DNA of 64,000 nt from Neokomagataea tanensis (GTDB lineage Bacteria > Pseudomonadota > Alphaproteobacteria > Acetobacterales > Acetobacteraceae). The notes beneath the pieces were generated by a model. The model had not been told where the DNA came from, made no database searches, and saw nothing but the letters and a program-made list of their open reading frames with translations. The translations under genes and the position numbers were made by a program. Positions 1 to 64,000 of the stretch are shown piece by piece. Position 1 is the first letter of the stretch. Each line of letters opens with the position of its first letter. The stretch spans positions 1,746,501 to 1,810,500 of the forward strand of contig NZ_CP032485.1 of the NCBI RefSeq assembly GCF_006542335.1. The letters are read 5' to 3'.

Positions 1-243
1 GCCGACATCAGGTGTTAATTGTATGGGCGTTGTGAGCCCAAGGCCACGGGTTAGGGGGGCTGATGCCAACTCACTAAACTGGCCGGGAATTGATCTTAAC
101 GTTCCACCCATTAGCAATTGCGCGCTGGAGAGTGGGGGTGTCGCCGCATGTAAGAGTTTTGGACTGCAAGCAAGCCCTGTGAGGGCGGATGCAATCAAGC
201 TGCGGCGTGAGAGCGCTTTATGGCCCAAATGATGCGTCAGCAT
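1..243 (-). CDS. N-terminal part of an exported protein (runs off the left edge)
   Basis: An open frame on the minus strand starts with ATG at 243 and continues without a stop to the window edge (81 codons). It begins 23 bp after the hemF stop on the same strand, so the two may be co-transcribed. The first 32 residues look like an export signal: a basic patch with SRRSL (a weak twin-arginine-like motif), then a hydrophobic stretch (LIASALTGLA) and an Ala-rich probable cleavage site (LLHAA). The mature part seen so far is too short to assign a family. I see no strong ribosome-binding site. The competing plus-strand frame at 23-232 has no comparable features. Confidence 0.5.
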   Translation of the reverse strand, partial: MLTHHLGHKALSRRSLIASALTGLACSPKLLHAATPPLSSAQLLMGGTLRSIPGQFSELASAPLTRGLGLTTPIQLTPDVG

Positions 244-266
244 GTCTAACGATGCGGCGGGTTTTG

Positions 267-1184
267 TCACGGCCAGCGGACTTCCGGTGGCATGCTCATG
301 AGGATTGCTTCGGTGTTCCCGCCAGTTTTGAGGCCAAACAGGGTTCCGCGGTCGTGTAGCAGATTGAATTCTACATAGCGGCCACGGCGGATAAGCTGTG
401 CCTCGCGGTCTTCTTCTGACCAGCGGGTATTCATGCGGCGCCGTACAAGGGCGGGATAAGCGTCGTGAAAAGCCATCCCCACATCTTGGGTGAAGCGAAA
501 GTCTGCGTCCAGATTATTTGTATTGTGCTGGTCGTAGAAAATACCGCCTAAACCGCGTGGTTCATCGCGATGGGGGAGGTGGAAGTAACGATCACACCAT
601 TCTTTAAAGCGCGGGTAGTATTCCGGGTCGTGCTTATCGCACGCAGCTTGGAACATCTCATGGAAGTAATCTGCATCACTTCGTGCTTCTGCACTTTGCG
701 GGAACATGGGCGTAATATCGCCACCACCGCCAAACCAGCCTTTTGTTGTGACAATCATGCGGGTGTTGAAATGTGCAGCACTGACATGTGGGTTGCAGGG
801 GTGTGCTACTAGTGAAATGCCAGTGGCAAAAAAGCGTGGATCTTCTGCTGCGCCGGGAATGTTTTTCCGGAACTCGGGGGAGAACTCACCCCAGACCGTT
901 GAGACATTCACACCGACTTTTTCAAAAACGCGGCCGCGCATGACAGACATAACGCCGCCGCCGCCGTCTTCACGCGTCCATGCTGTGCGGGTGAAGCGTC
1001 CTGGTGTGTGAGCGTCTTTGAGGACTTGGGTGTTGCCTGCCAAGGCTTCGTCTTCGATGGTTTCAAAGGCGGTGCAGATACGGTCTCGTAGTGTTTCGAA
1101 CCATGTGCGGGCAGTTTGCTTAAGGGCGTCATGTGGGACACCGGCGCGCTGTATTTGGCTGAAATCGGCGGTAATCTGATCCAT
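267..1184 (-). CDS. hemF: Oxygen-dependent coproporphyrinogen-III oxidase
   Basis: HemF oxidatively decarboxylates coproporphyrinogen III to protoporphyrinogen IX in heme synthesis, using O2, in the cytoplasm. The 305-residue protein carries the characteristic segments of the family: [32 protein letters not shown] and the C-terminal [16 protein letters not shown]. Length matches the usual ~300 residues. The frame is open for 64 further codons upstream, but the start was placed at the ATG at 1184 because the homologous region begins there and a GGGA-type ribosome-binding site (ggatagggaaac) precedes it. It stands alone as a heme gene in this window. Confidence 0.95.
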
Positions 1185-1441
1185 ATTCTGTTTCCCTATC
1201 CCGTGGGATGACATGGCCTTGACCCGAGACGTCCTAGCAGAATGAACGGGCGACGAATAGCGTGCGCTTTGCCGGTTGATGCAGTGAGTGTATGCTCTGT
1301 CTACGGCAAAAGCATGGCGCTGGTAATGCCAACATGCTGTTAACTCTCTTATCGGTGCTTGATGAAGATCAATCAAGGGTTGCGGAAAGATTGATGTCGT
1401 GGTCCTGAGCGATAAGAAGACTATGTTTGAAGGAATAAGGG

Positions 1442-2320
1442 ATGTCTGAAGTCCAGCCGGTAATCGGCGTTATTGGTGGTTCGGGTCTGTACGATATCGA
1501 CGGATTGGAAAACAAAGAATGGCGCCGCGTTGAAAGCCCATGGGGTGAGACGTCGGATGAGTTGCTGTTTGGTACACTTGATGGTGTGCAGTGCGTTTTT
1601 CTGCCGCGTCACGGTAGGGGGCACCCTATCCCGCCGTCTCGCCTGAATTTTCGTGCGAATATTGACGCCTTAAAGCGCGCAGGCGTGACCGATATTTTGT
1701 CACTCTCAGCAGTCGGGTCTTTGAAAGAGGAGTTGGCGCCGGGACGTTTCGTGTTGGTTGATCAGTTTATTGATCGTAGCTTTGCACGCGAGAAGAGCTT
1801 TTTCGAGACTGGCTGTGTTGCACATGTAGGCATGGCTGATCCCGTGTCGCACCGCTTGCTTGATGCGCTGGAGAAGGCTGCAACAGATCTTGCCATTCCT
1901 GTGACACGGGGCGGGACTTACATTGTCATGGAAGGTCCGCAATTCTCTACGCGTGCTGAGAGTGAGTTGTACCGCTCTTGGGGTTGTTCGGTCGTTGGTA
2001 TGACGAATATGCCGGAAGCGAAGCTGGCGCGTGAAGCAGAGATGAATTACGCGACGGTTGCAATGGTGACCGACTTTGATTGCTGGCACGATGACCATGA
2101 CAGCGTCACTGTTGAAGCTGTTGTAAAAGTTATGCAGGGTAATGCGACAAATGCGCGCCGCTTGGTCAAAGCGGTTATTCCTGAATTGGGCAAAGCCCGT
2201 CCGGTCGATATGACGGCTGAGCGTGCGCTTGATTTTGCTCTCATCACGGCACCTGAAAAGCGGGACCCTGAGTTGGTGGCAAAACTGGACGCTGTCGCTG
2301 GGCGAGTGCTTAAAAAGTAA
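1442..2320 (+). CDS. mtnP: S-methyl-5'-thioadenosine phosphorylase
   Basis: This enzyme cleaves methylthioadenosine with phosphate to adenine and 5-methylthioribose-1-phosphate, the entry to methionine salvage. The 292-residue protein has the phosphate-binding start ([12 protein letters not shown]), the [11 protein letters not shown] segment and the purine-binding region ([15 protein letters not shown], then [17 protein letters not shown]) of the MTAP subfamily of PNP/UDP phosphorylases. The start is supported by AAGGAATAAGGG just upstream of the ATG. It is convergent with the SDR gene, with a hairpin between them. No other methionine-salvage gene is present in the window. Confidence 0.93.
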
Positions 2321-2326
2321 TACGAA

Positions 2327-2355
2327 TATTGGGGCAGTTAAGCACTGCCCCAATA
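2327..2355. terminator. Bidirectional hairpin between mtnP and the SDR gene
   Basis: A perfect 10-bp inverted repeat (ATTGGGGCAG / CTGCCCCAAT) with a 7-nt loop sits between two convergent genes. There is no long T-tract, but the position suits a shared terminator. Confidence 0.7.
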
Positions 2356-2367
2356 CGATGTGGAATT

Positions 2368-3108
2368 TTAGAACTCTTGCTTTGTCGGGCGTAAAACAAT
2401 TTCGTTAATGTCAACGTCGTCAGGCTGAGCAATAGCGTAAGCGATGGCACGCGCTACTGAGTCTGACGGAATAGCGACTTGGTAGAAAGCCTCAACGTTT
2501 TTACGGCTTTCGGCGTCGCCGCTGCCCGCTTTGAGTTCGGAATCGATTGCGCCGGGTTCAATCGATGTGACGCGGAAAGCGCCGCCGGATTCTTGACGAA
2601 GACCATCACTGATGGCCCGGACCGCATATTTGGTGCCTGAATAAACCGTGCCGCCTGGTGCGAACACCTTAATGCCCGCGACGGAGGATAGGTTGATGAT
2701 GTGGCCGCTCTGTTGCTTGGTGAAGATCGGCAATGCTGCCGCAATGCCGTACAGAACGCCCTTGATATTGATGTCAATCATACGGTCCCACTCGTCGACC
2801 AAGACGTTGGTCATGGGAGCGATGGCCATGAGGCCTGCGTTGTTGATAATGACGTCAAGTTTTCCGAAATCTGCGACGACGCCGTCGACCGTTGTTTGAA
2901 CCGCCTCGCGGCTTGTAACGTCCAATGTGTAAGCGCGCGCCTCAAAACCTTTTCCAGTCAGGTCACTGACGATAGCGTCAAGCTTGTCGCGGCGGCGTGC
3001 GGCGAGGGCAACACGTGCGCCGAGCTGGGCGAGGTGGCGGGCTGTCGCTTCGCCAAGGCCGCTGCTGCCGCCAGTGATGAGCACAACTTTTCCGGCAATA
3101 TTATCCAT
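2368..3108 (-). CDS. Short-chain dehydrogenase/reductase (SDR), classical type
   Basis: A 246-residue NAD(P)-dependent oxidoreductase of unknown substrate. Visible landmarks are the cofactor motif near the N terminus (TGGSSGLGEATA; TGxxxGxG), the NNAG motif (IINNAGLMA), the catalytic Ser in NLSSVAG, the YxxxK pair in VYSGTKYAV and the PG segment (SIEPGAID). The start at 3108 (MDNIAGKVV) was preferred over an upstream in-frame Met because it is the normal SDR N terminus. It resembles the YdfG-like SDR enzymes often annotated as NADP-dependent serine/3-hydroxy acid dehydrogenases, but the substrate cannot be read from sequence. Confidence 0.88.
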   Translation of the reverse strand: MDNIAGKVVLITGGSSGLGEATARHLAQLGARVALAARRRDKLDAIVSDLTGKGFEARAYTLDVTSREAVQTTVDGVVADFGKLDVIINNAGLMAIAPMTNVLVDEWDRMIDINIKGVLYGIAAALPIFTKQQSGHIINLSSVAGIKVFAPGGTVYSGTKYAVRAISDGLRQESGGAFRVTSIEPGAIDSELKAGSGDAESRKNVEAFYQVAIPSDSVARAIAYAIAQPDDVDINEIVLRPTKQEF

Positions 3109-3215
3109 GGTGAGTACGCTCTTTCTGGTAAAGATAGTGAATGCTTCCGCTGCACAGATGGTGTTTGCTATGCAAGCTTGCAAGTTGAACGCATTAGCTA
3201 AATTGGATTGGCGCG

Positions 3216-3410
3216 ATGAATAATGTGGTTAATTTGCGCAGGGAGCGCAAAAAGCGCTTACGTGAAGAAGATGTGAAAAAAGCAGAGCAAAATCGTATAT
3301 TTCACGGTAGAACTTTGAGCGAAAAACGCCTGTCTTCCTTAGAAAAAGAGCGCTTCGAAAAAATTCTGGACGGGAAAAAGCGCAATGACTCCGAGAGTGA
3401 CGCACCTTGA
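3216..3410 (+). CDS. DUF4169 family small basic protein
   Basis: A 64-residue, highly charged protein (VVNLRRERKKRLREE..., then FHGRTLSEKRLSSLEKERFE) matching the layout of DUF4169, a small alphaproteobacterial family with no known function. It is divergent from the SDR gene and lies immediately upstream of groES; its stop codon overlaps the -35 element of the groESL promoter. It is predicted to be mostly helical and soluble. Confidence 0.75.
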   Translation: MNNVVNLRRERKKRLREEDVKKAEQNRIFHGRTLSEKRLSSLEKERFEKILDGKKRNDSESDAP

Positions 3411-3435
3411 CTTTTTAGGGGGTGAGAACTACTTG
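3407..3435 (+). promoter_or_regulatory. Candidate sigma-70 promoter of groESL
   Basis: TTGACT at 3407-3412 and TACTTG at 3430-3435 are spaced by 17 bp and lie directly before the CIRCE element, so transcription would start within or just before CIRCE. This is the usual arrangement for HrcA-repressed groESL. Confidence 0.55.
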
Positions 3436-3436
3436 T

Positions 3437-3463
3437 TTGGCACTCCTTTAAAGGGAGTGCTAA
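3437..3463 (+). promoter_or_regulatory. CIRCE operator (HrcA binding site) of groESL
   Basis: TTGGCACTC, nine spacer bases (CTTTAAAGG), then GAGTGCTAA. The consensus is TTAGCACTC-N9-GAGTGCTAA, so only one base differs. It lies 75 bp upstream of the groES ATG and implies repression by HrcA; hrcA itself is not in the window. Confidence 0.95.
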
Positions 3464-3538
3464 CGGCGCTGCTATTATTGAGCGCTTAACCTGTCACGTC
3501 GCTTCTTTTTTAGGGCGTGGCTTAAACTGGAGAGATCC

Positions 3539-3829
3539 ATGACGACATTTCGTCCCCTGCACGACCGTGTTGTGGTTCGTCGCCTGACCAGCGCAGAAAA
3601 GACTGTTGGCGGCATCATCATCCCAGACACAGCACAAGACAAGCCGACCGAAGGTGAAGTTATTTCTGTTGGTCCGGGTGCGCGCAATGAGCAAGGCCAG
3701 ATCGTTGCTCTTGACGTTAAGGCTGGCGACAAGGTTCTGTTCGGCAAGTGGTCCGGCACAGAGGTTAAGATCAACGGCGAAGACCTGCTGATCATGAAAG
3801 AAAGCGACATCATGGGTGTGATCGGCTGA
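3539..3829 (+). CDS. groES: Co-chaperonin GroES (Cpn10)
   Basis: The 96-residue lid protein of the GroEL chaperonin. It shows the family signature ([11 protein letters not shown] at the N terminus), a mobile loop ([11 protein letters not shown]) and the C-terminal [19 protein letters not shown]-type ribosome-binding site precedes the ATG. It is followed by groEL 51 bp later in the same operon, downstream of CIRCE. Confidence 0.98.
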
Positions 3830-3853
3830 TTGCCGTCCCCGTTCCTTTCTTAA

Positions 3854-5518
<1,665 letters not shown>

Positions 5519-5572
5519 TCCATTAGCTTCTGGCTCCCTTTGTGCGGAGCCAAGCCATTTAAGATGTTTGCG

Positions 5573-5611
5573 AAACCGCTCCATGGGCTTCCCATGGGGC
5601 GGTTTTGTTTT
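5573..5611 (+). terminator. Rho-independent terminator of groESL
   Basis: A GC-rich stem (AAACCGCTCCATGGG paired with CCCATGGGGCGGTTT, 3-nt loop) is followed by TTTTGTTTT. A smaller hairpin (GGCTCC / GGAGCC) lies just upstream at 5532-5551. Confidence 0.85.
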
Positions 5612-5623
5612 GTGGGGTGTGCT

Positions 5624-5977
5624 GTGAATTATCAGTTTTTTCTAAAAGCGGTGGTTTCTGGCTTGTTGATCGCTGGAGCCTCTGGTTTGGCAAAGCGTTA
5701 TCCCGGGATCGGCGCGATGGTAGCTTCTCTGCCGCTGGTGTCAGTTATGGGTATGATCTGGCTGTGGTTGGAAAAGCCTGATCCAGAAAATATGGCGGCC
5801 CATGCCAGCGCGACGTTCTGGTACGTTATTCCATCGCTACCGATGTTTTTATTGGTACCGCTTTTGCTGCGTTCAGGCGTAGGTTTTTGGCTGTCGCTAC
5901 TCTTGGGATGTGTGTTGACTGTTGTGCTTTACACGGGGGTGACATGGTTGGGGCCGCGCTTTGGTTTGCGGCTCTGA
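5624..5977 (+). CDS. DUF3147 family inner-membrane protein
   Basis: A 117-residue protein made almost entirely of four hydrophobic segments (for example FFLKAVVSGLLIAGASGLA, MVASLPLVSVMGMIWLWL and FLLVPLLLRSGVGFWLSLLL), matching the small DUF3147 membrane family of unknown function. The start is a GTG at 5624 (VNYQFFLKAV); the frame is open further upstream but that part overlaps the groESL terminator and is not hydrophobic. It has its own transcription unit or low read-through from groEL. Confidence 0.72.
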   Translation: MNYQFFLKAVVSGLLIAGASGLAKRYPGIGAMVASLPLVSVMGMIWLWLEKPDPENMAAHASATFWYVIPSLPMFLLVPLLLRSGVGFWLSLLLGCVLTVVLYTGVTWLGPRFGLRL

Positions 5978-6297
5978 AATGTCTCTAGAAGTGTTTGGAT
6001 TTGAATGAGACAATCGATGGTTATTTTTTCAGAATGTTAAGCCGCACTGACCGGATCATGTGAGCGATTGCGCGATCTGTAGTGTTTCAGGTGGTTGGGA
6101 GCTGTGAAATACCTCCGTATTGCTTGTTGAATGTAATTTTCGACAATCGAGACATTGTGCCTCGCAGTGGTATTTAATGCGAGCTGTGTATTTTTGAGAT
6201 TATAAAGTCTATTTTATAATATCTTATATATCATGATCAATATTTAACGTAAATTCTGATATTTTTAGTTTAATCATGCTGAGTATTGGAGGTGAAT
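5978..6297. other. AT-rich intergenic region
   Basis: About 320 bp without a convincing open frame, increasingly AT-rich towards the downstream gene. I see no RNA gene in it. It presumably holds the promoter of the gene at 6298. Confidence 0.5.
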
Positions 6298-7194
6298 ATG
6301 TTCCTAAAATCTCGCATGATTAAGTTAATGTTTGTGTTGTGGTGGGTTGCCCCGCTTGCATCATGGGCAGATACGCAGGAAAATATTATTGTGCATGGTA
6401 TTCGTGAGTCAGCTATTTATCACAATGTAGAAAAAGAAATTCTTATCAATAAAATAGGTCACGTTCCGAAATGGAATAAAAGAGTATGCGTCGAGATATT
6501 TGGTTTGAATGATGAATTTAAGCAAATCTTGTTAAAGAAGTTAAAAACTGTGGGACAAAATATCTCCTTAACGGTGGATAGCGAATGCCGCGTTAGTAAT
6601 ATTTTCGTTCTTTTTACAAATACATCGGATGATGTGGCGAAAAAGATAGAAGATGCTAATCCGGAATTGTTTGCTGGTTTGGACGCTGAGCCGGAATTTA
6701 GAGATACTCTGGATGCACCTACAAACGATGATCGGAAGGAGTTTCTCAAGAGCCGTGCTGTGCGATGGCTGATGTCCTCAACTTTCCGTAGTCATGATGA
6801 TATGCCGTCTATCACTTTTCCGGGCGCTGGCGGTATGCGGATTGTTCAGGAGGATGATGCATCGTTCCTGCACGATACCGCGCGAAGAGACTTTACCTTG
6901 TCGTTGATTGTTGTGGACATCGACCGCATCAAAGATGAGCCTTGGGGAATGCTGTCAGACTTTATCGCGCTTGTGGCATATACAGGGCCAAAATTGGCTT
7001 CGAATTATGATGATACGACGCTTTTGGGCGCAAATAACGGCTCTGTTTTACAGGGACCCACGGGATATATGACGCCTTACGATACGAGCTTACTAAAAGT
7101 GCTCTACGGCGTTGATGGCGCGATTGATGCGAAAGAGGCAGTTGGCATCATGGCGGATAAAGTCGTGACTGCACTGCGCCAGCAGTCGAAATAA
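6298..7194 (+). CDS. Secreted protein of unknown function
   Basis: A 298-residue protein with a clear Sec signal peptide: basic MFLKSRMIK, hydrophobic LMFVLWWVAPLA and SWA before DTQEN. The start at 6298 is fixed by a perfect GGAGGTG ribosome-binding site; the alternative TTG at 6286 lies inside that site. The mature part has no transmembrane segment and no motif I recognise. It loosely recalls uncharacterised exported proteins of sphingomonads and acetic acid bacteria with a conserved 'VDxxRI...GxLxDFIALVAY' stretch (here LSLIVVDIDRIKDE...SDFIALVAYTGP), but I cannot assign a function. The gene is AT-richer than its neighbours. It is monocistronic and convergent with dadA. Confidence 0.7.
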   Translation: MFLKSRMIKLMFVLWWVAPLASWADTQENIIVHGIRESAIYHNVEKEILINKIGHVPKWNKRVCVEIFGLNDEFKQILLKKLKTVGQNISLTVDSECRVSNIFVLFTNTSDDVAKKIEDANPELFAGLDAEPEFRDTLDAPTNDDRKEFLKSRAVRWLMSSTFRSHDDMPSITFPGAGGMRIVQEDDASFLHDTARRDFTLSLIVVDIDRIKDEPWGMLSDFIALVAYTGPKLASNYDDTTLLGANNGSVLQGPTGYMTPYDTSLLKVLYGVDGAIDAKEAVGIMADKVVTALRQQSK

Positions 7195-7195
7195 A

Positions 7196-7233
7196 TCCTG
7201 TGCTCACGGTACGAAAGTCCCGCAAGCACAGGA
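7196..7233. terminator. Bidirectional hairpin between convergent genes
   Basis: Inverted repeat TCCTGTGCT / AGCACAGGA with a 20-nt loop between the stops of the 6298 gene and dadA, followed on the plus strand by a T-rich stretch (ttgtttta). Confidence 0.6.
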
Positions 7234-7240
7234 GATTGTT

Positions 7241-8494
7241 TTAGCTGTAACGGTCTAAGGAGAGGTCGAGGGAGGGAATATCCGTCTGACGGCCTGTGAT
7301 TTGATCAGCGACGATCTTGCCCGAGCCTGCAGCCATGGTCCAGCCAAGTGTGCCGTGGCCGGTGTTGAGCCAGAGGTTCTTGAAGCGGGGAGCTGGGCCA
7401 ACAATCGGTGTGCCATCAGGAGTGCAAGGGCGCAAACCGGTCCAATATTGTGCAGAAGAGAGATCTCCGCCGCCATACATCTCGTTAAATGAAAGTTCGA
7501 GGGTTTCGCGTCTGTCAGGGCTAAGGCGGAGGCGGTAGCCTGTGAGTTCAGCCGTACCGCCGATGCGGATGCGGTCCCCTAAGCGCGTGATTGCGACTTT
7601 GTAGGTTTCGTCGTTGACGGTTGAGGTCGGTGCGCGGCTCTCGTCTGTAATAGGCATGGTCAAAGAGTAGCCTTTGACCGGATAAATAGGCAGGCGCAGC
7701 TCGAGTGGTTTCAGGAAGCGTGCTGAATAGCTGCCGAGAGCAAGGATGTAACGATCGGCGGTCAAGCGGCCTGCGCTCGTGCGAATACCGACGATTCTGT
7801 CATCAGCAGCATCAAATGCTTCAATGCGCGTTGAGAGGCGGAATTTGACGCCTTTTTCGACGGCCATAGCAGCGAGGCGGCGTGTGAAAAGGTGGGCATC
7901 GCCTGTTTGGTCGCCGGGAAGGTAAAGGCCGCCTTGTAAGCGTTTCCGTGCGTGTGCAAGCCCGGGCTCACGCGCGATGATTTCGTCAACATTAAGCAGC
8001 TTATGGTCAATGCCGCTTTCTGCCAAAAGGCGCATGTCTTCTGCAGCGTGTTCGACCTGTGCTGACGTGCGGAAGAGTTGGATGAGGCCTTTTTGTTCAC
8101 CGTCATAGGTGATGCCGGTGCTTGCCCGCAGGCTGTCCATTTGGTCCCGCGCGTATTCTGCGATGCGTAGCATCCGGCCTTTGTTAATGTCGTAGGCTTT
8201 TTCTGTGCAATTGCTGAGCAGTTCACCCATAAAGCGGAACATATCTACGTCGAAGCGCGGACGAACTACTAATGGGCTGTGTTTGCTCATCATCCATTTG
8301 GCGGCTTTGAGCGGAAGGCCAGGCATTGCCCATGGTGTGGAATAGCCAGGCGAGATTTGTCCAGCATTAGCGAAAGAGGTTTCCAAGCCCACGCCCGGTT
8401 GACGGTCGACGACTTCGACCTCGTGCCCTTCTTGAGCAAGGTACCAAGCGGTGGTGACGCCAATAACGCCTGCGCCGAGGATGATAATCTTCAT
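7241..8494 (-). CDS. dadA: D-amino acid dehydrogenase
   Basis: A 417-residue FAD enzyme that oxidises D-amino acids to 2-oxo acids at the membrane, passing electrons to the quinone pool; in other bacteria it acts mainly on D-alanine. The dinucleotide-binding motif GAGVIG is at residues 7-12, followed by TTAWYLAQEGHEVEVVDR. The family segments ETSFANAGQISPGYSTPWAMPG (read as two pieces), PVKGYSLTMPI and the C-terminal LNTGHGTLGWTMAAGSGK are present. Length is typical (~415). No alanine racemase (dadX) is adjacent. An AGAGAGG ribosome-binding site precedes the start. Confidence 0.92.
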   Translation of the reverse strand: MKIIILGAGVIGVTTAWYLAQEGHEVEVVDRQPGVGLETSFANAGQISPGYSTPWAMPGLPLKAAKWMMSKHSPLVVRPRFDVDMFRFMGELLSNCTEKAYDINKGRMLRIAEYARDQMDSLRASTGITYDGEQKGLIQLFRTSAQVEHAAEDMRLLAESGIDHKLLNVDEIIAREPGLAHARKRLQGGLYLPGDQTGDAHLFTRRLAAMAVEKGVKFRLSTRIEAFDAADDRIVGIRTSAGRLTADRYILALGSYSARFLKPLELRLPIYPVKGYSLTMPITDESRAPTSTVNDETYKVAITRLGDRIRIGGTAELTGYRLRLSPDRRETLELSFNEMYGGGDLSSAQYWTGLRPCTPDGTPIVGPAPRFKNLWLNTGHGTLGWTMAAGSGKIVADQITGRQTDIPSLDLSLDRYS

Positions 8495-8662
8495 GTCTGC
8501 CTCTCTAATCGATCCGCAACCGAACCAAAATATGGGCCGGTTATAACGACTCGTTTTGATGGCGTGAAGATCAGCACCAAGAGATTATGTTGTCTAGCCC
8601 TTGTGTAAGTGGCGCTGATGTTAAGAGAGATGGCTGTTGGCAGTTTTAGGGCAGAGGTGAAA

Positions 8663-8689
8663 AGCGGCCGACGTTTTTAGTCGGCCGCT
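8663..8689 (-). terminator. Terminator of the FNR gene
   Basis: A perfect 10-bp stem (AGCGGCCGAC / GTCGGCCGCT, 7-nt loop) that, read on the minus strand, is followed by TTTT. It lies 20 bp beyond the stop of the FNR gene. Confidence 0.8.
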
Positions 8690-8708
8690 GGATGAAGCTG
8701 AGATGGCT

Positions 8709-9731
8709 TCAGCCCGGTGTGCCTTTGCTGGTCGAATATTCGAAGTGCAGGGCAGTATCTGGGTTCACGATTGGATGGATGGCGTGCGCGGCCATAGCAC
8801 CTTCAGAAAAGCCTTGAAGGATGAGCTTTAGCTTTCCGGGATAGTGAGCAATATCGCCTACGGCGAAAATTCCGGAGGTGCTGCTCTCCATAGAGGCAGG
8901 GTTTACTGGAATGGTGTTGCGCTGCGTATCAATACCCCACAATGCAACGGGTCCTAGGTCCGTAGACAGGCCGTAGAATGGGAGCAGTGTATCGGCTTCA
9001 ATTTTGCGGGTTTCGCCGGATAGCGCCGCGACTTCTACAGCGGAGAGATTACCGTTTTCGCCGTGGAGGGCATGAAGTTGGTATGGAACGACCTTTTCAA
9101 TTTTCCCAGCCGCTATCTGTGCTTCAATACGTGACAGGGTTTCTGGCGCGCCACGGAAACGGTCACGGCGGTGCAGGAGATAAATCTTCTCAGCGATCTC
9201 GGACAGAGAAAGCGCCCAGTCGAGCGCTGAGTCACCGCCGCCTGCAACGACGATGCGCTTGCCTGTGAAGTCAGCTCGCTTCTTCACGTAATACTGCACA
9301 GCACCGGTGCGCTCGTAAATTTCGAGGTCAGCCAGAGGGGGGCGGTTAGGGCCGAAAGCGCCTGCACCAGCAGCTACGATGACTGCTTTTGCGTGGATCG
9401 TGTCACCACGTCCGGTCGTTAGTGTGAAATCGCCGCGTGAGCCAGTAAGCGTTTCAACACGTGAGCCCAGAATGCGGGGGACATTGAAGGGAGCAATCTG
9501 CTGTTCGAGCGCGTCGATCAGTGCGCCACCTTCAATAGCTGGGTGGGCAGGAATATCGTAAATTGGTTTCTCAGGATAAAGGGCGGCACATTGGCCGCCG
9601 ACGCTATCAAGGGCGTCAATCAAAACGCTATTGAGTTTCAGCATGCCGCATTCAAACGCGGCGAACAGGGCTGTAGGCCCGGCGCCGACGATGGCGACGT
9701 CGGTATGGAGTGTTTGAGATGTTGTCGTCAT
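8709..9731 (-). CDS. Ferredoxin--NADP+ reductase, thioredoxin-reductase-like type
   Basis: A 340-residue flavoprotein that moves electrons between NADPH and ferredoxin or flavodoxin. It has the FAD-binding GAGPTALFAAFECG near the N terminus, an NADPH-binding GGGDSALDWALSL in the middle and the C-terminal GIFAVGDIAHYPGKLKLI. It lacks the CxxC redox pair of true thioredoxin reductases, which identifies the TrxR-like FNR group (YumC-like). The start at 9731 was chosen because GGAAG lies 6 bp before it; another in-frame Met is at 9743 and the frame is open to 9881. It is divergent from the glycosyltransferase, with 45 bp between them. A second, unrelated FNR (Fpr) is at 31345. Confidence 0.88.
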   Translation of the reverse strand: MTTTSQTLHTDVAIVGAGPTALFAAFECGMLKLNSVLIDALDSVGGQCAALYPEKPIYDIPAHPAIEGGALIDALEQQIAPFNVPRILGSRVETLTGSRGDFTLTTGRGDTIHAKAVIVAAGAGAFGPNRPPLADLEIYERTGAVQYYVKKRADFTGKRIVVAGGGDSALDWALSLSEIAEKIYLLHRRDRFRGAPETLSRIEAQIAAGKIEKVVPYQLHALHGENGNLSAVEVAALSGETRKIEADTLLPFYGLSTDLGPVALWGIDTQRNTIPVNPASMESSTSGIFAVGDIAHYPGKLKLILQGFSEGAMAAHAIHPIVNPDTALHFEYSTSKGTPG

Positions 9732-9776
9732 ATCTTCCGTCATAGGCGTTTTAAGCGTGATGGGGTAGATGGGTGT

Positions 9777-10841
9777 ATGCGTTGTGCTTTCGTAATTCAG
9801 CATATTAATGCTTTGGGTGGAACAGAGCGATCTGCCTGTGCCGTCATGAATGGTCTGGCCCGTAAGGGAAGTCGCGTTCACCTTGTAGAACTGGTGAGTC
9901 GTGGCCCTTCTACATACCCGCTTGATTCGTCTATTCCAGTTGAGTCTCTATTTGATCAACCGGTGAAAATTTTTAATTCATGGTTTCGTATCGTTAAGCG
10001 TTTATCTGATTATTTAAAGAAGTATAAAATAGACACGCTTATAGTTGTTGAATCAACACATGCGTTATATGGCGTGGCTGCGGCAAGGCTTGCTGGGGCG
10101 CGGTGCATTGTTTGGGAACATTTTAACTATACTGTGACGCTTGGTAGGCGTAAGCGCGTTTGGGGACGTGCTGTGGCCGCAAAATGGGCCGCAGATGTGG
10201 TGGTTCTTACGTCGGAAGATGCAGAGCTCTGGCGGCATCGAGCCAAGCCGCGCGCGCAAATTACCGTGATACCCAATATGGCGCCGCCGGTTGTAGCGCG
10301 TGCTTATGACACGTCATCGCGTTTGATATTAACCGCTGGCCGCCTGACAGAGCAGAAGGGGTATGACCTGCTGCTGAAAGCTTGGGCTTTGGTTGTGAAA
10401 GAGCAGGATGTTTCAGGGTGGTCGTTGTTAATTCGGGGGGATGGTCCTGACCGCGACTCTTTGCAAGAGCGGGCATCTGATTTGCCAATGGTTTCCCTGC
10501 AACCAGCGACAGAGGGAATTGCGCGGGACTATGCGCGTGCGGCCATCTATGTGTGTTCTTCACGGTATGAAGGGTTACCCATGGTTCTGCTTGAAGCTGC
10601 GTCTGAGGGTATTCCCGTCATTTCCTATGATTGCACGACTGGACCGGCAGAAATTATTGAGCATGGAGTATCTGGTATTCTTGTGCCGCCCGAAAATGTC
10701 ACTCTTCTGGCTGAGGGTTTGCTTTCGTTAATCCGAAGCGAGGCAGTGCGTTTGAGTATGGCGAAGAACATTAAAAAGAGAGCAGAAGCGTTCCAGGAAG
10801 GGCCGGTAATTGAACGCTGGTTATCTTTGTTAGCGCATTAG
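9777..10841 (+). CDS. GT4-type glycosyltransferase
   Basis: A 354-residue GT-B fold glycosyltransferase. The N-terminal domain begins CAFVIQHINALGGTERSA, the usual acceptor-domain start with a GG-T loop. The C-terminal donor domain shows the family-4 signatures LTAGRLTEQKGYDLLLKAW and SRYEGLPMVLLEAASEGIPVI (the EGLPMVLLEA E-x7-E region), then YDCTTGPAEIIEHGVSGILV. It resembles AmsD-like galactosyl/glucosyltransferases of exopolysaccharide pathways, but the substrate is unknown and no other polysaccharide gene is adjacent. The start is the ATG at 9777, giving a normal GT4 N terminus; the open frame further upstream overlaps the FNR gene on the other strand. Confidence 0.88.
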   Translation: MRCAFVIQHINALGGTERSACAVMNGLARKGSRVHLVELVSRGPSTYPLDSSIPVESLFDQPVKIFNSWFRIVKRLSDYLKKYKIDTLIVVESTHALYGVAAARLAGARCIVWEHFNYTVTLGRRKRVWGRAVAAKWAADVVVLTSEDAELWRHRAKPRAQITVIPNMAPPVVARAYDTSSRLILTAGRLTEQKGYDLLLKAWALVVKEQDVSGWSLLIRGDGPDRDSLQERASDLPMVSLQPATEGIARDYARAAIYVCSSRYEGLPMVLLEAASEGIPVISYDCTTGPAEIIEHGVSGILVPPENVTLLAEGLLSLIRSEAVRLSMAKNIKKRAEAFQEGPVIERWLSLLAH

Positions 10842-10847
10842 TTGGAT

Positions 10848-10877
10848 AGCCTTGGGGTAAAAGCTCGCCCCAAGGCT
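10848..10877. terminator. Hairpin between convergent genes
   Basis: A perfect 10-bp inverted repeat (AGCCTTGGGG / CCCCAAGGCT) between the glycosyltransferase and DUF2147 stops. No T-tract is visible on either side. Confidence 0.55.
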
Positions 10878-10889
10878 GGAGGCTGGGGT

Positions 10890-11354
10890 TTAGCCCGGAG
10901 CAGAGACGCGCTTCCAGATTTGGCTACGTCCAAAAAGAGAGACGCCGATGAAGCCGCGGACTTCGAGTTGGTCACGTGCGACTTTCATGCGGCAGTGGTA
11001 AACTTTGCCGCTGGCGGGGTCCATGATCGAGCCACCTTCCCACGCATTATCTACGGGTTTCATACCGGATAAAATCACGAGGCCTTTAAAGGGGGCATTG
11101 TGTAAAGCGCCGGTGCAGTGGCCGCATGTATCGCCGCCTGTTTCAACGAGCTTTTTGACAATTTTGCCCGAGAGGCTGCTGTCGGGATTTGTGAAAATCT
11201 GAATGATGGCTTTGGGGGTATGGGTGCGATCATCAAATGATTCCCAATAGCCTACAGGTGAATTATCGTCAGCGGCATAGGCTACTGGGTGCAGCAAAGC
11301 ACAGCTCACAAGAGCAAGTGCAACACAGGATTTTGTCAGAAAACGTTTCAGCAT
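10890..11354 (-). CDS. DUF2147 domain exported protein
   Basis: A 154-residue protein with a Sec signal peptide (MLKRFLTKS, CVALALVSCALLHP, VAYAA) and a single DUF2147 domain, seen in PVGYWESFDD, GLVILSGMKPVDNAWEGGSIMDP (two pieces), GKVYHCRMKV and the closing LEVRGFIGVSLFGRSQIWKR. DUF2147 is a periplasmic lipocalin-like domain of unknown function. A CGHC pair (residues ~77-80, GGDTCGHC) could hold a disulfide or metal. It is monocistronic. Confidence 0.85.
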   Translation of the reverse strand: MLKRFLTKSCVALALVSCALLHPVAYAADDNSPVGYWESFDDRTHTPKAIIQIFTNPDSSLSGKIVKKLVETGGDTCGHCTGALHNAPFKGLVILSGMKPVDNAWEGGSIMDPASGKVYHCRMKVARDQLEVRGFIGVSLFGRSQIWKRVSAPG

Positions 11355-11511
11355 GAGGGTGTTCCTCCGGATATGTTGTCTGTTAGCGCAGTGAGTCTAG
11401 AGTATTAAAAGGGCAGGCAAAGAGAAAGTTTAGTCTTTTTAAATGTTAAAATGTGACTACCTGCCGGAAAGTAGTCTTGTGAAAAGAGAGAGAGGCGCGG
11501 CACAGTAAGGC

Positions 11512-11961
11512 ATGCGTTTATATCTTAAAAACCAGTTGGACACCGAAGCCTTAGGCGCTTCCTTGGCAACCTTATGCTCGCCGGGGGATTGTCTGGCGCT
11601 AGATGGTTCATACGGTATGGGCAAAAGTACTTTTGCTCGCTCTTTTTTGCGGGCGTTGACCGGGGATGTAGCTTTGGATGTCCCGAGCCCGAGCTTTCCA
11701 ATTTTACTGACATACGACACACCGGCCGGGCCTGCATTTCATTATGATTTATGGCGGCTCGAAGGGCCTGATGCGTTGGATGAATTGGACTGGGATGCTG
11801 CTTGCGAGGGGATTATGCTTGTTGAGTGGCCAGAACGGGCTGAAGACATGCTGCCCAATGGCGCCTTGCATGTGACGTTTGAGCAGGGAGCCGGAGAGGA
11901 CGAACGCGTCGTGTCTCTAACCGGTTGGCCTGATGCTCGCTTGGCGAAGTTGAAAGTATAA
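11512..11961 (+). CDS. tsaE: tRNA threonylcarbamoyladenosine biosynthesis ATPase TsaE
   Basis: A 149-residue P-loop ATPase that, with TsaB and TsaD, makes the t6A modification at A37 of ANN-decoding tRNAs. Walker A is GSYGMGKST at residues 32-40; the SPSFPILLTYDTPAGP and YHYDLWRL-like (FHYDLWRLEGPDALDELDWD) regions and the LVEWPERA motif are typical. It begins a compact run: addB starts 3 bp after its stop. In many alphaproteobacteria tsaE lies upstream of the addBA genes, so the context agrees. Confidence 0.93.
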   Translation: MRLYLKNQLDTEALGASLATLCSPGDCLALDGSYGMGKSTFARSFLRALTGDVALDVPSPSFPILLTYDTPAGPAFHYDLWRLEGPDALDELDWDAACEGIMLVEWPERAEDMLPNGALHVTFEQGAGEDERVVSLTGWPDARLAKLKV

Positions 11962-11964
11962 ATT

Positions 11965-14900
11965 GTGCATATTGTAAGCGTATCGCCGGGCGTAGCTTTT
12001 TTGGACTGTGTTGTTCGGAAATGGCTGGCTCAGGAAAGTTCGGACAATGCTCAGGCCGGGCCGGGTTTGATTCTAGTGCCGAGCCGTCGTGCTGGGCGTG
12101 CGCTTATGGAAGCGTTCTTGCGCGTGCTGGACGGGGAGGCCGCTTTGCTGCCACGTGTCGTCGCGATGAACGATGTGGATGAAGGAGGCCTGATCGGTGG
12201 AGAGGTTGGGTTTGAGGTTGATCTACCACCTCCTGTAGATAAGCAGCAGCGTTTGGCTGTGCTGTCTTGGTTAATATTGCAGACACCTATCGTGTCCCTT
12301 GGTATGGACCGCACCAAAGGTATTGACCGCGCATGGCCATTGGCGAAAGCTCTGGCTGAGTTGATGGATGAGGCGGAGAGGGCAGGCGTCAATTTGTCTG
12401 AAGCTTTGCCGGGTGCTGTCGATGAGCAGTTCTCGGAACATTGGCGTCAGACGCTGCAATTTTTGGAAATTGTCACGAGTATTTGGCCGCAATGGTTGCA
12501 GGAGCAGGGGTTGATGAACCCTGTTGCACGGCAGGTGGCGCGCCTTAAAGCACAAGCGGCTTTGTGGCATCAGAGGCCGCCGGAGACGCCCGTCTGGGCC
12601 GTCGGTTTTGCCGATGGTTCGGCTGCTGTTGTGGATGTTCTGGCTGCGGTTGCGCGTATGCCGCGTGGGTGTGTGGTGCTGCCGGGAGTAGACTTGGTCC
12701 TTGAGGATGGTCTGTGGGAGGTGCTACCTGAGGCCCACCCGCAAGCCGGGCTAAAAGAAATTTTGGATGTTTTAGCCGTTACCCGCTCCGAACTTTCGGA
12801 GTGGGGGGCGGATACAGATGACGATTTCGCTCAGATGGGGCGTGAAGCTGTCATGCGCGATGTCATGCTGCCGGAGCAGGGCATTGGTGCATGGGGCAAA
12901 GATTTAGAGCCGCGTAATATTGAAGGATTGTATCGCTTACCCGCGCAAGATCAGCAGCAGGAAGCACAGGCAATTGCATTGATTTTGCGGAACGCAGTTC
13001 AAAAACCGGGTTATAATGCAGCTCTTATTACGCCTGATCGCTCCTTGGCGCGGCGCGTAGGAACTGAGTTACAGCGTTTTGGTATCGTGGCGGATGATAG
13101 TGCTGGCATGAGCTTGGCAGAGTCACCACCAGCGGTTTTTTTAAGATTGATTGCACAGGCCGTTGAAGCACAGTTATCGCCTGTTGCGTTGCTATCCATG
13201 ATCAAACACCCGTTGGCAGCCATGGGGCAGTCTCCGGGTGTGTGCCGTGCTTCAGCCCGGCGGCTGGAGCGTTTGATTTTACGTGGCCCAGCACCTGCGG
13301 CAGGCATTGCAGGGCTGCGTTCGGCGTTGCATGCGCGAGAAGCAGAACGTCTAGCACCGGATGAGGGGCAGACTGCTGATGCGCCCGATTGGGCGGAAGA
13401 TCCGCTACATTTTGTTGATCGTCTTGAGGTTTGTCTCGCGCCGTTATTGGCAATTACCGAGGCTGCACCTTTGCCAGAGTTGTTGGAAGCGCTTGTGCAG
13501 TCTGCTGAGGCTTTGGCCGCGACTGAGCAGCGTGAGAATGACGGCGCAGAGTTAAGCGAAGAGGAAGGCCGGGGTGCGTCGCGTTTGTGGGTGGGAGAAG
13601 AAGGGGAAGCATTAGCTCAGCACCTTGCAGGGTTGATGGAGCACACAGCACTTCTACCCCCACAAAAACTGGGGCATTTGGATTCTTTTTTAAATACGGC
13701 CTTATCCGGTGAGACCCTCACTGGTGCGCGGGCCTATCGTGACGGCGAAGAGTTGGCTCACCCCCGTGTGTCTATTCTGGGTGTGCTGGAAGCTCGTTTG
13801 CAGGCTTTTAATGTTGTCGTGCTTGGGGGGCTGAACGAGACGGTTTGGCCACCGGCCACAGATTCAGGTCCTTGGCTGAGCAGGCCGATGAGGGCGCGTG
13901 TAGGGTTGGCTCCGCCGGAGCGCCAAATTGGCATTAGTGCGCATGATTTTGTCTCTGCCGTGATGGGTGGAGGGCAGGTGGTGTTTTCCAATGCAGGAAG
14001 GCGCGACGGTTCGCCGGGTGTGATGGCGCGTTGGTTAGTGCGGATGGAAGCTTTTCTGGAAGGGCGCAAGCAGGCTTTACCTGTGCATGTGGCGCTCGAA
14101 TGGCAAAAAAAGCTGGATCAGCCTCTGGCTGGGGTTGAGCTGTTAACATCCCCGATGCCGCGCCCGAATATTGCGCTTCGTCCACGACAATTGAGTATTA
14201 CGGACATAGAGACACTCAAAAAAGATCCATATGCAATTTATGCAAAGCATGTGTTGAAATTAAAGCCGTTGTCTCCCTTGGAAGAGGGAGTGGAGCACGC
14301 GGACTTTGGGACCATTGTCCATGATGCGATGGAGCAGGTTTTAAGGGTTTATCCGGATGCATGGCCCGATAATGCGGAACGTCATGTTCGGCGGATGTTT
14401 GATGAAGCGCTCGATCGGGTGCCAGTTCGGCCTGCATTGGCCAATTGGTGGCGCCCACGTTTGGCGCGCATAGCGGATTGGGTCGTGGCACAAGAACGCG
14501 AGCGCCGTTTGGCACAGCCGGGCGCGCGCCATTTTGTGGAGGTGTCAGCTCAGTATAAATTTATGACGGAGCAAGGCCTTTTCACCGTAACCGGGCGGGC
14601 AGACCGTATCGATATTAACGCCGAGGGCAATGCCACGGTATTTGATTATAAAACAGGGGCGCCCCCAAGCGGCAAGGACGTTGCACGAGGATGGGCGTCG
14701 CAGCTTGTGCTTGAAGGAGCATTTTTGGCGAGGGGCGCTTTTGCGAATGTGCCGGCCGCAGAAACGGAAGCGTTACTTTACTGGCAGCTTAGCGGGGGCT
14801 CTGAAGCCGGAAAGGAAACTTCGGTACCCAGCACACAAGGCTCAGACGTAACAGCTCAGATGCTGATAGCCGGGGCAATAGACGATTTGCGGGCTCTAGT

Positions 14901-15042
14901 CGTGGCGTATGAAAAACCAGAGCAAGCTTATCTTTCGCAGCCTTGGGCGAAGCGACCAACACGGTACACGGACTATGAATTGTTGGCACGCGTGGCGGAA
15001 TGGAAAGCGGCATCTTACGAAGATGAAGGTGATGACGCATGA
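11965..15042 (+). CDS. addB: Double-strand break repair protein AddB, alphaproteobacterial type
   Basis: A 1025-residue subunit of the AddAB helicase-nuclease, which resects double-strand breaks for RecA. The N-terminal two thirds is a degenerate UvrD-like helicase fold (for example LILVPSRRAGRALMEAFL). The C-terminal RecB-type nuclease domain is visible as FGTIVHDAMEQVL followed by GRADRIDINAEG and VFDYKTGAPP, giving the D...D-x-K catalytic set. Translation starts at a GTG (11965), 3 bp after tsaE, and the stop overlaps addA by 4 bp (ATGA), so the two are translationally coupled. It looks intact. Confidence 0.93.
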   Translation: MHIVSVSPGVAFLDCVVRKWLAQESSDNAQAGPGLILVPSRRAGRALMEAFLRVLDGEAALLPRVVAMNDVDEGGLIGGEVGFEVDLPPPVDKQQRLAVLSWLILQTPIVSLGMDRTKGIDRAWPLAKALAELMDEAERAGVNLSEALPGAVDEQFSEHWRQTLQFLEIVTSIWPQWLQEQGLMNPVARQVARLKAQAALWHQRPPETPVWAVGFADGSAAVVDVLAAVARMPRGCVVLPGVDLVLEDGLWEVLPEAHPQAGLKEILDVLAVTRSELSEWGADTDDDFAQMGREAVMRDVMLPEQGIGAWGKDLEPRNIEGLYRLPAQDQQQEAQAIALILRNAVQKPGYNAALITPDRSLARRVGTELQRFGIVADDSAGMSLAESPPAVFLRLIAQAVEAQLSPVALLSMIKHPLAAMGQSPGVCRASARRLERLILRGPAPAAGIAGLRSALHAREAERLAPDEGQTADAPDWAEDPLHFVDRLEVCLAPLLAITEAAPLPELLEALVQSAEALAATEQRENDGAELSEEEGRGASRLWVGEEGEALAQHLAGLMEHTALLPPQKLGHLDSFLNTALSGETLTGARAYRDGEELAHPRVSILGVLEARLQAFNVVVLGGLNETVWPPATDSGPWLSRPMRARVGLAPPERQIGISAHDFVSAVMGGGQVVFSNAGRRDGSPGVMARWLVRMEAFLEGRKQALPVHVALEWQKKLDQPLAGVELLTSPMPRPNIALRPRQLSITDIETLKKDPYAIYAKHVLKLKPLSPLEEGVEHADFGTIVHDAMEQVLRVYPDAWPDNAERHVRRMFDEALDRVPVRPALANWWRPRLARIADWVVAQERERRLAQPGARHFVEVSAQYKFMTEQGLFTVTGRADRIDINAEGNATVFDYKTGAPPSGKDVARGWASQLVLEGAFLARGAFANVPAAETEALLYWQLSGGSEAGKETSVPSTQGSDVTAQMLIAGAIDDLRALVVAYEKPEQAYLSQPWAKRPTRYTDYELLARVAEWKAASYEDEGDDA

Positions 15043-18000
15043 GCGATTTTAATACAGGCTCCACCGCAGCGTATTCGGCTGAGGAAGCTAAAGCACAAGC
15101 CAACCGTACACAGAGTTTGGCATCAGACCCGTTGGCCTCAGTTTTTGTGTCGGCCTCGGCCGGTTCAGGGAAAACTAAACTACTGATTGACCGTCTTCTG
15201 CGTCTGATGTTGCCGCTGGAAATGGTGTGCCCAGATGGTGAAACGCGGTTGGTAGAGGGGGCAAACCCTGCCCGTATTGTGTGTCTGACCTACACAAAGG
15301 CGGCCGCCGCCGAAATGGCGCATCGCTTGCAGGCTAAGCTTGGTAAATGGGTCTCGCTGTCGGATGCAGCGTTAGGAAAGGAATTGAGCGCTCTTTCTGT
15401 TCCCGACATTTTTGAGACAAGGGCCGCTGCGCGAGGGTTATTTTTAAAGGTTCTCGACTTGCCGGGCGGTCTGCGTATTGAGACGATCCACGCGTTTTGT
15501 CAGTCATTATTGAGGCGTTTTCCGCTCGAAGCGTCGATTGATCCTTATTTTGACTTGATGGAGGAGACAGATACCCGTCTGGCTTTGCGTTCGGCTATGG
15601 AAGATGAGTCGGCGCGCTCTCCTCAGAGCATTACGGAGTTGGTCGGTAAAGTTGCGCCGGATACCTTTTTCACGACCTTGCGGGCGTTGAGTGATTCAGG
15701 GGCGCGGTTAGGGCCGCTGTTGGAGCGTTGTGCGGTTCAACCAGCGTTGCTGAAAAGATTTTATGAAGAAACTTTAGGGGCAAGGGCGGACGAATTGAAC
15801 GCCCTCGAAGCAGAAATAACAAACTCGCCATACGAAGGTGTTTTGAAAGAAAAGCTGATAGCCATTCATGATGTGGCGACCCCGGCCGCACGTAAAATCA
15901 TTGATGGGATACTGGCATCTTTGGGTCGAGTGCCCGAGGAGCGTTCTGCAGTAGAATGGGCCAGTTTTTTTCTAACTAAAAATGGAACTGTAAAGAAATC
16001 GAGCGGCATAGCTGGGAAAGCTGTGAGGGAAGCAGAGCCCAGATTACCCGAATATTTAGATAATGAGGGAGAGCGCATCTTAGCGCTGCAAGAGCGTATG
16101 CGTGCCGCTGTGCTTGCTGCGGTCAACACTACTCTCATGTCGCTAACCGTGCCCATTTTACAAAATTTTAGAGAGGGTAAAGCTGCGCGTGGACTGGTCG
16201 ATTATGGCGATCTGATCCGTGAGACACGTAAGCTGTTGGACGATCCGGGGGCCGCGTGGGTTTTGTATAAGCTTGACGGTGGCATAGACCATTTGCTGCT
16301 GGACGAGGTGCAAGACAATTCCGGCTTGCAGTGGGAAATTGCAGGCATGCTGACGTCTGAATTTTTTGCTGGTGAGGGAGGGCGAGAGAGGGCTTTGCGC
16401 CCACGGACGGTCTTTGCTGTTGGGGATTACAAACAGTCTATTTTCGGGTTTCAGGGGGCCGATCCGGGTCAATTCCATGCTTGGCGCAAGGAGTTTGCGC
16501 AGCGGGTGCGAAATGCCGGTCTGTTATGGCGCGATCCTGATTTGAATGTTTCGTTCCGGTCGGTTGCGCCCGTATTAACGCTTGTGGATGCTGTGTTTGC
16601 TCAGCCTGATGCCGCGAAAGGGTTGCTTGAAACGGATGGTGGGGCGTTAAAGCCGCATATTCCCGCGCGCTCAGGTGAAGGAGGACGGGTTGAGATTTGG
16701 CCGCTTGTACCGGTCGCTACGGAAGAAGATGACGTAGATGCTCATTCTCCTTGGGAGCCTCCGTCACGAAATTATGGCCAGCGTAGTGCACCGCAACGCT
16801 TGGCTGATTCTTTAGGTGTGTGGATTGCGGAACAGATAGGCCGCTCCCCGCAGCCCGGAAAACCGCCATTGAGGGCGGGAGATATACTCATACTTGTGCC
16901 GCGCAGGTCTGAATTTCTTCGCTCTCTCATTCGTTCTCTGAAAGGCAACAAAGTCCCGGTTGCGACTTTGGTCAGTGTTGGCCTGACTGAGACGGTGGCT
17001 GTTCGTGATTTAATGACGTTATGTGCAGCTCTTTTGCTGCCCCAGGATGATTTAACATTAGCCTCAGTCCTGACTTCACCACTGGGTGGGGTCACGGACG
17101 CCTCGCTCATGGCATTGGCTACGCAGGATGGCAGCAGGCATGTTCTTGGCAAAGGAGGAAGGCCATTATGGACAGTCCTACGTGAGCGGCACGCAGAGCG
17201 TCAGGATTGGAGCCGGGCTTGGGAAATGTTGGCTGGTCTTTACACGCGGGTAGATTATGCAACGCCGTATAGGCTTCTTTCAGAAGCGCTGGGCCAGTAT
17301 GGTGGTCGTGCACGGCTTTTGCATCGTCTGGGGGAAGAGGCTGCGGAGCCTGTTGATGAGCTTTTGACGGCCGCCTTGCGGTATGAAGGACTGCACCCCC
17401 CGTCGCTTCAAGGGTTTTTGCACTGGCTTGAAGCAAGCGCCAAAGAGGTCAAACGCGAACCGGAGAGTGGTGGTGATGCCGTGCGTGTCATGACCGTGCA
17501 CGGCTCCAAGGGGTTACAGGCGCGTTTAGTAGTCATGCCGGACACGGTATCGAACAGCCTAAAAAACGAAACCCTGTTTTGGACTGAAGCCGCTCCTCTG
17601 ACGAACGAGCCTGTAGAGTTGCCGGTTGTTGTGCCTGCAAAAAAGCTTAATATATCCGCGACAACGGCTTTGTCTGATAAGGAAAAAGAACGCGCACAAG
17701 CCGAGCGTAATCGCTTGCTGTATGTAGCTTTGACCCGTGCGAGCGATTGGCTGGTAATATGCGGGGCATCAACCAAGAAATCACTGTCCGAGACGAGTTG
17801 GTACGCACAGTGTCAGGCTGGTTTCGATGCTTTAGGGGATGTTGTGCGGGAGGAAGTGTTTGACCTTCCTTGGGAAGGGCAGAGGCGGGTTATAGAAGAG
17901 TTCGCCTCGGTAGGGGGTGCGGCGGTTAGTGCCTCTTCCTCCAAGGGGGAAGTGAGAGAAGGCCCGCAGCTTCCTGTGTGGATGGGGCAGGCGCCCGATT

Positions 18001-18674
18001 GGACGGCTATTCCAGCCGCCTCGGAAGATGCGCTTACGCGCCCGCTCGCGCCGAGCCGACCCGATGGTGCTGAGTTTGGTCCAAAAGTAGCGGTGCGCTC
18101 TCCTTTGGAGCAATTGGCACATAGAAAAAAAACTCTCAGCCGTGTTGAGCTTGTTCAGGCCCGACGACAAGCCATGCGCCGAGGGACCATGATTCACAAA
18201 CTGCTCCAGCTTTTGCCTGATGTCCCGGTTGAGGAGCGTGGTCTAATTGCTCATCGCTGGTTGTCTCGTGCCGCATTGGGCCTTGCGGAAGATGAGGTGT
18301 TAGCAATTACGCAGCAAGTGCAGTCTATTTTGGAGCATCCTGCTTTAACGCCTCTCTTCAGGAGTGGGAGTCGTGCGGAACAGCCAATTTCTGGTTTGAG
18401 CCAAGGCCGCGTGGTTTTGGGGCAGGTCGATCGTCTGCATGTGTCGGATAGAGATGTCTGGCTGTGCGATTACAAAACAAACCGTTTGCCTCCATCCAAG
18501 GCAGAGCGAACACCAATTGCCTATGTGCGGCAAATGGCAGCGTATAGAGATGTGCTGAGCCAGTTATATCCCAATGCACAGATACATTGCCTTCTGGTAT
18601 GGACCGAAGGGCCGCAGGTGCATCTCCTTTCCCCGGCTATGTTGGATGCCGCTGAGAAGGTAGGGCTTGCATGA
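15039..18674 (+). CDS. addA: Double-strand break repair helicase AddA, alphaproteobacterial type
   Basis: A 1211-residue UvrD-family helicase-nuclease, partner of AddB. Walker A is in SASAGSGKTKLL (residues ~38-49); motif Ia YTKAAAAEMAHRL, motif II LLLDEVQDNS, motif III GDYKQSIFGFQGA and motif V VMTVHGSKGLQARLVV follow in order. The C-terminal nuclease motif is GQVDRLHVSDRDVWLCDYKT. Length is typical for the alphaproteobacterial form. It overlaps addB by 4 bp and is followed 63 bp later by trxA, the conserved addB-addA-trxA order. Confidence 0.95.
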   Translation: MSDFNTGSTAAYSAEEAKAQANRTQSLASDPLASVFVSASAGSGKTKLLIDRLLRLMLPLEMVCPDGETRLVEGANPARIVCLTYTKAAAAEMAHRLQAKLGKWVSLSDAALGKELSALSVPDIFETRAAARGLFLKVLDLPGGLRIETIHAFCQSLLRRFPLEASIDPYFDLMEETDTRLALRSAMEDESARSPQSITELVGKVAPDTFFTTLRALSDSGARLGPLLERCAVQPALLKRFYEETLGARADELNALEAEITNSPYEGVLKEKLIAIHDVATPAARKIIDGILASLGRVPEERSAVEWASFFLTKNGTVKKSSGIAGKAVREAEPRLPEYLDNEGERILALQERMRAAVLAAVNTTLMSLTVPILQNFREGKAARGLVDYGDLIRETRKLLDDPGAAWVLYKLDGGIDHLLLDEVQDNSGLQWEIAGMLTSEFFAGEGGRERALRPRTVFAVGDYKQSIFGFQGADPGQFHAWRKEFAQRVRNAGLLWRDPDLNVSFRSVAPVLTLVDAVFAQPDAAKGLLETDGGALKPHIPARSGEGGRVEIWPLVPVATEEDDVDAHSPWEPPSRNYGQRSAPQRLADSLGVWIAEQIGRSPQPGKPPLRAGDILILVPRRSEFLRSLIRSLKGNKVPVATLVSVGLTETVAVRDLMTLCAALLLPQDDLTLASVLTSPLGGVTDASLMALATQDGSRHVLGKGGRPLWTVLRERHAERQDWSRAWEMLAGLYTRVDYATPYRLLSEALGQYGGRARLLHRLGEEAAEPVDELLTAALRYEGLHPPSLQGFLHWLEASAKEVKREPESGGDAVRVMTVHGSKGLQARLVVMPDTVSNSLKNETLFWTEAAPLTNEPVELPVVVPAKKLNISATTALSDKEKERAQAERNRLLYVALTRASDWLVICGASTKKSLSETSWYAQCQAGFDALGDVVREEVFDLPWEGQRRVIEEFASVGGAAVSASSSKGEVREGPQLPVWMGQAPDWTAIPAASEDALTRPLAPSRPDGAEFGPKVAVRSPLEQLAHRKKTLSRVELVQARRQAMRRGTMIHKLLQLLPDVPVEERGLIAHRWLSRAALGLAEDEVLAITQQVQSILEHPALTPLFRSGSRAEQPISGLSQGRVVLGQVDRLHVSDRDVWLCDYKTNRLPPSKAERTPIAYVRQMAAYRDVLSQLYPNAQIHCLLVWTEGPQVHLLSPAMLDAAEKVGLA

Positions 18675-18737
18675 TGTTGGGAAGAGGACAATATCAGTCC
18701 TGTAAAGACAAAGGCCCTAAGAGTAAGGAAGATATTC

Positions 18738-19064
18738 ATGAGTGCTAACACCGTAGCCGTCACGGACGGCAGCTTTGAGCAAGATGTTCTTAAAGCCGAA
18801 GGCCCCGTATTGGTCGATTTCTGGGCGGAGTGGTGCGGCCCATGCAAAATGATTGCACCAGCGTTGGAAGAGATCGGTGCGGAGTTCCAAGGCCGCTTGA
18901 AGGTGGCCAAGGTGAACATCGATTCCAACCCTGAGGCCCCCACGCAGTTCGGCGTACGCAGCATCCCAACGCTGATCGTTTTCAAGGACGGCAAGCCAGT
19001 GGCACAGCAGCTCGGCGCAATGCCCAAGAGCCAACTTAAGGCTTGGGTTGAGAAGGCGCTCTAG
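18738..19064 (+). CDS. trxA: Thioredoxin
   Basis: A 108-residue cytoplasmic thioredoxin. The active site WCGPC is at residues 32-36, within [18 protein letters not shown]; the cis-proline region ([10 protein letters not shown]) is also present. It reduces disulfides in ribonucleotide reductase and other targets. It follows addA and is closed by a strong hairpin, so it probably shares the operon or has its own promoter in the 63-bp gap. Confidence 0.97.
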
Positions 19065-19077
19065 TCTTGCCCGAGAT

Positions 19078-19115
19078 TTGGGTCTTTACGCATAAGATTG
19101 TGTGTAAAGACCCAA
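19078..19115 (+). terminator. Hairpin after trxA
   Basis: TTGGGTCTTTAC and GTAAAGACCCAA form a 12-bp stem just after the trxA stop. No T-tract follows, so termination strength is uncertain. Confidence 0.65.
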
Positions 19116-19170
19116 GAGATATGTGCAGAGTCTCGTAGTCAGGCACCGTGTATTTGTGTAGAATACGGGC

Positions 19171-20394
19171 ATGTGTGCAAAGAAATTTGAATTTCCTGAC
19201 CCCGTTCTGCTGACGACTACCGAAGAAGTCGCGCGCATTTGTGCCAAGCTGAAGCTTGAGCCCTACGTTACAATCGATACAGAATTTGTGCGTGAAAAAA
19301 CTTACTGGCCTGAGCTATGCCTCGTCCAGTTAAGCGGCACAGAAGACGTTGTCTTGATTGACACCTTGGCGCCGGGCTTAGATCTAAGCCCTCTATCCGA
19401 CCTTTTGGCGGCGCCGGATTGCATTAAAGTCTTTCATGCAGCGCGGCAGGATTTAGAAATTTTTCTGCACCTCTTTGATCAGCTCCCGCGCTCGATCTTT
19501 GATACTCAAGTGGCGGCGATGGTCGCAGGCTTCGGGGATCAAGTCGGTTATGACAGCTTGGTGGGGGCAATTACGGGACGGACCATTGATAAAGCGCATC
19601 GCTTCAGTGATTGGTCCGCACGCCCTCTGACGCCCGCGCAAATTGCTTACGCCGCCGCAGACGTCACCTACCTGCGCGTCGTGTATGAAAGCCTGCACCA
19701 GCAGTTAAAAGAGCAGGGACGTCTCAGGTGGGCGGATGCAGAGCAGGCTATCCTGACGGAAGAAACAACATTCCGGCCAGACCCCCGTCGCCTATGGGAA
19801 AAACTTAAAGCACGTACAAGTAATCGTCGTATGCTTGGCGTGTTACGTGAAATCGCAGCATGGCGAGAGGGAGCCGCACAAGAGGCGGATATTCCGCGCC
19901 AGCGTATCATCCGGGACGAAAGTCTTTTGGAAATTGCTGCTATCCGCCCTACTGACACTGACGGATTGAGCCGTGTACGTGGTGTGACGCGTGGCTTTGC
20001 CGAAGGGCGGATGGGTGCCGGGCTTCTGGCAGCTATCCGTGCAGGCTTGGACTTACCTGAGGGCGCGCTACCTAAGGCACCGTCCAAATCGGATAAGGCG
20101 CGGCCGTCAGCTGCGCTTGTCGCTATGTTACGGGTACTGCTTGCCGCTAAATGTGAAGAGCACGGTGTGGCACCCAAACTGGTGGCTTCGGCAGATGATC
20201 TAGACCGGATTGCGCTGGCTGAGAGGGATGTGTCTGCCCTTAAAGGCTGGCGGAAAGAGCTTTTTGGGCTTGATGCTCTAGCATTGGTCCGAGGAGAGAT
20301 TGCTCTGGCGGTTGTCGATGGTCAGGTAATGATCAAGCCAATGGCTGGGGAAATTTTTTCTGATGTGGCATCTGGACAGGATGTTGCAGAATAG
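19171..20394 (+). CDS. rnd: Ribonuclease D
   Basis: A 407-residue 3'-5' exoribonuclease for tRNA 3' maturation. The DEDD catalytic core is visible: YVTIDTEFVREKTYW (Exo I, D-x-E), the Exo II region KVFHAARQDLEIFLH, and Exo III IAYAAADVTYLRVVYE (Y-x3-D). A C-terminal HRDC-type helical domain (around residues 210-300: LGVLREIAAWREGAAQ...ESLLEIAAIRP) follows. The start is the first ATG of the frame at 19171. Length is near the usual ~385. Confidence 0.93.
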   Translation: MCAKKFEFPDPVLLTTTEEVARICAKLKLEPYVTIDTEFVREKTYWPELCLVQLSGTEDVVLIDTLAPGLDLSPLSDLLAAPDCIKVFHAARQDLEIFLHLFDQLPRSIFDTQVAAMVAGFGDQVGYDSLVGAITGRTIDKAHRFSDWSARPLTPAQIAYAAADVTYLRVVYESLHQQLKEQGRLRWADAEQAILTEETTFRPDPRRLWEKLKARTSNRRMLGVLREIAAWREGAAQEADIPRQRIIRDESLLEIAAIRPTDTDGLSRVRGVTRGFAEGRMGAGLLAAIRAGLDLPEGALPKAPSKSDKARPSAALVAMLRVLLAAKCEEHGVAPKLVASADDLDRIALAERDVSALKGWRKELFGLDALALVRGEIALAVVDGQVMIKPMAGEIFSDVASGQDVAE

Positions 20395-20541
20395 GTTTGG
20401 TAAAGAACGATCTTTTGAGAAATTTCGACTAACGCGATCTTTCTGTTAAAGATAGTGCAATGGTGAGCGGGGACGCGTCACACTTTGGCGAAAGGTTCGC
20501 TGGAAGCGTGAGCGTCAATTCGGGACAGGGGAAGCCGATTT

Positions 20542-21261
20542 ATGGACTGGACGGACGAGACGATCGCCAGACTTCGTGAATTGTGGGATCAGGGTCTTTC
20601 AACGGCTGAGATCGGACGTCAGTTAGAAATCACTAAGAATGCGGTTGTTGGTAAGGCGCACCGGCTTGGATTGCCGCCCCGTCCATCGCCTATTCGTAGC
20701 CGGAAAAATGCGGATGGCACGACAGAAGTGCCGCGTCGTAAGCCGCCGACACGCTCTAAGCCAAAGCCCAAAGTCAGCCCAGAAAAAGCAGAAGATGCGG
20801 CTCAGGGCTCACTTCTGGACACAAGCGATGCCAAAAAAACAGAACCTGTGGCGCAAGCCAAGGGCGATGTAAAACCTGCTCCTGTTCCTGCTGGGGGCCT
20901 CAAAAAAGAAGCTGTCGCCGCGCCTGCAGCTAAGGTTGTTCAGGCTGACGTAGCGCCGTCTCGCCCGGCAGTGGCGGCGCCAAAAGCTGCGGTAAAAGCA
21001 GAAGGCACAGCCAGCAATGCTAATTCAGACGAAGATGGGCCTAAGAGGGCATTGTCTTCGGTTGTTGGGCATTCTGGAGCGCCGCGCATGGCTCCAGCCA
21101 TTGACCGCCCGGTTCGCAGAGGGCCGGCTTGCTGTTGGCCTTTCGGTGACCCTGGAACGCCAGGTTTCCACTTTTGTGGTGCGCGGCCATTATCGGGTAA
21201 ACCTTACTGCGCTGAGCATGCAGCCATTGCCTATGTAAAGATAAGAGACCGCCGAGACTAG
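20542..21261 (+). CDS. gcrA: GcrA family cell-cycle regulator
   Basis: A 239-residue DNA-binding regulator. In Caulobacter, GcrA acts with sigma-70 at promoters methylated by CcrM. The N-terminal helix-turn-helix (DWTDETIARLRELWDQGLS, then AVVGKAHRLGLPPRPSPI) is nearly the family consensus. The C-terminal conserved region carries the Cys/His cluster CCWPFGDPGTPGFHFCGARP and PYCAEHAAIAYV. Between them lies an unusually long, low-complexity Ala/Pro/Lys linker of about 130 residues, longer than in Caulobacter GcrA (~170 residues in total). It is the last core gene before the integrated element. Confidence 0.93.
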   Translation: MDWTDETIARLRELWDQGLSTAEIGRQLEITKNAVVGKAHRLGLPPRPSPIRSRKNADGTTEVPRRKPPTRSKPKPKVSPEKAEDAAQGSLLDTSDAKKTEPVAQAKGDVKPAPVPAGGLKKEAVAAPAAKVVQADVAPSRPAVAAPKAAVKAEGTASNANSDEDGPKRALSSVVGHSGAPRMAPAIDRPVRRGPACCWPFGDPGTPGFHFCGARPLSGKPYCAEHAAIAYVKIRDRRD

Positions 21262-21394
21262 GCGCGCCAATATCGGTTAGATATTCTCCCAGCGCGGCAA
21301 CGCCCGAGCCGTGCTGGGTTTCCACAAAGCTTAATATACCCAAACGGATATCGCTCTCGCTTAAGAGCGTACTGGCATGGTTGTAAGGTCGGGG

Positions 21395-21411
21395 TGGTGT
21401 CCACGGAAGGA
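21395..21411 (+). repeat. Distal attachment-site copy (partial tRNA-Arg 3' end)
   Basis: TGGTGTCCACGGAAGGA matches 27380-27396 exactly. On the minus strand it reads as the 3' half of the T arm, acceptor strand and CCA of tRNA-Arg. No other tRNA sequence lies around it, so it is not a second tRNA gene. Confidence 0.82.
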
Positions 21412-21461
21412 ATAGCTATTATCAACTAAATCAATAGCTCAAACAGCTATTGTAAATCTCT

Positions 21462-21573
21462 AAAATTGCCGTTTTAATATTGATTCCGATACAAATAACT
21501 TACTAATTTTATGCATGCTCGAATTTTTGTGTCGAGACGAAACCAGCCAAGAAGTTAACTTTGCAACAGAGCT
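21462..21573 (+). repeat. IS6-type element end, copy A of a dispersed 112-bp repeat
   Basis: This stretch aligns without gaps, at roughly 70% identity by eye, with the reverse complement of 43463-43574. It ends in CTTTGCAACAGAGC, which resembles the terminal inverted repeat of IS6-family elements (IS26-like GGCACTGTTGCAAA). It is a stranded IS end with no transposase attached on its inner side. Confidence 0.6.
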
Positions 21574-21599
21574 AGCTAAAGTTTTGTGAAGCCAGAACT

Positions 21600-21824
21600 C
21601 CGTTCGTCTGTTCTGTAACTTTCCCACAAAGGGCTGAATAATTGGGTAAAAATAGCCGTTTATTCTTAGGAAAACGTGAGAAAGTTGTGCAGAAGTTCCA
21701 ATCACCGAACGAATGTCAAAGATTTGTCTCCGCCTTTTCGGCCGTTTGTAATCCCCTCGTTCTATCCGTCAGTGACGCCAATGCTTTCACACGACACATT
21801 CATCGTATACAAGTCGCCGCTTAG
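21600..21824 (+). pseudogene. C-terminal remnant of an IS6-family transposase
   Basis: From about 21624 the frames read KGLNNWVKNSRLFLGKREKV (one indel) and then FQSPNECQRFVSAFSAVCNP and HIHRIQVAA. This follows the end of IS6-type DDE transposases (the pattern NNRAENSH...RKRER...QRFVS.FSAVRN). Only the last ~65 residues remain, and the frame is shifted at one position. It lies between the stranded IS end at 21573 and the TonB receptor gene. Confidence 0.6.
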
Positions 21825-21950
21825 TGAAATACTGCGACCATTTTCGCAGCCTAATTGCCCTCAAAGGCATCCAAACTTAAAGCAAAAAACTTAATGGAAA
21901 GATTATTCAGAATTTAAAATATCGAAAACTTTAATTAACTGGAATATCAG

Positions 21951-21979
21951 ATCCGCCTTCCCTTTTTGGGAAGGCAGAT
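21951..21979 (-). terminator. Terminator of the island TonB receptor gene
   Basis: Stem GCCTTCCC / GGGAAGGC with a 5-nt loop, 27 bp beyond the receptor stop on the minus strand, flanked by A/T-rich sequence. Confidence 0.75.
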
Positions 21980-22005
21980 TTTCGACGTTACGGGATCGTT
22001 AAAGA

Positions 22006-25000
22006 TCAGAAGTTCGCGAGGACGCCGAACTGGAAGGAGCGTAGAATCACGCCCTGCTGTGTCCACGACGAGTTGTAGAGGTAACCCGAATATGTGGCCG
22101 TATCGATTGGCGCACGGAAGCCGAGCAGGTTGTAGACGTTGGCATAGGCGCGCCAGTTTTTGTTGAACGTATAGTTTACCGTCAGGTCCACGTCCCAGAA
22201 CCCCTTTGTGGTGCAGCGGCCAGGGAGGTAGTTCGTATTGACGATCATGTTTGCGCAGCCAGTGCCGTAACTGCCGGAGACGTAGTCGTCGGCCACGTTT
22301 CGGTAACCGGACGTGTAATACACAGTCGGGGTCACGGCCAAGGATTTGTAGGTGAGTGTGTTCTGCCAATTGGCGCGCCAGCGCGGCGTACCTGAAGAGG
22401 ATACAGCCTGATACGGCCCAATGGTTCCGGCATACTGATTAAGCGTACCGTCCGCGTTGCGCAGGTTGAAGCGGCGGACATAGGTTGCGTGGCCGTCCGA
22501 GAACAGGTGGATGTTGTGTAAGATTCCCGGCAGGGCTGTGTTAGCTTGGAACCCAAGGTCAAACCCGTCGGTCATAATACTACGGGCGTTGACGTAGCCT
22601 GTACTGACAATCGCAGGCGACGGCGCACCGTTCGGGAACTGGGTGTCGACTGGGTTTGCCGTAATATGCGTGCCAGCTGGGACCGTTGCATTGGCGGCAG
22701 CAAGACTGCCCGTTTGGGCGTAAGTAGCGGCCCACTGATTTGCAATCGAGCCATAGCCACTAGAAGAACCTGGGGTGATGTAGTTATCTTTTTTGATGTA
22801 ATAATACGTCGCTGTTAGCGTCAGCCATTTGGTCGGAGTAAAGACAGGCCCGCCCGAAAAGTTAGTTGATGTTTCGGGGCGCAAGCTAGGATTGCCTGCG
22901 TTTTGCAGGCCGAGCGAATAGTTTTTCGCATAGGGGCTGAGTAGGCCGGAGGCGCTGGTATGCTGCGCAAGCCAAGTCGGGTCGGTGATATTGAAACCCG
23001 TGTAGCCGATCGTCGTTCCGCCGGTTTCAGCGAAGCTTGGGACGCGGAAACCTTTGGAGAATGTACCGCGCAGGGTAAGCTTATCGCTCGGTTTGAACTG
23101 CACGCCGACTTTCGGTGAAAAGTGCGAAAACCCTTCGGAATAGTGATCGTAACGGCCTGAAACGTCAGCATTCAGCATTTTTACGATCGGGGCGTTGACC
23201 TCGAAGAAGCCGGATTCGACCCAACGGTGGCCGTAGGCGCTGACCGGATTGATCGCTCCTGTCCACTGGTTCGCCGGGTTGGTGAGGTCAGCCGGGTTAG
23301 CGTTAGGGTCGTTTAGGTATTCATAACGTACATTGCCACCAATTGCGAGATGGAGCATGCCGCCTGGCAAATGGAACAATCCTTTAGAAATCGAGCCTTC
23401 GAGAGAATATTCCTTCGTGAGCGCATTGATTTGGTTTACCGGCGCAATCGAATTCAGTACTGATTGGGGCGTAGCCGATGGATTTGCAAAATTATATGAG
23501 CCGGTCGAAATGGCGTCAATCAGGCCGGAGAGCTTGGGCACGCCGGTGTAGGTCTGCTGAAGCGTTGTGTGCATGCCGACGAAGTTCGCGTCGTAGTTCC
23601 AGTCACTGCCCCAATGGGATTTTAGAAAACCAGAATAGCGCACAGAGCCACGGAAATTCTGACTAAATAACGAAGTGCGTTGGATGATATTCGGCAGTTG
23701 GCCGTAGACCCACGCCCGTTCGTTTTGGGCAGCGTACGGGTTGCTTGGGTTAAGTTGGCCGTTGGGGAGTAAGACCGGCTCAAACGTGGTGAGTGTGCTC
23801 GCAGTCTTGGCTTGGTTTTGCGAATAGGCAGACGCTGGAGCGCCCGTCGTTTGGGAAAGCACCTGCGAGTAGTTAAACATCGCAACGAGCTGCGACTGGT
23901 CGGTCACGTTGACGGTGCCGTGGATGGTCGCGTTGATGCGGCGCAGTGAAGGCGCGATTTGCGCGTACTGCTGAGCATTCTGTGAACAAACCTGCGACAT
24001 TCCTTTGTCGCCGGTCGCCGCGGAGGTGTAGATGCCTCCGGTTTGGTACAAACCGCCGTTGGTGCAGCCCGCGGCCTGGTTTATAAGCTGGAGCGGACCG
24101 GTTCTGACGCCAGCAGCGGTAACGGCGCGCGCGGACGGCACGGTCTGACCGACATTGACCACCTGACCGCCCTGAATTGCGGAATTGATGTTTCCGTCGC
24201 TGCCGCCGATAGATGTCAAGTCACCGTTGTTGTACGGGCCCTGGAGCTGACGGTAGTAAAGCGGATCGTCCTGCTGATATTCGGAGTTAACGTAAACGTT
24301 GTACTTGTCCCGGTCGAGGTCGCCGAAACCGTAGGTCGCGTAGAGCTTCTGATGGCCGGCATCGCCGCGCTGGGACAGGCCGCCTTCGGCGTTGCCCTCG
24401 AAGCCCTTAATTTGCTTACGCGTGATGTAGTTAACCACACCCGCGACCGCGTCCGCGCCGTACGTTGCGGAGCCGCCGTCCTGCATGACGTCGATTGTCT
24501 GCATGATTGAGGACGGGAACCAGTTCGTGTCAACGAAGTTGCGCTCGCCGTCATCTGCCAGCGGGTAATAGGACAGGCGCTGGCCGTCCATCAGCACGAG
24601 CGTCGAGTCCGTTGACAGGCCACGAAGTGACGGGGCGGAAGAGCCAGGCGCAAAGCCCCCGCCGGCCGTCCAAGCGTTCGTTAAGTTGCCCGCGCCGTTC
24701 GATGACAGGAGTTGAAGCGCGTCCGACACGTTGTGGATGCCGCGCTGCTGGAGTTCGGCTGCCGTGATCCTAGTAATGGGAGAGGCGCTGCGGATGTTTG
24801 GGTCCCGGAACATAGAGCCCGTGACCACAACGTTTTCAGTGTGCGCTTCCTCAATCGAGGCAGTGTTAATACGCAATGCGTTTGAACGAGTGGTCTGCGG
24901 CGTTGTGACCTGAACGGGTGTGGCTGTAGGCATAGCCTTGGCGGGCGCAGTAACAACTGGACGTTTCGCATGAGCGGTCTTTTGATGTTTATGCACGGGA

Positions 25001-25110
25001 GCAGCTTCGGCGCTCAGCACAAAGTTTCCGCACAGGGCAGTGAAGAGGAGAAGTGCGGACCGGTTCCGGAGCAGAATTCGGTGCGACGTTTCATGCCGGG
25101 GAATGTTCAT
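22006..25110 (-). CDS. TonB-dependent outer-membrane receptor (island cargo)
   Basis: A 1034-residue receptor. A signal peptide (SALLLFTALCGNFVLSAEAA) is followed by a ~70-residue Thr/Pro/Ala linker, then a plug domain: SASPITRITAAELQQRGIHN, LSSNGAGNLTNAW, VLMDGQRLSYYPL and the IDVMQDGGSATYGADAVAGV motif. The rest is a 22-strand-type beta barrel ending in an aromatic residue (RSFQFGVLANF), as outer-membrane insertion requires. It belongs to the large-receptor group often linked to carbohydrate or peptide uptake; the ligand is unknown. It is intact and is the only non-transposon gene of the integrative element. Confidence 0.88.
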   Translation of the reverse strand: MNIPRHETSHRILLRNRSALLLFTALCGNFVLSAEAAPVHKHQKTAHAKRPVVTAPAKAMPTATPVQVTTPQTTRSNALRINTASIEEAHTENVVVTGSMFRDPNIRSASPITRITAAELQQRGIHNVSDALQLLSSNGAGNLTNAWTAGGGFAPGSSAPSLRGLSTDSTLVLMDGQRLSYYPLADDGERNFVDTNWFPSSIMQTIDVMQDGGSATYGADAVAGVVNYITRKQIKGFEGNAEGGLSQRGDAGHQKLYATYGFGDLDRDKYNVYVNSEYQQDDPLYYRQLQGPYNNGDLTSIGGSDGNINSAIQGGQVVNVGQTVPSARAVTAAGVRTGPLQLINQAAGCTNGGLYQTGGIYTSAATGDKGMSQVCSQNAQQYAQIAPSLRRINATIHGTVNVTDQSQLVAMFNYSQVLSQTTGAPASAYSQNQAKTASTLTTFEPVLLPNGQLNPSNPYAAQNERAWVYGQLPNIIQRTSLFSQNFRGSVRYSGFLKSHWGSDWNYDANFVGMHTTLQQTYTGVPKLSGLIDAISTGSYNFANPSATPQSVLNSIAPVNQINALTKEYSLEGSISKGLFHLPGGMLHLAIGGNVRYEYLNDPNANPADLTNPANQWTGAINPVSAYGHRWVESGFFEVNAPIVKMLNADVSGRYDHYSEGFSHFSPKVGVQFKPSDKLTLRGTFSKGFRVPSFAETGGTTIGYTGFNITDPTWLAQHTSASGLLSPYAKNYSLGLQNAGNPSLRPETSTNFSGGPVFTPTKWLTLTATYYYIKKDNYITPGSSSGYGSIANQWAATYAQTGSLAAANATVPAGTHITANPVDTQFPNGAPSPAIVSTGYVNARSIMTDGFDLGFQANTALPGILHNIHLFSDGHATYVRRFNLRNADGTLNQYAGTIGPYQAVSSSGTPRWRANWQNTLTYKSLAVTPTVYYTSGYRNVADDYVSGSYGTGCANMIVNTNYLPGRCTTKGFWDVDLTVNYTFNKNWRAYANVYNLLGFRAPIDTATYSGYLYNSSWTQQGVILRSFQFGVLANF

Positions 25111-25360
25111 CAGGCGCCTTTGTCATTGCGGTTATGAATGCTTATGGATGAAATGTTTCTGGTCCGCCCTGCGTCGGCGTTGCTTTCCTGGGCATACGGA
25201 TTTGTCAAAACTTTTCTAATTCGTAACAAACATTGTCATCTATTGTTGGGTCAAGCGAGAAAGGAGGATTTTAAATTGATTTGACACACAATGTTGCGGT
25301 TACGACACAACTTGCAACGCAATTTTATTGGGAACGGCTTCAAAGTCGACCATTCTACCT

Positions 25361-26141
25361 GGAGCCTTTTGTTGGTTTTGCGGCGGAATTGGTCTGATGA
25401 GTGATTTCAAGGGACGGCATTTTCGAGGTGACGTGATCCTATGGGCAGTGCACTGGTATTGCCGTTGCGATCAGCTATCGCGATCTTGAAATCATGTTGG
25501 TTGGGCGGGGCGTGAGTGTTGATCATTCAACGATCTACCGCTGGGTCTAGCGCTATGCCCCCGAGATGGGAAAGCGCCTTCGGTGGTATTGGAAACGCTC
25601 AGGGTTTTCCAGCTGGCGGGTTGATGAGATTCAACATCTCGGTCAAAGGGAAAGGGGCGTATCTGCACCGGGCGGTCGGCAAAGGGGGGGTGATACGATT
25701 AATGTCTTCCTCTCGCCAATCCGAAACACTAAGGCTGCCACACGCTTTCTGAGCAAAGCTTTGTACGGCTTAAAGAGTTGGGAGAAGCCATAAACAATCA
25801 ACACGGACAAGGCGCCGACCTATGGTCGGGCCATCACCGAATCCAAGAAAAATAGTAAGTTTCCCGACACGATGAAACAACGTTAAGCCAAGTATCTGAA
25901 CGATGTAATCGAGGCTGATCAAGCTGTTCCGTGGCTTTAAAAGCCTGAAAACCGCTTATGCGACGATCAGGGGTTTTGAGGTCGTGAGCACCCTGAAAAA
26001 AGGACAAGCTGAGCTCTTCCAGTCCCAAGAGGGTGTAATGAAAGAAGAGTGTCTCGTCGTGAGATAATTCAGCTTCTAAATCGTTTGAAAATCAAAACAA
26101 ACAGGATCGATTCAACCCAAACCTACCTTTGCAATAGAGCC
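25361..26141 (+). mobile_element. Decayed IS6-family insertion sequence
   Basis: The right end is CTTTGCAATAGAGCC (26127-26141), an IS6-type terminal repeat. The left end is less clear; GGAGCCTTTTGTTG at 25361 is the best candidate, 36 bp before the transposase start. The transposase inside is broken. Confidence 0.6.
25397..26066 (+). pseudogene. IS6-family transposase, multiply frameshifted
   Basis: The gene starts MSDFKGRHFRGDVILWAVHW, then continues in other frames as ISYRDLEIMLVGRGVSVDHS, TIYRWV-stop-RYAPEMGKRLRW, SSWRVDE, GGDTINVFLSPIRNTKAATR, FLSKALYGLKSWEKP, TINTDKAPTYGRAIT, AKYLNDVIEAD, then FRGFKSLKTAYATIRGFEVV and STLKKGQAELFQ. This is the complete order of an IS6-type DDE transposase (~230 residues), but at least three indels and two internal stops make it non-functional. 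The DDE residues appear to survive in the fragments. Confidence 0.8.
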
Positions 26142-26201
26142 AATTATTTAACATCCCTTGCCGCCGCGACATCTCGCATCGTCCTGCCCGATAGCGTGCT
26201 A

Positions 26202-27030
26202 GGCTCAGGACCTATTGATTTGATTGCGGAAATCTGATTCAGGCTCTGTGAGGAGACTGAAGATGAGCGACCTGTTTTGGCTGACGGACGAACAGATGGA
26301 GCGTCTGCGGCCGTTCTTTCCCAAGAGCCACGGCAAACCTCGCGTTGATGACCGCCGTGTGCTGAGCGGCATCATTTTTGTGAACCGCAATGGTATGCGC
26401 TGGCGTGATGCGCCCCGGGAATACGGTCCGCACAAAACGCTCTACAACCGCTGGAAACGTTGGGGTGACATGGGCATTTTCATGCGGATGATGGATGGCC
26501 TGTCTGCTGCGAAAGCCGAGCCTCAGACGATTATGATTGATGCGACATATCTCAAGGTGCACCGCACGGCTTCGAGCCTGCGGCTAAAAAAGGGGATCCA
26601 GGCCGCCTGATTGGTCGCACCAAAGGCGGTATGAATACCAAACTCCATGCGGTCACCGATCAGAACGGACGACCGCTGAGCTTTTTCATGACTGCGCGGC
26701 AGATCAGCGATTATACCGGTGCCGCTGCCCTGCTGGACAGTCTTCCTGCAGCACAATGGATGCTGGGAGATCGCGGGTATGACGCCGACTGGTTCAGGGA
26801 CGCCCTGGAAGAGAAAGGTATAAAGCCCTGCATTCCAGGACGGAAATCTCGCGGAAAACCGGTCAAATACGACAAGCGAAAATATAAACGCCGCAATCGC
26901 ATCGAGATTATGTTCGGAAGGCTCAAGGACTGGCGGCGGGTCGCAACCCGCTACGACAGATGCCCGACCGTCTTCTTCTCAGCCGTCTGCCTCGCCGCAA
27001 TCGTCATCTTCTGGCTATGAGTCCTGAGCC
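26202..27030 (+). mobile_element. IS5-family (IS427-type) insertion sequence, apparently intact
   Basis: An 829-bp element with terminal inverted repeats GGCTCAGGAC / GTCCTGAGCC. It is flanked on both sides by TA (26200-26201 and 27031-27032), the short target duplication of the IS427 group. It carries two overlapping transposase frames joined by a slippery sequence. Directly to its right the integrase remnant begins, so it may have inserted into or beside the integrase gene. Confidence 0.88.
26263..27020 (+). CDS. IS5-family transposase made by programmed -1 frameshift
   Basis: The first frame (26263-26610) gives the N-terminal domain MSDLFWLTDEQMERLRPFFP and the first catalytic Asp region (TIMIDATYLKVHRTA). 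At 26586-26592 the heptamer A AAA AAG allows a -1 slip into the second frame, which reads GDPGRLIGRTKGGMNTKLHA, then MLGDRGYDADWF (second Asp) and RNRIEIMFGRLKDWRRVATRYDR (third catalytic residue, E-x-x-F/R...K; two pieces). Joined, this is a full-length DDE transposase of ~250 residues. The two-frame layout is normal for the IS427 group and is not a sign of decay. Confidence 0.85.
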
Positions 27031-27054
27031 TAATTGTTATTGATAATGATTTAT

Positions 27055-27345
27055 TCTTACCAGTCAGAGCATTTTGGCTGGCAACGAAATTTTCTCTGCA
27101 GACTGCAAGAGGGGACGCTTTCACATCGAATGGTTTCTATGTGCGCTTTGAGTCATGGCTGCAGCGCTGCGGGGTTGGCAAAAGCGGGGTGTAGTGCTCA
27201 CCACATTGCATCAATTACTGGCCATGCCAGTTTATCAGAAATATAAAGATGCACGCGCGCAGTGGACCAAGAAAAGCTCGTAAGGGAGGCCATGGTAATG
27301 GTCTCGACTACTAAACCTATCCTGAAAAGTGTCAAACCTGATTAA
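27055..27345 (+). pseudogene. C-terminal remnant of a tyrosine-recombinase integrase
   Basis: One frame reads FWLATKFSLQTARGDAFTSN, GFYVRFESWLQRCGV. A second (from ~27160) reads LSHG...GLAKAGCSAHHIAS, ITGHASLSEI, then a TAA stop at 27244, then in the same frame RCTRAVDQEKLVREAM up to TAA at 27343. This matches the end of phage-type integrases (H-G-L-R-K...RLAEAGCSAHEI, TGH, SEIERYTRAADQ). The Arg of HxLR is lost in a frameshift, the Glu before RYT is now a stop, and the nucleophilic Tyr is Cys (TGC). The N-terminal two thirds is gone. Confidence 0.8.
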
Positions 27346-27379
27346 AAAATGGGAGTTTAACAGGAGTTTTTATGATGGT

Positions 27380-27396
27380 TGGTGTCCACGGAAGGA
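27380..27396 (+). repeat. Proximal attachment-site copy (3' end of tRNA-Arg)
   Basis: The last 17 nt of the tRNA-Arg(CCU) gene, from the T-arm 3' strand through CCA, identical to 21395-21411. Integration at a tRNA 3' end keeps the tRNA intact, as seen here. Confidence 0.82.
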
Positions 27397-27419
27397 TTCG
27401 AACCTTCGGCCCCAGGATT

Positions 27420-27652
27420 CATACCACTTCGGCTTTCGCCGCCGAACTGCCTGTGCAGTTCGTTTGTGGTCTGGACTGTCTCTTCACCACGGCTAATGCC
27501 AAGGTGTTGCCCGTACAGTCTCTACACCTTCTTCCTCTTATGAGAGGAAGCTTGGCTCGGGATTGGCACGACCGTTAGTGCGGTCAGAGCGTTCCCCGAA
27601 TTTGAGCAAATCCACCATGACGTTTCCGAAGCATGGCGCCCAATTCGAAACT
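27420..27652 (-). ncRNA. Self-splicing group I intron (IC3-like) in tRNA-Arg anticodon loop
   Basis: 233 nt without an ORF. P1 is a perfect 7-bp hairpin across the 5' splice site: CCU (anticodon) plus AGUU pairs with AAUUGGG, placing the conserved U-G wobble at the splice point. P2 is CGCCATG/CATGGTG. The core elements follow in order: Q-like AAATTCGGGGAACG, P5 GACCG/CGGTC, R-like CAATCCCGAGCCAAGC, P6 CTTCCTCT/AGAGGAAG, P7 5' strand in GTAGAGACTGTACGG, and the J8/7-P7 3' strand in AAGAGACAGTCC. P9 is GAACTGC/GCAGTTC, then a CGGC-GAAA-GCCG hairpin, and the intron ends in the required G. Size and position match the tRNA-Arg(CCU) intron known from Agrobacterium (established knowledge). Confidence 0.95.
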
Positions 27653-27689
27653 AGGAATCCTGTGCTCTATCCTACTGAGCTACGCAGAC

Positions 27690-27996
27690 ACTAAGGGCTT
27701 TCTAATGGATGTAGGAGTATTCTACAAGAGGTGAATAAGGTGAAAAGTTTGCTAAAAGTTAATAATAAAAACCTTAGAATTGGCAGTTATTCGAAAGTTT
27801 TAAATAAACCGTCTACTATAAGCATTTGTTTTAGAAAAATTTTTATTGACCTGATGACAAATAATTGCATTTTTTTAATCTGGACTAAAAAAGTCCCAAT
27901 GCGTTACATTTCGATGAAATTACAACATTGAATTACAACGCTGTAATGTAATATGTCTACCCCGATCAGATGTGGAATGAGGGAGAGCGATAGAAA
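27690..27996. other. Intergenic region between tRNA-Arg and the XRE regulator
   Basis: About 300 bp, very AT-rich. It must carry the tRNA promoter on the minus strand near 27690-27730 and the regulator promoter near 27900-27960. No coding frame is convincing. Confidence 0.5.
27917..27947 (+). promoter_or_regulatory. Candidate operator upstream of the XRE regulator
   Basis: Two direct copies of AATTACAAC-R-Y-TG (27918-27930 and 27931-27943) lie in tandem. The second forms the palindrome ATTACA-ACGC-TGTAAT (27932-27947). They sit 50-80 bp before the regulator start, as expected for autoregulation; binding is inferred. Confidence 0.45.
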
Positions 27997-28410
27997 ATGG
28001 AGGATGCTGACTGTATGGTCCAAAACAAGCAATCAGTAGAGGACAATGTATCGTCCCCTGGACTTGACCTCGGGAGACGCATTCGACTTCTGCGCGAAAT
28101 GGCTGGACTTAGTCAATTACAGTTGGCCCAGAAGGTAGGTATTTCTCGTTCCGCTGTTGCATTTTGGGAAACGGGGCGGGCCGGTCATGTCGGCAAGCAT
28201 CTTGGCGCATTGGCAAACGTGCTTGGCGTCGAGCCTCAAGTGCTTTTGACGGGCATGGCTGCGAAGGACATTCCAGCAGTGCTTACTCCCGATGAGGATG
28301 TAATACTAAAGCTCTATCGCCAATTAGACCCGCTTATTAAGCTGCAAACTCAAAAATGGGTTGAACGCAGAGTTAAAGAAGCTAAGCAGGGCAAGTTTTC
28401 TGAAGAATGA
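27997..28410 (+). CDS. XRE-family helix-turn-helix transcriptional regulator
   Basis: A 137-residue protein. Residues ~25-85 form a Cro/C1-type HTH: LGRRIRLLREMAGLSQLQLA, QKVGISRSAVAFWETGRA and LANVLGVEPQVLL. The C-terminal ~50 residues are helical and charged, possibly for dimerisation, with no sensor or peptidase domain. A GGGAGAGCGA stretch precedes the ATG at 27997; a second ATG at 28015 is possible. It lies just outside the integrative element and is closed by a strong terminator. Confidence 0.85.
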   Translation: MEDADCMVQNKQSVEDNVSSPGLDLGRRIRLLREMAGLSQLQLAQKVGISRSAVAFWETGRAGHVGKHLGALANVLGVEPQVLLTGMAAKDIPAVLTPDEDVILKLYRQLDPLIKLQTQKWVERRVKEAKQGKFSEE

Positions 28411-28435
28411 ACTTCGCAAGAGAAGTTAGGTGGTT

Positions 28436-28463
28436 AGGCCGGATTTAAAGCCCGGCCTTTTTT
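28436..28463 (+). terminator. Rho-independent terminator after the XRE gene
   Basis: GGCCGG / CCGGCC stem followed by TTTTTT; it also abuts the end of the convergent DUF1737 gene. Confidence 0.85.
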
Positions 28464-28464
28464 G

Positions 28465-28656
28465 TTATGCGGAGGTGTCAGGCCACAATACGGCCTGTGC
28501 GACTATGACGTCTTTGCCGTTAAAGGTGCAGGAAGGGGAGCCATAAAGGCGGTACCCAATTGCTAAAGCCTCCGAAATTCGGCGACAAAAGTTGGAATCA
28601 TCTTTGCCCGTAATGAGGCGGTAAACTGGTTTACCGTCCGGTGGCGAGGTATTCAT
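28465..28656 (-). CDS. DUF1737 family small protein
   Basis: A 63-residue protein matching DUF1737: PPDGKPVYRLITGKDDSNFC, RISEALAIGYRLYGSPS and the closing VIVAQAVLWP. The family is small, soluble and uncharacterised. It begins 12 bp after the helicase stop on the same strand and is probably co-transcribed with it. Confidence 0.8.
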   Translation of the reverse strand: MNTSPPDGKPVYRLITGKDDSNFCRRISEALAIGYRLYGSPSCTFNGKDVIVAQAVLWPDTSA

Positions 28657-28668
28657 TTTAATTATCCC

Positions 28669-31140
28669 TTACTTGCGGCGGGCACGCTTGGCGGGTTTTT
28701 GTCCAAGAGACAGGGTCTTGCGGCCTTTCTTGGGGAATGAATGCGTTTGTGGCCCACGCTCTGAGCGTGCATTCTTCGGGCGAGAGAAGCCGCGGTTACG
28801 CTGTTGCTTCTGGCTTTCGCGCATGCGGCTTTGGGTCCGTAGGACTTGCTCAATCCAGTCATTGAGAATGGCGGTGTTGATTTCAGCATTCTCGCGGGCT
28901 GGGTAAGCGTCCGCAAAACGCAGGGCAAGCCAGCGCCACGCAACGAGCCGCTTATGGCGTTTTTCGGCACGCTCAAGCTCTTCACGGCTTGCATGTTCGG
29001 GGTGAGGCAAGCGCCCTGTCCCCGGCGGCGGCACGGGGCGTCCAGCCGCGTGGTCAGCTGCCCAAGCCGTAAGGCGTTGAATGCCGTTATCCCGCTCGTC
29101 GATTGGGCACATGGCGTAGGTCCAGCGTGCGGAGAGGTCTAAGCCCTCCACGCCTTCAAGCGCCGCGGCGATTTCAAGCGATTGTTCCATGTCTGCAAGA
29201 CGGTAATTGGGGTCATCCGGCCGAAGGACCGCGCGCCTAATTCGCGTCAGGACACCGTAGAGACTGTCAGATTCAATCTCTTCTGCGACAACACGCACAA
29301 TATCTGAATCTGGCTGCACAAGAGGGCGCAACTCTGTGATGGGTTCAGGAGGGGCGGCGAGCATCTGCCTTACGAAGTTGGGGCTTCCCCCGCCTGCCAG
29401 AATGCAGACAATGCCCTCTTCATGTTTGCCGTAGCGTCCTGCTCGTCCACCGATTTGCTTGACTTCTTGCGACGTCAAATCGCGTGTTTGTCGCCCGTCA
29501 AATTTACGCAGAGCGCTGAAGATAACACGACGAATGGAGAGGTTGAGCCCCATTCCTATGGCGTCTGTGGCGATAAGAATATCTGCTTTGCCGTCGTTGA
29601 AGCGCGCAGCTTCTGCTCTACGGACTTCTGGGCTAAGGGCGCCGTAGACGACTGCAACGCGTCGGCCTTGAGCCATGAGTTCAGCGCGTAAGTCCAGCAC
29701 TTCTCGGCGAGAGAATGCAATAAGTGCATCGCCCGTTGTCAGTTCGGACAAGGCAAGAGGTGCGCCAGTCCTGAGCGGGCTTTTGCGTTCGAGGTGGATC
29801 TCATCGACGGGGTCGTCACAGAGTTCAGCGATGCGTTTGACGAGGGGGATGCAATCTGGTGCGCCCAAGATAAACAGATGGCGGGCGGGGACACCCATGA
29901 TGGCGGCAGTCCATGCGGCGCCACGGTCTGGGTCCGCAAGCATTTGTGCTTCGTCAATAATGGCGACGTCCACGGGCTTATGGAAGGGGCACATTTCAAC
30001 GGTTGCAGCAAGGTGGCGGGCACCGGGAACTTCAATGCGCTCTTCACCAGTGGCAAGTGACGCAGGCACACCACGGTTAAGAAGTGATTCACGGAATTCA
30101 TGGGCTAGAAGCCGCAAGGGGGCCAATGCCAAGCCGCTCTCAGCAGCAGCCAGAGCATTGAGGGCTGTATAGGATTTGCCCGAGTTGGTTGGCCCTGTAA
30201 CGAGTGTAATGCGGCGCTTCAGCGCGCGCGCAGTGCGGAAATGCGCGGCAAAGCGGTCAAGAGCTGCTACCCGGGCGATGGCTGCGTTCCCGGCTTTGTT
30301 TCCAAGGTCCAGAACTTCAGGGCGGCCTGATGACTTGATGCGCCACTCTGTGAGTTTTGAACGAATTTTTTTTAGTTCGACTGGGTCGAAGAAAAATAAT
30401 TCAATACCGTCATTGCGCGTTTCGCGGCGCGCTATCGGGAGGCGATTTTCCGCAACCCAGCGTAGTGCTTCGCGGCGCGAACATTGGAGGACACCCGGCA
30501 GTTCATCAAAGCTGATGAGACTGTCTTCCCATGCGTTGAGGCGCGCCATTTCACGCGCGCGGCGTTCTTCTGCTCTTGCTTCAATATCCGCTTGTTCGCG
30601 GGCACGGCGTTCTTCCGCGAGGCGTAAGTCGTCTTCAAAGCCGAGGTCAACACTGCCAAAGGCTTGCGCTATTGAGCGCGATAACGTGTCAAACTGACGC
30701 GCTGAGAGGATGAGACCTGTATCCGTTAGGTCTGCTCTCACATCTTCCAGCACCTGACGCGGGGTGTCCCCCATTTCCTGCCAGCGGGTTGTGAGGGTGT
30801 CGTTCAAAGCGGTGCGGAGCGTATCAGCGTTGGCTCTGGGGTCTGTAATTCCGGCGACAGCGTCTTGTGTGTCGGCTTTTGTAACCCAAACCTCACCTGC
30901 GCGGCGCGCAGTGTTCATGAGTTGGGATGCCCAATTTTTGCGGCGCACGACGCATAATGCCTCAAGAAGGGCATCTGCTGAGAGTGTGTTGTCAGCATCA
31001 AGGCGGCGAGATGCTTGCCGCAGGAGGTTGGGGCGTTCTTTAGGGGTAATCGCTAGCGAGTCGCCAAAGAGTGCTTCGGCTGCGGCTAAAGCACGTTCAG
31101 CGGGAGAAAGCGGGGCGTCAGGCAAGATATCATTGGTCAT
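28669..31140 (-). CDS. Suv3-like superfamily 2 RNA/DNA helicase
   Basis: An 823-residue helicase of the alphaproteobacterial Suv3-related group. An N-terminal helical region with a charged coiled-coil (RLAEERRAREQADIEARAEE) leads into the helicase core: Walker A VTGPTNSGKSYTALNAL at about residue 325, motif II IIDEAQMLADPDRG, and the C-terminal motifs FSRREVLDLR, ILIATDAIGMGLNL and QIGGRAGRYG. The tail of ~70 residues is Lys/Arg-rich and low-complexity, a likely nucleic-acid-binding extension. Mitochondrial Suv3 works in RNA turnover; the bacterial role is not settled. The start at 31140 (MTNDILPDA) lacks a clear ribosome-binding site, so a slightly longer form is possible. Confidence 0.85.
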   Translation of the reverse strand: MTNDILPDAPLSPAERALAAAEALFGDSLAITPKERPNLLRQASRRLDADNTLSADALLEALCVVRRKNWASQLMNTARRAGEVWVTKADTQDAVAGITDPRANADTLRTALNDTLTTRWQEMGDTPRQVLEDVRADLTDTGLILSARQFDTLSRSIAQAFGSVDLGFEDDLRLAEERRAREQADIEARAEERRAREMARLNAWEDSLISFDELPGVLQCSRREALRWVAENRLPIARRETRNDGIELFFFDPVELKKIRSKLTEWRIKSSGRPEVLDLGNKAGNAAIARVAALDRFAAHFRTARALKRRITLVTGPTNSGKSYTALNALAAAESGLALAPLRLLAHEFRESLLNRGVPASLATGEERIEVPGARHLAATVEMCPFHKPVDVAIIDEAQMLADPDRGAAWTAAIMGVPARHLFILGAPDCIPLVKRIAELCDDPVDEIHLERKSPLRTGAPLALSELTTGDALIAFSRREVLDLRAELMAQGRRVAVVYGALSPEVRRAEAARFNDGKADILIATDAIGMGLNLSIRRVIFSALRKFDGRQTRDLTSQEVKQIGGRAGRYGKHEEGIVCILAGGGSPNFVRQMLAAPPEPITELRPLVQPDSDIVRVVAEEIESDSLYGVLTRIRRAVLRPDDPNYRLADMEQSLEIAAALEGVEGLDLSARWTYAMCPIDERDNGIQRLTAWAADHAAGRPVPPPGTGRLPHPEHASREELERAEKRHKRLVAWRWLALRFADAYPARENAEINTAILNDWIEQVLRTQSRMRESQKQQRNRGFSRPKNARSERGPQTHSFPKKGRKTLSLGQKPAKRARRK

Positions 31141-31344
31141 GGGTTTATTACTGCGACATTCCCGTTTTTCGTTCAATCGCAATCAACGAAGTTCTCTTTT
31201 CCACGATCATGAAACGTATTCCCGATGCGGGGCGGGGTTTTCTCCTTATGAGTCTTTAGGCTACAACACTCGCCCCTAATCAGGCTGGCCAGTCCCGGTC
31301 GGACCTGTGATGAGTGCTATAATTTACTGGAGAGGGAGTTTCTC

Positions 31345-32232
31345 ATGTCCCAGCCGTTGCCTTCTGCACCGACGCCTGAAATTGATGAGGCCCTGACGGG
31401 TCTGGTTCCTTATGAAGGGCACCCTCGGCAGTATCGCCTTGCTGAACCCAGCAAGGAGTATGGTCATCTGTACCCAGCAAAAGTGCTGACCGTTCATCAT
31501 TGGACGGACCGCTTGTTCAGCTTCACGACTACGCGTGACCCGGGCCTGCGTTTTGAAAACGGACAATTTGCAATGATTGGCATTGAAGTTGAGGGCAAGC
31601 CTCTACTTCGTGCGTACTCTATTGCATCGGCCAATTATGAGGATAACCTCGAATTCCTGTCCATTGCTGTTGAAGACGGGCCGCTAACGTCACGACTGAG
31701 ACACGTCAAAGTTGGTGACACGGTTCTAATTGGCCGTAAGCCTGTAGGCACGCTGCTGCTGGACAACTTGAAGCCTGGTCGTAATTTGTACTTCCTTTCT
31801 ACGGGTACAGGCCTTGCGCCCTTTATGTCCCTTATTAAGGACCCTGAAGCTTACGAGCGTTACCAAAACGTGATCCTAAGCCACACGGTGCGTATCTCGG
31901 GCGAATTGGCTTATGAAAACCACATTCGTCATGAATTGCCGAAGCATGAGTTCCTTGGGGAAATGCTGGAAGGCAAACTGCGTTACTACCCAGCTGTGAC
32001 GCGTGAAGAATATGCCGTGACAGATCGTATTACGACGCTCATTCGCAGCGGAAAGATCTTTAGCGACCTGAACATTGACGAGTTGGACCCTGAGCATGAC
32101 CGCGTCATGATCTGTGGTTCTCCAGAGATGTTGGCTGATACAGAGAAACTTCTGGAGGAGCGCGGCTTTGAAGAAGGCAACATGAACCGTAAGGGTTCTT
32201 ATGTCGTTGAGAAGGCCTTTGCGGAACGCTAA
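31345..32232 (+). CDS. fpr: Ferredoxin--NADP+ reductase
   Basis: A 295-residue flavoprotein of the plant-type FNR superfamily. The FAD domain contains LLRAYSIASANYEDNLEFLS (RxYS motif); the NADP domain contains LSTGTGLAPFMSLIKDPE and VMICGSPEM; it ends in the KGSYVVEKAF segment typical of bacterial Fpr. It has an unusual ~35-residue N-terminal extension ahead of the normal start (KVLTVHHWTD). A GGAGAGGGAG ribosome-binding site supports the ATG at 31345. It probably supplies or recycles reduced ferredoxin and works in oxidative-stress defence, consistent with gor next to it. Confidence 0.92.
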   Translation: MSQPLPSAPTPEIDEALTGLVPYEGHPRQYRLAEPSKEYGHLYPAKVLTVHHWTDRLFSFTTTRDPGLRFENGQFAMIGIEVEGKPLLRAYSIASANYEDNLEFLSIAVEDGPLTSRLRHVKVGDTVLIGRKPVGTLLLDNLKPGRNLYFLSTGTGLAPFMSLIKDPEAYERYQNVILSHTVRISGELAYENHIRHELPKHEFLGEMLEGKLRYYPAVTREEYAVTDRITTLIRSGKIFSDLNIDELDPEHDRVMICGSPEMLADTEKLLEERGFEEGNMNRKGSYVVEKAFAER

Positions 32233-32257
32233 GGCCCGCATTTAAAGTATAGGTAAC

Positions 32258-32284
32258 GCTGGCTCCTTATCTGTTGGAGCCAGC
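32258..32284 (+). terminator. Hairpin between fpr and gor
   Basis: Perfect 9-bp stem GCTGGCTCC / GGAGCCAGC, 9-nt loop, followed by ATAAAAA rather than T. It may act as a terminator or an mRNA-stabilising hairpin. Confidence 0.5.
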
Positions 32285-32303
32285 ATAAAAACGAGGCCGG
32301 GAC

Positions 32304-33686
32304 ATGCAGGAATACGATCTTTTCGTCATTGGTGGTGGATCGGGCGGTGTGCGCTGTGCGCGTATCGCGGCTCAAAACGGCGCGCGCGTTGGAATAGTTG
32401 AGCGCCGCCATTGGGGCGGTACCTGTGTGAACATTGGCTGCGTGCCTAAAAAATTAATGGTCTACGCAGCTGAATATGGTCGTTCCGTCGATGATGCCCG
32501 CAAATATGGCTGGGACGCATCTGTGCATGGGCACGACTGGGCCTCATTTATTGCGTCTAAAGACAAAGAAATCTCACGTTTGAATGGGATTTATGTCTCC
32601 TTGCTGGAAAAGGCTGGTGTAGACCTTTTTACGGGCGAAGCGCGATTTATTGACTCCGAAACCATAGAGATAGGACCGTCCCCTCTAGAGCCAAACGCTA
32701 AGCCGCAAAAAATACGCGCCAAGAACATCGTTGTCGCAACGGGCTCCACGCCGACTAAGCCAAGTATTCCTGGTGCTGAGTACGGTATAGTATCGGACGA
32801 TGCTTTCCATTTAGAAGAGCGTCCTCAGCGCGTTGCTATCATAGGTGGTGGCTATATCGGCGTTGAATTTGCAGGGATTTTTGCCGGTTTGGGGTCGTCG
32901 GTCGATTTGATTTATCGGCAAGAGCATCCGCTTCGCGGTTTTGACGACGAATTACGCACTCATTTAAGTGAACAACTCCCCCTCTACGGTATTAAGGCAC
33001 ACCCTCAAAAAACGCCTGAAAAAATTGAAAAAACGGAAACGGGCTACGCTTTGCACTTGGAGGGAGGGGCTGTCATTGAGGCGGATTGCGTTTTCTTTGC
33101 AACCGGACGGCACCCAAGAATAGAAAATCTCGGTTTAGAGAAGGCAGGTGTTGTTGTTAAAGATGGGCGCATTCCTGTGCGCATTATCAACTCCGCAACA
33201 AACGTCCCCGGTATTTATGCCATCGGCGATGTCACGGCCATGTATAATCTGACGCCAACAGCCATTGCGGAAGGGCACCTTTTGGCGGAGCGCCTCTTTG
33301 GGCAGGCCGGTCGTGAATGGTCTTTTGCTACGACGCCAAAGGCTGTGTTTTTCTCTCAGCCTTTAGCCTCCGTAGGTTTGACGGAAGAAGAGGCGTCAAA
33401 AAATCATAAGATAGATATTTACACGTCCAGTTTCAGGCCGATGCACCAGACATTGTCTGGCCGGGAAGGACGGGCTTTCATGAAATTGGTTGTGGATTCG
33501 GAGAGCCAAGTTGTGTTGGGCGCGCATATGGCGGGGCCTGAAGCGGCAGAAATTATTCAAGGTTTGGCTATTGCTGTGACGGCAGGGCTAACCAAGCGTG
33601 ATTTGGACCGGACGATTGGGCTTCATCCCACCAGCGCAGAGGAATTTGTGACGATGAGAACGCCAACACGTCATGTTGGTGGATGA
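32304..33686 (+). CDS. gor: Glutathione-disulfide reductase
   Basis: A 460-residue NADPH-dependent flavoenzyme that regenerates reduced glutathione. FAD motif GGGSGGVRCARIA at residues 10-22, redox-active disulfide C41-VNIG-C46 within GGTCVNIGCVPKK, NADPH motif IIGGGYIGVEFAGIF, the second FAD segment YAIGDVTAMYNLTP, and the C-terminal catalytic GLHPTSAEEFVTMR. The HPT-S-EE ending and length fit glutathione reductase rather than lipoamide dehydrogenase or mercuric reductase. Confidence 0.93.
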   Translation: MQEYDLFVIGGGSGGVRCARIAAQNGARVGIVERRHWGGTCVNIGCVPKKLMVYAAEYGRSVDDARKYGWDASVHGHDWASFIASKDKEISRLNGIYVSLLEKAGVDLFTGEARFIDSETIEIGPSPLEPNAKPQKIRAKNIVVATGSTPTKPSIPGAEYGIVSDDAFHLEERPQRVAIIGGGYIGVEFAGIFAGLGSSVDLIYRQEHPLRGFDDELRTHLSEQLPLYGIKAHPQKTPEKIEKTETGYALHLEGGAVIEADCVFFATGRHPRIENLGLEKAGVVVKDGRIPVRIINSATNVPGIYAIGDVTAMYNLTPTAIAEGHLLAERLFGQAGREWSFATTPKAVFFSQPLASVGLTEEEASKNHKIDIYTSSFRPMHQTLSGREGRAFMKLVVDSESQVVLGAHMAGPEAAEIIQGLAIAVTAGLTKRDLDRTIGLHPTSAEEFVTMRTPTRHVGG

Positions 33687-33801
33687 TTTTCTTTGTAAAA
33701 GAATATCGAAATAAGTTAGGGTCCGTTATTAGGTGTATAGTTGGTTTAAAAAAAATCAACAAATACTTATATGGTCTGACAAAAAGTCTCATCTAGGAGC
33801 A

Positions 33802-35529
33802 ATGATCGTGCCAACAGTTTCGTCAGGACAAATTGTTACGGTTCAGGACGCGCAGAGCAATTATCTGGTCAATGCCGGTGGCCAGTTGCGGGTGTCTTCG
33901 GGCGGGGTTGTAACCACGGTTGGGGTTTCTAGTGGCGGCCGTCTGGTCGTTTCGTCTGGTGGTACGGCGCGTAACGTCACTCTTTCCTCGGGTGGTACGA
34001 GCCGTTACAACAGCGCGAACGCTTTTGCGCAGATCGGTGCTGGCGGTACTGTCTCCGGCATTACGCTTTTTTCTGGAGCGAACATCAACAATAACGGTGG
34101 TACCATTTCAGGGGCTGTGATTTCATCCGGCGCCTTTATTCAGGATTTTAGCGGCGGCTTGGATGTTGGCGCTGTTGTGATGAATGGCGCTGAGTTGTCC
34201 ATTCAAAATGGCGCAACGGCAAGTAATACGACTGTTTCTTCGGGTGGTATTCTTACGATCCATGCGTCTTCTACGATTACGGGTCTGAATATTACATCTG
34301 GCTCTTTGTTGACTTTTGCCAGCTACACGAACCAACCAGGATACTCAGCGACGGTTGTTGGTTCGACATTGCGGGTAATGTCTGCAGGTAAAATTGTCCA
34401 GCAGGTCGGTTTGTCCACAACCGCTTATGACGGTCACAGCTTCAATATTTCCACGTCAGCCAATCAGTACGATAGCGGAGACGTTCAGGTCGTTGTGTGC
34501 TATTTGCTAGGCACGGAAATTGCGACGGCTCTCGGTCATAAGACCGTAGAAAACCTTGTTGCTGGCGACAAAGTGCTGGTTCGTCGTGGTGACGAGTTGG
34601 TTGAAGAAGAAATTTCGTGGGTTGGCCACAAAACCGTACATGTCTCAGAAGGGCAGGATGAACGCTACCCTGTGCGGATCAAGGCTAATGCGTTCGCAGA
34701 AAATGTACCCAGCAAAGACCTTTTAGTCACACCAGAACACTGCCTGTACATTGACGGTAAGTTCGTGCCGGCGCGTATGCTGGTGAACGATCACTCCATC
34801 ACAATTGATCGTTCCGCATCGACCTTTGAAGTTTATCACGTCGAGTTGGCTCAGCACGGCGTATTGGTAGCAAACGGCCTAGAGGCTGAGAGCTATCTGG
34901 ACACGGGCAATCGCTCGACCTTCAAGCAGGATGGTGATGTTGCGGTGCTCTTTAAGGGGCGTGCGAAGACATGGGAGCGCGATGCCGCTGCTGCGTTGAC
35001 CACAGAGCGTGCAGTTGTAGAGCCAATGCACTCCCGCCTTCTGGAGCGCGCTCGTGACATGGGCGTGCAGAGCGAAGTCTCCGACCGGGTCTGGACGAAT
35101 GATGCTGACCTGCACCTCGTTACAGATAATGGCCAAGTGCTACGCCCAACCCGTACAGAAGGGCGCGTTGTCTCTTTCGCTATTCCTGCGGGCGTCGCAT
35201 CAGCGCGTATCGTATCCCGCACTGTACGCCCTGCTGACGTGGTAGGCCCATTCCTTGATGACCGTCGTAAGCTGGGCGTCCTCATTGGCGACATGACCAT
35301 CGTATCGGGAAACACGATTAGCCCTGTTACCGTGCACCTGCGTGAGCAGGAGTTGGATGGTTGGTACGGCATTGAAGGCGGTATTGTGCGCTGGACCAAT
35401 GGTAATGCGCTTCTGACCTTCGGTGATGCGCAAATTGAGACCTTTGCTGACTTAACGATCACTGTTGCGGCGCAAGGGCCTTATATTCTTGAGCAGTCTG
35501 CCGAAGCTGTAAGTGCACTGAAAGCTTAA
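33802..35529 (+). CDS. AIDA-repeat and Hint-domain protein
   Basis: A 575-residue protein typical of acetic acid bacteria. The first ~220 residues are Ser/Gly-rich, beta-helix-type AIDA/autotransporter passenger repeats (VSSGGVVTTVGVSSGGRLVV, SSGGTARNVTLSSGG). A Hint (Hedgehog/intein, Hint_2-like) domain follows: it opens at CYLLGTEIATALGHKTVENL, with LVTPEHCLYIDG and VYHVELAQHGVLVANGL further on. The C-terminal ~190 residues are not recognised. No beta-barrel or classical signal peptide is visible. The ATG at 33802 has TAGGAG before it; the upstream open frame lacks one. Hint domains can self-cleave before their Cys, which would release the repeat domain (inference). Confidence 0.78.
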   Translation: MIVPTVSSGQIVTVQDAQSNYLVNAGGQLRVSSGGVVTTVGVSSGGRLVVSSGGTARNVTLSSGGTSRYNSANAFAQIGAGGTVSGITLFSGANINNNGGTISGAVISSGAFIQDFSGGLDVGAVVMNGAELSIQNGATASNTTVSSGGILTIHASSTITGLNITSGSLLTFASYTNQPGYSATVVGSTLRVMSAGKIVQQVGLSTTAYDGHSFNISTSANQYDSGDVQVVVCYLLGTEIATALGHKTVENLVAGDKVLVRRGDELVEEEISWVGHKTVHVSEGQDERYPVRIKANAFAENVPSKDLLVTPEHCLYIDGKFVPARMLVNDHSITIDRSASTFEVYHVELAQHGVLVANGLEAESYLDTGNRSTFKQDGDVAVLFKGRAKTWERDAAAALTTERAVVEPMHSRLLERARDMGVQSEVSDRVWTNDADLHLVTDNGQVLRPTRTEGRVVSFAIPAGVASARIVSRTVRPADVVGPFLDDRRKLGVLIGDMTIVSGNTISPVTVHLREQELDGWYGIEGGIVRWTNGNALLTFGDAQIETFADLTITVAAQGPYILEQSAEAVSALKA

Positions 35530-35561
35530 ACAAATCTCCCTCATGTATGAGGGGTTATGAA

Positions 35562-35592
35562 GGGGCTTCCCTCCGGGGAGGCTCCTTTTTTT
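35562..35592 (+). terminator. Rho-independent terminator after the Hint gene
   Basis: GGGGCTTCCC / GGGAGGCTCC (two G-U pairs) around TCCG, followed by seven T. Confidence 0.88.
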
Positions 35593-35724
35593 ATGGGTAA
35601 TATTTGGAAACGTAGCGTTTCCAAGGTTGTTGTTTTTTGGCATGGGATTTTACGCCAAGCTTTTTCTCATAAGCACGGCGGGAAGAGTACAGCCCGCATG
35701 ATTATTAAGAAAGGCGCGTCACGT

Positions 35725-36336
35725 ATGAAGATATTTACTGGTTTTGCTGCTGCTGTGGGTTTGGCTTTTGCGGCACCTAGTTTGGTTGATGCTCAAACCG
35801 TTACCGATCCGGCAAAAGTGCAAGCGGGTCACTACGCTGTTGAGGCTGGCCACACGCAAGTCGTTTTCTCAGTGCTGCATTTTGGGTTCACAAATTTTCA
35901 GGGTTTGTTTTCTTCAGCGTCCGGGACGCTGGATTTGGACAGCAAAGCGCCAAATGCGTCAAAATTTTCAATAACAATACCTGTATCTTCTGTTCAGACG
36001 ACTAGTGATAAACTGACTGAGGAACTGAAGGGAGCACAGTGGTTTGACGCTGCACACTATCCGAGCGCCACTTTCGTATCAAAGCAGGTGCGCCGTGTCG
36101 GTCATGACGACGCTATCATCACTGGGGATTTAACGCTGCATGGCGTTACAAAGCCCGAAACACTGAAAGTGCATTTTGTAGGGGCTGGCGTTAATCCGTT
36201 GGACAAAAAATATACTATTGGTTTCGACGCCTCGGGGACGATTAAGCGCAGCGACTTCGGCGTAAAAATGTACGTCCCGTATGTAAGTGACGAGGTGCAA
36301 CTGCACGTAGCAGGCGCTTTCGAAAAACAAGACTGA
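35725..36336 (+). CDS. YceI family periplasmic lipid-binding protein
   Basis: A 203-residue protein with a Sec signal peptide (MKIFTGFAAAVGLAFAAPSL, cleavage after VDA). The YceI lipocalin-like domain is clear: HYAVEAGHTQVVFSVLHFGF, SGTLDLDSKAPNASKFSITI, FDAAHYPSATFVSKQV, GDLTLHGVTKPETLKV and FDASGTIKRSDFGV. YceI proteins bind isoprenoid-type lipids in the periplasm; the native role is unsettled. The start was chosen for the signal peptide; a longer in-frame form from 35698 is possible. Confidence 0.88.
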   Translation: MKIFTGFAAAVGLAFAAPSLVDAQTVTDPAKVQAGHYAVEAGHTQVVFSVLHFGFTNFQGLFSSASGTLDLDSKAPNASKFSITIPVSSVQTTSDKLTEELKGAQWFDAAHYPSATFVSKQVRRVGHDDAIITGDLTLHGVTKPETLKVHFVGAGVNPLDKKYTIGFDASGTIKRSDFGVKMYVPYVSDEVQLHVAGAFEKQD

Positions 36337-36348
36337 GCATGACTTGAT

Positions 36349-36378
36349 CCACCGCCGGCTCTGATATGCTGGCGGTGG
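36349..36378. terminator. Hairpin between convergent genes
   Basis: CCACCGCC / GGCGGTGG, 14-nt loop, between the yceI-like gene and the exported protein gene at 36389. No T-tract. Confidence 0.5.
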
Positions 36379-36388
36379 GCATGTTTGT

Positions 36389-36799
36389 TTACCAGCCGTT
36401 ACCTTTTGGTGCGACCCAACCGTTACCGGTGGCATCTCCCAGTTGTCCTGATTGGACGTTGCTGCTGCCTTGGTAAGATGAACCAAATTTCGACAAATTG
36501 GCGCCTGTTACGTTGTCGCGCTCAACACCAGCAAGATGGTCTGGGTCCGGGCCATGTTGAAAGTCCGTGGAGGGAGTGTCCTGATAGCCGGGAGGTGGCG
36601 TGCGGTGTCCGCGGGCACGAAAGTGCTCTCCGCCATGGATTTGCTTATCGCTATCGGTGCTCGGTGCGGTTTTGTTGGTAGGCTGCACGGGGACAGAGCT
36701 ATATGGGGCGTTGAAGCTAGTTGCTTGAGCCATTACCTGTCCGGTTGCTAAACCGGAGAAAAGCGCAACGGTAGCAGCGTACCGGAAAAGGCGGGTCAT
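36389..36799 (-). CDS. Small exported hydrophilic protein of unknown function
   Basis: A 136-residue protein with a clear signal peptide (MTRLFRY, AATVALFSGLATG, QVMAQA). The mature part is rich in Gly, Pro, Ser, Asp and His, with no Cys and no predicted fold, and ends in a short repeat (GNGWVAPKGNGW). It resembles small disordered exported proteins of acetic acid bacteria in composition only. It is monocistronic between convergent and divergent neighbours. Confidence 0.65.
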   Translation of the reverse strand: MTRLFRYAATVALFSGLATGQVMAQATSFNAPYSSVPVQPTNKTAPSTDSDKQIHGGEHFRARGHRTPPPGYQDTPSTDFQHGPDPDHLAGVERDNVTGANLSKFGSSYQGSSNVQSGQLGDATGNGWVAPKGNGW

Positions 36800-36909
36800 G
36801 GATAATTCCTTACACCAAAAGGTCTAGGTCCCATAATCGGGCCGGGAAGCTTTAGGTTCAAGCGGCGATTGCGTGATAAAGTTTGTTTTTTGCCGTTGGA
36901 GAGCAGTTT

Positions 36910-37566
36910 TTGGAGGATCTTTTCGCTTCTCTTCGTGAAAGGCGTACTCTTGGGGATGGTGCGGTGCATCTACCGGGTTTTACGACGGGGCATGATCGCG
37001 CAATTTTGGGTGCCATCGCCACGCTGGCAGAGCAAGCGCCCTTCCGCCGCATGACCGTGCCGGGAGGCGGGGTTATGTCCGTGGCTTTGACGAGTTGTGG
37101 GGATTGTGGCTGGTGCTCGGACGAGCGGGGGTACTGCTACGCGGCCAAAGACCCGCTTACAGGGCGGAGCTGGCCGAGTATGCCGAATGTATTAAAGGGC
37201 ATTGCCAAGGATGCGGCTCAACAAGCGGGTTATGATGAGTTTGAGCCACAGAGTTGTTTGATTAATCGCTACGAAACTGGCGCGCGAATGGGAATGCATC
37301 AAGATAAAGATGAGGGGTGTTTGGAGGCCCCGGTTGTGTCGCTCTCTATTGGAATTCCGGCGCGCTTCATGTTTGGTGGTGTCGAGCGTGAACAGGCGGT
37401 TGAGGTGGTGGATTTGTACCATGGCGACGCTGTGATTTGGGGAGGCCCAAGTCGTCTCGCATGGCATGGCATAAAGCCCTTGCGGTCTGCTTTTCATCCT
37501 TTGACTGGTGCTCTGCGTTATAATCTTACCTTTCGTGCTATCGCTGAAGACACTTTTCGTTCATAA
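36910..37566 (+). CDS. alkB: Alpha-ketoglutarate-dependent DNA/RNA alkyl-damage dioxygenase AlkB
   Basis: A 218-residue Fe(II)/2-oxoglutarate dioxygenase that removes N1-methyladenine and N3-methylcytosine lesions. The metal ligands fall in MHQDKDE (H130, D132) and LAWHGIKP (H186), and the 2-oxoglutarate Arg pair in RYNLTFR (R203, R209). The substrate-loop region VMSVALTSCGDCGW is also like E. coli AlkB. There is no suitable ATG; a TTG at 36910 with GGAGAG six bases before it gives a start (MEDLFASL) that brings every catalytic residue to within one position of E. coli AlkB (H131, D133, H187, R204, R210). No Ada protein is adjacent. Confidence 0.92.
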   Translation: MEDLFASLRERRTLGDGAVHLPGFTTGHDRAILGAIATLAEQAPFRRMTVPGGGVMSVALTSCGDCGWCSDERGYCYAAKDPLTGRSWPSMPNVLKGIAKDAAQQAGYDEFEPQSCLINRYETGARMGMHQDKDEGCLEAPVVSLSIGIPARFMFGGVEREQAVEVVDLYHGDAVIWGGPSRLAWHGIKPLRSAFHPLTGALRYNLTFRAIAEDTFRS

Positions 37567-37610
37567 ACGCGGCCTGTTTGATTCATTAACCCTTATTGGG
37601 AGGGCTTTTC

Positions 37611-38993
37611 ATGCACCCCTCGACACCGACCTCAACGTCAGAGGCAAAGACGTTATGGTCACCTACAAGCTGGCGCTCAAAACCGATCGTCCAAGCTCCG
37701 TCCTATGAGGATGCGGCTGCGCTTGCTGCTGTTGAGGAACGCCTACACCGATACCCACCCTTAGTGTTTGCAGGGGAAGCCCGCCGCCTTAAAAAGCGTT
37801 TGGCTGCTGCATCCCGTGGTGAGGCTTTTGTGTTGCAGGGCGGGGCGTGCGCGGAAAGCTTTGATGAGTTCACGGCTGACATCGTGCGGGATACGTTCCG
37901 TGTGTTGCTGCAAATGGCGGTCGTGCTGACTTATGCCGCTAAAGTACCTGTTGTTAAAATTGGGCGTATGGCGGGGCAGTATGCCAAGCCACGCTCCTCC
38001 GCGACAGAAACCAAAGACGGCGTGACGCTGCCTTGTTATCGTGGTGACATTATCAACGGCCCAGCGTTTACGCCCGAAGCGCGTTACGCTGATCCGACCC
38101 GCATGGAAACAGGGTATTTTCAGTCCGCCGGGGTTATGAACCTGCTTCGCGCGTTTGCGCATGGGGGGTACGCAAACCTTCATGAAGTACACCGCTGGAA
38201 CCTTGGTTTTGTTGAGCGCTCTCCTCTATCCGCGCGTTACAGCGATATTGCGCAGCGCATAGACGAGACATTATCTTTTTTACGGGCGTGCGGCATTGAT
38301 GGAGCTTCTGCTCAGATCGATGAGACGGAGTTCTTTACGTCCCATGAAGCGCTGCTGCTGCCTTACGAGCAAGCGCTTACGCGTGTTGATAGCACGAGCG
38401 GTGAGTATTACGACTGTTCAGCGCATTTCCTGTGGATCGGTGACCGTACCCGTCAGCCAGATGGGGCGCATGTTGAGTTCCTGCGTGGTGTACAAAACCC
38501 GATCGGCATTAAGGTTGGCCCCACCACAACGGTTGGTGACCTTGAGCGCCTGTTGGATATTCTAAATCCGAATGATGAGCCGGGACGCATTTCGCTTATT
38601 TCCCGTATGGGGAAAGACAAGGTCCGTGATTTGTTGCCGCCTTTGTTGGATGCGGTAAATCGTACGGGACGTACGGTAACGTGGCTGTGCGACCCGATGC
38701 ATGGCAATACGACGACAACAAGCAATAAAATCAAAACCCGCGCTTTCGAAAATATTTTGGGAGAGGTCCTAGGCTTCTTTGATGTATTTGCCCAAGCGGG
38801 GCGTCGTCCGGGTGGTATACACCTTGAAATGACGGGGCAGGACGTAACGGAGTGTATTGGCGGTGCCCAATGCTTGACCGAAGCTGACCTCGGAGATCGT
38901 TACGAGACGTTCTGTGATCCGCGCCTTAATGCAGAGCAGTCGTTGGAAATGGCATTTCTTTTGGCGCATGAATTAACGGCACGCCAAGGTTAA
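37611..38993 (+). CDS. Class II 3-deoxy-7-phosphoheptulonate synthase (DAHP synthase)
   Basis: A 460-residue enzyme for the first step of the shikimate pathway, joining phosphoenolpyruvate and erythrose-4-phosphate. It is the plant/AroA-II type, seen in [102 protein letters not shown] and [20 protein letters not shown]. The ATG at 37611 has GGGAGG seven bases before it. It stands alone, not in an aro operon. Confidence 0.93.
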
Positions 38994-39112
38994 TGCGGCT
39001 GGTCGGGATCATCTGGTCTTGTCAGGTGATCTCGACATAGCGAATTTTTGAGCGCGTAATAGCCAGCATAAATAACAGAAACGCTCTCACCGCGATCAGG
39101 AGACGGACGTTC

Positions 39113-40315
39113 ATGGATACGACCAAAGCTTCCAGCAAGGCTGCCGAAACTTTAGCAAATGCTTACGGGGTGACGGGGCCGTTGGACGAAAGCACGATCC
39201 TGAGCCGGGCTGATTCATATTTCGGGCGCACGCGGCAAATCGTCCAACATTTCGGCGATTGTGATGTTACTTACGCCGTATTTATTCGTCGTCCTGTCAT
39301 TGCGGCGTGTCGGCTGGCTGTAAGCTGGTTGCAGAATGTGGCGCAAGAGCAGGGCTTTGTTCTCGATTGCCGCGAAGTATATGCTGAGGGTGAGTGGGTT
39401 GGGGCAGGGGAGCCGCTCCTGTATCTGACGGGCTCGTTCGTAAAACTTGCGCCGCTCGAAACGCTTTTATTGCAAAAGCTAGGTGCTGCGTGCGTCGCTG
39501 CCCATAATGCCTACCAGATGTGTCTGGCGTTGCCTGAGGTGCCGTTCCTTGCCATGGAGGCGCGGCACTGCTCAGGCTACGAAATGCAAGAGCAAATGGG
39601 ATATGCTGCGGGGGTTGGCTCTCGTGCAGCGCAACGTGAAGGAGCGCGGGGCTTTATTGGGAATGCCAATGATGCCACGGCAGGCTTCTTTGGCCTCGAT
39701 AAGGGGCTGGGAACAATGCCTCATGCGCTTATTGGCTATGCGGGTTCGACGCTGCGAGCAGCGGAAATGTACGCAGAGGTTTTTCCTAATGACCCTCTGA
39801 CAGTGCTCGTTGACTACTTCGGGCAAGAAATTACGGATACTCTGACGGTGTGCCAGCGTTTCCCTGAGCATGCGGCAGAGGGACGTTTGAGTGTACGCCT
39901 CGATACGCATGGCGGCCGTTTTTTAGAGGGGCTGGATCCTCAAAGCTCGTATGCAGTGTTGGAGCGTAATACGCCGGGTACGATACGACGTTACCGCTCA
40001 GACCGTGAATTGCGCGACTTGGTGGGAACGGGCGTTTCTGCGGCAGCAATTTGGCGTATGCGCGAAGCTTTGAATGAAGCAGGTTATCCTAACGTCAAGA
40101 TTGTAGTGTCGTCAGGGTTTAATGTGGACAAATGTACGGCAATGCACGAGGCGCACGCTCCTATTGACGTTGTGGGTACGGGTTCCTTTATTCCTAATCA
40201 TTGGTCAGAAACATACGCGACAGCAGATATCGTGGCTTATAATGGCGATCTGCGTGTCAAAATCGGCCGCGAATTCCTCTTGGGGAAAGTGCAGGCTGGT
40301 AAGGAGAAAGCATGA
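39113..40315 (+). CDS. pncB: Nicotinate phosphoribosyltransferase
   Basis: A 400-residue enzyme of NAD salvage that makes nicotinate mononucleotide from nicotinate and PRPP. Family landmarks are FGRTRQIVQHFGDCDVTYAV, GEPLLYLTGSFVKLAPLETL, the EARHCSGYEMQEQMGYAAGV region with GFIGNANDATAGFFGL, and IKIVVSSGFN-like KIVVSSGFNVDKC plus DVVGTGSFIPNHWSETYATA. It resembles the NAPRTase form common in alphaproteobacteria. It overlaps the next gene by 4 bp (ATGA), so the two are translationally coupled. Confidence 0.87.
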   Translation: MDTTKASSKAAETLANAYGVTGPLDESTILSRADSYFGRTRQIVQHFGDCDVTYAVFIRRPVIAACRLAVSWLQNVAQEQGFVLDCREVYAEGEWVGAGEPLLYLTGSFVKLAPLETLLLQKLGAACVAAHNAYQMCLALPEVPFLAMEARHCSGYEMQEQMGYAAGVGSRAAQREGARGFIGNANDATAGFFGLDKGLGTMPHALIGYAGSTLRAAEMYAEVFPNDPLTVLVDYFGQEITDTLTVCQRFPEHAAEGRLSVRLDTHGGRFLEGLDPQSSYAVLERNTPGTIRRYRSDRELRDLVGTGVSAAAIWRMREALNEAGYPNVKIVVSSGFNVDKCTAMHEAHAPIDVVGTGSFIPNHWSETYATADIVAYNGDLRVKIGREFLLGKVQAGKEKA

Positions 40316-40761
40316 GCGAGACAGAAAGCAAACCTGCAACTCAAGGGTGGAATGTCCGCATTATAGATCACTCAGGTGCTTCTGAGGGGGATACGGTTGA
40401 GGAAGTGAAGGACTTCATGGACTTGGCGCACGCAAATGCTTACGCGCGCGCTTACGTTCGTGACAGCATTGAGCGTTGCCGTGTGCCGGGGGCGACCAGC
40501 AAAGAAGTGCTGGAAAGTTGGTTTGCTTTTGGTGAAAACGCCGAAGTGCAAGACGCTGGTGAGGATGCGTGGAAATCTTCGACCGAATTAGAAGATTTTG
40601 CAGCAAACCCGGCTTCCGCGCTTGAGAGAGATTGGCGTTCAATTGATCCCCGCCGTTTAGTTGGTGAGGATGAAATTGCTGGTCCGGCCGATACAGATGA
40701 TGAAGCGGAAACCGATGACGACGATTGGGATGACGAAGATGCGCCCGATCTGCGCCATTAA
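40312..40761 (+). CDS. Acidic protein of unknown function, coupled to pncB
   Basis: A 149-residue acidic, soluble protein with no signal peptide or membrane segment. The first ~85 residues look folded (GWNVRIIDHSGASEGDTVEE, LAHANAYARAYVRDSIERCR, LESWFAFGENAEV); the tail is a run of Asp/Glu (DTDDEAETDDDDWDDEDAPD). I do not recognise a family. It overlaps pncB by 4 bp and is followed 13 bp later by the Maf gene, so a three-gene operon is likely. Confidence 0.75.
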   Translation: MSETESKPATQGWNVRIIDHSGASEGDTVEEVKDFMDLAHANAYARAYVRDSIERCRVPGATSKEVLESWFAFGENAEVQDAGEDAWKSSTELEDFAANPASALERDWRSIDPRRLVGEDEIAGPADTDDEAETDDDDWDDEDAPDLRH

Positions 40762-40774
40762 TTAAGCGACTGAG

Positions 40775-41386
40775 ATGGATGCGAAGGCTTCATCATTGGT
40801 GCTGGCGAGTGGCTCTGCCGCTCGCCGCGCTTTGTTAGAAGGGTGCATGGTTGAGCATGCATGCCATCCAGTTGCTTTGGATGAGGAGAGCCTGCGTTTG
40901 GCGTGCCAAGCGCGGGGAGATACATTGGGGGCGACGGCCCTAGCATTGGCCGAAGCCAAAGCTGAAATGGCGTGTTCTGAATTGCCTGTGGGGACATGGG
41001 TTATTGGAGCAGACCAGATCCTCGACTTGGACGGGGAAGCTTTTTCTAAGCCAGTTGATCGCGCTCATGCCCGGATGCAGCTCCAGCGCCTGCGGGGCCG
41101 CTCCCACATCTTACAGACTGCTGTCGTCCTTTATCGGAACGGTAAAAAAGTTTGGGATGAATTAGCGGCGCCGCGTCTGACGATGCGCCAGTTTTCAGAA
41201 GAATTTTTGGACCACTATTTAGAGAGAGAAGGTGACTCTTTACTGGGTTGTGTCGGTGCATACCGGTTAGAGGGAATGGGCGCGCAGCTTTTTGAAGCGG
41301 TAGATGGCGCGCATGATGCGGTGTTGGGCCTGCCACGTTTGGGGCTCATGCGCGCTCTGAGGCAGGCCGGGGTATTAATGGACTGA
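40775..41386 (+). CDS. Maf family nucleoside triphosphate pyrophosphatase
   Basis: A 203-residue Maf-like protein, a house-cleaning pyrophosphatase for non-canonical or excess NTPs. The N-terminal signature LVLASGSAARRALLEG (S-x-S-x-R-R) and the conserved WVIGADQILDLDGEAFSKP (GADQ) and GDSLLGCVGAYRLEGMGAQL segments are present. Its KP-x-(D)-x-A-x-x-L-x-x-L-x-G motif is KPVDRAHARMQLQRLRGRSH. It is the last gene of the pncB run. Confidence 0.88.
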   Translation: MDAKASSLVLASGSAARRALLEGCMVEHACHPVALDEESLRLACQARGDTLGATALALAEAKAEMACSELPVGTWVIGADQILDLDGEAFSKPVDRAHARMQLQRLRGRSHILQTAVVLYRNGKKVWDELAAPRLTMRQFSEEFLDHYLEREGDSLLGCVGAYRLEGMGAQLFEAVDGAHDAVLGLPRLGLMRALRQAGVLMD

Positions 41387-41395
41387 TAAAAGTTA

Positions 41396-41423
41396 CCCAA
41401 AAAGACGTTTTATCTTTTTTGGG
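41396..41423 (+). terminator. Hairpin after the Maf gene
   Basis: CCCAAAAAGA pairs with TCTTTTTTGGG (one bulged T), 10 bp after the stop; the stem itself is T-rich on its 3' side. Confidence 0.5.
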
Positions 41424-41490
41424 GCTTGTCATCCTCCGGTCATAACAGTATATCCGTCTTCATCGAAGCGCCGGAAGGTTGCAACGGTAA

Positions 41491-41566
41491 GGGGCCATAG
41501 CTCAGCTGGGAGAGCGCCTGGATGGCATTCAGGAGGTCGTCGGTTCGATCCCGTCTGGCTCCACCA
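41491..41566 (+). tRNA. tRNA-Ala(GGC)
   Basis: 76 nt with an encoded CCA. Acceptor GGGGCCA / TGGCTCC (one G-U), D arm GCTC-AGCTGGGA-GAGC, anticodon stem CCTGG / TCAGG with loop ATGGCAT (anticodon GGC), and T arm CGTCGGTTCGATCCCGTCTG region. It decodes GCC/GCU. Confidence 0.97.
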
Positions 41567-41678
41567 AAATTTGGTGCGTTTACGCTGTACGTTAACAGCT
41601 TATTTGAAAAATAAGATACTTTATTGTTTAAAGCAGTGCTTGCTGAAAAGCATTGCGAGTATCGGTCTTTCTGACGTC

Positions 41679-41930
41679 GAGGAAAGGCTTGAGCGGGTTT
41701 CAAAAGCCGGTCGGGCTGGCACTTGGCGATTGCTGACCGTAGGGACAATGTCGCGAGGCTGGGCAGGGCCCAAACCTTCTGTTTCAGGCTTTTAGCTGGC
41801 CCGGATAATGGCCTGCAGACCGTGTATGTTCGTCGCGGTTGCGCAGGCTAATAAAATGGCCCGAACGATCTGGGGCATGTTGGCGAAACACGAGAATTAT
41901 TGGGACCCGGTTCTGACTGTTGCGGGATGA
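41679..41930 (+). pseudogene. C-terminal remnant of an IS110-family transposase
   Basis: In a single frame: EERLERVSKAG, TWRLLTVGTMSR, GPKPSVSGF, a TAG stop at 41793, then LARIMACRPCMFVAVAQANK and MARTIWGMLAKHENYWDP to TGA at 41928. This follows the last ~85 residues of IS110-type transposases (RISKAG...LLIIGAMS...LAR..ARKP...VALANKMARTIWAMLAK..DY.DP). The rest of the gene and the catalytic domains are missing. It lies 110 bp behind tRNA-Ala. Confidence 0.75.
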
Positions 41931-42292
41931 GTGGACCTCAGCCGTAATAAGGAGAACTGGTTAAAGGAGGATGTGAGAAAGAGACGACCTGTATGAGCGT
42001 ATGATCGAACCGATCCGGATCCAGAATACCAGCCAAGGGCTCAGCGTTTTTAAATACGGAACAGAGATTTGGACCCAATCCGCAGATCACCAGATCGGCT
42101 AGCGGCTTTTGTAAATGCCGCGCTCAAAGACCCGAGAGAAGACCGTAATCGATCACTTGCACATCAGGATCAGAAACTTCTTGCATTCCAAGCGGCAACC
42201 ACAGAAGCCTAATGAAACGTCACTTTTGTGATATGATCATTAAAATAAAACCATTTTAATGTAATAAAAATTTACTCCAAGATCATACCAAG
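41931..42292. other. Non-coding stretch between IS110 remnant and the GGDEF gene
   Basis: About 360 bp with no credible frame. The first ~280 bp may be the 3' non-coding end of the same IS110 copy; the last ~70 bp is AT-rich and probably holds the promoter of the downstream gene. Confidence 0.4.
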
Positions 42293-43453
42293 ATGCTCGC
42301 CAAAACTGTTTTCCCTTTGCTCATGAATGCCCTGATCGCGTCTATGCTTGCGGTCAGTTTCTTCGTGATCACACTCCTTAATCCCTCAGCGCGCAGAGTC
42401 CGCTGGGTGGCGCTAAGCTATGGCATAGGCGTTTTGGAACCAGCGTTTCTTCTTGCAACCCTGTTCGGTGCCGACGAGCACATGATGGCCGTCTTCTCTG
42501 CCTGCGCTTTCCTTGTCGGCACCGGCCTCATGGCACCCGCCCTCGCAATCGTCCATGGCGGGCCACCCATGTGGCGCGCTTTCGCGGCGGTTGTCATACC
42601 GGGTGTGCTTTTCTACGCGTTTATCCCCAGCACCCCGCGGAGCTGGACGCTGCACGAATTAATCTTTCAGTCGTTTTATGCAGCTAACATGGCCCTATGC
42701 GCCTTGGCGACGGCGCGCAATGTACCGAAATCGACGATGGCTAACGCGCTTGTCATCGTCTTCATCATCTCTGCCATCCAGTTTGTCGCCAAACCCCTTA
42801 TCGGCGGCTATACGGGGACGGACGGCATCGAAATTCACTATCTCACTTCTTTCTACGCGGTATGCTCGCAGGCGAGTGGCGGTATCCTCCTTGTCGCGGC
42901 CGGCCTCCTTATTTTGCTCCTCGTGCAGCAATCCCTCGTCCAGATGAACCACACTCAGGCCCGGATTGACCTACTCACGAACCTGCCCAATCGCCGCTCG
43001 GTCACGGAAACCTTTCAGCGGCTGACCAGCGGGACCAATCCGCCTCCTCTCTCCATCGCGCTTGTTGATTTAGACCACTTCAAGCGCATCAACGACCGTC
43101 TCGGCCATGAGAGCGGTGACGCAGTGCTGTGTCTAGTCGCTGAGAAATTGAGAGCGACGGGTCCTTCCGCTTCAGTTACGGCCCGGATCGGGGGAGAGGA
43201 ATTCGTCTTGCTTCTGCCCGGCTGTACCGGCGAGCCTGCGCGGCTGATTTGCGAAAGTATGCGCCTGTCGGTTGCTGCCCTGAGTGTACCTATTCCGCAT
43301 TCCACGAGCCGAATGGCCCTTTCGGTCAGCATCGGTCTGACAACCGTAGTGAAAGGCGAGGAGATGGCCGATGCCCTGCGTCGCGCGGATCACGCACTCT
43401 ATGAGGCGAAACAAAGCGGACGAAACCGCTGTGTCGCGGCGCTCGAAGGATAA
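42293..43453 (+). CDS. Membrane-bound diguanylate cyclase (GGDEF domain)
   Basis: A 386-residue protein with about seven N-terminal transmembrane segments (residues 1-~215, for example FPLLMNALIASMLAVSFFVI and ANALVIVFIISAIQFVA) and a C-terminal GGDEF domain. The active site is RIGGEEF, with DLDHFKRINDRLGHESGDAV before it and SIGLTTV near the end, so c-di-GMP synthesis is expected. The usual RxxD inhibitory site just upstream is absent (PSAS at that place). Codon use favours C in third position (ATC, GCC, CTC), unlike the flanking core genes, and IS remnants lie on both sides, suggesting acquisition. Confidence 0.88.
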   Translation: MLAKTVFPLLMNALIASMLAVSFFVITLLNPSARRVRWVALSYGIGVLEPAFLLATLFGADEHMMAVFSACAFLVGTGLMAPALAIVHGGPPMWRAFAAVVIPGVLFYAFIPSTPRSWTLHELIFQSFYAANMALCALATARNVPKSTMANALVIVFIISAIQFVAKPLIGGYTGTDGIEIHYLTSFYAVCSQASGGILLVAAGLLILLLVQQSLVQMNHTQARIDLLTNLPNRRSVTETFQRLTSGTNPPPLSIALVDLDHFKRINDRLGHESGDAVLCLVAEKLRATGPSASVTARIGGEEFVLLLPGCTGEPARLICESMRLSVAALSVPIPHSTSRMALSVSIGLTTVVKGEEMADALRRADHALYEAKQSGRNRCVAALEG

Positions 43454-43462
43454 TATCACATT

Positions 43463-43574
43463 GGCTTTGTTGCTAAGTTAGTTTTTCGGCGGATTCCAGC
43501 TCTATACGGAAATCCAAACGCGTATAAAAGCAGCAAGTTATTTATGTCGAAATCAACATAAAAACGGCAATTCT
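43463..43574 (-). repeat. IS6-type element end, copy B of a dispersed 112-bp repeat
   Basis: Reverse complement of this stretch aligns without gaps to 21462-21573. Its outer end, GGCTTTGTTGCTAAG, resembles an IS6-family terminal inverted repeat. It starts 10 bp after the GGDEF gene and stops just before nagA; no transposase is attached. Confidence 0.6.
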
Positions 43575-43600
43575 AAAACTTTGGCACAGGGCCGAGCGAG

Positions 43601-44716
43601 CTATGCGCACTGGGTTCCTGCACACCAAATATTTTGAATATCGTAGTCCGGGGTGATGCTGACAATGTCAGCTCTTTTGCCGGGTAGAAGGCTGCCGCGA
43701 TCTGTCAGGCCCATGTATTTTGCGGGCGTCGCTGAGAGCATGTCTGATGCTTCGTGGAGTGTGGCACCACCGTGTGTGCAGGCGTTCTTCAGGGCTTTGT
43801 CGAGTGTCAGGACGCTGCCTGCCAAACTTCCGCATCCATCTGCCCCCATTCGGGCAATACCGTCTTTTACAAGTACATCTTGCCCTCCTAAAGAGCTTAT
43901 ACCATCTGCCAAACCCGTAGCGCGCATTGCATCCGTGATCAGAATCAGGCGTTTTTGCGCCGCTTTGCGTATTGCGGCAAAGCTGGCAGGGTGGACATGG
44001 TGTGTGTCGAATATGATTTCCATAAAGGCGTCTTCATCGGCCAAAAGGGCACCAACGGGACCGGGGTCACGCCCTCTTAATTCTGGCATTGCGTTAAAGA
44101 GATGTGTGCCGCCAATGACGCCGCCGGAGGCGCGTGCGGTGCGCATCATGTGCTGGCACTGTTCGCAGGTTGCGCATGTGTGGCCGATGCTCAAGCGAAT
44201 GCCTTGTTGGGCCATGGCTGAAATTGCGTCGTCGCTGCAGCATTCAGGCGCCAGCGTCGTCAGACGTACGACATTGAGCGCGAAAATATCACACAATTCC
44301 TGATGACTGGGAGGAATTGCAAATGGTGGTTGGGCACCCAGTCGCTGCGGGTTGATGAATGGTCCCTCTAAATGGGCGCCAGGAATGCTGGGGCCGTTTG
44401 GGATGCCATATTGGGTTACGTGTTGGATGCCGCGTAGGGCATCCATAACTTCTGCCCAAGGGCGTGTGATTGTCGTGGGGTAAAGGGTTGTTGTGCCGTG
44501 GGTGAGATGGAAGCGTGCCATTTGTGTGACGGCATTTGCGCCATCCATTGCGTCTGCTCCGCCACCTCCATGGACGTGAAGATCGATAAAGCCTGGTAGA
44601 ATGTAACGATCAGGCACATGCGTTTTTGGTTCAAAGCTTGAGATCAGTCCGTCACGAAGCGTAATTTGCCCTGGTTGGATGCCGCTTGGAGTGAGGATGT
44701 GGCCGTCAATATACAT
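43601..44716 (-). CDS. nagA: N-acetylglucosamine-6-phosphate deacetylase
   Basis: A 371-residue amidohydrolase converting GlcNAc-6-phosphate to glucosamine-6-phosphate. The metal-site start ILPGFIDLHVHGGGGADAMD, the SIPGAHLEGPFINPQRLGAQ segment (E of metal site), LSIGHTCAT and GTHLFNAMPEL (two His), and LITDAMRATGLADG (catalytic Asp) are all present. It lies 40 bp downstream of nagK on the same strand, a two-gene unit. Confidence 0.94.
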   Translation of the reverse strand: MYIDGHILTPSGIQPGQITLRDGLISSFEPKTHVPDRYILPGFIDLHVHGGGGADAMDGANAVTQMARFHLTHGTTTLYPTTITRPWAEVMDALRGIQHVTQYGIPNGPSIPGAHLEGPFINPQRLGAQPPFAIPPSHQELCDIFALNVVRLTTLAPECCSDDAISAMAQQGIRLSIGHTCATCEQCQHMMRTARASGGVIGGTHLFNAMPELRGRDPGPVGALLADEDAFMEIIFDTHHVHPASFAAIRKAAQKRLILITDAMRATGLADGISSLGGQDVLVKDGIARMGADGCGSLAGSVLTLDKALKNACTHGGATLHEASDMLSATPAKYMGLTDRGSLLPGKRADIVSITPDYDIQNIWCAGTQCA

Positions 44717-44756
44717 GGTTGCTCCGGGGTGGACTATTTACGCGGTGGGAGATGAT

Positions 44757-45650
44757 TCAAGTCAGTGCGGATGCACCAAGCAAAGCTGCGTCAGGCCCTA
44801 GGGTACCGGGAACAACAAGCGGGGCATCTTGCTGGTGCAAAATGCGTTTGCGTACGGCATGATCAAGGGCACTTACCAGTTTATGTGCATTAGAAAGGCC
44901 GCCGCCAACGGGAATGATGGTTGCGCCCGTAGTGTTTATCACGAGTGCAAGGGCTGCAGATGTGTAGTTCAAGTATACGTCTATCGTTTTTGTGGCGTCG
45001 TTTTCTCCCGCTTCCCAAGCGGCAACGATAGAGTGGCTGTCGCATGGGGCAAAGCCATTCCAGAGATGAAGACGTTCCAGCCCTCGCGCACTACCGAAAG
45101 TGTCTAGGCATCCTTTTTGGCCGCAACCACAAGGAAAACAAGGGGTAGCGTTGGGGAGGTCAGGCAGGTGAGGAATAATCGGGGCATGGCCCCATTCGCC
45201 CGATACGCCACCGCCGCCAAGAATGAGTTGGCCTTTCCAGATCATACCGCCACCAACGCCGGTACCAAGGATGATGCCGAAAACATTGTCATGCCCGCGG
45301 GCGACCCCAAAATGGGCTTCTCCCATAACAAAGCAGTCAGCGTCATTAGCTACGCGCACTGTGCGTTTTAGGTGTGAGTTTAATAGAGATGCAAAGCTTG
45401 TCCCGTCCATGCAGGGAATATTAGCCGTGGTGAGTGCGCCAGTTTTGGGCTCTTGCGTTCCGGCCATGGCAATATGTAAAGGCACGCCGGGATAGGGAGC
45501 GGCCATGGAGTGCAGGCAGTTCAAAAACGCATTAAAATCGCGGGTGGGGGTAGGCTCTTTTCTACGGTTAGCGAGAGCATTCCTGTGATCAAGAACCGCA
45601 AAATCGATAAATGATCCACCGATATCGGCGCATAGAATGCGGGCTTGCAT
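44757..45650 (-). CDS. nagK: N-acetylglucosamine kinase (ROK family)
   Basis: A 297-residue ROK sugar kinase that phosphorylates GlcNAc at C6. ATP-binding LCADIGGSFIDFAVLDH, catalytic NDADCFVMGEAHFG, GIILGTGVGGGMI and the structural zinc motif CFPCGCGQKGCLDTF (C-x-C-G-x2-G-C) are visible, with EWGHAPIIPHLP (E-x-GH) between. Assignment to GlcNAc rather than glucose rests on the nag context. With nagA downstream it makes the substrate for that enzyme; no PTS component is in the window, so free GlcNAc entering by a permease must be phosphorylated here. Confidence 0.88.
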   Translation of the reverse strand: MQARILCADIGGSFIDFAVLDHRNALANRRKEPTPTRDFNAFLNCLHSMAAPYPGVPLHIAMAGTQEPKTGALTTANIPCMDGTSFASLLNSHLKRTVRVANDADCFVMGEAHFGVARGHDNVFGIILGTGVGGGMIWKGQLILGGGGVSGEWGHAPIIPHLPDLPNATPCFPCGCGQKGCLDTFGSARGLERLHLWNGFAPCDSHSIVAAWEAGENDATKTIDVYLNYTSAALALVINTTGATIIPVGGGLSNAHKLVSALDHAVRKRILHQQDAPLVVPGTLGPDAALLGASALT

Positions 45651-45930
45651 GCGTGGGTTGATCTCTCTGTGTGTGACGGCACGACTTTGTAGGCAGGCTT
45701 CTCAAGAAAAGGCAGGTGAGGCCATTTTTTTTCTACATTGTACCATGCGCTACCGCTAATTTGGCTTTGACCTACTTTAGGGTTCGTGCAGTCATGATTA
45801 CAATACTTCGCAGCATAAGTTTGGGCTGCGGGGCAGCATCTTTCGAAAACTTAGAAAATATTTTGATCGTGTAATGTGATGGCGTCCGTTGAGTGCAGGT
45901 GGGCTCTACGCGTGACAGGGGAAGGCGAAG

Positions 45931-46686
45931 ATGAAAATTGTTATTCTGCCTGATGCTAGAGCTGTCAGTTGCGCTGTAGCAGATATTATAGTGCAGGAAG
46001 TCCGGCGCAATCCGCAAGCTGTTCTTGGCTTGGCAACGGGGAGAACGATGGAAGCAATTTACGCTGAACTATGCGCCCGGCATAAAGGTGGTATTGCTGA
46101 ACTTTCTAATATCAGTAGTTTTAATTTGGACGAATATGTGGGGCTGTCGGAAGAAGATCCCAGATCATACCATTATTACATGCGGGAAAATCTATTTAGC
46201 ACAATTGGTATAGAGGCAAATAAAGGGAGGCTCCCCAAGGGTGCAGCGCATGACCCCGAACAAGCAGCAGCAGAGTACGATGTGGCACTCGCGGCAAGTG
46301 GTGGTGTGGATATGCAACTCTTAGGGATAGGAGAAAATGGTCACATTGGTTTTAACGAACCGCTATCCGGATTGAGCACACGTACCCGCGTGGTAGCTTT
46401 GGCTAAAGCGACCTTGGAGCAGAATGCTAAAATGTTCGGTGGCGATTATAACAATGTCCCGAAGCAAGCGATTACAATGGGTATAGGAACTATTCTTGAG
46501 GCAAGATCCATTTTGCTTGTAGCGACGGGGAGCGCCAAGGCACGCGCCGTAGCGCAAAGTGTTGAAGGAGCGTTGAGCGCATCTATGCCGGGTTCGGCCT
46601 TACAATTACATGCAAAATGCATTGTAGTGCTTGATCAGGGCGCTGCGTCAGAACTTGGCCAGCGAGAGGCCAGCGAGAGGCCATAG
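45931..46686 (+). CDS. nagB: Glucosamine-6-phosphate deaminase
   Basis: A 251-residue enzyme converting glucosamine-6-phosphate to fructose-6-phosphate and ammonia. Landmarks are LGLATGRTMEAIYAEL, SSFNLDEYVGLSEEDPRSYH, the catalytic LLGIGENGHIGFNEPLSG and KQAITMGIGTILEA. GGGGAAGGCGAAG precedes the ATG. It is divergent from nagK-nagA with 280 bp between, so one regulatory region probably serves both units. The last residues (GQREASERP) lie in an 11-bp tandem duplication. Confidence 0.93.
   Translation: MKIVILPDARAVSCAVADIIVQEVRRNPQAVLGLATGRTMEAIYAELCARHKGGIAELSNISSFNLDEYVGLSEEDPRSYHYYMRENLFSTIGIEANKGRLPKGAAHDPEQAAAEYDVALAASGGVDMQLLGIGENGHIGFNEPLSGLSTRTRVVALAKATLEQNAKMFGGDYNNVPKQAITMGIGTILEARSILLVATGSAKARAVAQSVEGALSASMPGSALQLHAKCIVVLDQGAASELGQREASERP
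46657..46680 (+). repeat. 11-bp tandem duplication at the nagB 3' end
   Basis: GGCCAGCGAGA occurs twice in tandem (46657-46667, 46668-46678) and a third partial copy (GGCC) follows before the stop. Because 11 is not a multiple of three, it sets the reading frame of the C terminus. Confidence 0.8.
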
Positions 46687-46741
46687 AGTGGCAAATGAAA
46701 TATGATCCGGAATTATCTGGCTTAATAAGGCAGTATCAAGC

Positions 46742-48010
46742 ATGACCAATATGTCTTTGCAGCCGAAGGCGCCATTATGGCCTTTGGGGCTGATGGCACT
46801 TTTGTTTTTTGTTGTCGGATTTGTGACGTGGGCAAACGGCCCGCTTATTACTTTTGTGCAGATCGCTTTCCATATTAGCGATTTTCGTGCGTTTCTTGTG
46901 CCTGCTGCCTTCTACCTGTCTTACGTTGTGTTCGCGCTTCCTGCGTCTTGGGTGGCGGAACGGTGTGGGATGAAGCGCGGTATGGTGTTGGCCCTGTTGA
47001 TCATGGCGCAGGGCATTCTGACGTTCGCACGTTTTATTTCGTGGCAGGTTTACGATGCCGCTCTTGTCGGCTTGTTCATTTTGGGAGCAGGGCTTGCGCT
47101 CTTGCAGGTGACGATCAACCCCTATGTGAGCTTGCTTGGCGCGCCGGAGCGCGCAGCGCAACGCATTGCCATCATGGGTATATGCAATAAGTTTGCGGGC
47201 ATATTAGCTCCACTCGTTCTTGGTACGCTGGTTATGCACGACATAAGCCATGTGTCTGCGGAGCTTTCTCAGGATATTTCCCCTGACCATAGGCATGCAA
47301 TCATCGCGCATTTTACATATGGTTTGTTTGGGCCATATCTGGGTTTAGCGGGATTATTAGTGCTGACTGCGCTTGTTGTGGCGCGTGCCCCGCTACCTGA
47401 GCTGCAGGCAAGTCGAAAAGAGGGAGCTTCGATTGAAAAAGACACAAAGAAGCTCTCAGGCAGAGTGCTTTTTGGTGCGATGGCGCTCTTTATGTATGTC
47501 GGCGTTGAAGTTATGGCAGGGGATGCGATCGGAACATACGGCCGTAGCTTTGGCTTGCCGATTGATCAGACTAAGTTTTTGACGTCAGCGACATTGGCCT
47601 CAATGCTTTTAGGTTATATCTCCGGCATTATTGTGTCTCCGAGGTTTTTGGCTCAGGAGGTCTATATGGTCATGACCTGTGCTTTAGGGACGGTGTTGGC
47701 CTTGAGTGCATGGATGACCGGCGGATATACGTCCGTCTTGTTGGTGGCTTTTTTGGGCTTTGCCAATGCCATGATTTGGCCGACCCTATTCCCTTTGGCG
47801 ATCAGGAATTCTGGTTCAGCGGCGGCATTCGCATCATCGGTCCTGATCATGGCAATTTGCGGGGGCGCATTATTGCCGCAAGCATGGATATTGCTGAGCC
47901 ACAGCATAGGTTTCCAAGCGGCGTTTAGTCTTATTGCTTTGGTTGCCTACGGGGTTATTGGAAGTTACGGTTTTTATTGGCACAAACAAGATAAAAAGTC
48001 CTCGGGCTAG
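46742..48010 (+). CDS. nagP: NagP-like sugar permease (MFS, FHS family)
   Basis: A 422-residue, 12-helix transporter of the fucose/galactose/glucose:H+ symporter group: LLFFVVGFVTWANGPLITFV at the first helix, AAFYLSYVVFALPASWVAER, LQVTINPYVSLLGAPERAAQ (the conserved NPY), GALFMYVGVE-like ALFMYVGVEVMAGDAIGTYG, and FANAMIWPTLFPLAI. GlcNAc permease function is inferred from its place after nagB, as in NagP of Shewanella-type pathways. No outer-membrane GlcNAc porin is adjacent. Confidence 0.85.
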   Translation: MTNMSLQPKAPLWPLGLMALLFFVVGFVTWANGPLITFVQIAFHISDFRAFLVPAAFYLSYVVFALPASWVAERCGMKRGMVLALLIMAQGILTFARFISWQVYDAALVGLFILGAGLALLQVTINPYVSLLGAPERAAQRIAIMGICNKFAGILAPLVLGTLVMHDISHVSAELSQDISPDHRHAIIAHFTYGLFGPYLGLAGLLVLTALVVARAPLPELQASRKEGASIEKDTKKLSGRVLFGAMALFMYVGVEVMAGDAIGTYGRSFGLPIDQTKFLTSATLASMLLGYISGIIVSPRFLAQEVYMVMTCALGTVLALSAWMTGGYTSVLLVAFLGFANAMIWPTLFPLAIRNSGSAAAFASSVLIMAICGGALLPQAWILLSHSIGFQAAFSLIALVAYGVIGSYGFYWHKQDKKSSG

Positions 48011-48458
48011 AGGAGCTAAGGGGCCTAAAGTTAGCAAGCGCAGCATGCTTTAGCGCTATTTTATGCAGCCATATGGGGGCAACTGCGATACGTGATCCTG
48101 CGATGAGTTCGGCGGGATTACAGTCAAAGGATCAGTACCGCAGCCGTAAAGTGATGCTCTGCAAGTGCTAGTCGTTTAAGGTTTTATCGCTGGTTTTTTA
48201 AGTGGATACCCAGAAAAATGTCGGTGCATTCTCAGTGCTAATGCATGGCTTGTCGGGTCGCCTGATATTAGAAAGGCTGTCGTCCAAAAGCGGATAACAC
48301 GTTGACTTTGGGTGATTACCGCTCCCAATTGTGCAGCGGGCGTTGCGCAGTAGAATTTATGTGCGGCTATTTTCGGGAGCTTGTTTTGGAAAGAAAATAA
48401 ATTGCTTTGCCGTCCCCTATAAAATAGTCTTTCGTAGGAACATCCCCGAGAGCGGCAC
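48011..48458. other. Intergenic region upstream of the SSS symporter
   Basis: About 450 bp. A minus-strand open frame (48176-48460) has no recognisable domain or ribosome-binding site and is probably chance. The short palindrome TTTAGCGCTA near 48049 might be a regulator site, but it occurs once and I do not assign it. Confidence 0.4.
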
Positions 48459-49958
48459 ATGCATCTTACTGATATTCTTATTATTTGTGCTTATCTCGTT
48501 CTTTTGCCCTGCGTGACAATTATTTTATCACGTAGGGGCAGCGCTCAGGATTTTTTGTCAGCCCATCACGATCTGCCTTGGTGGGCAATCTGCTTATCGC
48601 TTGTTGCGACTGAAACATCGACGTTAACGTTTATTAGTGTTCCCGGTATTGGTTACACGGATGGTCTTGTCTTTGTAGGTTTGGCGGTCGGCTATTTTAT
48701 TGGTCGTGGCATTGTCGCACTTTGGTTTTTGCCGCTCTACGCACGCGGAGCAATGACAAGTGCTTATCAGTATTTGGGCGAAAGATTTGGCTCTAAAGTG
48801 CAGCATGTTGCATCTGGTGCGTTCTTAGCCACCAGACTTGTCGCTGAAAGTGTGCGTTTGTTGGCAGGAATGCTGCCATTGGTCTGGCTCATGGGGCAGG
48901 CGGGTATTGCGGTAAATCAGGTAAGCCTTTTGTGCATCATTATGGCTGCGACACTCGTATACACGCTCTTTGGTGGTTTGAGGGCGGTAGTTTGGTCGGA
49001 TGTAATTCAGCTTGTATTATATGCTGTCGGAGCCGTGTTTTGTGTCGGTCTGTTATGGCCGAAAATCTCGAGAGGTGATTGGGCGCTGGCTTCTGCCTCG
49101 GGTCATTTATCCTTATTCCACCACACACATCACGTGCTCTCAGATCCGTTCACACCTCTCGCGGCTGTGGTTGGCGGAACCATTTTAACGGTTGCATCAC
49201 ACGGAACCGACCAACTCCTTGTACAGCGGTTACTTGCGGCTGGAAGTTTGCGTTCAGCGCGGGCTGCGTTGATTGGCAGTGCGGTTTTGGTTGGTGGGTT
49301 GTTTGGGGTTCTGTCCCTGATTGGGGTGCAGTTATGGTTGGTTCACGGGGGTGTCCCGCTAAGCGCGTTGGGTTTGAAATCAGATGATCTATTCCCGCAC
49401 TTTATAGCCACAGGGCTGCCCGCAGGTTGTGCTGGGCTACTTGTGGCAGGTGTGCTGAGCGCGACGATGGGGTCTTTGTCCTCGACGTTGAATGCGATGG
49501 CAGGTGTTTTGCTAACGGATTTTGGTGAAAAACCCGGCGCCCTGCTTAAAAAACTAACGAAGGCGCTGCATCCGCGCGGTGGCGCGCTCGTAGCAGCGCG
49601 ATATGCAACGGTTTTTTGGGCTTTTGCTTTGGTATTTTGCGCGTTGTTGTTGGGGCATTCTGACCGCTCCGCCGTTATCATTGGGTTGACTGTCGCGGGT
49701 TGGTCTTACGGTCCTACGTTAGGGGCTTTTTTGTATGGGATGTGCGTACCAACCGCGACGGCAGGCGATGTTCTAAAAGGGTTATGGGCTGGGCTTATTG
49801 GAATGGCAGCTTTTATGGGAGCGTCACAGTTGTGGGGCTTTAAAATTGCTTTCCCGTGGTTGGTCCCGCTGGGCGTGTTCACGATGTTTCCTGTTGCTTG
49901 GTTATCGACAAAATTGGCGAAACGACCCAAGATCGACCTAGATTCAGATAAAATTTAG
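48459..49958 (+). CDS. Sodium:solute symporter (SSS family)
   Basis: A 499-residue membrane protein with about 13 helices. It has the SSS landmarks FLSAHHDLPWWAICLSLVAT, ETSTLTFISVPGIGY, GDWFGRG-like YFIGRGIVALWFLP, the SHGTDQLLVQRLLAAGSLRS loop and GVLSATMGSLSSTLNAMAGV. Sodium symporters of this type carry sugars, sialic acid, proline and others. Because it is followed 20 bp later by murQ and then anmK, it is a candidate importer of N-acetylmuramate or anhydro-MurNAc; this is inference. Confidence 0.87.
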   Translation: MHLTDILIICAYLVLLPCVTIILSRRGSAQDFLSAHHDLPWWAICLSLVATETSTLTFISVPGIGYTDGLVFVGLAVGYFIGRGIVALWFLPLYARGAMTSAYQYLGERFGSKVQHVASGAFLATRLVAESVRLLAGMLPLVWLMGQAGIAVNQVSLLCIIMAATLVYTLFGGLRAVVWSDVIQLVLYAVGAVFCVGLLWPKISRGDWALASASGHLSLFHHTHHVLSDPFTPLAAVVGGTILTVASHGTDQLLVQRLLAAGSLRSARAALIGSAVLVGGLFGVLSLIGVQLWLVHGGVPLSALGLKSDDLFPHFIATGLPAGCAGLLVAGVLSATMGSLSSTLNAMAGVLLTDFGEKPGALLKKLTKALHPRGGALVAARYATVFWAFALVFCALLLGHSDRSAVIIGLTVAGWSYGPTLGAFLYGMCVPTATAGDVLKGLWAGLIGMAAFMGASQLWGFKIAFPWLVPLGVFTMFPVAWLSTKLAKRPKIDLDSDKI

Positions 49959-49978
49959 TAAGAAAGTCCATCACAGCC

Positions 49979-50902
49979 ATGACCGAAAGCCTTTCTGTAA
50001 CAGGTACTGAGCGCCACGATCCACGCTATGCGGATATTGACGTTTGGCCGACGGGGGCCATACTGGATGCGCTTGCTGAAGCCCAAATGACAGCGACTGC
50101 ACTGGTTCGTGCTGCAGTGCCTCAACTCGAGAAAATTGTTGACACGGCTTTGCCTGGATTACAGCGCGGTGGGCGTTTGTTTTACGTTGGCGCAGGAACG
50201 TCCGGTCGCATCGGGATGCAGGATGGCGTGGAGCTGACGCCGACTTTTGGTTTGCCGCCCGAGCGTTTGGTTCTGCTCCTTGCAGGTGGGGCGGGGGCGC
50301 TTTTCCAAGCTGCAGAAGGGGCGGAGGACCAAGAAGAAACGGCCCGAGACGAAATTATGGCTCATCAGCCAACAGGAAATGACGTCGTGTTTGGCATCGC
50401 AGCGAGTGGGGGTACGCCTTATACCTGTGCTGCTATTGCTGCTGCCCGTGCGGCCGGTGCAATGACTGTTGGCATTGCGTGCAACGCCGAGGGGCGCTTG
50501 CTGCGCGAGGCAGAATATCCTGTTGCGATTGTTACGGGGCCTGAAGTTGTTGCCGGTTCAACCCGCCTAAAAGCGGGTACGGCCCAGAAGTCTGCACTGA
50601 ACCTGCTTTCTACGACGCTGATGATACGCTTGGGCCATGCATATCGCGGTTTGATGGTCGACATGCGTGTGGTGAATGCGAAGTTGGAAAAACGAGCCGA
50701 AAGTATGGTGCGGACATTGGCAGGTGGCACTGAAGCAGACATCAAGGATGCCCTGAAAGGTGCAGGTAAGAACGTCAAACGCGCAGTGCTGCTCCGTCAC
50801 GGTTTGACGCTGGAGACGGCAGAAATGGCTTTAAGCGAAGCGCAGGGCGATTTGAGGCTCGCACTGAACGCATTGAAGGCAAAAACATCCTCTGATTTTT
50901 GA
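49979..50902 (+). CDS. murQ: N-acetylmuramic acid 6-phosphate etherase
   Basis: A 307-residue SIS-domain lyase that removes D-lactate from MurNAc-6-phosphate to give GlcNAc-6-phosphate. Signature segments are GGRLFYVGAGTSGRIGMQDG, FGIAASGGTPYTCAAI, AEYPVAIVTGPEVVAGSTRL, KAGTAQKSALNLLSTTLMIR and GLMVDMRVVNAKLEKRAESM. Length is normal (~300). Its product feeds nagA in the same locus. Confidence 0.95.
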   Translation: MTESLSVTGTERHDPRYADIDVWPTGAILDALAEAQMTATALVRAAVPQLEKIVDTALPGLQRGGRLFYVGAGTSGRIGMQDGVELTPTFGLPPERLVLLLAGGAGALFQAAEGAEDQEETARDEIMAHQPTGNDVVFGIAASGGTPYTCAAIAAARAAGAMTVGIACNAEGRLLREAEYPVAIVTGPEVVAGSTRLKAGTAQKSALNLLSTTLMIRLGHAYRGLMVDMRVVNAKLEKRAESMVRTLAGGTEADIKDALKGAGKNVKRAVLLRHGLTLETAEMALSEAQGDLRLALNALKAKTSSDF

Positions 50903-50973
50903 GTTTTGGTCGCGTCCAGGCAAGTATTGTCTGGGTGTGAACAGTGTTGCGATTAAAGGTGGCGTGAAAAGGC

Positions 50974-52092
50974 ATGGTGCAGTCATTGCGTGTGATCGGC
51001 CTGATGAGTGGTACCTCGTTGGATGGGGTCGATGCGGCGATTATTGAAACCTGTGGTGAAAAGGTTTCATGGCGCGGTCCGTCTTTGAGCTTGCCTTACG
51101 CCCCTGAGTTACGTGCGAAGGCGCGGGAATTGTTAGAGTGTGCGGCTTCAATGGCCGCTGATGATCCGCAGGTGTGTGAAGTCGAGCAGGCTTTGACGGC
51201 CCGGCACATTGATGCGGTAGAAGCGCTGCGGGGGCAAATTGATGGCCGGGTGGATTTAATCGGTTTTCATGGTCAGACCATTTTCCATGCACCGGCTGAG
51301 GGGCGGACTTGGCAAATCGGTGATGCGGCAAAGCTATCGCGCGAGACAGGTCTGCCGGTTATTCACGATTTTCGTCGTCAGGATGTTCGTTCAGGCGGAG
51401 AAGGGGCGCCGCTTGCGCCGTGGTATCATGCGGCACTTTTGAGCGAGCATGCCGGGCCAATCGCAGTGTTGAACATTGGTGGCGTTGCGAATGTGACGTT
51501 TATCGGGGCAGATGGCCAAATTGTTGCGTGTGATACTGGGCCGGGTAATGCTTTGATTGATGACTGGGCCATGCGTCATACGGGTGTGCCGTACGATAGA
51601 GATGGCGCTTTGGCAGCAGCAGGCAGTGTGCATACCTCAATTGTTGAGCATTTGTTGGATGCACCTTTTTTCGTTAAGTCGCCCCCAAAATCGTTAGACC
51701 GGCAAAGTTTTGCCCATGCTCTGCATGCGGTGGAGGGCCTGTCGGTACAAGATGGAGCAGCGACTTTAACGGCGTTTACGGTTGAGGCTGTGAAACGCAC
51801 TATTCTGCCAGCGGCCCCGAAGGCTTGGTATGTGTGCGGAGGTGGGCGCAGGAACCCCATGCTTATGGCGGGTCTGGCGGAAGGGTTAGGCGCGCCTGTT
51901 CGTTCCGTTGAGGCCTTAGGCTGGGATGGGGATGCGCTGGAAGCAGAGTGCTTTGGATATTTGGCGGTGCGGAGCTTGAGAGGCTTACCGTTGTCTGCGC
52001 CGGGTATCACGGGGGCGCCCCGGCTTGAAACAGGTGGCATCTTGACGTGTGACGGTATCCGCCCGCCACGTTGGTTGACTGGCGATTTATAA
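50974..52092 (+). CDS. anmK: Anhydro-N-acetylmuramic acid kinase
   Basis: A 372-residue kinase that opens and phosphorylates 1,6-anhydro-MurNAc to MurNAc-6-phosphate, the substrate of MurQ. Landmarks: VIGLMSGTSLDGVDAAIIET, GFHGQTIFHAPAEGRTWQIG, DFRRQDVRSGGEGAPLAPWY, LNIGGVANVTFIGADG, CDTGPGNALIDDWA and VCGGGRRNPMLM. It follows murQ by 71 bp. The murQ-anmK pair is the standard peptidoglycan-recycling couple. Confidence 0.95.
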   Translation: MVQSLRVIGLMSGTSLDGVDAAIIETCGEKVSWRGPSLSLPYAPELRAKARELLECAASMAADDPQVCEVEQALTARHIDAVEALRGQIDGRVDLIGFHGQTIFHAPAEGRTWQIGDAAKLSRETGLPVIHDFRRQDVRSGGEGAPLAPWYHAALLSEHAGPIAVLNIGGVANVTFIGADGQIVACDTGPGNALIDDWAMRHTGVPYDRDGALAAAGSVHTSIVEHLLDAPFFVKSPPKSLDRQSFAHALHAVEGLSVQDGAATLTAFTVEAVKRTILPAAPKAWYVCGGGRRNPMLMAGLAEGLGAPVRSVEALGWDGDALEAECFGYLAVRSLRGLPLSAPGITGAPRLETGGILTCDGIRPPRWLTGDL

Positions 52093-52132
52093 GCCGCACG
52101 GTTGGCCCCTTGGGTTATGGGGCTGAACAACG

Positions 52133-52162
52133 TTGCGGTGCATGCTGGCAGAGGCACCGCAA
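52133..52162. terminator. Bidirectional hairpin between anmK and the sulfatase gene
   Basis: Perfect 9-bp stem TTGCGGTGC / GCACCGCAA, 12-nt loop, between two convergent genes. Confidence 0.65.
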
Positions 52163-52184
52163 AGGTCTGTGCCGCTAATTGGGT

Positions 52185-53594
52185 TTATAGGTCATCCGCT
52201 GGCACGCCGTAGTGGTCGGCAAAGTGTTTGCCATCAGCCCCCCAGCTATAGCTTTTTTCAGGGAAGGGAAGCATTTGGGCATTCCATTGAGCCCAGTCGC
52301 TGCGGAGCTTCTCAAAGATTTCCGGGAAGCGTGCTTTTAGGTTTGCGCGTTCTCGCGGATCTGCGACGACATCGAACAGAAATTCATTTGAGCCAATTTT
52401 AAGGTACTTATAGTGCCCTTCCGTTTGTGCGTGTTGATCGTTCTTTTTGTAGCGCCAAGAGAATGTCCGATCTTCGCGTTTTGCTGGATCGCGCAAAAAG
52501 GGCCCAATATCACGCCCATCAGGGGCGAAACTTTGATCGGGCGTGACGCCTGCGGCAGCGAGGAAGGTTGGGAGCCAATCCATTGTTATAACTGCTTGCT
52601 CGCTTTCGCTGCCCGGTTGAATAACGCCGGGCCAGCGTATGACAGCGGGTACACGTAGCCCACCTTCGAGTAACTCGCCCTTCATGCCGGTAAATGGCCA
52701 AATGTCAGAGAAGCGCTCACCGCCGTTATCGCTGGTGAAAACTACGAGGGTGTTATCGCTGATGCCTAGGCGGTCAAGTGTTGCAAGAACACGGCCGATC
52801 TCGTCATCCATGGCTTTAACCATGCGGCCGTAGGTTTCCTGAGTTCCACCATCAAAGTCACCGATATTGCCTTTAATCCGCTTGGATTCAGCTTCGTCTC
52901 CCGGGCCTTCCCATGGCCAATGAGGGGCGTTGAAATGGAGGCTTAAAAAGAAAGGTTTCTGGTGTGTAGAGAATTCTTCCAGCAATTGCGTGGCACGATT
53001 TCCGAGCAGTGTCGTCAGGTAGCCGTGGTCATGTGTGAGGTTTGCATCGTCGTAAAATTGGTCATGGCCGGGCTTGGCTTGGTGGGTGAAATAATCAGCG
53101 GCGCCACCACTAAAACCGTAAAAATGTTCATAGCCGCTTTTCAGTGGTCCGAAGTTAGGAGGAGAGCCAAGATGCCATTTTCCGACAAGCGCGGTTTGAT
53201 AACCACTACGGCGCAGCTGTTCTGGGAGTGTAGGTAGTCCCGGTGGCAGGCCAAGGTCTTTCCGTGCTGAGAAAGCAATGGGTTCTTCCAAGCCGCATGC
53301 TAAGCGGTCCTGATAGCGGCCTGTGATAAGGGCTGTGCGAGTGGCGGAGCAAACTGCGGAATTGGCATATGCCCGCTTTAGTTTGATGCCTCCGGCTGCG
53401 ATACGATCAATAGCGGGGGTGGTAAAGCCGGGATTGCCTAGGCAGGAGACATCTGCGTAGCCGAGATCATCCGCTAGTATAAAAACAATGTTAGGCCGTT
53501 TCACATCTGCAGCGTGTAGCGGGGGAACAAAAGCACTCAAGCTCAGGCTTGTCGCACCGGCGAGGAAATGGCGTCTTTTTGTAAAATTGGGCAT
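52185..53594 (-). CDS. Sulfatase (formylglycine-dependent), exported
   Basis: A 469-residue type I sulfatase. An export signal with paired basic residues (TKRRHFLAGATSLSLSAFVP) precedes the mature start ADVKRPNIVFILADDLGYAD, whose DD ligates calcium. The active-site motif is CSATR in SAVCSATRTALITGRYQDR; the consensus is C-x-P-x-R, so Ala replaces Pro. LVGKWHLG, VVFTSDNGG and TFSWRYKK-like segments follow. It starts 5 bp from the end of the substrate-binding protein gene, so both form one unit in the organosulfur locus. The start at 53594 fits the signal peptide. Substrate (aryl or sugar sulfate) is unknown. Confidence 0.88.
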   Translation of the reverse strand: MPNFTKRRHFLAGATSLSLSAFVPPLHAADVKRPNIVFILADDLGYADVSCLGNPGFTTPAIDRIAAGGIKLKRAYANSAVCSATRTALITGRYQDRLACGLEEPIAFSARKDLGLPPGLPTLPEQLRRSGYQTALVGKWHLGSPPNFGPLKSGYEHFYGFSGGAADYFTHQAKPGHDQFYDDANLTHDHGYLTTLLGNRATQLLEEFSTHQKPFFLSLHFNAPHWPWEGPGDEAESKRIKGNIGDFDGGTQETYGRMVKAMDDEIGRVLATLDRLGISDNTLVVFTSDNGGERFSDIWPFTGMKGELLEGGLRVPAVIRWPGVIQPGSESEQAVITMDWLPTFLAAAGVTPDQSFAPDGRDIGPFLRDPAKREDRTFSWRYKKNDQHAQTEGHYKYLKIGSNEFLFDVVADPRERANLKARFPEIFEKLRSDWAQWNAQMLPFPEKSYSWGADGKHFADHYGVPADDL

Positions 53595-53598
53595 GAGA

Positions 53599-54608
53599 TT
53601 AACCTTTTGCGTAAGGGTTGAAGGCGTTTGTGAAAAGAGTTTTGGTATTGAGGGACGCTGTGTGCGTATCGCCCCGCCAGCCATACCAAGGTTGAAACCG
53701 CGCGAAATCCTGTTCCGTAATATAACCACCAGCTGTAACGACGCTTGAATTTTGCCAGTACTGTGTGGGGAGAATACTTTCGCCGCGTTTGCGTGACTGA
53801 ATGATGCGCGTCATGAGAGCTATCACTTCAGCGCGCGGGTTTGTTTGTGACCAGTGAATTGCGCGCGCGCTTGCCTGTACAAAAAGGGCAGCATCGTCCG
53901 GGTGGTCTCGAAGGTAGCTGTCGCGCAGTATGACGCTGTCCAGATTAGCAGGGCCGTACAGTGCAATATCGGTGCTGAGCTCGCGCAACGCCCCGCGCGC
54001 CAATGCTGTATCACGGAAAAACGTTGATAACACCGCTGCATCGACGCGCTGATGCCTGAGGGCTGCTTCCATGAGAGGAGGGGGACAGCGACAAGGGTTA
54101 CTTGTTCGATTTCTTCCTGGCTCAAGCCAGCAGCAAGAAGGTATTGGTCTACAAAGCATTCTTGTTGGGCGCGTAAGGTGTTGATGGCTATGGAGCGGCC
54201 AATCAAATCACGTGCAGTTTTGATTGGGGAATCATTACGCACAAGGATGCCTGTGCACTCATTTGGTGCGGCTCCACCATAAGCGTAGACGGCTTTAACC
54301 TGTGCTCCCGCCCCAATCATTTTCATGATAGGACCATTAAAAGCACTCGCAAATTCTGTATCTCCCGTCGTTGCAGCCTGCAAATCCACCGGGCCACTTG
54401 CAGTGTTGCCGACCCATTGCAATTTGAGCGGCCCCAAGTACCCGAGGGCTTCAGCGAGTTCAGCGGCGAGTACCGTTCCAGCCCATCCTTGATAGCGCAA
54501 TACCCCCTTTTGTGCAGGGTCCAAGCCGTATGCCGAGGCTTTTCGGACCAAGAAAGGGGCGCTCAAGAGGCCTATAAATTTACGCCTTTTAATAGTTGTA
54601 TAATCCAT
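53599..54608 (-). pseudogene. atsR: ABC transporter substrate-binding protein (AtsR/SsuA-like), frameshifted
   Basis: The N-terminal part (54608 to ~54085) reads RRKFIGLLSAPFLVRKASA (Tat-type signal), VLRYQGWAGTVLAAELAEAL, FASAFNGPIMKMIGAGAQVK, YAYGGAAPNECTGILVRND and ARDLIGRSIAINTLRAQQE up to VTLVAVP. The matching C-terminal part continues in another frame as PPLMEAALRHQRVDAAVLST to the stop at 53599. The shift falls at a run of five C on the coding strand (54080-54084); six would restore the frame. No other lesion is visible, so this is a recent mutation, a phase-variable tract or a sequencing error. Role: periplasmic binding of sulfonates or sulfate esters. Confidence 0.82.
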
Positions 54609-54648
54609 AAGCATATTTTTCTTTCGTTATTTATCTAATTTACCTTGA

Positions 54649-54664
54649 CTCATATCATTATGAG
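54649..54664. promoter_or_regulatory. Palindrome in the divergent ats promoter region
   Basis: CTCATA-TCAT-TATGAG is a perfect 6-4-6 inverted repeat in the 112-bp AT-rich gap between the substrate-binding protein gene and the ATPase gene. It is a candidate operator for both directions; the cognate regulator is unknown and not adjacent. Confidence 0.4.
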
Positions 54665-54720
54665 ATATCAACATAACACAAGAGTAATATTTAAATTGCA
54701 CAAAGAAAGGAAGAGGAATC

Positions 54721-55536
54721 GTGCCGACACCAAGTCTTGCTCATCCGAAGCTCCGCTTTGACGCGGTAACGAAGTCTTTTCCCCCCAGTGCAAAAGAGAC
54801 ATGTTCCACTATCGTTTTGGAGCATTTAAATCTTACGCTCCAAAATGGTGAGTTTCTGGTTGTTGTCGGTCCAAGCGGGAGCGGTAAATCAACCTTGCTG
54901 GACTTGGCTGCGGGGCTTTCCTCACCGACGGAGGGACAAGTCTTACTGGATGGGCGTTCCGTCGTGGGGCCGGGCCCGGATAGGGCGGTAGTCTTTCAAA
55001 ACTACGCTTTATTCCCGTGGAAAACCGCGCGTGAGAACATTGTGCTTGCGCTTGATGCCGCGGGAATTGAGCGGCGTGAGCAAAAAAGTAAAGCAGATCA
55101 GGCCTTAAGTTTGGTTGGCTTGAGCCATATTGCGGATCGTTATCCGCATCAGCTCTCAGGCGGTATGAAGCAGCGCGTTGCTATTGCGCGCGCACTTTCG
55201 GTTGAGCCGAAGGTATTGCTCATGGACGAGCCATTTGGCGCATTGGATGCGCAAAGCCGAGAAACGCTGCAAAGCGAATTGCGGAGTTTGTGGCGGCGTA
55301 CGGGCATGACCATTATGTTTATTACGCACGACATTGATGAAGCGCTGCTGCTGGGCCAGCGTATTGCCATTCTTGGGGCCTCACCGGGGCGCGTTGTGGA
55401 TGTTTTGGACTTACCGTTTGCTGCGGATAGTGACATCGATACGGTCCGCGCATCGGCAGAATACGTATCTCTACGCCATTACATACGTGCTAGTTTAGCG
55501 CCAAGCCATGCCCTGCATCGTGGAGGTTTGGCATGA
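54721..55536 (+). CDS. atsC: ABC transporter ATP-binding protein (AtsC/SsuB/TauB-like)
   Basis: A 271-residue ABC ATPase of the nitrate/sulfonate/taurine group. Walker A VVGPSGSGKSTLLDLAAG, Q-loop VFQNYALFPWKTARENI (the W after FP is typical of this group), signature LSGGMKQRVAIARAL, Walker B VLLMDEPFGALDAQSRE and the switch His in MFITHDIDEALLLG. It starts with GTG behind AAAGGAAGAGG and overlaps the permease by 4 bp. It energises import of the ligand bound by the protein encoded divergently. Confidence 0.9.
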   Translation: MPTPSLAHPKLRFDAVTKSFPPSAKETCSTIVLEHLNLTLQNGEFLVVVGPSGSGKSTLLDLAAGLSSPTEGQVLLDGRSVVGPGPDRAVVFQNYALFPWKTARENIVLALDAAGIERREQKSKADQALSLVGLSHIADRYPHQLSGGMKQRVAIARALSVEPKVLLMDEPFGALDAQSRETLQSELRSLWRRTGMTIMFITHDIDEALLLGQRIAILGASPGRVVDVLDLPFAADSDIDTVRASAEYVSLRHYIRASLAPSHALHRGGLA

Positions 55537-56363
55537 ACACCACGACCTATGATGATGCCGCTGATGTACACGGTGAGGCGCAGCGTAAAAGACATCTGAG
55601 CCTACCAAAAGTGCCATCCAGAAAAGTATGGCGAGGGCTTTTGGGTATCCTGGCGTTGCTTGTTTTGTGGCAGGCTTTGCCAGAAATCGGCGTGCTGGAC
55701 CCGCTTTTTGTCCCTCCGTTATCAAAGGTTCTTGCCGCTTTATGGCAGATGGCGAGTAATGGGCAGCTCTGGCTGCATACTTCGTCCAGTCTTTCACGTG
55801 TGTTGCCGGGTTTGGCTCTTGCGCTTTTGCTGGGAATACCGGCGGGCTTGTTTGTCGGTACATCAAAGGCCCTGCGTGAGACGATCGGCCCTGTGCTGGA
55901 AATTTTGCGCAATACGTCAGCGTTGGCTCTTTTGCCCGTATTTACGTTGCTTCTGGGAATTGGCCAGTCATCCAAAGTGGCGATGGTATTTTACGCAGCA
56001 GTTTGGCCAATCTTTTTAGGTACGATTAACGGAGTTCAAGGCGTGGACCCGTTATGGCTGAAAGCAGGCCGGTCCATGGGCTTGAGCCGCCAAGGATTGT
56101 TTTTGCGGGTCATTCTTCCGGCGTCTTTGCCCAGTATTTTTACAGGGGTACGCCTTGCTTCTGCGGCGGCACTGCTGGTGCTGGTCGCAGCCGAAATGGT
56201 CGGAGCCCGTGCAGGGCTTGGATACTTGGTGAATGCCGCCCAACTCGATTTCGATATTCCGCAAATGTACGCGGCCATCTTCGTACTGTCCGTCATAGGC
56301 GGTGGTGTGAACTTTCTTCTGCAGCGTGTGGAAAGCAGTTTGACGCGCTGGAAGTCGGCGTAA
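55533..56363 (+). CDS. atsB: ABC transporter permease (AtsB/SsuC/TauC-like)
   Basis: A 276-residue membrane protein with about six helices. It shows the typical order of SsuC-like permeases: GLLGILALLVLWQALPEIGV, LDPLFVPPLSKVLAALWQM, the SLSRVLPGLALALLLGIPAG segment, and the EAA loop WLKAGRSMGLSRQGLFLRVI-LP (E-A-A-x3-G), then VAAEMVGARAGLGYLVNAA. It overlaps the ATPase gene by 4 bp. A long hydrophilic N terminus (~30 residues) precedes the first helix. Confidence 0.88.
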   Translation: MNTTTYDDAADVHGEAQRKRHLSLPKVPSRKVWRGLLGILALLVLWQALPEIGVLDPLFVPPLSKVLAALWQMASNGQLWLHTSSSLSRVLPGLALALLLGIPAGLFVGTSKALRETIGPVLEILRNTSALALLPVFTLLLGIGQSSKVAMVFYAAVWPIFLGTINGVQGVDPLWLKAGRSMGLSRQGLFLRVILPASLPSIFTGVRLASAAALLVLVAAEMVGARAGLGYLVNAAQLDFDIPQMYAAIFVLSVIGGGVNFLLQRVESSLTRWKSA

Positions 56364-56412
56364 AGGCGCTGATCTCGTCCCTTTTATTCATTTTTTCAAG
56401 GAGTTTGTTCTC

Positions 56413-57318
56413 ATGTCAGAAACACTAGAACCAAATGCCGCACGTGTTGCTTCTTCCTTGAAGATACGCCGCGTTGCAGGGGCATTGGGCGCAGAAGTTC
56501 AGGGTGTACGCCTCAGCGCTGATTTGGATGAGGTAACATTTACTGAAATCAAGCAGGCTCTGAACCGTCACAAAGTTTTATTCTTTCGGAATCAAAACCA
56601 TTTGGGGGATGAGGAGCAGGAAGTTTTTGCGCAGCGCTTTGGTACGGTAGTACCGCACCCGACTGTTCCGTCTGCGGAAGGAACGCGCGCGCTTTTTTCG
56701 GTAGACAGCAAACAGGGTGCTCGGGCTGATAGCTGGCACTCAGACATGACGTTTCAGCCTAACTACCCGAAGCTTTCCCTTTTACGCGCCGTCGTTACCC
56801 CAGAAGCAGGGGGCGATACGGTTTGGGCGAATACGACGGCAGCTTATGAGAACCTGCCTGAACCTCTAAAGCGCCTAGCAGAGTCGTTGCGTGCTGTGCA
56901 TACGAATACGTATGATTACGCTTCAAGCCGCGCGACGGTGAGTGCAAAAGCCTTAGAGTATCATGGTGTTTTCACGCGTGAGAATTACGAGACAGAACAT
57001 CCTGTTGTTCGTATTCACCCGGAAACTGGCGAGCGAACACTACTACTCGGGCATTTTGTTAAAAAATTCCAAGGTGTGAGTCTGCGTGACAGCCGGCGCA
57101 TCTTTGAGCTTTTACAAGAACATGTCGTTTCCCAAGATAATATCGTGCGCTGGAGTTGGCAGCCGGGTGATGTTGCGATTTGGGATAATCGCGCAACGCA
57201 ACACCGCGCGATCAACGATTACGGCTCTGAACCGCGTTTGCTGCGCCGTAGTACCGTAGAGGGTGAGACGCCGGTAGGCCTAGATGGGCTTGAGAGCATC
57301 CCGCTAACCACCCACTGA
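56413..57318 (+). CDS. atsK: Alkylsulfatase AtsK-like Fe(II)/2-oxoglutarate dioxygenase (TauD family)
   Basis: A 301-residue dioxygenase that would oxidise alkyl sulfate esters (or taurine-like sulfonates), releasing inorganic sulfur and an aldehyde. Iron ligands: H109 and D111 in DSWHSDMTFQP, and the distal His in WDNRATQHRAINDYG; the 2-oxoglutarate Arg is in EPRLLRRSTVEGE. The segments HKVLFFRNQNHLGDEEQEVF, PEAGGDTVWANTTAAYENLP and YETEHPVVRIHPETGER follow P. putida AtsK closely, which also has about 301 residues. A TauD role is the alternative; similarity to AtsK and the sulfatase nearby favour sulfate esters. Confidence 0.85.
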   Translation: MSETLEPNAARVASSLKIRRVAGALGAEVQGVRLSADLDEVTFTEIKQALNRHKVLFFRNQNHLGDEEQEVFAQRFGTVVPHPTVPSAEGTRALFSVDSKQGARADSWHSDMTFQPNYPKLSLLRAVVTPEAGGDTVWANTTAAYENLPEPLKRLAESLRAVHTNTYDYASSRATVSAKALEYHGVFTRENYETEHPVVRIHPETGERTLLLGHFVKKFQGVSLRDSRRIFELLQEHVVSQDNIVRWSWQPGDVAIWDNRATQHRAINDYGSEPRLLRRSTVEGETPVGLDGLESIPLTTH

Positions 57319-57462
57319 ACGGCCAGTTTCCTGCAATCAAGGCGCTTGGTTGCAGGCCTGTTTTTTTCCCAAATAGAGATGCTTCAATGATCTGTCCTAT
57401 CTGAGACGCAATCTTGACCTGACAAAACGCAATTTCCTTCGGCAGATAGTGACATATTTATT

Positions 57463-59876
57463 ATGAAAAAATACACGCTCTTAGCAGCGACCACATTGGC
57501 GTCTTTTCAGCTTGCCTATGCCGCGAAAAAAACTGTCGATGCGTCACATCGTGTCGAGCAAATCAGCGTTACGGCTAGTGCCAAACAGCGTGCGGCGCAT
57601 ACGATTGATCGTAAAACGCGGGAGCTGCAAAACGTCCCGCAAGCTGCAACCCGGGTTGATGCCCGGCAGTTGAAGGCGGAGCATATAACAAATTTAACGC
57701 AGGCAACGCGTTTGCTGCCAACAGTGCAGTTCAACATCGCCAATCCACGCGTTTCGGCCATCAATATTCGCGGGCTGGGTGCAGCTGGAACGGGGGCAAC
57801 GGATGGTATTGAAGGTGGTGTAGCTGTTTACGTTGACGGTGTTTATCGCCCACGTCCAGCAACCGCGATGTCTGATTTGCCGGGGCTAAACGGCATAACT
57901 GTTTTACGCGGCCCATCCGGGACGACTGGCGGTATGGTGACGACTGCCGGCGCAATAGAAATCACCACGACAGCCCCAGACTTAAATACCCGCCATGTGA
58001 GTGCTGAGGCGGGCGCTGGGAATTACAATTATAACCGCTGGGCTGTTGGGCTATCGACGCCGCTCATACGCGATAAGCTTGCTGTCCGTGTTGATGCTCT
58101 AGGCTACGCTTATAGTGGTTGGGTGCGTAATCTGTCCGGTGGGGGGATATTAATGGCGTTACGAACCGCTCGGTAAGAGCGCAGGTATTGTACCGCCCGA
58201 CTGATGAAATAGATGTGCGTGTAATTGGTGATTATAACCATTTGAGGGAAAACTGCTGCTCAGGGAGTTTGTATAAGATCACTACTCAAAAGACGGATGG
58301 TACGGTCATCGGTGGGAACTTGCTGCAAAGGGCAGCGTGGTCCCATTATACACCGGTGGAGCCGTCAGATACGCCCTATACGATAAACCGTGATTCCTTA
58401 AGCCAAGCAAATCAGGAAGATATGGGGTTATCGGCGCAGGCTAATTGGCACCATGCGGGTTTTGTTTTGTCGTCCATTACGGCTTATCGTGCGTGGAATT
58501 GGTGGCCGTTAAATGATGGTGATCTTAATGGCGTCAATGCTCAGACGAACACCAACATCAAGGTTAATCAAAGGCAATTCAGCCAAGAGTTCCGTTTTGT
58601 TAACCACTGGGGAAAATTGCTCGATTACCGCCTTGGGGCTTATTATTTGTGGCAAGAAAACGCGGTGGCAGGGGATCAGGCTTATGGCTCTGACGCGGGA
58701 ACTTGGCTGGGCTACGGAACTTCAGCTTCCCCCGTGGCGGGCGTAACGGCCGCGCAGGCGGGGAATGCCCTGAATGGCTATAACGTACGCAGTTATGCTC
58801 AACCGACTACAAATTACTATGCATTATACACCGATGGGACTTGGCATTTATCCAAGCAGTTCGATGTAGTGACGGGGGTACGTTACAATTACGGTGTGAA
58901 AACTGGAAGTTTCGCACAGTGGCAGGTTATCCCAGCTTCATATTCATCAGCCATAACTCCACTGACGACCGCTCAGAAAATATGGAATGTCTACGGGGCC
59001 AATAGTGGTTTTTCTGGGCATTTGGATAATGGTTTCGTGACGGGGCAAATCGCTCTGCAGTACCATGTGACGCAGAACCTCATGCTTTATGGGCGTTATG
59101 CCCGTGGTGGAAAATCAGGGGGACTGAATTTGACGCCGCTATCGGTCCAGCAAATTGCAAGCGGTGCAGTGTCTCCAAACGTCGGTAAAGAAACGGATGA
59201 TGCATTTGAGGTGGGCACAAAGCTAACGGCTTTGCAGGGGCGTTTGCTCTTTGCCGGCGCTTTATATCAGACGAATGACCACAACTATCAGGTTACTGCC
59301 GTGCGGGAGTTTCAGGGATCCTTGCTGTCTTACTTGAGCAGTGCGCCAAAAGTACGCATACGCGGGGCGGAGGCGGACGTGCATTACAGCCCTCTACCCA
59401 ATCTTATAACGACGCTTTCTGCTTCGTATAATGACGCACAGTTTTTGGAGTACTCGACAGTTGCCCCACCGGAAGTTGTGACGTCAGGAATTTATAGTTT
59501 GGCACATACGCAAGTTCCATTTGTGCCACGCTGGGCCTTCTCAGCTTCAGCGCAGTATTATCATACTGTGGGTAAAATTGGACGTAGCCTAGCGGATGCG
59601 TATTTAGGGGGGAGTTATAATTATAATACCCGAGAAAATACGTCAGCCAATAATTCGGTTTATGGATGGGTGCCCGGATACGGCACGCTTAATGTAAACT
59701 TTGGTCTGCGGGACCACCAAGGGCGCTGGGACGTAAGCGGCTTTATCAACAACGCTACGGATGAACGGCGCATTAGCCAAGTAGTGCAGGGCAGTGGGGT
59801 GAGCGGGAATGGAGCTTGGTATGCTTATGTTACCCAGCCACGTAATTTCGGGTTTATTGCACGCGTAAACTACTAA
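57463..59876 (+). pseudogene. TonB-dependent receptor of the organosulfur locus, frameshifted
   Basis: The first frame (57463-58176) has a signal peptide (MKKYTLLAATTLASFQLAYA), then a plug domain: QNVPQAATRVDARQLKAEHI, VSAINIRGLGAAGTGATDGI, VAVYVDGVYRPRP and ITVLRGPSGTTGG. It leaves the coding path at a run of six G (58141-58146). The second frame continues from DINGVTNRSVRAQVLYRPTD through the barrel to the aromatic end RNFGFIARVNY at 59876. Seven (or four) G would restore an ~800-residue receptor. No other lesion is visible. It follows atsK by 145 bp and probably brought sulfate esters across the outer membrane. Confidence 0.85.
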
Positions 59877-59903
59877 ATGACCCGGCCCCATTAGGGTGAA
59901 ACT

Positions 59904-59940
59904 CCTTCAACGCCGCTACCACATGAAGGGGCGTTGAAGG
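59904..59940 (+). terminator. Hairpin after the receptor gene
   Basis: Perfect 11-bp stem CCTTCAACGCC / GGCGTTGAAGG, 15-nt loop, 27 bp past the receptor stop; no T-tract. Confidence 0.6.
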
Positions 59941-60106
59941 GGTATTCAGCGTGTTGGTTCTATTTCCGGGAGGATTTGAGCATCTCCAGCGCTAGGTGTG
60001 CGGCTGGAGTGCAAAGTGTGGAAATCACCTCGTTAAGTTGTACTGACGCGGTGTCTAACACACTTTGCGGTGACGCTAGGAAGGCCTCCCTGAGCAATAG
60101 ACCTTT

Positions 60107-63049
60107 TTAAAAATTCACTCCGGCTTGCAGGAAGATGTAGCGCCCGAGATAAAGATTGCCATACAGGGCCGCAGCGCTGTTATCCGTCCCGCTTGCGACG
60201 AATGGTGGGTTCTTTTTAAAGATGTTGTTCACACCGCCCTGGAAGTTCCAGTTGTTCAGTCGGTAGGTGACTGTCACGTCGTGTGAGAAAACGCCCGGTG
60301 TGCTGACACGACCATAACCGTTAGCGCGGGTCAGGTCTGTGGTGCCATCGTTCCAGCGCATTCCGCCGATGTAGTTCATCATGTACGTAACGCCCACGGC
60401 GCCATGCTGCCAACCAACGGTTGCATAATCACGGACGCGCGGCATGCCGTAGCCAGATTGATACATCATGCGTCCCGCATAGTTGTACCACTGACCACCA
60501 ATCTCGTTTTGCTGCAGATAGCTAACGAGCTGCTGGAAGTTGTTTGAGAGCGTCAGTACGTCATGTCGGGTAACACGGATATGATAGTCGAGGTCAAAAT
60601 CGATACCGCTGGTTTTTAGCCCGCCGATATTGGCGTAGGTGGCGGTTACGGAATTAATCTGACCAGTGCTGGAATTACGGTTGATGTAGCTGCAATAGTT
60701 TGTGTTCTGGCCAGTATAGCATTGGTCCATAATATACTGGGTGCTCAGGTAAGAAATCATATTTTTAAGCGTGTAATGCCAGTACTCTACGGATGCAGAT
60801 AGGCCGGGGATCCAGTGCGGCGTAATCACTGTACCAATCGTATATGTGCGACCTGTTTCCGGCTTCAGGTGGCTATTGCCGCCGTAAAGTGTTGGCGTCT
60901 GGCTGGAATAGCTGGAGGAGAAGGTTGATGTGTTAATGCCTTGCTTTGCGCAGGCTGCGGCAACTTTTGCCGATTGTGCGCCGTAAGTTGCAGCTTGAAC
61001 GGAATCGCAGGGATCTGTTGCTGAGGCGTAGCCTAGCGACTGGCCACCATACATCTCATAAACGTTGGGCTGGCGGTACGAGGTTCCCAGCGTGGCGCGG
61101 AAGCGAATATCTTCTATCGGTGCCCAGTTGATTGAGGCTTTCCAGTTTTTTGCGCCACCAAACGTGTTATAGTCTGAGTATCGGCCCTGCGCGTCAATCG
61201 TCAGGTCTTTTGCCAGCAAAGCATTGTGCAGAAGTGTTGCCTTCCCCTCAAGGTAGCCTTCGGTAACGTTGAAGCCACCACCTGTGTAAGAGGCTGAGTT
61301 TGTAAGCGTTTGGCCTGATTCAACCAGCGCATCTGGATGATACGCAAGCTGTTCGCCGCGGTGCTCCATTCCCAGCGCAATGCCAAGGTCGCCGCCGTGA
61401 TTCCATGGCATGTGAGCGACGTGGTTATTGTTGATACGCAGGTTCAGGTCGCGCAATTGGTAGTAGTAGTGGTCGTGCGAGGTGTAGTTTGAATAAGCGG
61501 CAGCCGCAGAGGAGAGCTTTTCAAACGGATTGGACAGTACGCAACCAGCAGCTGCATTACAGACGGATGGATCATAGACCAACGCACTGTCAGAGCTTGA
61601 AGGGTCTACCTGACGCAGGCCGTATGTTTGTAGAAGCTTCGCGTAGTTACCAACGCCGGAGACCTGCTGCATGACCTGGTTCCACCCGTAGGAATAGGAG
61701 AGGTCATAGTTCCAGCCGTGCGTGATGGCGCCCTTAACGCCTGCAATACCGGTATAGGTATCGGATGCTGTCTCGCTGCGGCGGTTGCCCCACTCAGCCA
61801 TGCGCTTGTACATATACGCATCCTCACCGGTGGGGTTATCCGGATCGTTGGCTGGGATATAGAGCGACGATGGCAGCGTGGATGGATAAATGCTGCCGGA
61901 GACAGGCATCGGGGCCATCGTTGTGGACGAGTTGCGGTGTGAGTAGTTGAAGTTCAAGTACGGTGTGAAGTGCTCGTTAATATCGTAATGAGCATCAAAA
62001 CCAAGCGTGGCATTGGTCAAGGAGTTGGTGAGGCTTTGGTTCTGACCATAATTGTAGCGGTCAGCCGAAGTGAAGTCACGGACGCCACCACTGCCTGTGG
62101 CGATATAATCACCATCGCTTGTGATGAAGCGCCCAGCAGTTGGGACTGACGAACCAAACCGTACGCTGGATGCGTTGGCCGGATTGTTGGACTGGACCGG
62201 ATTAGCCCATGCTCGGCTGCTTTGTTTGATGCCGCTTTGCGTCATGTAGGAGCCGGTGATGGTTACGTTCCCGCGCTCATGGTCAAAATTCCAGCCTTTA
62301 TAGCCGGAAATCATACCTGTCTGGCCGTCACCAACGCCTGTAATACCTCCACGGATTGTGAGGTTTCCGTCGCTGAGATTGTGTTTGAGCTTAATGTTAA
62401 TAACGCCGGAAACAGCATCTGCTCCGTAGAGTTCTGATCCGCCATCTTTTAGAATTTCGACGCTGGCGACTTGATGAACGTTGATCGTGTTCATGTCGAA
62501 GCAGCTATTATTGCCGTTAATGGCGGCGCGTTTGCCATCAACCAATACTAGGACGCGGTTTTGCCCCAGGTTTCTTAGGTCTGTACAGGACGCGCCGCCG
62601 GTTCCGTTCGTTTGGCTGTTGGTCGTTCCTGAAGACCCGATGGATGGCAGACGCTGGAGATAGTCCCCGAGTGTGGTGGCGCCCGTTTGCTCGATTTGCT
62701 TACTGGTAATGATTTGTACCGGGTTCGCATTCTGGTTGTTGGATGTACTTAACGCAGATCCTGTGACGACAACGTTTTCGGACTGGCTGGCATCAATCGC
62801 GGTTAGGGCTCTACGACGGGTCGCGCCGGACAGTGTTACGGGTGCTGCAACAGCCGTGGAGACTGAAGGGCTGGCAACCCGCGTTGCTGTGGCGGGAGAT
62901 GCTGCTTTAACAGGAGCTTTGCGTGCCGTACGGTGAGTTGAAGCACGATGATGCGTATGAGTGACGTTTTGTGCAGCTGCGGCAGAAACCGTTCCCATGG
63001 CGAGAACAGAAGCGCAAAGCAACAATCCCCTGCGTCGGTAAAGTGTCAT
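60107..63049 (-). CDS. TonB-dependent outer-membrane receptor
   Basis: A 980-residue receptor. Signal peptide RRGLLLCASVLAMGTVSAAA, then a His/Ala/Thr-rich linker of ~70 residues, then the plug: NPVQIITSKQIEQTGATTLG, LPSIGSSGTTNSQTNG, VLVDGKRAAING and VEILKDGGSELYGADAVSGV. The barrel ends YIFLQAGVNF with the terminal Phe. It has the same domain order as the island receptor at 22006 but is clearly a different protein. Two Cys pairs in loops (for example VCNAAAGCV and DPCDSVQ) are visible. The ligand is unknown; the sulfur locus next door is convergent, so a functional link is only possible. Confidence 0.88.
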   Translation of the reverse strand: MTLYRRRGLLLCASVLAMGTVSAAAAQNVTHTHHRASTHRTARKAPVKAASPATATRVASPSVSTAVAAPVTLSGATRRRALTAIDASQSENVVVTGSALSTSNNQNANPVQIITSKQIEQTGATTLGDYLQRLPSIGSSGTTNSQTNGTGGASCTDLRNLGQNRVLVLVDGKRAAINGNNSCFDMNTINVHQVASVEILKDGGSELYGADAVSGVINIKLKHNLSDGNLTIRGGITGVGDGQTGMISGYKGWNFDHERGNVTITGSYMTQSGIKQSSRAWANPVQSNNPANASSVRFGSSVPTAGRFITSDGDYIATGSGGVRDFTSADRYNYGQNQSLTNSLTNATLGFDAHYDINEHFTPYLNFNYSHRNSSTTMAPMPVSGSIYPSTLPSSLYIPANDPDNPTGEDAYMYKRMAEWGNRRSETASDTYTGIAGVKGAITHGWNYDLSYSYGWNQVMQQVSGVGNYAKLLQTYGLRQVDPSSSDSALVYDPSVCNAAAGCVLSNPFEKLSSAAAAYSNYTSHDHYYYQLRDLNLRINNNHVAHMPWNHGGDLGIALGMEHRGEQLAYHPDALVESGQTLTNSASYTGGGFNVTEGYLEGKATLLHNALLAKDLTIDAQGRYSDYNTFGGAKNWKASINWAPIEDIRFRATLGTSYRQPNVYEMYGGQSLGYASATDPCDSVQAATYGAQSAKVAAACAKQGINTSTFSSSYSSQTPTLYGGNSHLKPETGRTYTIGTVITPHWIPGLSASVEYWHYTLKNMISYLSTQYIMDQCYTGQNTNYCSYINRNSSTGQINSVTATYANIGGLKTSGIDFDLDYHIRVTRHDVLTLSNNFQQLVSYLQQNEIGGQWYNYAGRMMYQSGYGMPRVRDYATVGWQHGAVGVTYMMNYIGGMRWNDGTTDLTRANGYGRVSTPGVFSHDVTVTYRLNNWNFQGGVNNIFKKNPPFVASGTDNSAAALYGNLYLGRYIFLQAGVNF

Positions 63050-63706
63050 TACGGTGGCTCACATTTGAATATCTGTTATTGACGTTAACCGCAATGTTTC
63101 GAAAACATAACCTTGTCTATACTTACTAAAGGTTGTTACCGATAAAAAACTGTTAGTTGTATAAATAACACAAAATAATTACATAAAAAAACTGATTTTA
63201 ATATAAATAATAAAAATAAAATAATAGAAAATGAATTTCTATATTTCGTTTAAATCAGTTTCAAACGGAAATATTATCTCTATGCTGTCAGAATCTTACG
63301 AAATTAAAATTTATAAGGTGGTACAAAACCGGGTCACAACCTCAGGCTGCGTGTGCTGGGGAACGATGAGGGAAGCCGTTCCGACAGGTTAGGGTTGATC
63401 GCTCTGGCTTAATGTTACGACAGCTTACGCATTGACGGCAGCGCGCAGAGTGCCTTACCGGCCGCTCTCTTATTAACCTAGGGATGTTTGAGAGAGCGAT
63501 GGTAAAGAGAGCGTTCGCCGTGGTACATGGCCCCGCTTTCTGGGATGAATAGCCACGATAACGATGTCGTTGTATTTCTGTTTGATCGCAAAAATGCTGC
63601 GTGTATGCGTCCGAATGTATCGTGTGAAACGATCCGGTACCGAAGCCTGAAAATTGAGCCTGATTTTTACTTTGCGACAGCCGTTCCGTCTGGTACCGCT
63701 CGTGCT
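63050..63706. other. Long intergenic region
   Basis: About 650 bp. The first 250 bp is very AT-rich (63120-63300) and probably contains the receptor promoter. The rest has normal composition but only short frames with no recognisable domain; the minus-strand frame at 63473-63739 has no feature that supports coding. Confidence 0.4.
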
Positions 63707-64000
63707 ATGAGCTTGCTGACCACCCATAATATCCGACACGCCTTAGTGATGACTCTTGTTTTGTGCGTTGCTGTCTTCGCACCGGAGGACGCGATGGCGG
63801 ATAGTGACAGCTCTACCAAGTTGGTCTCCCAGCAAAACGCTGAAGATGTGGACCACAACGACGGGCATAAGTCCAAGCGAGAGCTTCTGACTGTTAAGCT
63901 GAACAGTGGCCCCAGTAATTCTTCGGCGCTGTTCCCTTGGGTCACGGATGATAAAAATTGGCTGCAGCGCCACGGCCTTCTGGTCGTTTTTGATAACATT
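63707..64000 (+). CDS. N-terminal part of an exported protein (runs off the right edge)
   Basis: An open plus-strand frame of 98 codons without a stop. It begins with a signal peptide (NIRHALVMTLVLCVAVFAPE, cleavage near DAMA). The mature start is polar (DSDSSTKLVSQQ...), then LFPWVTDDKNWLQRHGLLVV. This recalls the N terminus of carbohydrate-selective OprB-type porins of acetic acid bacteria, but the evidence is thin. The Met at 63749 is an alternative start. The competing minus-strand frames have no such features. Confidence 0.5.
   Translation, partial: MSLLTTHNIRHALVMTLVLCVAVFAPEDAMADSDSSTKLVSQQNAEDVDHNDGHKSKRELLTVKLNSGPSNSSALFPWVTDDKNWLQRHGLLVVFDNI

Follow-up and report, generated by a model that had tools for sequence, protein, structure and literature searches.

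The genome of Neokomagataea tanensis carries a tRNA-Arg(CCU) gene split by a group I intron that is almost certainly intact and working, and this is the only tRNA-Arg(CCU) gene detected in the genome. The intron is presumably IC3-like in subgroup. The 310-nt precursor lies on the minus strand at 27689-27380 of the window, the 64,000-nucleotide stretch of DNA that was analysed. The 5' half of the tRNA (exon 1; 27653..27689, 37 nt) has ...CAGGATTCCT as its last bases, with the anticodon CCU at 27655-27653, and is followed by a 233 nt intron (27420..27652) ending in ...GTATG and by a 40 nt 3' half (exon 2; 27380..27419, AATCCTG...CCA) that begins at A37 and has an encoded CCA. The two halves form 7/7 acceptor stem and 5/5 anticodon stem pairs, and ARAGORN identifies the joined 77-nt exons as tRNA-Arg(cct) with a complete cloverleaf and all four stems paired, two of the acceptor-stem pairs being G-U. 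The insertion site is 36/37, directly 3' of the anticodon. An earlier note on this DNA had placed the gene at 27380..27689 with its intron at 27652-27420, had named the same host tRNA and the same site after the anticodon, and had expected the halves to fold once joined; all of this is borne out, although the note did not mention that the gene lies on the minus strand. A tRNA search of the unspliced window reports a tRNA-Ala only and misses the split gene.

The Rfam covariance model RF00028 matches 27658-27459 on the minus strand with a score of 50.6 bits (E 6.5e-10), just over the gathering cut-off of 50 bits, and there is no second match in the genome at E values up to 0.001. The assignment to group I proposed earlier therefore stands, with the margin of only 0.6 bits counting as evidence against a working intron. 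The core helices P3 to P8 are all present, including the guanosine site in P7, the guanosine-binding helix. The U-G pair in P1 at the 5' splice site and the terminal guanosine of the intron (position 27420; the parse requires a G here) are both as the earlier note described them, and across the 142 parsed precursors the introns end in ATG, AAG, ACG or GCG.

Support for the individual helices was sought in an alignment that retained 139 of 142 Arg introns (137 distinct, this copy included; introns longer than 250 nt were left out), with pairs scored on the structure drawn for this copy and a two-sided change counted when both bases of a pair are altered in at least two sequences. The P2 stem-loop with its GAAA tip (27613..27638) is paired in 946/959 cells (tip 251/274), the P5a hairpin (27570..27585) in 581/659, and the P6a hairpin (27531..27550) in 794/886, and two-sided changes are seen in 6/7 pairs of P2, 2/2 of the P2 tip, 5/5 of P5a and 8/8 of P6a. 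The P9 domain (27423..27470) comprises P9 (27470-27466 with 27427-27423; 670/685 cells), P9a (27462-27443; 790/844) and P9b with a GAAA loop (27441-27430; 548/548), which have two-sided changes in 2/5, 8/8 and 3/4 pairs respectively. Pairing exceeds that of within-column shuffles in P2 (98.6% against 75.7%), P5a (88.2% against 55.6%), P6a (89.6% against 56.1%), P9a (93.6% against 65.9%), P9b (100% against 94.3%) and P9 (97.8% against 95.3%).

In the core, P3 (5' strand 27604..27609, 3' strand 27512-27507) is paired in 822/822 cells (100%, shuffles 92.3%) with two-sided changes in 3/6 pairs, and the P8 hairpin (27485..27506), which has one mismatch in this copy, in 838/1096 cells (76.5%, shuffles 69.8%) with two-sided changes in 7/8. 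Pairing is 93.6% in P4 (5' strand 27595..27600, 3' strand 27561-27556; 769/822 cells), 100% in P5, 99.3% in P6 (27555-27554 with 27528-27527; 272/274 cells) and 100% in P7 (5' strand 27516..27520, 3' strand 27478-27474; 685/685 cells), and none of these four helices has a two-sided change among the 137 introns. P7 is identical in 137/137, reading AGACTG / CAGTCC, and J8/7 (27479..27484) is AAGGGA in 86 introns and AAGAGA in 51. The pairing of the 5' exon with the guide in P1 is kept in 411/411 cells and that of P10 in 405/411, likewise with no two-sided changes. Because their columns hardly vary, P1, P4, P6, P7 and P10 equal their own shuffles, and P1 and P10, being nearly invariant among the Arg introns, therefore provide no covariation evidence. 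An extension of P1 inside the intron is unsupported, with 74.9% of cells paired compared with 74.4% in shuffles.

Several other identities for the insert were considered and set aside. Its length and group I core are not those of an archaeal-type tRNA intron, and the RF00028 match, the covariation and the comparison of its fold with shuffles together reject a chance resemblance to a group I intron. A homing endonuclease gene is rejected by the open reading frames: the longest open run on the intron's own strand is about 51 codons, and no ORF of at least 100 aa overlaps the intron on either strand. A promoter and terminator scan gave matches at chance level, the sole terminator match being P9a on the opposite strand.

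The precursor has a minimum energy of -121.4 kcal/mol (z -4.39), and 0/100 shuffles fold as well. The minimum-energy fold contains an extended exon-exon stem, CAGGAUUC with GAAUCCUG across the intron, that replaces P1; the energy model excludes pseudoknots, and P3 and P7 are not drawable together in it. This competing exon pairing counts against a working intron, and it also raises the question of whether an RNA that is group I in structure might splice in the cell solely with a protein helper. We regard such dependence as rather unlikely, since P3, P6 and P7 are almost fully kept and the homologue from Bartonella reportedly splices itself in vitro (PMC7717549); it would in any case refine, rather than exclude, the explanation of a working intron.

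By analogy with its relatives and with group I introns in general, a working intron would act as follows. The precursor RNA would fold so that GGG of the internal guide and the anticodon CCU set the 5' splice site, and free guanosine held in P7 would attack after U36. The freed exon would then attack after the terminal G of the intron, aided by pairing of guide AUU with exon AAU (P10), and the joined RNA would be a mature tRNA-Arg predicted to read AGG.

The guide itself is 5'-AUUGGG-3' (27639..27644, minus strand). All 152/152 precursors parsed have a short stretch of intron followed by ATTGGG (143) or ACTGGG (9); for the 95 stretches taken from named genomes the search pattern had set the exon sequence and left the intron sequence free. 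In this A(U/C)UGGG motif GGG pairs with the anticodon CCU in all 152, and in 143 the guide additionally pairs with exon AAU, since AUU matches the opening three bases of the 3' exon by complementarity and forms the putative P10. The pairing of anticodon and GGG described in the earlier note thus holds, and the guide is longer than was noted there. Judging from these complementarities, a single guide of six bases can bind first one exon and then the other, as P1 and then as P10.

The gene appears to be without an intact counterpart. The genome has 51 tRNA matches (50 outside the window and 1 inside), all with anticodons other than CCT, and a search for the uninterrupted CCU junction pattern allowing up to 3 mismatches gives 0 matches in this genome, so that the second intact tRNA-Arg(CCU) gene that the earlier note had proposed looking for was not found by either route, and the idea of a dead copy beside an intact gene is rejected. 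The junction pattern is the stronger test because the tRNA list is incomplete, lacking tRNA-Ile(GAU) and tRNA-Ala(UGC), two tRNAs that belong to rRNA operons. A different form of the same idea is that the locus is a dead remnant and that another tRNA reads AGG. A tRNA-Arg(UCU) is found in the genome and might read AGG by wobble, so that the split gene may not be needed, and AGG is rare in the 32 long reading frames of the window (44 of 15,219 codons; 2.9 per 1000). That AGG is in use at all counts in favour of a working intron. Set against this, the tRNA stems are all paired, the CCA is encoded, the catalytic core is kept, and the intron is present in every genome of the genus searched, and we consider a dead remnant highly improbable.

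The surroundings of the gene include two adjoining frames at 26224-27020 of the window with IS4/IS5-type transposase domains (DUF4096 and DDE_Tnp_1), approximately 360 bases beyond the 3' end of the tRNA, which probably form a single element split between the two frames. A helix-turn-helix gene lies at 27997. Use of the tRNA as the attachment site of an island was considered and rejected, as its last 25 bases have a single occurrence, with up to 3 mismatches allowed, in a search that covered the window only.

Split Arg(CCU) genes with an RF00028 match are present in 26/26 genomes searched in the genus (this one and 25 others). Beyond the genus the distribution is patchy, with RF00028 matches in 49/200 genomes of a family sample (51 matches) and in 34/387 of a class sample. 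The hosts of the 51 family matches are tRNA-Arg(CCU) in 38 cases, Leu in 5, Thr in 2, and Asn, Lys and Arg(UCU) in 1 each, with no host assigned to 3. An uninterrupted Arg(CCU) junction occurs in 60 of 200 family genomes (the same 200, judging by their handles), and six genomes (G063, G106, G161, G181, G190 and G229) have both an RF00028 match and an intact junction; in 6/6 of these the intron sits in another tRNA, and none of the 200 was seen to combine an uninterrupted with a split Arg(CCU). The remaining 97/200 have neither, although some cases may have escaped detection, given the stricter Infernal filters and the near-exact pattern. Three family genomes (G181, G140 and G139) match the uninterrupted tRNA-Arg(CCU) pattern at two or three places each, with 3 mismatches in one of the G181 matches.

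When named genomes were scanned for split Arg(CCU) genes with a pattern that required the CCU exon junction, 95 stretches were returned. The 80 of these that are listed all have alphaproteobacterial names, including Rhizobium, Agrobacterium, Bartonella, Azospirillum, Acetobacter, Komagataeibacter and Gluconacetobacter. On re-parsing, 92/95 have this intron at the identical position, and 3/95 do not fit the expression (L095 among them), the two others having the same exons. In a tree of 105 thinned rows this intron falls with other Arg(CCU) introns, in a group with support of 100/99 whose 76 rows are 75 Arg introns and one long-branch Leu intron. The 26 introns of the genus form one group with moderate support (85/89), and this copy groups with those of G001, G009 and G022 (99/100). 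From these comparisons the pattern reads as vertical descent among the members of the genus, with gain or loss in a patchy fashion elsewhere.

The tRNA-Arg(CCU) group I intron of alphaproteobacteria is said to have been described in Agrobacterium by Reinhold-Hurek and Shub in 1992, and a sporadic distribution, which it shares with the intron described here, is reportedly given for alphaproteobacterial tRNA-Arg(CCU) introns in the title of Paquin et al. 1999. The tRNA-Ile(CAU) intron of Azoarcus is also small, lies after the anticodon and has a guide that pairs with the anticodon; site and guide-anticodon pairing are alike in the two introns, whereas the host tRNA and the guide differ. PMC3984707 names this Azoarcus intron. 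According to PMC7717549 the tRNA-Arg(CCU) family became known first from Agrobacterium and later from other alphaproteobacteria, and the Agrobacterium intron has the same tRNA and the same site after the anticodon as the present one, differing in sequence detail and in host species. The same article reports that the Bartonella bacilliformis intron BbgpI, which has the same host tRNA and the same CCT flanks, splices in vivo as well as self-splicing in vitro, and that tRNAscan-SE finds its tRNA only after removal of the intron, a failure that recurs with the split gene here. The self-splicing of BbgpI is an experimental result, whereas that of the present intron is a prediction.

The family is thus already known, acetic acid bacteria included, and the suggestion in the earlier note that the intron has received little attention in these bacteria is weak. 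A footnote to Table 1 of PMC4596401 (2015) marks at least five acetic acid bacteria in which a group I intron homologue interrupts one tRNA (Arg), the marked rows being Asaia bogorensis, Acetobacter pasteurianus, Gluconobacter oxydans, Gluconacetobacter diazotrophicus and one more, which we judge from its reference number to be Komagataeibacter; Granulibacter does not have the mark in that table. Asaia, Acetobacter pasteurianus, Gluconobacter oxydans and their relatives are, like the present host, acetic acid bacteria with a split tRNA-Arg, and the footnote from which this is known gives neither anticodon nor structure.

Related group I introns are also found in the anticodon loops of other tRNAs. 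Hosts were parsed from the stems, as an all-joins ARAGORN search is too permissive; this leaves 14/108 loci with no host, and nine loci that the parser labels His(ATG) were counted as Arg(CCU), since all nine fit the Arg(CCU) expression. Introns after U36 of tRNA-Thr(GGU) are present in four genomes (L217/L274, which are one place, L251, L260 and L273), with GCC, read by eye, at the place of the guide, and there is one after U36 of tRNA-Asn(GUU) (L198) with guide GAC. At L217 (in G073) the 5' half of tRNA-Thr(GGU) seemingly occurs twice, approximately 140 nt apart, 5' of the intron, and two parses of this place (L217/L274) use different 5' halves, one nearer and one further upstream. Introns in tRNA-Lys(UUU) or (CUU) lie after U35 at four loci (GGAG), with one more after U34 of tRNA-Lys(UUU); the Lys loci include L060, L216, L239, L241 and L224. 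Those of tRNA-Leu(UAA) lie after U34 at 18 loci, a plasmid copy included, GAGU being picked by the parser in 16. L206 and L240 may in addition be group I introns of tRNA-Leu(CAA), inserted immediately 3' of U33, the guide pairing at L206 being 7 bp.

The guide chosen by the parser is unreliable: in many Arg introns, and in L251 and L273 among those of Thr, it prefers a pairing other than the one read by eye, and of the Thr introns only L260 gave GCC unaided. Because short guide matches arise easily by chance, an exon-swap control was run, in which an intron's own exons score best or tied for 137/142 Arg, 4/4 Thr, 1/1 Asn, 3/4 Lys (after U35) and 7/18 Leu introns, and strictly best for 64 Arg, 1 Thr, 1 Asn, 0 Lys and 4 Leu. 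On these scores a match between guide and host is reasonable for Arg, Thr and Asn but unsupported for Lys and Leu. We therefore offer only tentatively, and with less confidence than before the exon-swap control, the reading that the Arg(CCU) intron belongs to a wider alphaproteobacterial set in Leu(UAA), Lys(UUU), Lys(CUU), Thr(GGU), Asn(GUU) and perhaps Leu(CAA) and Arg(UCU), with the guide re-matched to each host (GGG/CCU, GCC/GGU, GAC/GUU).

A competing account, that introns in other tRNAs are recent jumps of the Arg(CCU) intron inside one genome, can be examined in G010, a member of the same genus with a second group I intron for the genus, after U35 of tRNA-Lys(UUU) (L224). The Arg(CCU) and Lys introns of G010 share their last six bases, GGTATG, as a recent jump might predict, but in the tree the Lys intron is unlike the Arg introns and groups apart from them with a Lys intron of another genus (99/96), which rejects a recent Arg(CCU) to Lys jump in G010. 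Long branches lead to the Asn row and to part of the Leu, Lys and Thr rows, whose placement needs care, and with several other-host rows so placed the deep order is unsure; recent jumps seem improbable as a general explanation. Returning to the wider set, some of its hosts may be less known than the Arg(CCU) family: PMC8450103 has fMet and Ile2 tRNAs as hosts of introns, PMC5733544 claims that Arg, Gly and Lys tRNAs are hosts in cyanobacteria, where the inserts measure only 22-49 nt, and no report of Lys, Thr or Asn hosts in alphaproteobacteria was found among the matches listed in the open-access literature.

The plasmid copy is a tRNA-Leu(UAA) gene with an encoded CCA, split by a group I intron, at L081:4925-5223 (NZ_CP028312.1) and also at L082, and on both resistance plasmids examined the split gene lies one gene from aac(3)-IId. 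It matches 1,280 of 72,556 plasmid records, 1257 of them over at least 80% of the query. Its intron groups with alphaproteobacterial tRNA-Leu introns (97/94), a placement that hints at an alphaproteobacterial source for the plasmid tRNA-Leu segment.

For N. tanensis itself the result is mainly an annotation fix rather than a discovery, in that a tRNA predicted to read AGG was missed by the tRNA search as run, although it also provides a clean case of one six-base guide coupled to an anticodon. More interesting than the Arg(CCU) intron are two by-products, namely the introns in tRNA-Thr, -Asn, -Lys and -Leu and the plasmid tRNA-Leu copy. A comparative set with several host tRNAs could make it testable how introns reach new tRNA genes, and if the wider set is real, anticodon loops would be a repeatedly colonised landing site in which decoding sequence and splice guide are locked together.
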